Positions 1 through 32,004 of a DNA stretch of 32,004 nt are shown here, piece by piece. Position numbers and translations under genes: made by a program. The stretch covers positions 1-32,004 of the forward strand of contig JADBJL010000003.1 of the NCBI GenBank assembly GCA_014874455.1, written 5' to 3'. The notes beneath the pieces are model-generated. The model had not been told where the DNA came from. It ran no database searches and saw only the letters and a list, made by a program, of their open reading frames with translations. This DNA comes from Thermomicrobiaceae bacterium. GTDB lineage: Bacteria > Chloroflexota > Chloroflexia > Thermomicrobiales > Thermomicrobiaceae. How positions within the stretch are numbered: position 1 is the stretch's first letter; every line of letters begins with the position of its first letter.

Positions 1-82
1 CCTATCTAATCTTGACGGGCAGTATCGGTGATCAATTTTTTAGATCGGGTTTTTGTCGCCTGAGGAGAAAGGGAAGGGAGAC

Positions 83-1459
83 ATGCAAGCTCTTCGGCGG
101 TGGGGCCTGGTGATCGTCGCGCTCGTGTTTACCCTGGCAGGATCGGCGATCCAGACTCCCCGCCCTGCCGCCGCCGCACCCTGGACGGCCTTGAAGCTCT
201 ACTTCCCCGAAACCGGGCATCACCTCAGTGGCGATTTCCTGCAAGCCTGGCTGACGCGCGGCGGCCTGATGATCTTCGGCTACCCGATCAGCGAGCCGTT
301 CACCCAGGACGGCCAGGTCGTCCAGTACTTCGAGCGGGCTCGCTTCGAGTACCACCCGGAGTACGCCGGCACACCGTACCAGGTACTGGCGACTTTGCTC
401 GGCAACTGGGCGACGGAGGAGCGCCGGAACGAGTTCCCATTCCGGCCCCTCCCGCCGCAGACGGCGGAGTGGGTCGCGGGAGACCCGGATCGCGTCTTCT
501 TCCCGGAGACCGGCCATACGCTGGCCTACGGCTTCAAGCGGTACTGGGAGCAGCACGGCGGCCTGTACACCTTCGGCTATCCGATCTCCGAGGAGTTCAG
601 CGAAGTCAACCCCGACACCGGCCAGGTCTATACCGTGCAGTACTTCGAGCGCGCCCGTTTCGAGTACCACCCGGAATACGCCGGAACCGACTACGAGGTA
701 CTGCTCGGGCGGCTCGGTGCCCAGTACGCGCAGGCCCGGCGCGTGAAGACCGATCCGGTATCACAAGCCGCCGATGCGATGCTCATCCCACCGGGGCTGG
801 TCGACCCGCGCTGGTCGCGCGCGGTCAGCACCGACGACGGCGCAGTCTTCGGCGTGGTGACGACCGACGAGCTCCTGATCCGCTCCGCCCCGCGCGCCGA
901 CGCGCCGGCCGTCGGCACCACCTGGCGCCGGCACCCGGTGGCCATCCGCGGCGTGGTGCAGGGCGAGGAGATGTACGGCACGTCGATCTGGTACGAGTTG
1001 GGGCCGGGGCGGTACGTCTCCTCCGCCTGGGTCGAGCCGCTGGTGCCGCAGACGCCGCCGCAAATCTACGGCGGCCACTGGGTCGACGTGAGCTTGAGTA
1101 CCTTCTACGCGGTCGCCTACGACGGCTATCGCCCGGTCTACGTCGCCATCATCACAGCCGGGCGCGACGGCAAGACACCCATCGGCGTGTTCCAGATACT
1201 CTACCGCGTCCGTAACGAGACCATGGACGCGGCGACGGTCGGCATCCCACGAGGAGCGCCGGGCTACTACTACCTGGAGAACGTGCAGTTCACGCAGTAC
1301 TTCAAGTACGGGGGATATGCCCTGCACGGCAACTACTGGACACCGCCCTCCCAGTTCGGCGGGTTTACCAGTAACGGCTGCGTGGGCTTGCAGAACCCGG
1401 ATGCCGAGTGGTTCTGGAACTTCCTGAACGTCGGCTCGGTGGTGAGCATCCACTACTAG
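83..1459 (+). CDS. Secreted L,D-transpeptidase (YkuD domain) with duplicated N-terminal repeat and SH3-like domain
   Basis: Start: ATG at 83 is preferred to TTG at 53, because a purine-rich ribosome site (AAGGGAG) lies just before it; this gives 458 residues. An N-terminal signal peptide (about 1-32, hydrophobic core then AAAA) indicates export. Two similar repeats follow, about 38-105 and 138-210, each with F-P-E-T-G-H, F-G-Y-P-I-S and Y-F-E-R-A-R-F-E-Y-H-P-E-Y-A-G blocks. This repeat is common in secreted Chloroflexota proteins; its role is not known to me. An SH3-like segment spans about 255-318. The C-terminus (about 332-456) is a YkuD catalytic domain with His415 (LHGN) and Cys433 (SNGC). 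YkuD enzymes form 3-3 peptidoglycan cross-links or anchor proteins. The usual S-H-G-C-V-R is here S-N-G-C-V-G, so the His before Gly-Cys and the Arg after Cys-Val are both replaced. The gene is monocistronic, with a hairpin right after it. Fold call is confident; activity is inferred. Confidence 0.9.
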   Translation: MQALRRWGLVIVALVFTLAGSAIQTPRPAAAAPWTALKLYFPETGHHLSGDFLQAWLTRGGLMIFGYPISEPFTQDGQVVQYFERARFEYHPEYAGTPYQVLATLLGNWATEERRNEFPFRPLPPQTAEWVAGDPDRVFFPETGHTLAYGFKRYWEQHGGLYTFGYPISEEFSEVNPDTGQVYTVQYFERARFEYHPEYAGTDYEVLLGRLGAQYAQARRVKTDPVSQAADAMLIPPGLVDPRWSRAVSTDDGAVFGVVTTDELLIRSAPRADAPAVGTTWRRHPVAIRGVVQGEEMYGTSIWYELGPGRYVSSAWVEPLVPQTPPQIYGGHWVDVSLSTFYAVAYDGYRPVYVAIITAGRDGKTPIGVFQILYRVRNETMDAATVGIPRGAPGYYYLENVQFTQYFKYGGYALHGNYWTPPSQFGGFTSNGCVGLQNPDAEWFWNFLNVGSVVSIHY

Positions 1460-1471
1460 CTTGGGCACAGA

Positions 1472-1507
1472 CGAGGAGCCGGTGAGCGCGCCCTCACCGG
1501 CTCCTCG
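1472..1507 (+). terminator. Long perfect hairpin after the L,D-transpeptidase gene
   Basis: A 15-bp perfect inverted repeat (CGAGGAGCCGGTGAG with its complement, loop CGCGCC) begins 12 bases after the stop codon at 1459. No T-tract follows, so it is either a U-poor terminator typical of high-GC genomes or an mRNA 3' stabiliser. It lies between the plus-strand L,D-transpeptidase and the convergent minus-strand cyclotransferase and could serve both. Confidence 0.7.
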
Positions 1508-1578
1508 CTGACCGAGACGACCAGTCGTGCCCATCGGCTGGGCCAGTTCTGGCCGCGCTGTATGTGGTAGCGGAGGCC

Positions 1579-2016
1579 TCAGCCGCCAGTCCTCGACCAT
1601 CCTTGCAGCTCCTCGATGTACCAGGGCGGCAGGCCGTGACGGCGCGCGGCAGCCACGATCCAATCCAGGTATCCCGGCCTGGGAGAGCCCGGCTCGTCGT
1701 CGGTGGCCTCGTAGAGCAAGGCTTCGAGAGCGACCCCGCCCTCGCCGTAGACCATCTCCGTGCGCTTCACGTAATAGCCGGCATCCACGCCTTCGTAGAA
1801 ATCCAGGCGCTGCTCATCCTCCTCGTCGATGACCCAGAGCACGCCGTACACCGTGCTCCCGTCCTCGGGCACAACGGTGGCAACCCCACGGGAGTTGATC
1901 CTGAACCTCCACCCCGGCAATGTGGCCAGACCCACGAGTTCAGGGCTCACACATCGGCGGTACATCTGCTGCTCGTCCATGTTCGATCCGTAGGCGAAAT
2001 AGTACCTGAGCGACAT
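1579..2016 (-). CDS. Gamma-glutamylcyclotransferase family protein (AIG2/GGCT-like)
   Basis: A 145-residue cytosolic protein. It opens with the family's nucleotide-binding-like loop YFAYGSNM (residues 6-13) and has the expected catalytic glutamate in L-D-F-Y-E-G-V (Glu75), followed by Y-Y-V-K-R. GGCT enzymes cyclise gamma-glutamyl groups to 5-oxoproline, releasing an amino acid or amine; the substrate here cannot be read from the sequence. The length matches the family. It is transcribed away from the Asp-box gene at 2193, with 176 bases between the two starts. A gamma-glutamyltransferase lies 5 kb away, so this protein may belong to the same gamma-glutamyl metabolism, but nothing links them directly. 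Confidence 0.88.
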   Translation of the reverse strand: MSLRYYFAYGSNMDEQQMYRRCVSPELVGLATLPGWRFRINSRGVATVVPEDGSTVYGVLWVIDEEDEQRLDFYEGVDAGYYVKRTEMVYGEGGVALEALLYEATDDEPGSPRPGYLDWIVAAARRHGLPPWYIEELQGWSRTGG

Positions 2017-2192
2017 GGCCCACCCCCGTAGAGGCCCGGCGAACGGCCGTGCGCGGATGCTCTGCCACGCGAGGGAGTTACAGAGCGTATTGTAGCCCTG
2101 ACCGCTCCCGCGTCAACGGTCATGGCGAGCGGGGCCTGGCTCTCTACCCCCGTTTGGAGTACGCTGGGGGTACGAGTCAAAAGGAGCGGGCC

Positions 2193-3194
2193 ATGTTCGA
2201 GACCTACCTGGGCACGGACTCCGGAGTCTTCCGCCTCGCTGGCGACCGGCTGGAGCCGCTGGGCCTCGAGGGACGCCGCGTCAGCGCCCTCTACGCCGAG
2301 CGCGCGCCGAGCGGCGATACCCTCCTCCTCGCCGGCACCTACGGCGACGGCATCTTCCGCAGCGAGGACGGCGGGCGCACCTGGTCGCCCGCCGACGACG
2401 GCCTAACCACGCCGGTACTGCGAACCATCGCTCCTGACCCGACCTTTCCCGGCGCGCTGCTCTGCGGCACCGAGCCGGGGCGCATCTTCCGCAGCCGCGA
2501 CCACGGTCGGAGCTGGCAGGAGCTCGAGGGCATCCGCCGGCTGCCTGGCTGCGACGAGTGGTACCTCCCCTACTCGCCACGCGCGGGCGCGGTCCGCAAC
2601 ATCTACTCGCCGCCCGGCCAGCCGCAGCGGCTGCTCGCCTCGGTCGAGGTCGGCGGCCTGATCGAGAGCCGCGACGGCGGCCAGTCCTGGGGCTACATCG
2701 ATGTCGGCCCCGACCACGACGTGCACCATATCACCGGCCACCCGTCCGACGCGAACCTGCTCTACGTCTCGCTCGGCTACGCGGCACTGCGGTCGCAGCC
2801 GCGGGGCGAGGGCGGGCCGAAGCTGGGTGGGGTGGCACGCTCGCGCGACGGCGGGTCGAGCTGGACGAAGCTGCTCACCGACTATACCCGGGCGACCATC
2901 GTCCCACCGACGCACCCGCACCTGGTGCTCGCGGGCCCGGCGCCCCACGTCGGGCGGATGGGCCGGATCGTGGTCTCGGCCGACGGCGGCGAGAGCTGGG
3001 AGCCGGCCGACAGCGGCATCGAGACGCCGATGGAGGACATGGTCGAGCTATTCGTGGCCGCGCCCGATGGGTCGATCTGGGCCGTCTGCTCCGGCGGCCG
3101 GCTCCTGCGGGCCGATCCGGGCGAGTGGTGGTGGCGGTCAGCCGTGCCGGCCGGGGCCGCCGCCAGAGTCGAGTCGGTCGCCTTCGTGAGCTGA
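2193..3194 (+). CDS. Asp-box (BNR) beta-propeller protein, glycosyl hydrolase/sortilin-like
   Basis: Start: ATG at 2193 with AAGGAG at 2181-2186; the frame is open further upstream but has no ribosome site there. The protein is 333 residues. It carries at least five Asp-box repeats of the pattern S-x-D-x-G-x-x-W: F-R-S-E-D-G-G-R-T-W, F-R-S-R-D-H-G-R-S-W, E-S-R-D-G-G-Q-S-W, R-S-R-D-G-G-S-S-W and V-S-A-D-G-G-E-S-W. These mark the turns of a beta-propeller blade. Such proteins are often annotated as exo-alpha-sialidase, photosystem stability factor-like or WD40/YVTN proteins. There is no signal peptide and no sialidase Arg triad that I can identify, so I do not assign an enzymatic activity. The gene ends 202 bases before the dienelactone hydrolase and may be co-transcribed with it. 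Confidence 0.85.
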   Translation: MFETYLGTDSGVFRLAGDRLEPLGLEGRRVSALYAERAPSGDTLLLAGTYGDGIFRSEDGGRTWSPADDGLTTPVLRTIAPDPTFPGALLCGTEPGRIFRSRDHGRSWQELEGIRRLPGCDEWYLPYSPRAGAVRNIYSPPGQPQRLLASVEVGGLIESRDGGQSWGYIDVGPDHDVHHITGHPSDANLLYVSLGYAALRSQPRGEGGPKLGGVARSRDGGSSWTKLLTDYTRATIVPPTHPHLVLAGPAPHVGRMGRIVVSADGGESWEPADSGIETPMEDMVELFVAAPDGSIWAVCSGGRLLRADPGEWWWRSAVPAGAAARVESVAFVS

Positions 3195-3274
3195 GCCCTG
3201 GAGGTGAGTGGCCGCAGACCAGCAGGCCGCGATCACCAGCCCGGGCAGGAGCGAGCGCGCCGGCTCACACCATA

Positions 3275-3364
3275 GAGAGGCGATCGAGCCTTGGCAGCAA
3301 CCGGTTGACGCGGCGGATCGGCTCGGCCAGCGTCAGCGCACCGGCGCGAGCAGGCTGTCCTCTC
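3275..3364 (+). promoter_or_regulatory. Possible structured 5' leader before the dienelactone hydrolase
   Basis: Within the 202-base gap before the hydrolase, GAGAGG (3275-3280) can pair with CCTCTC (3359-3364). It encloses GGCAGCAACCGG (3293-3304) and an inner hairpin TGACGC (3306-3311) with GCGTCA (3330-3335). An outer stem, a GGCA..AACC core and an inner stem recall S-box-like riboswitches, but the downstream S-box landmarks are missing. This is a structural possibility only. Confidence 0.2.
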
Positions 3365-3396
3365 GGGGGCGAGCGCGAGTCGAAGGAGGCACGTTG

Positions 3397-4080
3397 ATGG
3401 CAGGTACGATGATCGAGTTCCCGGGCAACGGTGGACAGGTACCCGGCTACCTCTCGCTCCCGGGCACGGCTCCGGCGACAGGTATCGTCGTGATCCAGGA
3501 ATGGTGGGGCCTGGAGCCGCACATCAAGGACGTCGTCGACCGCTTCGCCGCCGAGGGGTTCGCCGCGCTGGCGCCCGATCTCTACCACGGCAAGGTCGCG
3601 AGCGAGCCGGACGAGGCCCGCAAGCTGGCGATGGAGCTGGAGTACGACCGGGCGGTAGCCGAGATCGACGCGGCCGCGCGCTACCTGCTGAGCCGGCCGG
3701 AGGTGCGCGGGCCGAAGGTGGGGGTAGTCGGCTTTTGCATGGGCGGTGGGCTGGCGCTGCTGACCGCCTGCCGGAGCACTCAGGTGGGCGCAGCGGTGGT
3801 CTTCTACGGCCGCAACCCGAGCCCGATCGAGCAGGTGCGGAACCTCTCCTGCCCGCTGCTCGGCCTCTACGGGGAGGCAGACCAGGGCATCCCGCCCTCC
3901 GAGGTGGAGCGGCTGCGCCAGGCGCTGAGCGAGGCCGGCAAGCAGTTCGAGCTTCACATCTACCCGAACGCCCCGCACGCGTTCTTCAACGATACCCGGG
4001 CCAGCTACCGACCGGAGGCGGCAATCGACGCCTGGCGTCGCACGCTGGCGTTCTTCCGCCAGCACCTGGGCGTAGCTTGA
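3397..4080 (+). CDS. Dienelactone hydrolase family protein
   Basis: Start: ATG at 3397 behind AAGGAGG (3383-3389), giving 227 residues, the standard family length. This is an alpha/beta hydrolase. The nucleophile elbow is G-F-C-M-G-G-G with Cys114 rather than Ser, as in dienelactone hydrolases. Asp162 (G-E-A-D) and His194 (A-P-H-A-F) complete the triad, and Glu36 sits in Q-E-W-W-G-L-E, the element that activates the Cys in this family. Characterised members open dienelactones in chloroaromatic degradation, but many genomic members have other ester or lactone substrates, and no aromatic-degradation genes are nearby. The protein is cytosolic. It is convergent with gltX, and a nested inverted repeat lies between them. 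Confidence 0.92.
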   Translation: MAGTMIEFPGNGGQVPGYLSLPGTAPATGIVVIQEWWGLEPHIKDVVDRFAAEGFAALAPDLYHGKVASEPDEARKLAMELEYDRAVAEIDAAARYLLSRPEVRGPKVGVVGFCMGGGLALLTACRSTQVGAAVVFYGRNPSPIEQVRNLSCPLLGLYGEADQGIPPSEVERLRQALSEAGKQFELHIYPNAPHAFFNDTRASYRPEAAIDAWRRTLAFFRQHLGVA

Positions 4081-4114
4081 AGGCGCAAAGGGACAGCGCA
4101 AGGACAAGGATTGC

Positions 4115-4186
4115 GGTGCCAGCAGCAGACAGAGCCGACAGGGCTAGAGCGGACTGATCGTTCGCCCCAGCCCTGTCACCGGCACC
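4115..4186. terminator. Nested inverted repeat between convergent genes, possible bidirectional terminator
   Basis: Between the dienelactone hydrolase (plus) and gltX (minus), GGTGCC (4115-4120) pairs with GGCACC (4181-4186), and inside it ACAGGGCT (4138-4145) pairs with AGCCCTGT (4169-4176). The inner 8-bp stem is perfect with a 23-base loop. There is no T-tract on either side. The position between convergent genes favours a termination or 3'-end role. Confidence 0.4.
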
Positions 4187-4276
4187 ATGCTCGTGTTCCG
4201 GTACGTCACCGCGTGGCATCACTCCGCGGGAGCCTCCAAGCTGGCCAGGTCACAGTGCGCCCGCAAGCTCTGGCGC

Positions 4277-5788
4277 TCAACCAGCCGGTGCTCTCCGAGC
4301 CAGATACGCCGCCAGCTTCTCCCGCGCTGCGGCCAGCCGTGTGAGCGAGCGCTCCCGGCCGAGCACCCGCAGCGTCTCGAACAGGCCCGGCGAGACCGTG
4401 CGACCGGTCACCGCCACTCGGATGGGCATGAAGAGCTGGCCGGTCTTCAAGCCCAGTTCCTCCGCCAGCCCCCGCAGCCGCCGCTCGAGATCGGCCTCGT
4501 CGCTGAAGTCGGCCGCGCGCAGCGTCTCGATCACTCGCTCCAGCGCGTAGAGCATCGTCTCCGGCTCCACCTTGCGGGCCATCAGCAGCTCGGGGTCGTA
4601 GTCCTCGACCTCGGTGAAGAAGAAGCGGGTGAGATCGACCACCTCGGTCAGGAGCTTGAGGCGGTCTTTGACCAGGGCCACTACCTCGCGGACATAGGCA
4701 TAGGCCGGCGATGCCGGATCGCTGGCCTCGGGCGACACCAGCCCCGCCTCCTGGAGCAGCGGCACGCAGCGCCGGGCCAGATCGTCGAGCGAGAGGACGT
4801 GGTTGATGTAGTACTGGTTCATCCAGAGGAGCTTCTCGAAGTTGAAGCGGGCCGGGTGCGGGTTGACCTCCTCCAGCCGGAACTTCTCGATCAGCTCCTC
4901 GAGGGAGAAGATCTCCTGCTCGGCATCGTAGGCCCAGCCGAGCAGCGCCAGGTAGTTGATCATCGCCTCTGGCAGGTAGCCCTGGCGCTTGAACTCGAGC
5001 ACCCCGGTGGCGCCGTGCCGCTTGCTCAGCTTCCCCTTGCCGTCCGGGCTGAGGATCAGCGGCAGGTGGCAGAGGACAGGCATTTCCCACCCGAAGGCAC
5101 GATAGAGCTGGTAGTGCAGTGGCGCGCTGGGGATCCACTCCTCGGCACGCAGGATGTGGCTGATCCGCATGTAGTGGTCGTCCACCACGTTGGCCAGATG
5201 GTAGGTAGGGAAGCCATCGGACTTCAGCAGCACCAGATCCTGCAGCAAGCGGTTCTCGTAGGTGATCTCGCCGCGCAGCAAATCGACGATAGTCGTCTCC
5301 CCCTCGAGCGGCATCTTGAAGCGGATCACTGCTGGCTCACCGCGGGCCAGCCGCTCCTCGACCTCGGCCGGCGGCAGGTAGCGGCAGTGGCGGTCGTAGC
5401 CAGGCGGCTCGCCGCGGGCGCGCTGCTCCTGGCGCACGCGTTCCAGCCGCTCGGGCGTGCAGAAGCAGTAGTAGGCCTGTCCCGCCAGCACCAGCCGCTC
5501 GGCGTGCTCGCGGTAGAGGGGAAGCCGCTGGCTCTGCACGTACGGCCCGTACGGCCCGCCGACATCCGGCCCCTCGTCCCAGTGCAGGCCCAGCCAGCGC
5601 AGCGACTCGATGATCCCGGCGATGCTCTGGCCGACCAGCCGCGCCTGGTCGGTGTCCTCGATGCGCAAGATGAAGGCCCCGCCGTGCTGGCGGGCGAAGA
5701 GCCAGTTGAACAGCGCCGTGCGCGCCCCGCCGACGTGCAGGTCTCCAGTCGGGCTGGGCGCGAAGCGCACGCGTACCTGATCCGTCAT
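4277..5788 (-). CDS. gltX: Glutamyl-tRNA synthetase (class I)
   Basis: A 503-residue enzyme that charges tRNA-Glu (and in organisms lacking GlnRS also tRNA-Gln) with glutamate. The N-terminus R-F-A-P-S-P-T-G-D-L-H-V-G-G-A-R-T carries the HIGH-type motif as H-V-G-G. The KMSKS-type loop is K-L-S-K-R-H-G-A, and the catalytic domain also has I-E-D-T-D-Q-A-R. The C-terminal anticodon-binding region is intact, ending in an A-A-R-E-K-L-A-A-Y-L helix. ATG at 5788 has a GGGAGAGG ribosome site a few bases upstream. The length is typical. The sequence does not show whether this is a discriminating or non-discriminating form. It stands alone, divergent from the lacI-type gene with 379 bases between the starts. 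Confidence 0.97.
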   Translation of the reverse strand: MTDQVRVRFAPSPTGDLHVGGARTALFNWLFARQHGGAFILRIEDTDQARLVGQSIAGIIESLRWLGLHWDEGPDVGGPYGPYVQSQRLPLYREHAERLVLAGQAYYCFCTPERLERVRQEQRARGEPPGYDRHCRYLPPAEVEERLARGEPAVIRFKMPLEGETTIVDLLRGEITYENRLLQDLVLLKSDGFPTYHLANVVDDHYMRISHILRAEEWIPSAPLHYQLYRAFGWEMPVLCHLPLILSPDGKGKLSKRHGATGVLEFKRQGYLPEAMINYLALLGWAYDAEQEIFSLEELIEKFRLEEVNPHPARFNFEKLLWMNQYYINHVLSLDDLARRCVPLLQEAGLVSPEASDPASPAYAYVREVVALVKDRLKLLTEVVDLTRFFFTEVEDYDPELLMARKVEPETMLYALERVIETLRAADFSDEADLERRLRGLAEELGLKTGQLFMPIRVAVTGRTVSPGLFETLRVLGRERSLTRLAAAREKLAAYLARRAPAG

Positions 5789-6096
5789 CGACCTCTCCCA
5801 GTGCCCTGTCTCCGCAGGCGTAGTGTGCGCTCACCTCGACTGCCACTCAAGTATGGCACGATGACAGGCGAGCGTTGCGGCCATGCGAGCCGGGTCGAAA
5901 CAAACAGCTCCAAGCAGAGGGCGCCCTGTCCGTGGCTCAGGGCGATCGTCACGGAGTCGCCATCGGCAGCCCGGGAGGGCAGCTCGGCAGCGACGGTCAT
6001 CGTCGCTTCGGGTCACGCCAGCCAGCGCTGCCTCACGACGCCTCATCTGAACGACGCGGCTGACCCCGTGAGTGGTTGCGGGCCCACCGTCGGGTC

Positions 6097-6125
6097 TTGA
6101 CAGGCCCCCGGCTCTCCTCTACGAT
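6097..6125 (+). promoter_or_regulatory. Sigma-70-type promoter of the LacI-family gene
   Basis: TTGACA (6097-6102), a 17-base spacer, then TACGAT (6120-6125): a near-consensus vegetative promoter in a high-GC background. Transcription would start near 6132, about 36 bases before the ATG at 6168. The predicted start falls inside the CCGG-centred palindrome at 6127-6142, which fits autorepression. Confidence 0.7.
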
Positions 6126-6126
6126 A

Positions 6127-6142
6127 GCTATACCGGTTCAGT
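6127..6142. promoter_or_regulatory. Candidate LacI-family operator upstream of lacI (autoregulation)
   Basis: GCTATACC/GGTTCAGT is an imperfect palindrome centred on CCGG, with 5 of 8 pairs complementary. Its ATACCGGTT core is the exact reverse complement of AACCGGTAT in the better palindrome before ggt (7235-7250). LacI-family operators are characteristically palindromes with a central CG. It lies immediately downstream of the -10 box of the lacI promoter. Confidence 0.5.
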
Positions 6143-6167
6143 CGAGCGAGGCATCTACCAGCGAACC

Positions 6168-7235
6168 ATGAACCAGAGGCACGTCACCGTCCGGCAGGTC
6201 GCCCAGGAGGCGGGCGTTTCGGTCGCTACGGTCTCGCACTATCTCAACGGCCGCTTCTCGGAGATGAGCGAGGCCACCCGCGAGCGTGTCCGCAGCGCCA
6301 TCGAGCGGCTCGGGTACCGTCCGAACGAGCTGGCTCGCAGCCTGGCCCGGCGACGCACAGCGACCATCGGCCTGGTGATCAGCAGCCTCACCAACTCGCT
6401 CTATCCGCTGGTCATCCTCGGCGCCGAAGCCGCTTGCCGGCAGGCAGGATACAGCCTGCTGCTCGCCGACGCGCCGGATCTGGAGTCCGAGCGCCGGGCC
6501 GTCGAGCTGATGCTTCGCAAGCGGGTCGACGGCCTGATCCTCTTCTCGATCTCCCTCATCGGCATCGCCAACGAGCACCTCTTCCACGCCCAGGCCGGAG
6601 GCACCCCCGTCGTCGCCATCAACCGCGACCTGCCCGCCGAGGCACCGATCTCCCAGGTACAGTTCGACAACTTTCGCGGCGCCTACCTCGCGACCAAGCA
6701 CTTGATCGAACTCGGCCACCGCCGGATCGCGCATCTCACCCACCCGCTGAACCGGTTTGCCGCGATCAGCCGGCGGGCTGGCTACACCGCCGCCCTCGCC
6801 GAGGCGGGTCTGGAGGCCGACGCCTCGCTCGTCCTCACCGGCCACTACAGCTTCGAGAGCGGCTACGAGGCGACGCTTTCTCTGCTCGAGCGACAGCCGA
6901 CCGCTCTCTTCGTCGGCACCGACGCGATGGCTGCCGGTGCCCTGCGCGCGCTCCGCGACGCTGGACGCCAGGTGCCGCACGACCTCTCACTGGTCGCGTT
7001 CGGCAACCCGGACTACATCCGCTACTCAACCCCAGCACTCTCGACCGTGGATCTCCCGATCGCGGAGGCGGGCGCGACCGCGGTCGAGCTTCTGCTACAG
7101 CGGATCGCCGAGCCCGAAGGCCCGGCACAGACCCGCGTCCTGCAGCCCAGGCTCCTGATCCGCGAGACGACGGCCCCGCCGCGGGCGAGTCGAGAGGAGG
7201 TGGAACGCTCGCCACCCTGCGCGAGCGACCACTAG
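6168..7235 (+). CDS. LacI-family transcriptional regulator
   Basis: Start: ATG at 6168 (355 residues); it lies just after the promoter and gives the normal short N-terminus before the helix-turn-helix. The upstream frame extension has no support. The LacI HTH is V-T-V-R-Q-V-A-Q-E-A-G-V-S-V-A-T-V-S-H-Y-L-N-G (residues about 5-27), followed by the hinge helix R-P-N-E-L-A-R-S-L. A periplasmic-binding-protein-like effector domain (about 60-335) includes the G-L-V-I-S-S-L-T-N and F-V-G-T-D-A-M-A-A-G-A-L-R-A-L signatures. It probably represses, and is released by a small ligand that cannot be named from sequence. Its stop codon abuts a palindromic candidate operator, and the next genes (ggt, PLP enzyme, peptide importer) are probably its targets. 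Confidence 0.92.
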   Translation: MNQRHVTVRQVAQEAGVSVATVSHYLNGRFSEMSEATRERVRSAIERLGYRPNELARSLARRRTATIGLVISSLTNSLYPLVILGAEAACRQAGYSLLLADAPDLESERRAVELMLRKRVDGLILFSISLIGIANEHLFHAQAGGTPVVAINRDLPAEAPISQVQFDNFRGAYLATKHLIELGHRRIAHLTHPLNRFAAISRRAGYTAALAEAGLEADASLVLTGHYSFESGYEATLSLLERQPTALFVGTDAMAAGALRALRDAGRQVPHDLSLVAFGNPDYIRYSTPALSTVDLPIAEAGATAVELLLQRIAEPEGPAQTRVLQPRLLIRETTAPPRASREEVERSPPCASDH

Positions 7236-7250
7236 CGAAACCGGTATCGC
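7235..7250. promoter_or_regulatory. Candidate LacI-family operator between lacI and ggt
   Basis: GCGAAACC/GGTATCGC is a 16-base palindrome with 7 of 8 complementary pairs, centred on CCGG. It overlaps the last base of the lacI stop codon and sits 82 bases before the ggt ATG. It shares the 9-base core AACCGGTAT, inverted, with the site over the lacI promoter. This is the classic position and symmetry for an operator controlling the downstream catabolic genes. Confidence 0.6.
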
Positions 7251-7331
7251 CTCCGTCCGAGGGGCACGACGCCGCGTCGACCAGCGACTCGCGGTGGAAG
7301 CTGCATACTCGGTCAAAGGGAAGGAGAACTC

Positions 7332-8966
7332 ATGGCCTGGCCCAACCTGGGTCTCGCACACCGCCCGGCGGTGACTGGAGCACGCGGGGCCGTCGCCTCG
7401 GCGCACCCGCTGGCCTCCTTGGCCGGCCTCAGCATGCTCCAGCAGGGCGGCAACGCGATCGACGCCGCGGTGGCGATCGCGGCGACACTCAACGTCGTCG
7501 AGCCGTTCATGTCCGGGGCCGGCGGGATCGGCTACATGGTCATCACCACGCCCGGAGCACCGGCGCCGGTCGTGCTCGACTACACCGGCCGGGCGCCGGC
7601 CGCCGCCACGCCCGATGCCTTCGCTGAGGAGGGGAGCAAGGACGACGGCATCCGCTCGCCGCTCGTGCCCGGCGCGGTCGCGGGCTGGCTGGCGGCGCTC
7701 GAGCGCTATGGCTCGCTTGATCGGGCGGCCGTCTTCGCCCCCGCGATCTACTACGCCGAGCACGGCTTCCCGATGACCATCAAGGGCCACTGGTTCTTCA
7801 CCCAGTCAGTCGAGCGGCTCCGGCGCTGGGAGACCTCGAGCCGGGCCTACCTGCACGGCGGCGAGGCGCCCAGGCCAGGCGCGATCCTGCGCCAGCCGGA
7901 TCTGGCGCGCACGTTCCGGCTCATCGTCGAGGGTGGGGCCGAGGTCTTCTACCAGGGGCCGATCGGCGCCGAGATCGCCCGCTTCTCGCAGGCCCACGGC
8001 GGCCTGCTCACCGAGGCCGACCTCGCGACCTACGAGCCGGCCTGGCTGGAGCCGATCTTCACCGACTACCGGGGCTATCGAATCTTCTGCCCACCGCCGC
8101 CCTGCAGCGGGATCCAGTACCTGATCACGCTGAACATCCTGGAGGGCTTCGACCTGGCGGCCATGGGGCAGGGATCTGCCGACCATATCCACTACCTGGC
8201 CGAGGCGATGAAGCTCGCCGTCGCCGACCGCACTACCTACGCCCCAGCACCGAACCCGCCGGTCGCCGGGCTCCTCTCCAAAGAGTACGCCGCCCGCCGA
8301 CGCAGGCTGATCGACCCGCAGCGGGCCGGCTACAGCGGCGGCGAGCGCTTTACGTCGAAAAAGCACCCCCTGGAGATCCTGCCCGGCAGCCCCGAGTCGA
8401 TCCTGCGCGAGAGCACGACCCACTTCGTCGCCATCGACGCGGCCGGAAACGCGGTCGCCTGCACCCAGACGCTGGGTGGGGCCTTCGGCTGCGGGATCGT
8501 CCACGGAAACACCGGGCTGGCACTCAACAACTTCGCGCACTGGTTCGACCTCGACCCCGCAAGCCCCAACGTGATCGCGCCCAACAAGAAGGTGGAGATG
8601 TGCCTCTCGCCTTCGCAAGTCTGGCGAGACGGTCGGCTCTTCCTGATGGTCGGCACCCCGGGTTCGTTCGGCATCATGGAGACCACGCCGCAGATGATCA
8701 TCAACGTGCTCGACCACGGCTTCAGCATCCAGGCCGCGATCGAGGCGCCGCGCTTCCGCACGCTGACCGGCACGGAGCTCGCCATCGAGAACCGGATCGA
8801 GCCGGCAGTGGTCGAGGAGCTGCGCCGCCGCGGGCACGACGTCCAGCTCCTCGAGCCCTGGACGCCCTTCGTCGGCGGCGGTCAGGGGATCCTGGTCGAC
8901 CTGGAGACGGGAGCGTTCTTCGCCGGGGCCGACCCGCGCCGTGACGGCTACGCGCTGGCGTTTTGA
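7332..8966 (+). CDS. ggt: Gamma-glutamyltransferase (Ntn hydrolase), putatively cytosolic
   Basis: ATG at 7332 follows AAGGGAAGGAG. The 544-residue precursor would self-cleave before Thr362 in E-S-T-T-H-F-V-A-I-D, the family's N-terminal nucleophile. This leaves a roughly 361-residue large and a 183-residue small subunit. The N-terminal region has the expected G-A-V-A-S-A-H-P-L-A-S and M-L-Q-Q-G-G-N-A-I-D-A-A-V-A elements; the late oxyanion/substrate loop reads G-T-P-G-S-F-G where many members have a G-G. GGT hydrolyses or transfers the gamma-glutamyl group of glutathione and related peptides. No signal peptide is visible, unlike classic periplasmic or secreted GGT, so substrate is probably imported first, which fits the downstream ABC importer. 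The next gene starts 35 bases after the stop. Confidence 0.93.
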   Translation: MAWPNLGLAHRPAVTGARGAVASAHPLASLAGLSMLQQGGNAIDAAVAIAATLNVVEPFMSGAGGIGYMVITTPGAPAPVVLDYTGRAPAAATPDAFAEEGSKDDGIRSPLVPGAVAGWLAALERYGSLDRAAVFAPAIYYAEHGFPMTIKGHWFFTQSVERLRRWETSSRAYLHGGEAPRPGAILRQPDLARTFRLIVEGGAEVFYQGPIGAEIARFSQAHGGLLTEADLATYEPAWLEPIFTDYRGYRIFCPPPPCSGIQYLITLNILEGFDLAAMGQGSADHIHYLAEAMKLAVADRTTYAPAPNPPVAGLLSKEYAARRRRLIDPQRAGYSGGERFTSKKHPLEILPGSPESILRESTTHFVAIDAAGNAVACTQTLGGAFGCGIVHGNTGLALNNFAHWFDLDPASPNVIAPNKKVEMCLSPSQVWRDGRLFLMVGTPGSFGIMETTPQMIINVLDHGFSIQAAIEAPRFRTLTGTELAIENRIEPAVVEELRRRGHDVQLLEPWTPFVGGGQGILVDLETGAFFAGADPRRDGYALAF

Positions 8967-9001
8967 GGAGTGTGTTGTCTGGAGCAGCAGAGGAGGGAGT
9001 C

Positions 9002-10057
9002 ATGGCACAGCGAACCGCGCCGGTCATCAGTCGAGAAGAGCTGCTCGAGCGAGTCAACCGGCTGCCGCGCGTCCCCTTTGCCCACCTGCCGACCCCGCTG
9101 GAGGAGATGCCCAGGCTCCGCGAGGCCCTCGGCCCGCGGGCGCCCCGCCTCCTGGTCAAGCGCGATGACCTGACCGGCTTCGCGCTGGGCGGCAACAAGG
9201 TGCGCCACCTGGAGTACCGGCTGGCCGACATCCGGGCACAGGGAGCCGATACGATCATCGTGGCCAACGTCGCGCAGTCGAACCACGCCCGGCTGCACGC
9301 GGCGCTGGCCGCCCGTTTCGGGCTGACGACCTACATCCTGAAGATCCCCAGCCACAAGGACACGCCGGTGAACGGCAACCTCTTGCTCGACCACATCGTG
9401 GGCGCGCGGATCGTCGAGGCCTCCAGCGCCGACCCAGCGGTGGTCGACCGGGAGCTCGACGAGCTGGCAGCCCGGCTGCAGGCCGAGGGGCGCACCGTCT
9501 ACAACGTGCCCAAGAACCCCGCCTGCAAGTCGGACGGCAGCATCGCCTACCTGGCCGCTGCGGTCGAGCTGCTGGAACAGCTCGACGAGCGGGGCCTGCG
9601 GGCCGACCACCTCTTCCTGGCTGCCGGCACGTCCTCGGGAGGGCTGGCGCTGGCCGGCAAGCTCCTCGGCGAGTCGTACCGGGTACACGCGGTGAGCGTC
9701 GGCGGGAGCCGTAAGCAGGTGGAGACACTGATCCTCGGCGCTGCCAACGGAGCCGCGGAGCGGCTGGGGCTGGATGCCCGGCTGGAGCCGGAGGACATCA
9801 CCGTCCACGACGAGTACGTCGGCGAGCGCTACGGCGTGCCGACACCGGCTTGCCTGGAGGCGATCCGGCTGGCTGGCCGCACCGAGGGGCTGATCCTCGA
9901 CCCGGTCTACACCGCCAAGGCGTTCTCGGCGCTGATCGACCAGGTACGGCGGGGAGCCATCGGCCCGGACGAGACGGTCGTGTTCGTCCACACCGGCGGC
10001 ATCCCGATCACCTTCGCCTACAGCGAGGAGATCCTAGCCGGCCTGGCCAGTGCCTGA
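9002..10057 (+). CDS. D-cysteine desulfhydrase / ACC deaminase family PLP enzyme
   Basis: Start: ATG at 9002 behind GAGGAGGGAG; a TTG extension back to 8963 would overlap ggt and is not needed. The protein is 351 residues, a fold-type II PLP enzyme. The cofactor lysine is Lys66 in L-G-G-N-K-V-R-H-L, preceded by K-R-D-D-L-T-G-F-A, and the substrate loop is V-A-Q-S-N-H-A-R. A late F-V-H-T-G-G-I-P element is characteristic of the ACC deaminase/D-cysteine desulfhydrase branch. D-cysteine desulfhydrase makes pyruvate, ammonia and H2S; ACC deaminase makes 2-oxobutyrate and ammonia. Adjacency to ggt favours a cysteine-type substrate, since GGT acting on glutathione-like peptides would yield cysteine-containing products, but that is inference. 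Confidence 0.87.
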   Translation: MAQRTAPVISREELLERVNRLPRVPFAHLPTPLEEMPRLREALGPRAPRLLVKRDDLTGFALGGNKVRHLEYRLADIRAQGADTIIVANVAQSNHARLHAALAARFGLTTYILKIPSHKDTPVNGNLLLDHIVGARIVEASSADPAVVDRELDELAARLQAEGRTVYNVPKNPACKSDGSIAYLAAAVELLEQLDERGLRADHLFLAAGTSSGGLALAGKLLGESYRVHAVSVGGSRKQVETLILGAANGAAERLGLDARLEPEDITVHDEYVGERYGVPTPACLEAIRLAGRTEGLILDPVYTAKAFSALIDQVRRGAIGPDETVVFVHTGGIPITFAYSEEILAGLASA

Positions 10058-10153
10058 GCCCAGGGAATCTTTCGAGAGGGTCTGGAGCGGAGGCTGCGAT
10101 GAGTCTGTAGACCGCGTTCATGGGCGCTCGCGCGCCGGAAGGAGGAGAGTACC

Positions 10154-11893
10154 ATGGCCGATCCCCGACAGGAACCCCGGACGCCGTACGGAGCGATGAA
10201 CCGGAACCTGAGTCGCCGCACCTTCCTTGGCCTGGCGGTCGGCGCCGCGACATCGGCTCTACTGACGGCCTGCCGCAGAGAGCCCGAGCAAGCCGCGCCG
10301 CCAGCCACTGTCCAGGCCCCAGGGCCAACTCCGGCACCTGCCCAACCGACACCTCGGCAGGAAGCGATTCGTGGCGTCGAGATCCCGAAGTTCGACAATC
10401 CGCCCGCCGGCCGGCCGTCGGGGAGCAAGCCGGAAGAACTGGTGATCGCCTGGGGCGTCAACCAGTTGACCACCCACGGCCTCGACCCCCAGAGACACGT
10501 GGGCACGATCGCGGAGTCGCAGTTGCGGCATATGTACGAGCCGCTGGTGGCGTTCGACCGCGACCTCCAGACGATCGTGCCTGCGCTGGCCACCAGTTGG
10601 GAGCGGATCGACGACCTGACCATGCAGTTCAAGCTGCGCCAGGGGGTGAAGTTCCACAACGGCGAGCCGTTCAACGCCGAGGCGGTTCGCTACAGCATCC
10701 TGCGCCCGCTCAGCGACGAGACCCCCGGAGACTCGCGCAGCACCTACGCCGTGATCGAGGATGTCGAGATCATCGACGACTACACGGTCAACATCAAGAC
10801 GAGCCGGCCCGACCCGGCGCTCCTCGCCCGCTTGACCGGCTTCCACATGACGATCGTGGCCCCCAAGTGGGCGTCGCAGGGACCGGAGGTCGTCTCCCGG
10901 GAAGCCAACGGCACCGGCCCCTACCGGCTGGTGAGCTGGAGCCCCAATGAGGATCTGGTGCTGGAGGCGAACGAGGAGTACTGGGGTGGCCCGCCACAGA
11001 TCAAGCGCGTGCGGCTGGTCACCATCAGCGAGCAGGCAACGCGCGTCTCGGCACTCCGCGCCGGAGACGTGCACGTGGCCAAGGACATGCCGCCGGAAGA
11101 GATCGAAAGCATCAATGCCAGCGGACGTGCGCGGGCGCTGCGGGTGGTAAGCAACCGGGTACCGTTCTACTTCATCACCATCGAGGTGCCGCCGTACAAC
11201 GACAAGCGGGTACGCCAGGCGATCAACTACGCGGCCAACGTCCAGGGGGTGATCGACGCCATTCTCCTGGGCAACGGGTATCGTATCGCGACCGTCCTGC
11301 CGATCTGGGCCTTCGGCTACGACCCAACGCTCCAGCCGTACCCGCACGATCCCGAGAAGGCCAAGCAACTGCTGGCCGAAGCCGGCTATCCCGACGGCAT
11401 CGACATCAAGATCTGGTATATCCAGGGCCGCTACCCGAAGGACAAGGAGGTCGCCGAGGCGATGGCCCAGGAGATGGCCAAGGCCAACATCCGCTGCACG
11501 CCGGAGCTTCGGGAGCCGGCCACGCTGAATGACTTGCAAAAGAAGAAGGAGGCGCCCGGGCTCCTGTTCGCGTCCTGGGGCAACTGGTTCTTCGACGCCG
11601 ACAACACCTTCTTCCCACTGTTCAGTTGTGCCCAGGCGAAGGACTTCAATTTCGACTGGCGACGGCCGTACTGCAACGAGGAGTTCGACAAGATCATCCA
11701 GGCAGCCCGCGTGGAGATGAACGTCGACAAGCGCCGCCAGCTCTACGCCGAGGCGCAGCGCTTCCTCTACGACGATGCCGGTGCCCTGTTCATGTACCAG
11801 CTCGTCGACATCTACGGCGTGAACAACTGGGTCTTGTGGGAGCCACGCCACGATGAGATGATCTGGGCGCACGAGATGAAGTGGAACGAGTAG
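10154..11893 (+). CDS. ABC transporter substrate-binding protein, peptide family 5 (SBP_bac_5), Tat-type lipoprotein
   Basis: ATG at 10154 follows GGAAGGAGGAGAG; the protein is 579 residues. The N-terminus carries a twin-arginine motif S-R-R-T-F-L-G (20-26), a hydrophobic stretch and a lipobox L-L-T-A-C with Cys40. It is therefore exported, probably by Tat, and lipid-anchored outside the membrane. A proline-rich linker (about 45-70) precedes the binding domain, which has the family's L-R-Q-G-V-K-F-H-N-G-E-P-F-N-A-E-A-V block and, later, R-Q-A-I-N-Y-A. Family members bind di-/oligopeptides, glutathione, nickel or opines. Downstream permeases complete the membrane part of the importer. Position after ggt and the PLP enzyme suggests gamma-glutamyl or Cys-containing peptides as ligand. 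Family call is firm; ligand is not. Confidence 0.92.
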   Translation: MADPRQEPRTPYGAMNRNLSRRTFLGLAVGAATSALLTACRREPEQAAPPATVQAPGPTPAPAQPTPRQEAIRGVEIPKFDNPPAGRPSGSKPEELVIAWGVNQLTTHGLDPQRHVGTIAESQLRHMYEPLVAFDRDLQTIVPALATSWERIDDLTMQFKLRQGVKFHNGEPFNAEAVRYSILRPLSDETPGDSRSTYAVIEDVEIIDDYTVNIKTSRPDPALLARLTGFHMTIVAPKWASQGPEVVSREANGTGPYRLVSWSPNEDLVLEANEEYWGGPPQIKRVRLVTISEQATRVSALRAGDVHVAKDMPPEEIESINASGRARALRVVSNRVPFYFITIEVPPYNDKRVRQAINYAANVQGVIDAILLGNGYRIATVLPIWAFGYDPTLQPYPHDPEKAKQLLAEAGYPDGIDIKIWYIQGRYPKDKEVAEAMAQEMAKANIRCTPELREPATLNDLQKKKEAPGLLFASWGNWFFDADNTFFPLFSCAQAKDFNFDWRRPYCNEEFDKIIQAARVEMNVDKRRQLYAEAQRFLYDDAGALFMYQLVDIYGVNNWVLWEPRHDEMIWAHEMKWNE

Positions 11894-12040
11894 GCGGCAA
11901 GCTGGCGTGCGTGGGGCATGGCTAGCGCTCAGATTTCGGCGGAACAGCCTGTTGCGAGGGCTCGCAGCGTGCGCTCGAGTGGGACACCTCGCGCACGCCG
12001 GCCGAGCGGCTGAGGCCACGCGTGCGGATCGGAGCCGTCG

Positions 12041-12964
12041 ATGGGTCAATACATCCTCCGCCGGGTCGTCCACGCGTTCTTCGTCGTTCTCGGCGTGGTG
12101 ACCGCGGTCTTCGTCATTACGAACCTGACTGGCGATCCCGTCCAGTTGATGCTCGGCGAGGCGGCGACGGCGCAGGACATCGAGCGGGTGCGGCGGGAGC
12201 TCGGTCTCGACCGGCCGCTCTACGTGCAGTACCTCAACTTCCTCAGCAGCGTCGCGCGCGGCGATTTCCCCGAGTCGCTGCGCTACCGCGGATACTCCGC
12301 CCTCGAGATCGTATTGGATCGCTACCCGCGCACGATCGTGCTCGCGATCGCCGCCTTGCTCGTGTCAGTGACGCTGGCCATTACGTTCGGCACGATCTCG
12401 GCCGTCAAGCGCTACTCGGCGATCGACAACGTCGTCATGTTGCTGGCGCTGTTCGGCCAGTCGATACCGAACTTCTGGCTCGGCATCATGTTGATCCTGA
12501 TCTTCGCGGTCAACCTCGGCTGGCTCCCCTCACAGGGCTACCAGCTCTCGCCGGCCTACCTCATCTTGCCGACGATCACGCTCGCCTCCCCTGGCCTCGC
12601 CCGGCTTACCCGCTTGACCCGTTCCGGCATGCTCGAAGTGCTCAACTCTGATTACATTCGAACCGCCCGGGCCAAGGGGCTGCGGGAGAGCGCGGTCATC
12701 TTTCGCCATGCTTTCAAGAACGCAGCCATCCCGCTGGTGACCGTGATCGGCTTGGACTTCGGCGTCCTGCTCGGTGGCGCCATCATTACCGAGCAGATCT
12801 TCCAGTGGGACGGTGTCGGGCAACTGCTCGTCAACGCTATCTACAGTCGGGATTTCCCGGTGATCCAGGCATCGGTACTCATCATCGCCGTCAGCTTCGT
12901 GTTGATCAACCTGATTGTTGACATTATGTACACCTGGCTCGACCCCCGCGTGCGGCTGACCTGA
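12041..12964 (+). CDS. Peptide ABC transporter permease, DppB/GsiC-like
   Basis: A 307-residue inner-membrane protein of the DppB family, starting at ATG 12041 with GGAG about 8 bases upstream. It begins M-G-Q-Y-I-L-R-R-V-V, typical of this subunit, followed by TM1. The conserved R-x-E-L-G-L-D-R-P-L-Y-V-Q-Y segment lies outside the membrane. The core has about five further TM segments. The EAA-type loop that docks onto the ATPase is recognisable as Y-I-R-T-A-R-A-K-G-L-R-E (about 206-217). A 147-base gap separates it from the binding-protein gene; the second permease starts 39 bases after its stop. With that partner it would form the translocation pore. Confidence 0.94.
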   Translation: MGQYILRRVVHAFFVVLGVVTAVFVITNLTGDPVQLMLGEAATAQDIERVRRELGLDRPLYVQYLNFLSSVARGDFPESLRYRGYSALEIVLDRYPRTIVLAIAALLVSVTLAITFGTISAVKRYSAIDNVVMLLALFGQSIPNFWLGIMLILIFAVNLGWLPSQGYQLSPAYLILPTITLASPGLARLTRLTRSGMLEVLNSDYIRTARAKGLRESAVIFRHAFKNAAIPLVTVIGLDFGVLLGGAIITEQIFQWDGVGQLLVNAIYSRDFPVIQASVLIIAVSFVLINLIVDIMYTWLDPRVRLT

Positions 12965-13003
12965 GAAGGCTGAGTAGTGAGGCACTGGTGAGCGGAGGGA
13001 GCG

Positions 13004-13963
13004 ATGGCTGGTGAACGGGCATCGGTGCCGACCCTGCTAACGCCCTTCGCCGAAGTGCGGGCGCGGCGATCCGCGACCCAGCGTGCGCTGAGAATGCTGC
13101 GACGCAACCGGCTGGGCCTCCTCGGCGCCGGGATCCTGTCCATCGTCGTGCTCGCCGCCATCCTCGCTCCCTTCCTGACCCCCTATGACCCAATGACCGG
13201 AGATATCACCAAGCGCCTGACCTGCCCCGTCCTCACCAGGTGCCCGTCCTTCATGCCCGGTGCCACACCGGTCAGGGGCACGCTCGATCACCCACTCGGC
13301 ACCGACCAGCTCGGGCGCGATATCTTCTCCCGCATCGTCTACGGCGCGCGCGTTTCTCTGATCGTCGGGCTGGCCGCCGTCCTTCTGGGCGCCGGCTTCG
13401 GATCCACCCTCGGCCTTGTCTCCGGATATTACGGCGGGCGCATCGACGCCCTGATCATGCGGATCGGAGAACTGTTCCTCGCGTTCCCTTATCTCCTCCT
13501 CGCGATCGCCATCGTGGCAGTGCTCGGCGGCGGCCTGCTCAACGTCATCATCGTGCTGGCTATCGCCACCTGGGTGCCGTACGCGCGCATCATGCGTGGC
13601 TCCGTGCTCTCGGCCAAGGAGCAGGAGTACGTGATCGCCGCCAGAGCCATCGGCGTGCGGGATCTGGCTCTCCTCTTCAAGCACGTGGCGCCGAACTGCA
13701 TCACGCCGATCATCGTCTTCGGCACGTTCAACGTGGCCGCAGCCATCATCGCCGAGGCGGGACTCTCCTTCCTCGGCCTGGGAGTCGGCGCGACGCGCCC
13801 GACCTGGGGCAACATGCTGGCCGATGGGCGGGCCTACGTGGCGACGGCGTGGTGGCTCGCCACCTTCCCCGGCCTCGCCATCATGCTGACGGTGCTGTCG
13901 ATCAACATGATCGGCGACTGGCTCCGCGACGCGCTCGACCCGCACCTGCGTAACATCGAGTAG
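13004..13963 (+). CDS. Peptide ABC transporter permease, DppC/GsiD-like
   Basis: A 319-residue inner-membrane protein starting at ATG 13004 behind GGAGGGAG. It has the DppC-family order: a cytosolic N-terminus ending in R-R-N-R-L-G-L-L-G, TM1, an outside loop with H-P-L-G-T-D-Q-L-G-R-D-I-F-S-R-I-V-Y-G-A-R (a family signature), then five TM segments. The EAA loop, Y-V-I-A-A-R-A-I-G-V-R-D, contacts the ATPase. It pairs with the upstream DppB-like subunit. No ATPase (DppD/DppF-like) gene follows; the next gene encodes an unrelated small secreted protein, so the energy-coupling subunits must be encoded elsewhere if the importer works. Confidence 0.94.
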   Translation: MAGERASVPTLLTPFAEVRARRSATQRALRMLRRNRLGLLGAGILSIVVLAAILAPFLTPYDPMTGDITKRLTCPVLTRCPSFMPGATPVRGTLDHPLGTDQLGRDIFSRIVYGARVSLIVGLAAVLLGAGFGSTLGLVSGYYGGRIDALIMRIGELFLAFPYLLLAIAIVAVLGGGLLNVIIVLAIATWVPYARIMRGSVLSAKEQEYVIAARAIGVRDLALLFKHVAPNCITPIIVFGTFNVAAAIIAEAGLSFLGLGVGATRPTWGNMLADGRAYVATAWWLATFPGLAIMLTVLSINMIGDWLRDALDPHLRNIE

Positions 13964-14047
13964 TTCCCTCCCTCGCAATCCGGCAGACACCGCCGTGCGT
14001 ACTGCTGGCAACGGGCGTCTACGATCCTCACCGGGAGGGAGGACACG

Positions 14048-14320
14048 ATGTGCAGGCTTCTCCTGGCACTGCTTCTGGTCGCGTTGCTGGCGGTCGCGCT
14101 GGCCACGCCAGCCTCGGCCCACGTCCACGGCATCACGCCGCTCCGCTGCGTGCCAGCCGACACTGCACTTACCGGCGCCAACGCGACCAACAGTACCCCG
14201 GCCGCCGCAGCCAACGGCGGGCCGATCACCGGGTTGATCCCACGCGACGTGGGCAGCGCGCCGCTCGCGATCGGCGACGGCGGTTTCGACGCGGCGGCCT
14301 GCGACGTCCTCGGCGAGTAG
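14048..14320 (+). CDS. Small secreted protein of unknown function
   Basis: A 90-residue ORF from ATG 14048 with a strong ribosome site (GGGAGGGAGGA). Residues 1-24 form a clear signal peptide: M-C-R, a Leu/Ala/Val core and A-S-A as cleavage site. The predicted mature protein starts H-V-H-G and is about 66 residues, Ala/Gly/Thr/Pro-rich, with two cysteines (in L-R-C-V and A-A-C-D-V) that could form one disulfide, and an acidic C-terminus. I recognise no family. It lies 84 bases after the permease gene, and could share its transcript, but may be independent; the next gene is convergent. Confidence 0.65.
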   Translation: MCRLLLALLLVALLAVALATPASAHVHGITPLRCVPADTALTGANATNSTPAAAANGGPITGLIPRDVGSAPLAIGDGGFDAAACDVLGE

Positions 14321-14393
14321 CGCCGGAGCAAGCGCGCTGCCTGTCTGCTGAGGGAGCGACGAGGCGACGCGCCCGGGGCCGAGCTCACCAGCG

Positions 14394-16106
14394 CTACCTC
14401 GTGTCCGCGTGCGTCGGCAGTTCCGGGTGCGGGTAGCCGTCCCAGGTGGCACCGAAGAGGTGCCAGCGGAAGGCCTCGTTCAGCGCACGCAGCGTGGCCT
14501 CGATGTTCTCGCGGATCGGCTGGCCCTCCGGTGTGAACCAGGGGCCGACCGGCTCCGGCGGCAGCACCTGATCGGCATGGGTCGGCACATCGCCGTGCGG
14601 GTTGCCGTCCCAGGAGATTCCCCAGAAGTGCCAGCGGAACGCCTCCACGAGGCTGCGCAGCGTGGCCTCGGTCGCCGCCTGGTCGAAGCCGGTATCGCTC
14701 ACCCACACCGGCACTGGCTCACCAGGGACGATGGTCTCGGCGTGGGTCGGCATGTCGCCCCGGTGGTCGACGCCGTCCCAGCTCATGCCGTAGAGGTGCC
14801 AGCGGAAGGCCTCGACCAGGGCCCGCAGGGTGGCGTTGATCCGCTCGGCCTTGGGCCGCCCGCTCCCGTCGAACCAGACGGACTCGCCAGGGTCGTCGCT
14901 CACCACGAAGTCCCAGAGCACGCGAAGCGTGTCGCCCTGCTGGTCGCGAGCGACGGCCTCCGCGGTGTAGAGCCCGGGGCCGAGCGCGATACCTGTTGCC
15001 AGCTCACCTGACTGTACGGCGAACTCCTGCCCCGCCACCCGGACGACCAGCTCGACGACCGGCGTGTCCGAGACCGCCACCGCGCGGACTGTCACCAAGC
15101 CCGGCGCCACGCGGGCGTAGCGCGCTGGCTCGAGTGCCGTGAAGACCGGCTGGGGGCCCGAGCCCGGCGGCTGCCCGGGCTGTGCAGACCCCTCGCGCGC
15201 GCCCCCGATGGTGCAGCCGGCCTCGTCGCAAACGTCCTCGAGGAACACCAGCGCGTCCTCATCGATGCGCCGGGCAACGTTGGCCGACGCGCGCTCGTGC
15301 GATATCACACCAACGAGAACCGGATCGGATGAGCGCCAGACTGGCCCACCGCTCATCCCCTTGGTCGCGTCGGCGTCCATGAACAGGAAGTCATTGGTAA
15401 CCCGGAGGAACCCGGTACCGCTCGCCCACCACTGCGTGCTTTCCGGCTTGTCGCCAGGGTAGCCAGCGACCGTATAGGAGAAACCGGGATCCGACAGCGT
15501 CTCGGTCGAGAGCGCCGCCACCGGGAGCCAGCCCGCCTGCTCGCCGAGCGGGGATGCGAGTACGACCACCCCGAGATCGAACTCGGGATCACCGAGCTCC
15601 ACCCATCCCTCGGGCACGAACGCATCGGTTGCGAACTCGTAGCCGTAGGGCCAGGTCTCGCCGTCAGCGCCCGGCACGGCCGCGAGCTCGTCGACCCATC
15701 CGCCGTTCTCGTGGTCGTACAGGCAGTGGGCGGCCGTCAGCACGACGTCCGGCCCGATCAGGGCGCCGCTACAGGTGATCCAGAGATCGTCCACGAGATG
15801 CCCTGCCACCATGACCACGGCAGAGGCAGGGAAGGACGTCGTCGGCGACTGCCGGACGCGGTCATCGGGAGGAAAGACACGCTGGTAGCCGGCCGCCGGT
15901 TCCACCGCGCTCCGCCGGTGAGGCGCCACCCCTACCCGGTTCGCAGGACGATGAGAGACCGGGGTGAAGCCGGCCTCCGGCTTGCCCGACGCGGCCACCG
16001 GCCCTCCGCCAGCAGGGCTGCCGGTCGAGGCGAGCACACCGATGAGGAGCACGAGCGTGATCAGCCCCCAGGCGAGTCGCCGGCTCATCGCAGTCGTCTG
16101 TTGCAC
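14394..16106 (-). CDS. Secreted trypsin-like (V8/glutamyl endopeptidase-like) serine protease with three C-terminal repeats
   Basis: Start: GTG at 16106, chosen because AGAGGAG lies 6 bases upstream (570 residues); the ATG at 16088 lacks such a site and an upstream ATG at 16187 is unsupported. A hydrophobic segment (about 13-30) is a signal peptide or anchor. The protease domain, about 85-300, has the chymotrypsin-fold triad: His127 in T-A-A-H-C, Asp177 in F-D-L-G-V-V and Ser252 in K-G-M-S-G-G-P. A Gly/Pro linker and a beta-rich domain (about 320-405) follow. The C-terminus holds three repeats, about 410-459, 468-513 and 523-569, with the core A-T-L-R-x-L-x-E-A-F-R-W-H-x-x-G-x-x-W-D-G and a closing P-T-H-A. 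Their role is unknown; cell-wall or substrate attachment is a guess. Confidence 0.88.
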   Translation of the reverse strand: MQQTTAMSRRLAWGLITLVLLIGVLASTGSPAGGGPVAASGKPEAGFTPVSHRPANRVGVAPHRRSAVEPAAGYQRVFPPDDRVRQSPTTSFPASAVVMVAGHLVDDLWITCSGALIGPDVVLTAAHCLYDHENGGWVDELAAVPGADGETWPYGYEFATDAFVPEGWVELGDPEFDLGVVVLASPLGEQAGWLPVAALSTETLSDPGFSYTVAGYPGDKPESTQWWASGTGFLRVTNDFLFMDADATKGMSGGPVWRSSDPVLVGVISHERASANVARRIDEDALVFLEDVCDEAGCTIGGAREGSAQPGQPPGSGPQPVFTALEPARYARVAPGLVTVRAVAVSDTPVVELVVRVAGQEFAVQSGELATGIALGPGLYTAEAVARDQQGDTLRVLWDFVVSDDPGESVWFDGSGRPKAERINATLRALVEAFRWHLYGMSWDGVDHRGDMPTHAETIVPGEPVPVWVSDTGFDQAATEATLRSLVEAFRWHFWGISWDGNPHGDVPTHADQVLPPEPVGPWFTPEGQPIRENIEATLRALNEAFRWHLFGATWDGYPHPELPTHADTR

Positions 16107-16719
16107 GGGTGACTCCTCTCGCGTCCCAGACCGGCCACGGGCTTCGCCGGGTGCCGGTTCCCCTTCCTCGGCGTGGCGCGACGCCACTCTTTCGTATAGT
16201 ATCGGCCGCTCGGTGGGAAGACACTGGTTCCCGCCACATCGAAGTGAGCGCAGCGGTTCGTGCGCTCAGCAGGTCTTGATTCACTCCATTCGCAGCATGG
16301 AACCCAGGCGTCTTCCCTCAAGGGCTGAAGGGCTCGCGCCCCGGCGCGCCGACGACATGGACGCGGCAGACGCGCCTGCCCTGAACCATACCGCGGTAAT
16401 CACCGGCGCGATCGAGCGCGAGATCGCGGTGCGGCGCGCTCACCGCAGTCAGATTGGCGCCCGGGTGCCAGAGGTCGAGCGCATCGTCAGGTCGAGAGCC
16501 ACCGAGCGCGGAGCTGAGCACGGAGGGGTTCCGCCGCGAAATCCTGCCTGTCGGCCCTCGCTGAGACAGACAAGCCGGACAGTACCCAGGCCGCTATGCG
16601 ACAATTGTCGTGCCTGGCTGGCGGCTCGTCGCTCGAGCATCCCCGATACTACACGCCGGTATGGGCAGCCGCATCACGAGAGAGGAAGATGACGCCTGAG
16701 GAGCTGAGCGAGGACGACC
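16107..16719. other. Divergent intergenic region, protease / rnc operon
   Basis: About 610 bases with no convincing gene; open frames here have no ribosome site and read as low-complexity Arg/Ala/Pro. It must hold promoters for both directions. Two similar stretches may be -10 regions: CCGATACTATACG on the minus strand (complement of 16193-16205 or so) and CCGATACTACACG on the plus strand (16643-16655). A perfect 12-base palindrome CGACAATTGTCG lies near 16597-16608 and could be an operator. No clear -35 boxes are visible. Confidence 0.35.
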
Positions 16720-16727
16720 GTGACTGA
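16689..16727 (+). CDS. Possible 12-codon leader peptide overlapping the next start codon
   Basis: ATG at 16689 directly follows a strong ribosome site (GAGAGGAAG) and encodes M-T-P-E-E-L-S-E-D-D-R-D. Its TGA stop at 16725-16727 lies just past the GTG start (16720) of the next gene, in another frame. Translational coupling is possible, because the GTG itself has only a weak site. It could equally be a chance micro-ORF. Confidence 0.3.
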   Translation: MTPEELSEDDRD

Positions 16728-17157
16728 CGAGGTGCAGCGGTTCCTGCACTATATCGCCGAGCACTATACCGGTCGCGAGGAAGCCAAGGACATCGAGCGC
16801 AGCGCTGCCGCTGAGACGGCTGACGAGATCGTGGCGGGCCAGCGCCGGGTGATGCGCAAGGAGCGGGCGCTGGCCGACCGGCTGGCTCGTCCTTTCCAGC
16901 GCGGCTTGCGCCGGGCGTACGCAGCCCACCGCGCTGGCGGCGATGCCATCTCGCTGGACGACCGAGACCCTGAGGAGAACCAGATGGCCGAGGCGCTCAT
17001 CCATTTTTTGGTTGGCCCGGGCTTGGCACGCTCGATGACTCGGGAGACCGAGCCGATGCACTACACGTATATCATCACCATCAACTGGGAAAAGCTTGCA
17101 GTCCTGGCGCACGAGGCGAACATTGACCTCGAGGCGCTGCTCAAGTCGGCGACGTGA
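16720..17157 (+). CDS. Conserved-looking protein of unknown function in the rnc-prs operon
   Basis: A 145-residue cytosolic protein from GTG 16720; an in-frame stop at 16690 rules out an earlier start. No signal peptide or membrane segment is visible. The N-terminal half is highly charged and probably helical (R-E-E-A-K-D-I-E-R-S, R-R-V-M-R-K-E-R-A-L). The C-terminal half has a patterned segment, H-Y-T-Y-I-I-T-I-N-W-E-K-L, then a short helix. I recognise no family or active site. It ends 6 bases before the RNase III ATG, so the two are almost certainly co-transcribed and probably translationally coupled. This suggests a housekeeping or RNA-related role, without proof. Coding confidence comes from the tight operon spacing and normal codon use. 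Confidence 0.75.
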   Translation: MTDEVQRFLHYIAEHYTGREEAKDIERSAAAETADEIVAGQRRVMRKERALADRLARPFQRGLRRAYAAHRAGGDAISLDDRDPEENQMAEALIHFLVGPGLARSMTRETEPMHYTYIITINWEKLAVLAHEANIDLEALLKSAT

Positions 17158-17163
17158 CGGGTC

Positions 17164-17940
17164 ATGACTTCGACGGCCAGGTCTCGAGAGGGCTCGCAAC
17201 AACCAGACGCTCGCCTCCAGCAGGCAACGGAGCGGCTCGGCGTCCGGTTCCGCAACCCGGAACTGCTCCGTCAGGCACTCACCCACCTCTCGTACGTCAA
17301 CGAGCTGAGCCCGCCCCTCCGGGACGCCGTGCACCAGTCGAACGAGCGCCTGGAATTCCTCGGCGACGCCGTGTTGAGCCTGCTGGTTGCTGAGTTCCTC
17401 TACCAGCGGTATCCAGACGCGCCGGAAGGCGAGCTGACGGCGTACCGCACGGCACTGGTGCGCACCCAGACGCTGGCACGCTGGGCTCGCCAACTCGGTC
17501 TCGAGGAACTTCTCTACCTGGGTCGCGGGGAGCGGCCCGAACCGGGCCGCCCGGTGCGCGACCGGATCCTGGCCGGCGCGTTCGAGGCGCTGCTGGCGGC
17601 CATCTACCTGGATCGTGGGATCGGGGCGGTGCGCCGGTTTCTGAGCACGCTGTTGCAGATCGAGGCGGACGAGCGGATCAGTATCAGCCAGGCGGCCAAT
17701 TATAAGGGCCGGTTGCAAGAACTCACTCAGGAGCGCTTGCATATCACGCCGGTGTATCGCACGATTGCGGTATCCGGCCCCGCTCACCAGCGAACTTTCA
17801 CGGCGGAGGTGCTGATCGGCGAGCGATCTTTCGGCGTGGGTCACGGGCCGAGCAAGCGTGCCGCGGAGCAGGAAGCGGCCAGAAGGGCTCTCGAACGGTT
17901 GATCGTGGAGGAGGTCGAGCGAGATCATGGGGCTCTATGA
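17164..17940 (+). CDS. rnc: Ribonuclease III
   Basis: A 258-residue endonuclease for double-stranded RNA, acting in rRNA processing and mRNA decay. The RNase III domain (about 15-165) has the signature N-E-R-L-E-F-L-G-D-A-V-L with Glu64 and Asp68. A dsRNA-binding domain follows (about 178-250), opening N-Y-K-G-R-L-Q-E-L and closing with G-P-S-K-R-A-A-E-Q-E-A-A. In the second metal-binding helix, most family members have L-A-D-x-x-E-A, where the Asp and Glu bind Mg2+; here the codons read L-A-G-A-F-E-A-L, so Gly138 replaces the Asp while Glu141 is kept. The gene follows the unknown 145-residue protein by 6 bases. Its stop overlaps the prs start by 14 bases, so translation is coupled. Confidence 0.95.
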   Translation: MTSTARSREGSQQPDARLQQATERLGVRFRNPELLRQALTHLSYVNELSPPLRDAVHQSNERLEFLGDAVLSLLVAEFLYQRYPDAPEGELTAYRTALVRTQTLARWARQLGLEELLYLGRGERPEPGRPVRDRILAGAFEALLAAIYLDRGIGAVRRFLSTLLQIEADERISISQAANYKGRLQELTQERLHITPVYRTIAVSGPAHQRTFTAEVLIGERSFGVGHGPSKRAAEQEAARRALERLIVEEVERDHGAL

Positions 17941-18898
17941 CCAGCTCACTATTTTCGGGGGAAATTCCAACCCGGAGCTGACGCGCGCCATCTGCGCCTA
18001 CATCGATATCCCGCCAGGACGCATCGAGGTGTTCAAGTTTTCCAACGAGAATATCTTCGTCCGCATCGGAGAGAGCGTGCGAGAGAACGATGTCTTCGTC
18101 ATCCAGTCGTTCTCCAGTCCAGTCAACGAGAACATCATGGAGCTCCTGATCATCATCGACGCGCTCAAGCGCGCCTCTGCCGGCCGGATTACCGCAGTCA
18201 TCCCCTACTTCAGCTACGGCCGTACCGACAAGAAAGACCAGCCCAGGGTACCGATCACGGCGCGACTGATCGCCGATATGATCACCGTCGCCGGTGCTAA
18301 CCGCATCCTGACCGTCGACCTCCACGCTGGCCAGATCCAGGGGTTCTTCAACATCCCGGTCGACGAGATGACTGCGCTCCCGATCCTCGCCCGCTATTTC
18401 CAGGAGAAGGCGCTGCACAATGTCGTCGTGGTCTCGCCTGACCTCGGCAGCACCAAGCGCGCCCGGAACCTGGCCGAGGAGCTGAACGCTCCGCTGGCCA
18501 TCATCGAGAAGCGCCGGCTCGGCAACGACGACCGAACCGAGACGCTGAACCTGATCGGCAGCGTGGAAGATGCCTCGGTCATCCTGATCGACGACGAGAT
18601 CGATACCGCCAGCTCCATAACACAAGCCGCCCAGCTCTGCCTCGATCGCGGCGCGCGGGCGATTTACGCCGCCTGCACGCACCCGGTACTCAGCGGCCCG
18701 GCCATCGAGCGCCTGATCACCAGCCCGATCCAGGAGCTCGTCGTCACCGACACGATTCCGCTTCCGCCCGAGAAGCGCATCGACAAGATCACCGTTCTCT
18801 CGGTGGCACCCCTGCTCGGGGAGTCGATCCAGCGCATCCACACTGGCGCCAGTGTCAGCCTCGCCTATCGCAGCGCCGCCCGCTTGCGGATGCGGTGA
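17927..18898 (+). CDS. prs: Ribose-phosphate pyrophosphokinase (PRPP synthetase)
   Basis: A 323-residue enzyme that transfers pyrophosphate from ATP to ribose-5-phosphate, giving PRPP for purine, pyrimidine, His and Trp synthesis. Class I features are present: N-terminal F-G-G-N-S-N-P-E-L, the catalytic loop Y-F-S-Y-G-R-T-D-K-K-D, the metal-binding segment D-L-H-A-G-Q-I-Q-G-F-F, and the PRPP-binding loop I-L-I-D-D-E-I-D-T-A-S-S-I. That loop is usually D-D-M-I/V-D-T-A-G-T-I, so Met to Glu and Gly-Thr to Ser-Ser are small departures. The start codon lies inside the end of rnc. It is the last gene of the operon; a composition shift begins soon after its stop. Confidence 0.95.
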   Translation: MGLYDQLTIFGGNSNPELTRAICAYIDIPPGRIEVFKFSNENIFVRIGESVRENDVFVIQSFSSPVNENIMELLIIIDALKRASAGRITAVIPYFSYGRTDKKDQPRVPITARLIADMITVAGANRILTVDLHAGQIQGFFNIPVDEMTALPILARYFQEKALHNVVVVSPDLGSTKRARNLAEELNAPLAIIEKRRLGNDDRTETLNLIGSVEDASVILIDDEIDTASSITQAAQLCLDRGARAIYAACTHPVLSGPAIERLITSPIQELVVTDTIPLPPEKRIDKITVLSVAPLLGESIQRIHTGASVSLAYRSAARLRMR

Positions 18899-18913
18899 GG
18901 GCTGCTGTCGTAG

Positions 18914-18951
18914 GCTTGTCTAGCGAAGAGCCTGAAGTAGACTCGCCATGC
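18914..18951 (+). repeat. Left copy of an imperfect direct repeat flanking the oxidase segment
   Basis: This 38-base stretch has three blocks, GCTTGTCT, GAGCCT and GACTCGCCATGC. The same three blocks, in the same order and orientation and with nearly the same spacing (6 and 6 here versus 6 and 7), recur at 23576-23614. The copies bracket the compositionally distinct cox/luxR region, as expected for an inserted segment or for remnants of a duplicated element. On the minus strand this copy falls at the end of an open frame ending S-M-A-S-L-L-Q-A-L-R. Confidence 0.6.
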
Positions 18952-19306
18952 TCTGGCGGAGGGAAGCGGGAAGTCGCGGCAGGTGTTTCAAGTCTGCCTC
19001 GAACTGGCCCAGGCTCATGACCAGGGCCATGCCCCCTGGGTCTCCGGCTGGCACCTCTCCCCCGCCTGCTTCAGAGCCGATCTGCGGGCACCGACCGTCA
19101 CCCCGTCGAGGCCGACCAGGAGGGCTCCCCCGAGCATCTCTGCCCCTCCCGCCAACCCCCTGCACCGCTGCGCCAACCAGGTAGGGGGAGGAACTGCGGG
19201 GCCTCTTCGGGGGCTCAGAGAGACGTTGCCTGCCCTGGTGGGGACGTGCGCCGCCGAGGTGCCTGCGATCACCGAGGTCTGGGGGAGCTCAATCCTCCCA
19301 CCAGTC
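18952..19306. other. Gene-free stretch between prs and the cox operon, possibly decayed coding DNA
   Basis: About 355 bases with no intact gene. On the minus strand two overlapping frames contain protein-like fragments (L-L-V-G-L-D-G-V-T-V-G-A-R-R-S-A-L-K-Q, then in another frame G-M-A-L-V-M-S-L-G-Q-F-E-A-D-L-K-H-L, ending at a stop near 18920). This may be a frameshifted remnant of a larger gene such as a transposase, but I recognise no family. Confidence 0.3.
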
Positions 19307-19876
19307 CTAGCGCACCAGGTAAAGCGTGGGGTAGATGAAGACCCAGGCCACGTCCACGAAATGCCAGTACTTCACGGCCCCTTCCACTCCCCAGTAGTTC
19401 CCATGAGTGAACCGTCCATCCCGTCCCAAGTAGAGGACGATGGAGAGGGCAATGACACCTGTTAGCACGTGGAAAGCGTGCAGACCCGTCGTGGTGAAGA
19501 AGACGGTGCCGTAGGGGTCAGCGGGTGGGAAGTAGATAAACGCCTCGTGCCATTCCACCCCTACCCCAATCAGGAACAGAAGGCCCAAGGCGATGGTCGC
19601 GGCGAGATTGCGTAAAAGGCCGCTCAGGTGGCCATGAGCAGCGGACATCTCGGCCCGGTAGGCACTCAGGCTGCTGGCCAACAGAACCGTGGTGATGGCC
19701 AAGCCCAGGAGTTGATTCACCTCTGGAGGCCGCTCCGCCCCCTGCAGATAGTAACGGCTGGAAAGCGCGGCACCAAACAGGAAACTCTCCGACAGGATGA
19801 ACAACCATAACCCCACCCGGTTGATGAACAACCGAGGCCTAGGGACCCAGCCGATCGCCGAGGGGTGAGCCGCCAT
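19307..19876 (-). CDS. coxC: Cytochrome c oxidase subunit III
   Basis: A 189-residue membrane protein with about five TM segments, the short bacterial form of subunit III. Characteristic pieces are the W-L-F-I-L-S-E-S-F-L-F-G-A helix, carrying the conserved Glu, G-V-E-W-H-E-A, and the closing T-T-G-L-H-A-F-H-V-L-T-G followed by V-K-Y-W-H-F-V-D-V-A-W-V-F-I-Y. Subunit III stabilises the oxidase and its proton uptake but binds no metal. Its ATG (19874-19876) directly touches the TAA of the preceding cox4 gene, and it is the last gene of the operon. As in the other cox genes, codon use is less GC-biased than in the flanking chromosome. Confidence 0.93.
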   Translation of the reverse strand: MAAHPSAIGWVPRPRLFINRVGLWLFILSESFLFGAALSSRYYLQGAERPPEVNQLLGLAITTVLLASSLSAYRAEMSAAHGHLSGLLRNLAATIALGLLFLIGVGVEWHEAFIYFPPADPYGTVFFTTTGLHAFHVLTGVIALSIVLYLGRDGRFTHGNYWGVEGAVKYWHFVDVAWVFIYPTLYLVR

Positions 19877-20089
19877 TTATGCCTCCTTTCTCCAGAGTTG
19901 GGCGATGTGCATGAAGTAATAGAGGATGAGCCCTGCATCTACCCCATTAATGACCAACAAGAGGAAACGGAACAGAATGCGGGGGATGTTCAGCCACAAT
20001 AAGATGAACTCCACCACCGTGAGCACCATCAGAGCCACAAAGACCCAGCGGCCCCGCCGCAAGGCCGCTGCCAAGCCTCTCTGCTCCAT
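19877..20089 (-). CDS. Small cytochrome c oxidase subunit IV-like protein
   Basis: A 70-residue protein with two TM helices (about 15-34 and 38-60) separated by a short N-I-P-R turn, ending in an F-M-H-I-A-Q-L-W-R-K tail. Size, helix pattern, F-M-H-I motif and position between subunits I and III identify it as a bacterial COX4/CtaF-type accessory subunit of heme-copper oxidases. GGAGGAGAGAG lies just before the ATG; the coxA stop is 26 bases upstream. Confidence 0.8.
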   Translation of the reverse strand: MEQRGLAAALRRGRWVFVALMVLTVVEFILLWLNIPRILFRFLLLVINGVDAGLILYYFMHIAQLWRKEA

Positions 20090-20115
20090 CTCTCTCCTCC
20101 TCTATTACCTTCGTC

Positions 20116-21984
20116 TCATTCCCCATTGGAAGCCCCTGCCGCCGCTCCGACTACGGCATGCACCGCTCCAGGAATCCCATAATCATAGGGCGAACCCACC
20201 ACCTCTGGCTCCCGGGGGAAGTTGCCGTGTGGCGGTGGAGAAGAGGTCAGCCACTCCAGGGTCCTGGCCTGCCAGGGGTTAGCCGAGGCCACCGGCCCCC
20301 TCACCCACGAGTAAACCATGTTCCATACAAACACCAGGAAACTCGCAGCCAAGAGGAAGGCGAAGACGCTGACCCACCAATTGGTGTCCGCCAGAGTCGC
20401 GGGATAATCGGCAACACGGCGGGGCATCCCGTGCAGGCCGGTCCAAAACATAGGGATGAAGGTCAGATTATAGGTCACGAACATCCACCAGAAGTGGAGT
20501 CGCCCCAACCGTTCGCTGAACATCCGGCCGGTGATCTTGGGAAACCAGTAATACGTGGCCGCCAAGAGGGCGAAGATTTCGCCTCCCATAATGGTGTAAT
20601 GGAAGTGGCTTACCACGAAGTAGGAATCCTGGAAGTGGAGATCGGTGGGCACATCGGCCAGGTAGATGCCAGTAATCCCTCCAATGAGGAAGTTGAAGAA
20701 GAATCCCAAGGCGAAGAGCATGGGTGTATTGAGTTGGAGCCTCCCCATCCACAAGGTGCCCAGGCCCGCCAGGAACACCATCCCCGTAGGGATGGAGATG
20801 AGTTCGGTGGTCACCATGAAGGGAAGGTGCAGTCGCTCGTCCATGCCGCTGGTGAAAAGGTGATGCGCCCAGACGATGAAGCTTAATCCCACGATCCCCA
20901 GGAAGGACCCCGCCACCCACCGGTAGGCGAACAAAGGCTTACGGGCGAGGTGCGAGACCACCTCCAGCACGATGCCGAAAGCGGGGAGGATCATGATGTA
21001 GACGGCTGGATGAGAGTAGAACCAGAAGAGGTGCTGGAAGAGGAGAGGTTTCCCGCCTTGCGTGGAATTGTAGAAGGAGGTACCGGCCACCCGGTCCAAC
21101 ACATCGGTGAGCAAGGAGAAACCCACGAATTGGGTGGCGGTAAGGCTGATCATGGCGGCCGCCAGGATGGACCAGACAAAGATAGGCAGGCGGAACCAAG
21201 TCATTCCAGGGGCCCTGAGGGTGATAATGGTGGTCAGGAAGTTGAGACCGCCCAGGATGGAGGAGAAACCAAAAGTGATGAAGGCGAGAAGGAAGAGGAG
21301 TTCGCCTCTAGGGTTGGTTACAGCGAGAGGCGGGTAGGCTGTCCAACCGGTTTCAAACCCTCCCATCAAAGGGGTGGCGAGGAGTAGCACTGCGACCGGC
21401 GGGATCAACCAGTAACTCAAAGCATTGATCCTGGGAAAGGCTATCTCTTCGCACCCGATCATCAACGGCACCAGGAAGTTGGCAAAGCCCCCGATGATGA
21501 TGGCCACGGCGACGGCGATCATGAGGATGCCATGCAGGCTCATCAGGGTGTTGTAGGTGCCGGGGCCCATGATCGTGCGCCCTGGGGTCATGAGCTCTAC
21601 TCGCATCCCCACCGCCAGCAGCCCTCCGAGGAGCAGCACCACCATGAAGGTGACCAGATATTGGACGCCGATGACTTTGTGGTCGGTGCAGAAGCGGAAG
21701 AAGCGTCCCCAGCCGGCGCTGGGCTCCTCCTTCCGCGAAAGACCAAACCATTCTCGCACCCAGTAGTCCCACATCCCCACTCCCAAAAGCCATCCCACCA
21801 GCCCGAAGATATAGCCCACAACCAAGAGGGGCCCCAGCTTCCAGGGGTCCTGACCCATCAGGGCTCGTACCCCAGCCACCAGCCCGCTTCCCGCCAGGAA
21901 GCCAACGACTCCAAAGAGGAACCCTTTCACCAGGGGCAATAACGCCCTGAGACCTACGTCCTTTGCGACTGAGCTACCAGCCAT
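20116..21984 (-). CDS. coxA: Cytochrome c oxidase subunit I, A2-type (YSHPAVY)
   Basis: A 622-residue heme-copper oxidase catalytic subunit that reduces O2 to water and pumps protons. Ligands are visible: His151 (S-L-H-G-I-L-M, low-spin heme), His325 with Tyr329 (Y-S-H-P-A-V-Y, CuB and the cross-linked tyrosine), His374 and His375 (W-A-H-H-L-F, CuB), and His460/His462 (H-F-H-Y-T, the two hemes). Y-S-H-P-A-V-Y replaces the G-H-P-E-V-Y of A1 enzymes, so the D-channel glutamate is absent. This marks the A2 subfamily, as in Thermus and Rhodothermus caa3 oxidases. About 95 residues with two predicted TM helices precede the first canonical T-D-H-K-V-I-G segment, an N-terminal extension. The gene overlaps coxB by 31 bases and has AGGAG before its ATG. 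Confidence 0.96.
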   Translation of the reverse strand: MAGSSVAKDVGLRALLPLVKGFLFGVVGFLAGSGLVAGVRALMGQDPWKLGPLLVVGYIFGLVGWLLGVGMWDYWVREWFGLSRKEEPSAGWGRFFRFCTDHKVIGVQYLVTFMVVLLLGGLLAVGMRVELMTPGRTIMGPGTYNTLMSLHGILMIAVAVAIIIGGFANFLVPLMIGCEEIAFPRINALSYWLIPPVAVLLLATPLMGGFETGWTAYPPLAVTNPRGELLFLLAFITFGFSSILGGLNFLTTIITLRAPGMTWFRLPIFVWSILAAAMISLTATQFVGFSLLTDVLDRVAGTSFYNSTQGGKPLLFQHLFWFYSHPAVYIMILPAFGIVLEVVSHLARKPLFAYRWVAGSFLGIVGLSFIVWAHHLFTSGMDERLHLPFMVTTELISIPTGMVFLAGLGTLWMGRLQLNTPMLFALGFFFNFLIGGITGIYLADVPTDLHFQDSYFVVSHFHYTIMGGEIFALLAATYYWFPKITGRMFSERLGRLHFWWMFVTYNLTFIPMFWTGLHGMPRRVADYPATLADTNWWVSVFAFLLAASFLVFVWNMVYSWVRGPVASANPWQARTLEWLTSSPPPHGNFPREPEVVGSPYDYGIPGAVHAVVGAAAGASNGE

Positions 21985-22697
21985 CGCTCAAACTCCTCTT
22001 GTTCCACGACTCGCACGGGGATCACCATCACCGTGTGGCCGGTGCCACAAAGCTCGGCGCACTGCACCCTGAATCCAGGATCTTCCTGGTAACTTCCCAC
22101 CCGACTCGGCGTGAACGATACCGTGGTCACCATGCCCGGCACCGCGTCGATCTTGACGCGGAAAGCAGGTACCCAGAAGGAGTGCACCACGTCCTTGGAA
22201 ATCACTTCCACCTTAACCCGTCGTCCTACAGGGAGCACCAGTTCCTGGGAAGTAGAGACACCCTTGTCAGGATAGATGACCTTCCAACCCCACTGCATTC
22301 CTTCCACCCGCACTACTAGATCAGGCGGAAGATTGGCTGCAGAGCGTACCTTCGCCAGACCGGTGGCCCCGGGAAAGATCATCACCGTCACGGCGAGACC
22401 TGTGGTGACCAGGAGCCATGCCCCTACCAAGGGGCGGTGAACGTGGATCGGCGAACCATCCTCCAGGGCCTGGCCTCGACGGCGAAAGCGGAGCACACTG
22501 TACACGAGGAAGGTGAAGACAACAGCGAACACAGGGATAGCAAGGATGGTCAAGGTTTGGAAGGCTTCATCGACGATCGTGGCCTCTTCAGCGGCAGCTA
22601 TAGGGAACAAGCTCTTCCCCATCCCCACCGCCAAAGCTTCCCCCACGATCGTGAGAACAACGGTCATCCCCGAGGGGAACCACAGATCTCGGCTCAA
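21954..22697 (-). CDS. coxB: Cytochrome c oxidase subunit II (CuA domain, no fused cytochrome c)
   Basis: A 247-residue protein from TTG 22697, backed by GGGGGAGGAG upstream; an ATG at codon 11 is an alternative start. Three hydrophobic segments (about 11-30, 50-68 and 90-108) precede the periplasmic cupredoxin domain. All CuA ligands are present: His172 (V-V-H-S-F-W), Cys213, Glu215 and Cys217 (C-A-E-L-C-G), His221 and Met224. The aromatic patch M-Q-W-G-W for electron entry from cytochrome c is at 134-138. The protein ends soon after the CuA domain, without the C-terminal cytochrome c domain of typical caa3 oxidases, so a separate donor is needed; none is encoded in this window. First gene of the cox operon, 112 bases after the PAS-LuxR regulator on the same strand. 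Confidence 0.95.
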   Translation of the reverse strand: MSRDLWFPSGMTVVLTIVGEALAVGMGKSLFPIAAAEEATIVDEAFQTLTILAIPVFAVVFTFLVYSVLRFRRRGQALEDGSPIHVHRPLVGAWLLVTTGLAVTVMIFPGATGLAKVRSAANLPPDLVVRVEGMQWGWKVIYPDKGVSTSQELVLPVGRRVKVEVISKDVVHSFWVPAFRVKIDAVPGMVTTVSFTPSRVGSYQEDPGFRVQCAELCGTGHTVMVIPVRVVEQEEFERWLVAQSQRT

Positions 22698-22809
22698 AGC
22701 TGCCGCTCCTCCCCCGCTGTGCTTGTTTTCACTTTCACGAGTGTAGGGTAGGCTTCACGCCAAAACTAGGTGCAAATGCATCAACTTGCGGGCAGTCTTG
22801 GGGAAGGGG

Positions 22810-23508
22810 TTAGATGAGGCCACGCTGAGAGGCATACACGACGGCCTGGAGGCGGTTTTTCACCCCCAGCTTGGTCAGAAGCCGGTTGATTAGGTTCCGA
22901 GCGGTAACTGGGCGGATAAAGAGGGCCTCAGCGATCTCCTGTGTCGTCATGCCGGACGCCAAAAGACGCAACACCTGGATCTCCCGGGGAGAGAGGAGAG
23001 GCACTGGACTGGGAGGAGGCTGCAGACCCACGGCCGGAGAAGCCCCTTGCCCCTCCCGGCGTATCTCCCGCAGGGTGGCCGCCACCCTGCGGGCGGAATC
23101 CTCCGTCTGACGGCGCAAGCTGACATCTCGGAAGAGGTGGAGAACGCACGACGTTCCTCGCGTCTCTTTGAGGAGCACGATGCTGACGTTCAGCCATCTC
23201 TCGTCGCCGGAGCTGGTGGTGCACAGGATATCATAGTTCGGCGTCGGCCGGCCCCGACGGGCGTTGACTATGACGGGGCAGTCGGGGCGGCAGAAGCGGT
23301 GGTTGCGGGCATCTAGCCCGCTAACGACCTGGTAGCAGCGCTTCCCCAGAACTTCCTCCGGGCAGTATCCTGTAAGTCGCTGGGCTCCTGGGCTCCAGCA
23401 GAGGACCTGCTGCTGCAGGTCAACTACAAAGGCCCCGTCATCGGTAACGAGATGCGTCCACAGGGCCTCGGAAACCTTCTCCTTTGGGATCTCGATCTCG
23501 GGCGGCAT
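22810..23508 (-). CDS. PAS-domain LuxR-type regulator, cysteine-rich
   Basis: A 232-residue cytosolic regulator from ATG 23508 with GGAGGG just upstream. A PAS domain spans about 20-130 (V-V-D-L-Q-Q-Q-V-L-C-W-S-P-G-A-Q-R-L-T-G-Y). It has seven cysteines (37, 49, 58, 73, 77, 96, 121), including F-C-R-P-D-C-P-V, which suggests redox, metal or heme sensing. A proline-rich linker (about 150-170) leads to a LuxR/FixJ-type HTH (about 171-230: L-S-P-R-E-I-Q-V-L-R-L-L-A-S-G, T-T-Q-E-I-A-E-A-L-F-I, K-L-G-V-K-N-R-L-Q-A-V). There is no receiver domain, so it is a one-component sensor. It lies upstream of coxB on the same strand with its own near-consensus promoter, and probably regulates the oxidase operon. 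That target is inferred from position. Confidence 0.87.
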   Translation of the reverse strand: MPPEIEIPKEKVSEALWTHLVTDDGAFVVDLQQQVLCWSPGAQRLTGYCPEEVLGKRCYQVVSGLDARNHRFCRPDCPVIVNARRGRPTPNYDILCTTSSGDERWLNVSIVLLKETRGTSCVLHLFRDVSLRRQTEDSARRVAATLREIRREGQGASPAVGLQPPPSPVPLLSPREIQVLRLLASGMTTQEIAEALFIRPVTARNLINRLLTKLGVKNRLQAVVYASQRGLI

Positions 23509-23537
23509 TGGCGTCCCTCCGGCAAGCCAGTTTGATC

Positions 23538-23565
23538 ATAATACCCACAACTTCCTCGTTGTCAA
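23538..23565 (-). promoter_or_regulatory. Near-consensus sigma-70 promoter of the PAS-LuxR gene
   Basis: On the minus strand TTGACA (23565-23560) is followed after 16 bases by TATTAT (23543-23538), about 30 bases before the regulator's ATG. AT-rich promoter DNA like this stands out in the local GC-rich background and fits the foreign character of the segment. Confidence 0.75.
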
Positions 23566-23575
23566 AGGCAATTGA

Positions 23576-23614
23576 GCTTGTCTCGCACGGAGCCTAGAGG
23601 TGGACTCGCCATGC
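23576..23614 (+). repeat. Right copy of the imperfect direct repeat flanking the oxidase segment
   Basis: This 39-base stretch has the blocks GCTTGTCT, GAGCCT and GACTCGCCATGC, matching the left copy at 18914-18951 in order and orientation (26 of the bases lie in identical blocks). It lies just outside the luxR promoter, between the island and the penicillin-binding protein gene. Confidence 0.6.
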
Positions 23615-23830
23615 AGTGCGAAAGGGTGGCCTGTATCCTCGCTGTGGGCTGTGATTTGCACGACAGGCCCCCTGTCCTTGACGTTTCATCCGGCCGCGTG
23701 CCAGCATTGTGCCGAACGGTCACCCGCTGCGAGCAGGTGGGGACGAAGTCGCGCCGCCTCTGCTGTGCCTCGACCGAGGACTGCTGTGCTCCCGGGATCG
23801 GAGCGGCTCAGAGACAGGAGACGCCTGCCG

Positions 23831-26005
23831 GTGCCAGGGTATCGCTCTCCCTATTCCCAGCGGCCGCCGCGACGTAACACGGGCTCCACCCTGCTCATCG
23901 GCACACTGGTGCTGGCCGTCCTCTCTGTCGGCTTCTTCCTGCTCGCCGACCGTCTCGGCCAGGCTGGCCAGCCGACCGCCGAGCCCGGGGTAACCACCGG
24001 CGCCTCCGCGACCGCTACCCCGACCCCGAGCTACCGGACGCCGCGCGACGTCGTCGACGCCTTCGTCGAGCGCTGGATGCGCGGCGACTACGCTGGCATG
24101 TACGAGCTGCTCTCCGAAGCCTCGAAGGCGCACATCAGCAAGGAAGACTTCGTTGCCCGCTACGAGGGGATCGCCCAGGAGATGGGCCAGCGCTCGATCC
24201 AGGTAACGGTCGGCGAAGCCCCCGCGCAAGTGACTCGTCTCCCCATCCATGTCGTCCGCCAGACCGACCGGGTGGGCACACTGACTGAAGACAACGCCAT
24301 CCCGGTAGTGGAAGAGGACGGGGAGTACCGGATCGACTGGACACCCTCGGTGATCGTCGCCGAGCTGTCCGATGGGTTCGTCCGCTGGATCCCGTCGGTT
24401 CCCCAGCGCGGCCGCATCCTCGACCGCAAGGGCCGGCCGCTGGCCCACCTGGGCACGGTGAACAAGGTGGGCGTGATCCCCGGTCAGATCCAGGACGAGC
24501 AGGCCCTGCTCGACAAGCTGAGCCAGCTCCTCCGATTGCCCCCGGAAACGATCAAGCAGCGCTACCAGGGCGGCCAGCCGGACTGGTTCATGCCCATCAA
24601 GAGCTTGCCCGACCCGCTCGACCCGGCCCTGCTCCAGGAACTAGCCGGCATCCCCGGCGTGGTCGTACGCCAGTGGCCGGAGCGGGTCTATCCAGCCGGG
24701 CCAGCCGCGGCACACCTGACCGGCTACCTGACCGAGGTCACTGGCGACGAGCTGCAGCAGCTCGCCGAGGGCGGCTACGAGCCGGGCGACCGGATCGGCC
24801 GCGCGGGGATCGAGGCCTGGGGTGAGCAGTACCTGCGCGGCAAGCGCGGCGGCCGGCTGGTGATCGTTGGCCCCGACGGCCGGGAGCGCAAGGTGCTGGC
24901 CGAAGTGCCCAGCCAGCCGGCAGCCGATGTCGTGACCACTATCGACCTCGACCTCCAGATGGCCGCCTACCAGGCACTCGGCGACCGCACCGGGAGTATC
25001 GTCGTCATCGACCCCAACAGCGGCGCGATCCTGGCCATGGTCAGCAACCCGAGCTTCGACCCCAACCAGTTCATCCTCGGCCTGAGCCAGGAGGACTGGA
25101 CTGCGCTCAACGACGAGCAGCGGCGGCCACTGCTGAACCGGGCGACCCAGGTCGGCTACCCGATCGGCTCGACCTTTAAGGTGGTCACCATGGCCGCCGG
25201 GATGCAGTACCTCGGGCTGACGGCACAGTCCGCCTTCGACTGTCCAGCGACCTTCTCTCTGCCGGGGAGCCCGCAGGTCTGGCGCGACTGGAGCCCACAC
25301 GGGCAGGGGAGACTGAGCCTGCACAACGCGCTGGTACAGTCCTGCAACACGGTCTTCTTCCAGATCGGGGCTGAGCTGGATGCCCGCGAGCCGAACCTCC
25401 TGCCCCAGATGGCCCGCGCCTTCGGCTTCGGCTCCGAGACCGGGCTTCCGGAGCTGCCGGAAGTGGCAGGGATCGTGCCCGACCCGGAGTGGAAGCTCCG
25501 CACGCACGGCGACTACTGGGCTCGCGGCGACGCGGTCAACCTCGCGATCGGCCAGGGCTTCTTCCTGGCCACGCCGCTCCAGGTCGTCGACGCGTACGCG
25601 GCGCTGGCCAACGGTGGCACCCTGTGGCAGCCGTACCTGGTGCAGGAGGTGGTGGCGATCGACGGCACCAAGCTCTACGCTGCCCAGCCCAAGCCGCGCG
25701 GCACGCTCCCCATCTCCCCGGAGATCCAGGGAGCGATCCGGGCGGCCCTGCGCGATGTGACCGCTGCTCCCAACGGCACCGCCTTCGCCCCCTTCCAGGG
25801 CGTGGCCCAGCCGGTGGCCGGCAAGACGGGCACCGCTGAGTCGGGCCAGGAGCAGCCGCACGCCTGGTTCACCGCCTTCAGCCCGGTCGACGGCGCCCGG
25901 CTGGCACTGGTGGTGATGGTCGAGCACGGTGGCGAGGGTTCGCGCACCGCCGCGCCGATCGCCCGCCAGGTCATCGACGCCGCCGTCCAGGCCGGGATCC
26001 CATAG
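23831..26005 (+). CDS. Class B penicillin-binding protein (transpeptidase) with NTF2-like (MecA-N) domain
   Basis: Start: GTG at 23831 with CAGGAG ten bases upstream (724 residues); this puts the single N-terminal TM helix (about 19-40) right after a short basic cytosolic tail, as usual. A Thr/Pro linker is followed by an NTF2-like domain, about 70-180 (V-V-D-A-F-V-E-R-W-M-R-G-D-Y-A-G-M-Y), as found in MecA/PBP2a and related proteins. The dimerisation domain opens Q-R-G-R-I-L-D-R-K-G. The transpeptidase domain has the three penicillin-binding motifs: Ser447-Thr-Phe-Lys450, Ser504-Cys-Asn506 and Lys665-Thr-Gly. It cross-links peptidoglycan outside the membrane. The NTF2-like domain does not by itself mean beta-lactam resistance. 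Monocistronic, downstream of the oxidase island. Confidence 0.93.
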   Translation: MPGYRSPYSQRPPRRNTGSTLLIGTLVLAVLSVGFFLLADRLGQAGQPTAEPGVTTGASATATPTPSYRTPRDVVDAFVERWMRGDYAGMYELLSEASKAHISKEDFVARYEGIAQEMGQRSIQVTVGEAPAQVTRLPIHVVRQTDRVGTLTEDNAIPVVEEDGEYRIDWTPSVIVAELSDGFVRWIPSVPQRGRILDRKGRPLAHLGTVNKVGVIPGQIQDEQALLDKLSQLLRLPPETIKQRYQGGQPDWFMPIKSLPDPLDPALLQELAGIPGVVVRQWPERVYPAGPAAAHLTGYLTEVTGDELQQLAEGGYEPGDRIGRAGIEAWGEQYLRGKRGGRLVIVGPDGRERKVLAEVPSQPAADVVTTIDLDLQMAAYQALGDRTGSIVVIDPNSGAILAMVSNPSFDPNQFILGLSQEDWTALNDEQRRPLLNRATQVGYPIGSTFKVVTMAAGMQYLGLTAQSAFDCPATFSLPGSPQVWRDWSPHGQGRLSLHNALVQSCNTVFFQIGAELDAREPNLLPQMARAFGFGSETGLPELPEVAGIVPDPEWKLRTHGDYWARGDAVNLAIGQGFFLATPLQVVDAYAALANGGTLWQPYLVQEVVAIDGTKLYAAQPKPRGTLPISPEIQGAIRAALRDVTAAPNGTAFAPFQGVAQPVAGKTGTAESGQEQPHAWFTAFSPVDGARLALVVMVEHGGEGSRTAAPIARQVIDAAVQAGIP

Positions 26006-26136
26006 CACGCCCCACTCCGGGATCGCAGCACTGGATCGCACGAGCACGACCATCGGGACGTGAGCGTAGCCCGGATTTCCCCGGCCAGAGAGTACTAACC
26101 GGTGATCAATCGGGCGCCCGGCTTTCCTACGCTTGC

Positions 26137-28905
26137 ATGAAAGTAGCCCACGACCGGCGCTGCACATTTCTCGTCGTACGTCGACATCGAGAGTCACGCT
26201 GGGGCAGCATGGTCTCACCCGTCACTCCAGAACGCGACACCTCGTCAGGCCTCGCCCGCCAGCCTGGCTGGCAGGTCGTCTCCCTGGCAGTCGGCCTACC
26301 TCTCGCGGGGCTTACGTTCGCCAGCGGCGTCGTGCTGTTCGCCCACCGCTTGACCGACCTGCGTGCGGATGATGGCCGACTGTTCGAGCCACCGTCTGGT
26401 GTTGGTCTCGCGCTCTGGGGCCTGGGGCTGGGCGCTGCACTCCTCGGCCAGTGGCGAGCTGCTCGGCGATTCGGCCTCCTCGTCACCCTCCTCGGTAGCG
26501 CGAGCGTGCTCGTGTTGCTCCGGCACCTCGCGATCCTCTCGCCAGCGACGTTCAACCTCGCCTGGCTCTGGCTGCCCTCCCTGGAGTCGCGGATCGTCGT
26601 CGTCCTCGCTGGCCTGGGGCTGCTGGTCGCCGAGGAGCGGACGCTGCGCCTGTTCCGGCTGGGGCTACTCTGCCTCATCGGCACCGTCGTCACGTTCATC
26701 TCGGTAAACTTGGTTCTCACGCTCGCTCTCGACTTCCCGGGCTGGTTCATCGGCGGGAGCTTCGCTGGAGTCGTCCTGAGCCCTCCCGAACAGCGGCTAC
26801 TGGCACGCGAGCTCACCCACGACTTCCCCCTCGCCTTCCGCTCACTCGGAGCCGCCGCCGGGGGGCTTGGTCTCCTGCTCCTGGCCTGGCGATCCGAGCG
26901 GCTGGCTGGATATCCCTGGCCGCGCTGGCTCGCCCCGGTCACGCTGCTGCTCGGCGTCTGGCTCGCCGCCGCCAGCGCCGGCACGCTGTGGGCCCAAGAG
27001 GAGTTCGCCAGGCACCGGCCCGGCGCCGTGGTTCGGGCGTCCTCTCCGTTGCCTGAACTGACGCTCGCTTTCGGGATCGTCGCGGCTTCCCTGCTCGCCC
27101 TCGCCTTGCGGCAGACTGCGCGGGTCACGACGGCTTTCGAGCAAGTTCGGCGGGTGAACCGTCAGCTCGAGGAAGAGATCGACGAGCGTCGTCGTGTGCA
27201 GGAACTGCTGGCTGAGCGAGAGGCTCGCTTGCGGCTCGTCCTCGAGCAGGTACCGGCCATCCTGTGGACGACTGATCGAGAACTCCGCTTCACCTCGTCG
27301 AGCGGCGCCGGGCTCAAAGACCTCGGGATGGACAGCCAGACGCTCCTCGGAAAATCGGTTGCCGAGATCGTGAAAGACGGAGAGCAGCGAGCGGTTCTGC
27401 TGGAGCGGTACCGCCGCGTCCTCGACGGCGTGTCGCAGGAGTTCGAGTTTACGTTCAACGGCCGGGGCTATTCGATGCGGCTGGAGCCGCTACGTGATCC
27501 GTCCGGCGAGGTGATCGGCGTCATCGGGCTCGCTCTCGACGTGACCGAGCGCCAGCAGATGGAGAAGCGACTCCGCCAGCTCGCCCTCTACGATCCGCTC
27601 ACCGGTCTGCCGAACCGCGCGCACTTCTTCCAGCAGCTCGAAGCACTGGCCGATGTCGCGGCGCAGCGCTCCACCCGGCCACTGGCGCTGCTCCTGCTCG
27701 ACCTGGACGGCTTCAAGCAGGTCAACGACACCCTTGGCCATCCGGCCGGCGACACGCTCCTCAAAGAAGTCGGTCGCCGACTACTCCGAGGTGTGCGCTC
27801 AGCCGATCTCGTCGCCCGACTGGGCGGCGACGAGTTCGTCGTCCTCGCGCGCGGCGCCGACGAGCATGCCGCGCTCGTGCTGGCCGAGCGCATTGCCCGC
27901 GAGCTCGAGCGCCCGATCCGGGTCGACGGGCAGGTCGTGGAGATCCGCTGCAGCGTCGGCATCGCAGTAAGCAAGCCAGAGGAGATCGACGTCACGCGCC
28001 TGCTGCGGGACGCCGACATCGCCCTCTACCGTGCCAAGGCCCTGGGGCGCGGCCGGGCAGTCGTCTTCGAGCCGTCGATGTATCGGGAAGCGTCGATGCG
28101 GTCGCTCCTGGCCACGCGACTGCGCGAGGCGATCGAGAGCGACCAGCTTACCTTGCGCTACCAGCCGATCGTGGAGTTCCGCTCCGGTCGCCTCTACGGG
28201 TTCGAGGTCATACCCTACTGGCCGCATCCGGAGCGAGGAGACGCTCCAGTGGGCGAGGTCGTCGGGGTAGCCCAAGAGGCTGGACTGGTCGATGCCATCG
28301 ATCGGTGGGCGCTCCGGGAAGCTGCCGGCTGGCTCGCCGAGGCCAGCCGGCAGACGCCAGCGACGCCTGTCATCCTGCTTCACCTCACAGGCGTCGAGGT
28401 CATGCAACCCCCACTCGCGGAGGACGTGGCTCGCCAGATCGAGGAAGCGCGGTTCCCGGCCCGTTCGCTGGGCTTCTGGTTGCCGGAGCCAGTTCTCAGC
28501 TTCGGCGTCGAGGAAAGGCGCGAGACGATCCGGCGGCTCCGAGCGCTCGGTAGCCCCGTCTTCGTGGACGGCTTCGGCGGCTGCACCTCGCTCTTCTCGT
28601 TCACCGAGCTCAGGGTCAGCGGCGTCACGATCAGCCGCGAGCTGACCGCCCTGCTCGGGACGGATTCCCCAGCGTCCGTGGTCGTCCGCGCGCTGCTCGG
28701 GCTGGCACAGGATCTCAGCCTTACCTCGCTAGCTCAGGGGGTCGACGTGTTCGAGCAGTTTGTCCCACTGACCCGGCTCGGCTGTACTCTGGGAACCGGC
28801 GCACTCTTCGGCCCGCCGGTCGAGCGCGAGACCGCACTCCGCATTGCCCGGGAGGCGCAGCACTGGAGCCAGATCCGCGCGGCCCTCCGCAGCGAGATCC
28901 GTTGA
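26137..28905 (+). CDS. Membrane PAS-GGDEF-EAL protein: diguanylate cyclase with degenerate EAL domain
   Basis: Up to 922 residues from ATG 26137; ATG 26209 (24 codons on) is an equally plausible start, as neither has a strong ribosome site. The first 330 residues hold about seven to eight TM helices, a probable sensor of unknown family. A short coiled coil (about 335-365) and a PAS domain (about 365-470) follow. The GGDEF domain is intact: G-G-D-E-F at 563-567 with an R-S-A-D inhibitory site five residues before, so c-di-GMP synthesis with product feedback is expected. The EAL half looks inactive: E-A-L is E-V-I at 690-692, D-D-F-G is D-G-F-G at 811-814, the usual catalytic Lys region reads S-G-V-T-I-S-R-E-L, and E-G-V is Q-G-V. 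The EAL part may act as a c-di-GMP receptor or regulator. Confidence 0.92.
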   Translation: MKVAHDRRCTFLVVRRHRESRWGSMVSPVTPERDTSSGLARQPGWQVVSLAVGLPLAGLTFASGVVLFAHRLTDLRADDGRLFEPPSGVGLALWGLGLGAALLGQWRAARRFGLLVTLLGSASVLVLLRHLAILSPATFNLAWLWLPSLESRIVVVLAGLGLLVAEERTLRLFRLGLLCLIGTVVTFISVNLVLTLALDFPGWFIGGSFAGVVLSPPEQRLLARELTHDFPLAFRSLGAAAGGLGLLLLAWRSERLAGYPWPRWLAPVTLLLGVWLAAASAGTLWAQEEFARHRPGAVVRASSPLPELTLAFGIVAASLLALALRQTARVTTAFEQVRRVNRQLEEEIDERRRVQELLAEREARLRLVLEQVPAILWTTDRELRFTSSSGAGLKDLGMDSQTLLGKSVAEIVKDGEQRAVLLERYRRVLDGVSQEFEFTFNGRGYSMRLEPLRDPSGEVIGVIGLALDVTERQQMEKRLRQLALYDPLTGLPNRAHFFQQLEALADVAAQRSTRPLALLLLDLDGFKQVNDTLGHPAGDTLLKEVGRRLLRGVRSADLVARLGGDEFVVLARGADEHAALVLAERIARELERPIRVDGQVVEIRCSVGIAVSKPEEIDVTRLLRDADIALYRAKALGRGRAVVFEPSMYREASMRSLLATRLREAIESDQLTLRYQPIVEFRSGRLYGFEVIPYWPHPERGDAPVGEVVGVAQEAGLVDAIDRWALREAAGWLAEASRQTPATPVILLHLTGVEVMQPPLAEDVARQIEEARFPARSLGFWLPEPVLSFGVEERRETIRRLRALGSPVFVDGFGGCTSLFSFTELRVSGVTISRELTALLGTDSPASVVVRALLGLAQDLSLTSLAQGVDVFEQFVPLTRLGCTLGTGALFGPPVERETALRIAREAQHWSQIRAALRSEIR

Positions 28906-28999
28906 CGCGGGCGCACGTCACCCCGTACGCTAGCGAGAGCCTGAGGCGTTCGTACCTCGACCGGGTTGATCCGCTGCGGCGCGATGAGAGAGCGGCCGA

Positions 29000-29779
29000 A
29001 TGGGAGTCGCTGCGTTCCTTTTCCTGGTCTCACTGGGTATCGGCATCCTCTGTGCGATCGGCTACCGGAGAGCGCAGCACAAGCTCAGCCTCGTACAGCT
29101 CGTTCCGACCTCGACGATCGCCGAATTGGCCGACCGCTTGCCGGGCGAGCTCGTCGAGCTGAAGGGACTGGTTCGCTCTTCCGCGCCGCTGACGAGCGAG
29201 ATCGCTGGGCTCCCCTGCGTGTATTATCGATCGGTGACGACTCGGGAGTACGAGGAGACGAGGCGCACCAGCAAGGGAGGCATCTCGCGGCAGCGGGGCT
29301 CCGAGGTCGTTTCGCAGAACGAGCAGCGTGCCCCCTTCGAGCTGGAAGACGCCACCGGCCGGGTCATGGTCGACCCGTTCGAGGCGGACATCGACGCCCG
29401 GAAGCTCGTCGACCGGTTCGAACCGACCGCTGAGGGAGCCGGTGCGGTGACGATCGGGGGGATAACGTTGGGCGCTGGAACGAGTCGCACGCTCGGGTAC
29501 CGGAAGGTGGAGCACGCCGTCCTGGTCGACCACCCGGCGTACGTCCTGGGCGTGCTGCAAGACGACGGGAGCATCGGGCCGCCGCCCGAGGGGAGCCGGC
29601 TGCGCCGCTACCTCATCAGCTCTCGCTCGGAAGAGGAGCTCGCGAACGACCTGCGCCAGCGGTCGCACGTCTTGCTCGCAGGCGCGGCCGTCAGCTTCCT
29701 GGTCGCTGCCGGCGGCCTCGTCTTCCTCCTGGCCCACGCGCTCGCATCGACCATCGGCACTGCAGGAGGCCCACCATGA
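29000..29779 (+). CDS. Membrane protein with GIDE (E3 ubiquitin ligase-like) domain
   Basis: A 259-residue protein with an N-terminal TM helix (about 3-22) and a C-terminal one (about 226-250). Between them lies a domain resembling the GIDE domain of MULAN-type E3 ligases: V-E-L-K-G-L-V-R-S, P-C-V-Y-Y-R-S-V-T-T-R-E-Y, P-F-E-L-E-D-A-T-G-R-V-M-V-D-P-F-E-A, and a Y-R-K-V-E-H-A-V-L-V block before G-V-L-Q-D-D. Bacterial members lack the RING finger, so this is not a ubiquitin ligase; its function is unknown, and LemA-type neighbours, frequent elsewhere, are absent here. The last codons overlap the start of the redoxin-like gene (ATGA), so the two are translationally coupled and may act together at the membrane. 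Confidence 0.82.
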   Translation: MGVAAFLFLVSLGIGILCAIGYRRAQHKLSLVQLVPTSTIAELADRLPGELVELKGLVRSSAPLTSEIAGLPCVYYRSVTTREYEETRRTSKGGISRQRGSEVVSQNEQRAPFELEDATGRVMVDPFEADIDARKLVDRFEPTAEGAGAVTIGGITLGAGTSRTLGYRKVEHAVLVDHPAYVLGVLQDDGSIGPPPEGSRLRRYLISSRSEEELANDLRQRSHVLLAGAAVSFLVAAGGLVFLLAHALASTIGTAGGPP

Positions 29780-30309
29780 CTGGCGAGCCGATCGAGAGAC
29801 TAAGAGAGTCCGCGGTCGCACGCGGCGACCGGATCCCGGACTTCACCGCGCCGGCCGCGGGTGAGGGCGCAGTCAGCACGCGGCGCTACTACCTGCGGCG
29901 GAACCTGGCGCTGGTCTTCACCCATCGGTGGCCCTGCGCGGCATGCCTGGACTACCTTCGGGCTATCGCAGCACGGATCGAGGCGATCCGCGCCGAGGCA
30001 GCGGAGGTCGTCGCGGTGCTGCCGCTCGGGACGGAAGTGGTGCTGGGCGACCTGGCAGGGCTGCCGTTTCCGGTCGCGCTGGCGGACGATGTGGAGATCC
30101 ACGAGCGCTACGGGCTGGTCGGCAACGATGGCAGCCCGCTGGCCGGGGTCGTCATCGCCGACCGCGTGGGCACGGTGTACGAGGTCGATCTCGCCGACCC
30201 TGCGCACCGGCTCCTGGAGCCGGAGGAGATCCGGAGCTGGCTGGAGTTCGTCTCCTACGAGTGCTCGGAGTGCTGGGTCGACCGCACGCAAGCACCCCAT
30301 GGCCGGTAG
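29776..30309 (+). CDS. Thioredoxin-fold AhpC/TSA-like protein with two CxxC motifs
   Basis: A 177-residue protein without signal peptide. After I-P-D-F-T-A-P it has L-A-L-V-F-T-H-R-W-P-C-A-A-C (Cys54, Cys57), the thioredoxin/peroxiredoxin active-site strand and loop, and then the Y-G-L-V-G-N-D-G-S-P-L-A-G-V-V-I-A-D-R region matching the cis-Pro side of the fold. A second C-S-E-C (Cys163, Cys166) near the C-terminus is unusual. This may be a thiol relay, or a metal site formed by all four cysteines. Peroxidatic activity is uncertain because the classical P-x-x-x-T/S-x-x-C loop is not seen. AGGAGG precedes the ATG at 29776, which overlaps the GIDE gene stop. A hairpin-rich, gene-free stretch follows. 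Confidence 0.8.
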   Translation: MTGEPIERLRESAVARGDRIPDFTAPAAGEGAVSTRRYYLRRNLALVFTHRWPCAACLDYLRAIAARIEAIRAEAAEVVAVLPLGTEVVLGDLAGLPFPVALADDVEIHERYGLVGNDGSPLAGVVIADRVGTVYEVDLADPAHRLLEPEEIRSWLEFVSYECSECWVDRTQAPHGR

Positions 30310-30678
30310 GTGAGCGCGAACGGACGGCAGCGGCCGGCGATCAGCGGCTCGCCACCTCAGGTGAGGCCTTTGGCTTCGCTCCCAGGCGAAATGTGCGTCT
30401 CGTCACCGTGTGCGGCTCACGGATCGGCATCGCTCCGCCGGCCCTCACTCTGTCTGCTCCGATCAGGCTGCGGGTGCAGCGCCCCTGCGCCCCACTCACC
30501 AGCCCTGCGCCCGGGGTTGAAGGGCGCAAGCGTTCGCGCAGGCACCGGCGCGAGGCTCGGAGCGGAGAACAGTCGACCCACGGGGAGCTGAGGGCTTATC
30601 CGCGACACAAGATATCCCCGCCGACGAGGTCGTCGGCGGGGATAATTTGGTCACCGGTCTGACCCCAGGTTGACCCTG
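30310..30678. other. Gene-free stretch between the redoxin-like gene and the tRNA genes
   Basis: About 370 bases with no supported gene; open frames are Arg/Pro/Ala-rich without ribosome sites. It contains a short hairpin (CCTCA/TGAGG near 30353-30364) soon after the redoxin stop and the long perfect palindrome at 30613-30644 near the 3' ends of the minus-strand tRNA genes. Confidence 0.5.
30613..30644. terminator. Perfect 15-bp hairpin downstream of the tRNA-Ser pair, likely terminator
   Basis: TATCCCCGCCGACGA (30613-30627) pairs perfectly with 30630-30644 around a GG centre. It lies 35 bases beyond the 3' end of tRNA-Ser(GCT) on the minus strand, and about 300 bases after the plus-strand redoxin-like gene. 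On the plus strand it is followed by ATTTGG. A bidirectional terminator fits best. Confidence 0.6.
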
Positions 30679-30774
30679 TGGCGGGAAGGGAGGGATTCGA
30701 ACCCTCGGGGGCCGGTTTACGCCAGCCCCAATCGCTTAGCAGGCGACCCCTTTCGACCTCTCAGGCACCTTCCC
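30679..30774 (-). tRNA. tRNA-Ser (anticodon GCT), CCA encoded
   Basis: Read on the minus strand, the acceptor GGGAAGG pairs with CCTTCCC, followed by discriminator G and an encoded CCA (30679-30681). The anticodon stem GTCGC/GCGAT closes the loop CTGCTAA, giving GCT, which reads AGC/AGU. A long variable arm (GGGGCTGG with CCGGCCCC) is the class II mark of serine tRNAs. T arm: GAGGG-TTCGAAT-CCCTC. Confidence 0.95.
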
Positions 30775-30791
30775 GTGCGGAGCTGCTGCGG

Positions 30792-30875
30792 CGGAGAGGG
30801 AGGGATTCGAACCCCCGGGGCTCGTCGCCCTGCTGTTTTCAAGACAGCCGCCTTCAGCCACTCGGCCACCTCTCC
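30792..30875 (-). tRNA. tRNA-Ser (anticodon TGA), CCA not encoded
   Basis: Read on the minus strand, acceptor GGAGAGG pairs with CCTCTCC, then discriminator G, followed by CCG rather than CCA. The anticodon stem GCTGT/ACAGC encloses CTTGAAA, so the anticodon is TGA (UCN serine codons). A variable arm GGGC-GACGA-GCCC confirms class II. T loop TTCGAAT is present. It lies 17 bases from the GCT tRNA; the two are probably one transcript, with this gene first. Confidence 0.95.
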
Positions 30876-31085
30876 GCGCACCGACAGGGACATACTGGCG
30901 AGGCTGTCGCCGTCAGGCCCGCAGGCACAGTATAGCACTCCCAGACCGTTCTGCGCCACGTAGCGCGTGGCTCCGGGCAGGAGACGCGAAATTTCGCCAC
31001 CACGCCCGTCAACGTGCACGACGTGTGACGACCCTGGGGGACGCCAGTGCGCGGCGAGGTCCGCACAGACGGGCCGACCAGGCGC
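30876..31085. other. Spacer between tRNA genes and CRISPR array (trailer side)
   Basis: About 210 bases with no gene. It must hold the minus-strand promoter of the tRNA-Ser pair. As the array is read from the right, this is its trailer flank rather than its leader. Confidence 0.4.
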
Positions 31086-31115
31086 GCCCAGCATGCACCG
31101 CCGTACTGTGGGAAC
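31086..31115 (-). repeat. Relic of an older CRISPR repeat beyond the array end
   Basis: CGTACTGTGGGAAC (31102-31115) matches the last 14 bases of the plus-strand repeat, GGTACTGTCGGAAC, at 12 positions. The other half has decayed. It ends exactly 35 bases before the first recognisable repeat (31151), which is a normal spacer length in this array. This makes a chance match less likely. Confidence 0.55.
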
Positions 31116-31150
31116 CGGCTCATGGGTGGCAAGGCCCAGGTCGCTATCGA

Positions 31151-32004
31151 GTTTCAGGCCCTCATAGCTACTGTCGGAACAGCCAACGCTGGTTTGGGCC
31201 AATGTCCATCGTCAGGTTTCAAGCCCTCATAGGTACTGTCGGAACATGACTTCGACCTTGAGGAAGCTGATCGGGCTGGTGGGGTCGTTTCAAGCCCTCA
31301 TAGGTACTGTCGGAACTGTACCCCCCGCACGATATCTCCATCGACTTCGAGCTGTTTCAAGCCCTCATAGGTACTGTCGGAACAAGGGGCCTTGCCGGCG
31401 TTGTGCCGGATGGTGACCCGGGTTTCAAGCCCTCATAGGTACTGTCGGAACGCGCTCGCGCTCTGCCTCGTCCTGGTAGAGGTGCCAGGTTTCAAGCCCT
31501 CATAGGTACTGTCGGAACCCGGAGCGGATCGCCGAGCGGAGCCAGCTCCTGGCGGTTTCAAGCCCTCATAGGTACTGTCGGAACGATCGTCGGCCACTGG
31601 CACCGGGCGCAGGTGTATCTCGTTTCAAGCCCTCATAGGTACTGTCGGAACGCTGCTCGGCGAGCTGTTCGATGACCTCACCCATCTCGGGTTTCAAGCC
31701 CTCATAGGTACTGTCGGAACGCTGCGGCTGCCCGCGGGACGGGCAGAAGCACGTGGTGGTTTCAAGCCCTCATAGGTACTGTCGGAACCACGGCTGCCCG
31801 TTCGAGGTGAGGATCTTCCGGGTCGTTTCAAGCCCTCATAGGTACTGTCGGAACGGTCCTTGCTCGACCTGCACATCCCACCACGCTAGCGGCGGTTTCA
31901 AGCCCTCATAGGTACTGTCGGAACTTAGGGGAGGTGCGGCGGCTGATGCAGGGCGAGACAGTTTCAAGCCCTCATAGGTACTGTCGGAACCAGGACGACC
32001 CTCA
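31151..32004 (-). CRISPR. CRISPR array, 13 repeats visible, continuing past the right edge
   Basis: The 30-base repeat (plus strand) starts GTTTCAAGCCCTCATAGG and ends TACTGTCGGAAC. Copies start at 31151, 31216, 31287, 31354, 31422, 31489, 31555, 31622, 31691, 31759, 31825, 31895 and 31961. The twelve full spacers are 35-41 bases and all different; a thirteenth is cut by the window end. The first copy has two changes (AAGCCC to AGGCCC, GGTAC to GCTAC); the other twelve are identical. A degenerate repeat marks the trailer end, and the repeat's minus-strand form ends TTGAAAC, like the 5' handle of many type I and III crRNAs. Both indicate transcription right to left, with the leader beyond 32004. 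No cas gene is in the window, so the type cannot be set. Confidence 0.97.

Follow-up and report, generated by a model that had tools for sequence, protein, structure and literature searches.

Within the window, by which we mean the whole analysed stretch of 32,004 nucleotides, a repeat-bearing serine protease is encoded on the minus strand by an open reading frame that extends over positions 14394-16187 and comprises 597 aa when read from the GTG at 16187. The likely start is the ATG at 16088, which corresponds to residue 34 and is the first ATG in frame; position 16106, where the initial annotation had placed the start, is an in-frame GTG of the same reading frame. As judged by eye from the sequence, the N-terminal segment that opens at this ATG (about residues 34-68, 15984-16088, minus strand) resembles a signal peptide, which supports at that level the secretion that had been proposed.

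The trypsin-like catalytic domain (residues 113-302, 15282-15851, minus strand) was identified by both Pfam (Trypsin, 4e-13; Trypsin_2, 5.5e-11) and a match to PDB sequences, the best of which was the glutamyl endopeptidase 1p3c (E 2.9e-15), and the earlier protease assignment is thus upheld. The His-Asp-Ser triad of the window protein was assigned by motif and position; the residues concerned, H154, D204 and S279, are the same in all 13 aligned trypsin-type proteins. With a trypsin-like domain and this triad, the protein shows the sequence features of S1B, and on these features it is a glutamyl-endopeptidase-like (S1B) serine protease with putative cleavage after Glu. The catalytic domain is what it has in common with the V8-like glutamyl endopeptidases of S1B, whereas its tail, consisting of an Ig-like domain and a triplet of repeats, sets it apart; the glutamyl endopeptidase and V8 protease chains matched in the PDB are 215-274 aa long, in comparison with the 597 aa of the window open reading frame.

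Directly N-terminal of the first repeat lies a predicted PKD/Ig-like domain (residues 344-431, 14895-15158, minus strand), which has seven strands in the AF2 model, as expected for an Ig fold. Both Foldseek and VIA matched it to many Ig, PKD and FnIII structures, the best VIA match being 9kvu (Z 11.7, rmsd 2.3, 88 residues aligned). The Pfam sequence search gave no Ig match in the window protein itself, and Big_7 exceeded the Pfam cut-off only in the relatives L067 and L062.

The rest of the protein is occupied by three repeats, all on the minus strand: repeat 1 (residues 435-484, 14736-14885), repeat 2 (residues 491-540, 14568-14717) and repeat 3 (residues 547-596, 14400-14549), the last of which ends one residue short of the stop. 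The motif EAFRWH occurs at residues 459, 515 and 571, a spacing of exactly 56, and 22 alignment columns are the same across all three repeats. Pairwise alignment scores were 142, 154 and 138, whereas shuffled sequences (2000 for each pair) averaged 21.6-23.6 and reached at most 49-53. The triplicated C-terminal repeat noticed in the initial annotation is therefore confirmed; the length of 46-50 residues given there fits the conserved core, and the real period is 56. The repeats follow the pattern W-F..G...ATLRSLVEAFRWH...SWDG..H..PTH.

In comparison with 12 trypsin-type relatives, mean identity was 72% for the repeats, 54% for the catalytic domain and 50% for the Ig domain. The repeats are thus the best-conserved part of the protein, so that constraint on the tail is stronger than on the enzyme. 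Among 83 repeats from the window's family, which were gathered by profile and are consequently biased towards the consensus, the positions that never vary are one Leu, Phe, Trp and His in the helix, the Trp in SWDG, and Pro and His in PTHA. Two residues of EAFR, Glu and Arg, are kept in 80 of the 83; the count is 81 for Asp and Gly in WDG, 78 for a Gly near the repeat start, and 77 for the middle (third) His and for the Thr in PTH. In the amidase gene L065, which belongs to another family of the same class and is described below, all three repeats retain Leu, the His in the helix and the Trp in SWDG, and the residues missing from single repeats are Phe, the Trp in the helix, Pro or the His in PTHA.

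Such conservation of histidines (the helix His and the PTHA His in 83/83 family repeats, the third His in 77/83) could also be expected if the repeats were metal-binding or purely structural stabilisers of secreted thermophile proteins, and both T. roseum and S. thermophilus are described as thermophiles (PMC2615216, PMC3035262). However, in L065 one repeat is without the third His and one without the PTHA His, and a simple stabiliser would not explain why the copies are always three in number; we consider this explanation quite improbable.

AF2 modelling was performed with natural sequences of the Ig domain plus triplet (22 sequences; pLDDT 92.2, pTM 0.87) and of the triplet alone (21 sequences; pLDDT 92.5, pTM 0.87). 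In the models each repeat is formed by one 20-residue helix and ordered loops, in agreement with the helical character proposed earlier for ATLRxLxEAFRWH, and, to judge by the pTM of 0.87, the three predicted repeat units may pack against one another in a defined arrangement.

The repeats had been described as not assignable to a known domain, and no clear match to a described family emerged from the profile searches. Pfam and NCBIfam, searched with the whole protein and with the joined repeats, gave no convincing match for the repeats, the joined repeats reaching SAM_LFY at only E 0.31. With 18 single repeats, the Pfam and NCBIfam matches listed concerned one or two of the 18, at E 0.014 or worse. 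PHROGs likewise gave no convincing match for the repeats, and the best match of the repeat profile to PDB sequences (entry FD15, E 0.11) was chance-like. With the E limit set at 10, the SLH profile (PF00395) matched neither the window protein nor the joined repeats; with a limit of 1, it matched none of the 18 repeats taken singly. In a Foldseek search of the PDB with the triplet model the best E was 1.9, with nothing at 0.001 or better, and none of the 35 chains aligned by VIA reached Z 2. This lack of a match among the PDB structures listed is not proof of a new fold, nor does it exclude the three-prong spindle of SLH domains. The triplet model gave no match in BFVD (best E 3.2). A mobile or viral origin was also considered and discarded: there was no tblastn match in plasmids or phages at E 0.01, none of 47 pattern stretches in viral contigs was confirmed, and the BFVD result was the one just given. 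A search of the open-licence PMC literature by title and start of abstract, which covers few subscription papers, retrieved no paper describing the repeat, and EAFRWH was found in 0 papers.

A class-wide search detected the repeat (E 0.001 or better) in 15 of 158 genomes: 14 belong to the window's family, which is represented by 21 genomes, and one to another family. The records of the family carriers are named Thermomicrobium, Sphaerobacter and Thermalbibacter. In the genome of the window itself, where a search of other proteins had been suggested, six repeats are found in two proteins, the window protease and one more on contig C31. An order-wide profile search found nothing outside the window's family at E 0.001, and weak order-level matches (E 0.005 or worse) were dropped. 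In a sample of the phylum, 10 of 400 genomes matched at E 0.01; nine of the matches were strong and all in the window's family, and the tenth (E 0.0082) is regarded as chance. The 61 genomes around the carrier of L065 included 11 positive ones; judging by contig positions, the ten other than the carrier had already been counted. A pattern-based scan of a collection of 84,980 species yielded 20 confirmed loci, the titles of which name Thermalbibacter, Thermomicrobium, Sphaerobacter, Thermomicrobiaceae MAGs, the bacteria HR27 and HR28, and one Chloroflexi MAG. The repeat was found in none of the five genomes of genus g4 of the window's family, indicating that the domain is not essential to the wall of the family, and in neither of the incomplete family genomes G002 and G020. 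Taken together, the repeat represents a real, lineage-restricted domain family with no described match in the libraries searched.

A gene-by-gene recount with the profile gave 86 repeats in 29 genes, with exactly three in 28 of them. The sole exception is a gene with two repeats (L015, the same as L064), which reflects either recombination between repeats or assembly collapse; its second repeat looks by eye like a hybrid of repeats 2 and 3 (L064:4753-6324). Counted per genome, the repeats number 3, 6 or 9 in all but one of the 15 positive genomes, the exception being G018 with 5. Genes encoding a protease with the triplet lie side by side as a tandem pair in each of two genomes of genus g2 (L045:5052-8904 and L048:5739-9675).

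The carriers are of several types. Trypsin-type proteases account for 14 of the 29 genes; ten genes, of a split type, encode an unassigned N-terminal domain and have repeats 1 and 2 separated by a second Ig domain; three encode a related N-terminal domain, with three repeats in a row; and L014 (the same as L062) consists of Ig-like domains and the triplet. Between the proteases and these last four non-proteases, identity is 65-67% for repeats that occupy the same slot and 51-58% for those that do not, which would fit the inheritance of a single old triplet as a unit. Comparison with the ten split-type proteins shows no slot pattern (same slot 52-59%, different slots 53-60%), so that their repeats may be rearranged.

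The window's family contributes 28 of these genes, 14 for proteases and 14 for other proteins, and in all 28 the last repeat match lies 0-4 residues from the protein end. This position is what would be expected of a C-terminal secretion or sorting signal read by an export machine; however, the triplet of L065 is internal, with 226 residues of amidase C-terminal of it, and the carriers inspected by eye have N-terminal signal-like segments, so we regard such a function as very unlikely.

The gene L065 encodes, in one uninterrupted frame, an N-acetylmuramoyl-L-alanine amidase in which the triplet precedes the Amidase_3 domain (Pfam 2.3e-37). Its genome is a MAG that is 51% complete, and the contig coverage is given as 2.8. 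No repeat was located within 18 kb of any of the 13 amidase matches from the window's family, which argues that the amidase fusion is not a design of the family itself. Of all the clues to function this fusion is the strongest, and it was found once, in a single gene of a single MAG. Among the ligands put forward in the initial annotation, it favours the cell wall, and glycan is compatible with the same fusion; for metal the evidence points neither way.

The triplet could alternatively be a module that binds a carbohydrate or protein substrate and steers enzymes to something outside the cell rather than to its own wall. Its conserved aromatic and charged residues would suit such a role, as would the structural matches of the PKD/Ig-like partner, which include modules of cellulases, collagenases and glycosidases. 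On the other hand, Pfam detected no enzyme domain in L067, L059 and L062, the three scanned among the 14 non-protease carriers of the family, and the sole further enzyme carrying the triplet is the peptidoglycan amidase; a substrate-binding module therefore seems unlikely to us, though less so than a stabiliser or a sorting signal.

Among the loci compared, the neighbours of the window gene recur only in L053 and L054. A small open reading frame without a Pfam match lies directly before the RNase III gene in the window (16720-17157, plus strand), and open reading frames 87-94% alike to it are present in L053 and L054. Elsewhere in the window we observed a gene for a penicillin-binding protein with an NTF2-like MecA_N domain (23600-26005, plus strand), a match to the GIDE (E3 ubiquitin ligase) family (29000-29779, plus strand; Pfam 6e-34) and two adjoining tRNA-Ser genes with anticodons GCT and TGA (30679-30875, minus strand). 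A similar lipoprotein-like gene is located 3' of the non-protease triplet gene in L033, L066, L067, L036, L046, L059 and L063 and was not seen beside L068-L072; it follows the triplet gene in genera g1, g2 and g3 (for instance L067:6434-7108 and L059:6718-7455). The L067 copy has no Pfam match, and the product may be a partner of the surface protein. In L067 it is followed (7259-9083) by an ECF sigma factor and by a protein without a Pfam match that we read as anti-sigma-like, and open reading frames similar to both also adjoin the L036 gene.

The reading that we prefer, with a probability of roughly 0.6, is that the triplet serves in cell-envelope targeting, as a domain by which secreted proteins are held on the wall. 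It is supported by the triplication in the sequence, the presence of the triplet on unrelated protein types, the near-strict number of three repeats per gene, the higher conservation of the repeats than of the catalytic domain, the amidase fusion and the confidently predicted fold. We infer that after export the three repeats, each with one long helix and an ordered loop in the models, would pack into a single compact unit, which would bind non-covalently a component of the wall, either peptidoglycan or an attached polymer, through a putative ligand site built from the conserved Glu, Arg, Trp, His and Asp residues. The protease would thereby be retained at the cell surface, the Ig-like domain acting as a spacer.

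The walls described for the host genera are unusual and rich in protein, which also speaks for this reading. Thermomicrobium roseum is described as a Gram-negative without genes for outer-membrane proteins, the wall of which is low in peptidoglycan, consists predominantly of protein and has a regular outermost layer (PMC2615216). Sphaerobacter thermophilus is reported to be Gram-positive, with A3beta murein and an unusually protein-rich wall (PMC3035262). As one is Gram-negative and the other Gram-positive, one common ligand is not a given. A bolder version of the wall-targeting interpretation, in which the three repeats form an obligate closed unit with a new fold that evolved independently of SLH and anchors to the protein-dominated Thermomicrobiaceae wall, with the Glu, Arg, Trp, His and Asp residues forming three equivalent ligand pockets, is offered tentatively, as somewhat less probable than not. 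The repeats constitute a domain that can be named and searched, so that it and its carriers could be annotated from now on, and they offer a handle on how a lineage with odd walls may hold its surface proteins; for surface display, a thermophile anchor some 160 residues long could be of use as well.

Two known anchoring systems are suitable for comparison. Sortases are present in 20 of the 21 family genomes, which indicates that surface attachment is in use in the family. In contrast to sortase substrates, the window protein ends in PTHADTR and has no sorting motif, hydrophobic stretch or basic tail, so that its attachment would be non-covalent. SLH domains are described as repeats of approximately 55 residues, often three, at the end of secreted proteins or enzymes; a tandem SLH triplet forms a pseudotrimer with a three-prong spindle and binds wall polysaccharide, and a single SLH domain is present on the amidase LysBT1, which trimerises (PMC12285257). 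SLH was found in only one of the 21 family genomes, and the idea that the repeat replaces SLH in this lineage was set aside as unsupported, SLH being rare order-wide (4 of 61 genomes). The window repeats differ from SLH in having no SLH profile match, for which reason the triplet is not filed as SLH; the PDB structures listed for the repeat model included no fold match. They resemble it in being three tandem copies, with a period of 56 as compared with approximately 55, and both kinds of domain are found on an amidase (the triplet on L065, SLH on LysBT1; PMC12285257). By analogy, and without implying kinship with SLH, the triplet would work like a triplicated SLH domain, that is, as a new domain family with a known kind of job, for which an anchoring role is probable.

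Follow-up and report, generated by a model that had tools for sequence, protein, structure and literature searches.

A type A2 cytochrome oxidase operon and a PAS-LuxR regulator gene form an insertion between prs and a penicillin-binding-protein gene in a Thermomicrobiaceae genome

Introduction

Does a cytochrome oxidase operon that lies, together with a regulator gene, between two short direct repeats constitute a mobile or recombined unit, and how could it have reached its present site? The question is raised by a locus in a 32,004-nucleotide stretch of DNA from a Thermomicrobiaceae bacterium (termed here the window), which represents an entire contig (C24) of a draft genome of 114 contigs with 4.6% estimated contamination. 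A first-pass annotation made from the letters of the window had read the segment between the repeats as such a unit. We compared the locus with the genomes of relatives, with other Chloroflexota and with plasmid and viral sequences.

Results and discussion

The oxidase locus is an insertion specific to one genome

In the family, prs and the gene of a penicillin-binding protein (PBP) are same-strand neighbours at 16 loci, with a spacing of 93-838 bp. Their adjacency in relatives, which the first-pass annotation itself had proposed as a test of insertion, was confirmed in two same-genus genomes, G003 (locus L004, flanks 91% identical) and G001 (locus L005, 85-86%), where the site is empty: the prs stop codon is followed by 16 nt and then by CTTGACG and the remaining PBP upstream region. 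On the left, both genomes are homologous to the window as far as approximately the prs stop codon (18898), and their alignment to positions 23560-23960 begins only at 23677, each border of the insert being uncertain by roughly 15 bp. The features of the locus are as follows.

17927..18898, plus strand: prs (ribose-phosphate pyrophosphokinase), left flank
18899..23676, no strand: inserted segment, about 4,778 bp (~4.78 kb), between the prs stop and CTTGACG of the PBP gene
18914..18951, plus strand: repeat copy A, ~15 bp inside the left border
18952..19306, no strand: G+C-rich stretch of 355 bp, G+C 0.70, no significant relative
19307..19876, minus strand: coxC/ctaE, subunit III
19877..20089, minus strand: cox4 (subunit IV-like), 70 aa, its stop adjoining the coxC start
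20116..21984, minus strand: coxA/ctaD, subunit I, type A2, YSHPAV at residue 323
21954..22697, minus strand: coxB/ctaC, subunit II, CuA motif CAELCGTGHTVM, CoxB model score above cut-off
22810..23508, minus strand: PAS-LuxR (GerE) transcription regulator, 232 aa
23538..23565, minus strand: promoter-like TTGACA-16-TATTAT preceding the regulator gene
23576..23614, plus strand: repeat copy B, ~62 bp inside the right border
23831..26005, plus strand: PBP gene, right flank, its conserved upstream TTGACG intact despite the insertion

With the site empty in two same-genus genomes, the 18899-23676 block is shown to be an insertion specific to the source genome among the same-genus genomes having the region. 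These are G003 and G001, the two nearest relatives in which it is present; the third same-genus genome (G002, 81% complete) is without the region and hence uninformative. The insert stops just short of TTGACG, a sequence that is conserved in the prs-PBP spacer of other genera too and probably serves the PBP promoter as its -35 element. Neither neighbouring gene is thus broken. As a separate observation, the longest of these spacers (838 bp, locus L014) contains many palindromic AGCCGGCTTCAGCCGGCT-like units, which may belong to a repeat family dispersed in that genus.

The insert encodes a cytochrome c oxidase of type A2

Read on the minus strand, the insert comprises in order a promoter, the PAS-LuxR regulator gene, coxB, coxA, cox4, coxC, a hairpin, the 355-bp stretch and repeat copy A. 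The AT-rich consensus promoter of the first-pass annotation was recovered at 23565-23538, with matches at 11 of 12 consensus positions. The cox4 product scored slightly under the curated cut-off of the COX4_pro family (E 4e-6, 27.4 bits against 28.9) with an approximate query carrying an extra MV in front; its reading frame was confirmed separately, and homologues occupy the equivalent place in other loci. Directly 3' of coxC lies a hairpin with no T run, a possible terminator.

Types A1 and A2 are defined in PMC8780969; in A2, helix VI has YSHPXV instead of XGHPEV. CoxA carries YSHPAV and no HPE, and CoxB has the full CuA motif, which marks the enzyme as a cytochrome c rather than a quinol oxidase; the earlier assignment to type A2 is thus borne out. 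In gene content and order, CuA motif and YSHPXV, the insert resembles the A-family (type A2) coxBA4C operons of Chloroflexota. It differs from these in being precisely bounded, apparently recent and found in a single genome, in having a regulator, and in containing no assembly or haem A genes.

Composition and phylogeny point to a foreign origin

Between the repeats the G+C content falls to about 59%. The genes of the segment have a G+C of 0.56-0.63 against 0.677 and 0.689 in the flanks, their GC3 is 0.69-0.77 against 0.78-0.92 in most flanking genes, and they use the leucine codons CTG and CTC less than the flanks do. The lower G+C and different codon use claimed for the interval hold for its genes; the 18952-19306 stretch has a host-like G+C and could have come from elsewhere than the operon.

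The closest CoxA sequences are those of G228 (73% identity, partial) and HOT.Cluster.3 (68%, a Chloroflexi bin); all others are 63% identical or less. Maximum-likelihood analysis places the inserted CoxA beside these two, among other Chloroflexota lineages. The native CoxA proteins of the family form another group, where the genome's native copy (L209) pairs with G003; the split of the inserted CoxA from this group has 100/99 support. The phylogeny of the inserted CoxA is thus discordant with its host. COX1-family genes number five in the source genome against four in each of G003 and G001; the insert thus supplies an additional oxidase, the fifth gene of this family. When the insert was compared as DNA with plasmids, only partial coxA matches of 60-90% identity were obtained, none spanning most of the insert.

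Empty sites, CoxA tree and composition together uphold the earlier view that the segment is foreign and inserted, with an A2-type oxidase and what would be its dedicated regulator. An unsampled Chloroflexota very probably donated it by horizontal transfer, promoter, regulator and structural genes coming together as a ready-made module. We infer that the insertion is recent and that its source was a distant Chloroflexota lineage, the closest CoxA reaching no more than 73% identity. Trees have been taken to mean that Chloroflexota classes acquired A-family oxidases independently (PMC5826079). Such evidence concerns transfer at the level of classes; here an empty and a filled site can be compared, with borders placed to ~15 bp, and the locus offers a clean and seemingly recent case of an entire terminal-oxidase module moving with its regulator between Chloroflexota lineages.

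Of the rival explanations, a chimera assembled with contaminating DNA of the draft is extremely improbable: the contamination estimate and the lower G+C of the segment would agree with it, but the segment is internal to one contig with native flanks on both sides of the conserved junction.

PAS-LuxR regulators recur beside cox operons

Searches for the regulator in 60 relatives gave partial best matches only, mostly to the HTH, and the full protein was absent. A LuxR-type regulator lies upstream of the cox genes and on the same strand at 14 of the 80 loci where over 2.5 kb of sequence precedes coxA. Because of this recurrence we count the regulator, on sequence grounds, as part of the oxidase module. 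The composition of this module varies, since G228 and HOT.Cluster.3, the nearest CoxA relatives, show no such regulator in the available DNA. At the Anaerolineae cox loci the upstream regulator is mostly a LuxR protein with a receiver domain. The regulator of the insert resembles these NarL/LuxR-type response regulators in position, orientation and homologous HTH, whereas it carries a PAS domain in place of the receiver domain of the two-component type.

Three loci from two families (L088, L091 and L092) encode full-length PAS-LuxR homologues of 32-33% identity beside cox operons. These and the regulator of the window have three cysteines in common, spaced in the PAS domain as C, 16-18 residues, C-x3-C, which could form a redox or metal site. 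PAS-LuxR regulators with three conserved cysteines beside cox operons provide a testable lead on oxidase control in Chloroflexota.

The direct repeats lie inside the insert

The two copies, of the same orientation, share the layout GCTTGTCT-N6-GAGCCT followed by N6 (copy A) or N7 (copy B) and GACTCGCCATGC. Comparison of the insert ends with each other by BLASTN aligned them over 39 columns with 82% identity (E ~1e-6), in agreement with the two copies of about 38 bases reported in the first-pass annotation. By G+C-aware scoring of 70,500 tile pairs from the first 31 kb of the window, they were the top direct repeat with copies separated by at least 1 kb (36.5 bits, runner-up 31.0). A plain match/mismatch score as high was reached by 0 of 2000 shuffles; the plain +1/-1 score is far less striking when compared within this G+C-rich window, being reached by 0.3% of tile pairs. 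We take the 38-39 bp pair as real.

The 12-mer GACTCGCCATGC, the identical core of both copies, occurs twice in the 3.37-Mb genome, both times at this locus. Allowing up to three mismatches, a genome-wide search for the full pattern gave no additional site (copy B was missed solely through its extra base). Among 400 Chloroflexota genomes, the pattern GAGCCT-N4-9-GACTCGCCATG returned the two window copies and one match in G215; a reversed control pattern also gave one match, which puts the G215 match at chance level. This pattern had no match in the G003 and G001 genomes or in viral contigs.

Two expectations attached to the repeats failed. They are not the exact borders of the segment, as both copies lie inside it, and the single copy expected at the empty site is lacking, the sites of G003 and G001 having none. 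Being inside the insert and absent from the empty sites, the repeats are not a duplicated target; they arrived together with the insert.

What the repeats do there could be explained in several ways. Copy B might be a regulator-binding site before the promoter; copy A would then be another such site or what is left of a module once present in tandem. LuxR-type activators often bind about -45 to -83 upstream, and copy B lies on the minus strand at about these positions relative to the presumed start of the regulator transcript. This explanation is nonetheless unlikely: no similar motif is present upstream of the PAS-LuxR genes of L088, L091 and L092 or upstream of coxB in the insert, and there is no gene behind copy A.

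A second explanation is that the repeats are attL/attR-like or cassette-end recombination sites of a non-autonomous element whose recombinase acted in trans, a circle with one copy having recombined with a copy pre-existing between prs and the PBP gene. The direct orientation, the closeness of both copies to the borders and the identical 12-bp core absent elsewhere in the genome would fit such sites, and attL/attR elements and integron cassettes likewise have short direct repeats near both ends. Unlike these, the insert is a multigene operon with its own promoter, contains no recombinase, and has its repeats inside the borders. The empty site of both relatives has no such pre-existing copy, and an 18% difference between the copies is much for a recent insertion unless the arms differed originally. 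With no second such element in the 400 genomes or the viral contigs either, we regard this origin as distinctly unlikely. It is very unlikely that the regulator and oxidase module moves between Chloroflexota as a non-autonomous cassette, with an in-trans recombinase recognising the 38-39 bp direct repeats.

The repeats and the 355-bp stretch could also be the decayed ends of two insertion-sequence copies, the whole being the remnant of a composite transposon. Translated in one minus-strand frame, the copies give similar residues (ASLRQSMAS and ATLSHCMAS), a hint of a shared coding origin, and the frame at 18923-19018 looks protein-like. Neither the peptide nor the stretch has a family or a convincing genome match, however, and inverted matches between the insert ends are at chance level, which leaves such a remnant distinctly unlikely. 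Horizontal transfer of a ready-made module remains the preferred reading.

Search for the agent of integration

The genes of the insert were identified, and none is an integrase, recombinase or transposase. The 18952-19306 stretch, proposed earlier to hold a decayed remnant of whatever moved the segment, is crossed by a short minus-strand reading frame ending at about 18920. Its reading frames had no Pfam or NCBIfam match, no notable plasmid or phage match and only weak unrelated matches in genomes, and the stretch showed no transposase similarity. Searched as DNA, the left-end 412 or 341 bp gave 28-40 bp matches of borderline E in relatives and the phylum and none in plasmids, and nothing in 18860-19320 exceeded the gathering score for structured RNA. 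The proposed remnant thus gained no support from DNA, protein-family, plasmid, phage or genome searches. The sole candidate for a target duplication is CTTG, at 18915-18918 and 23677-23680, of a length too short to tell from chance. A terminal inverted repeat considered by eye, GGGCTGCTGTCGT (18899-18911) and ACGACAGGCCCCC (23660-23672), matches at 10 of 13 positions; it was rejected, as BLASTN aligned 7 bp exactly, which is chance level.

The insert resembles genomic islands and other horizontally transferred operons in its foreign composition, clean empty site and added function, and differs from genomic islands in that no integrase, tRNA site or plasmid gene was found at it. Of the initial reading as a mobile or recombined unit, the foreign insertion therefore stands; mobility lacks a corresponding gene in the insert and a repeat copy at the empty sites.

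Either illegitimate recombination or an in-trans element of which no gene remains would have integrated the transferred module, at a site such that neither prs nor the PBP gene was disrupted. Judged from its motifs, it would provide the host with an extra aa3-type oxidase using cytochrome c, haem A synthesis and assembly presumably being supplied by the host's own genes. Expression of the oxidase would be under the PAS-type regulator, whose cysteines may sense redox state or oxygen.

Other features of the window

A CRISPR array at 31147-31993 has at least 13 repeats of GTTTCAAGCCCTCATAGGTACTGTCGGAAC with a spacing of 65-71 towards the contig end, the first copy being slightly degenerate. Two adjacent tRNA-Ser genes (GCT and TGA anticodons) are located on the minus strand at 30679-30875. 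The gene at 53-1459 appears by eye to contain an internal duplication, VQYFERARFEYHPEYAGT occurring twice, and its C-terminal HGNYW...SNGCVGL resembles, also by eye, an L,D-transpeptidase.
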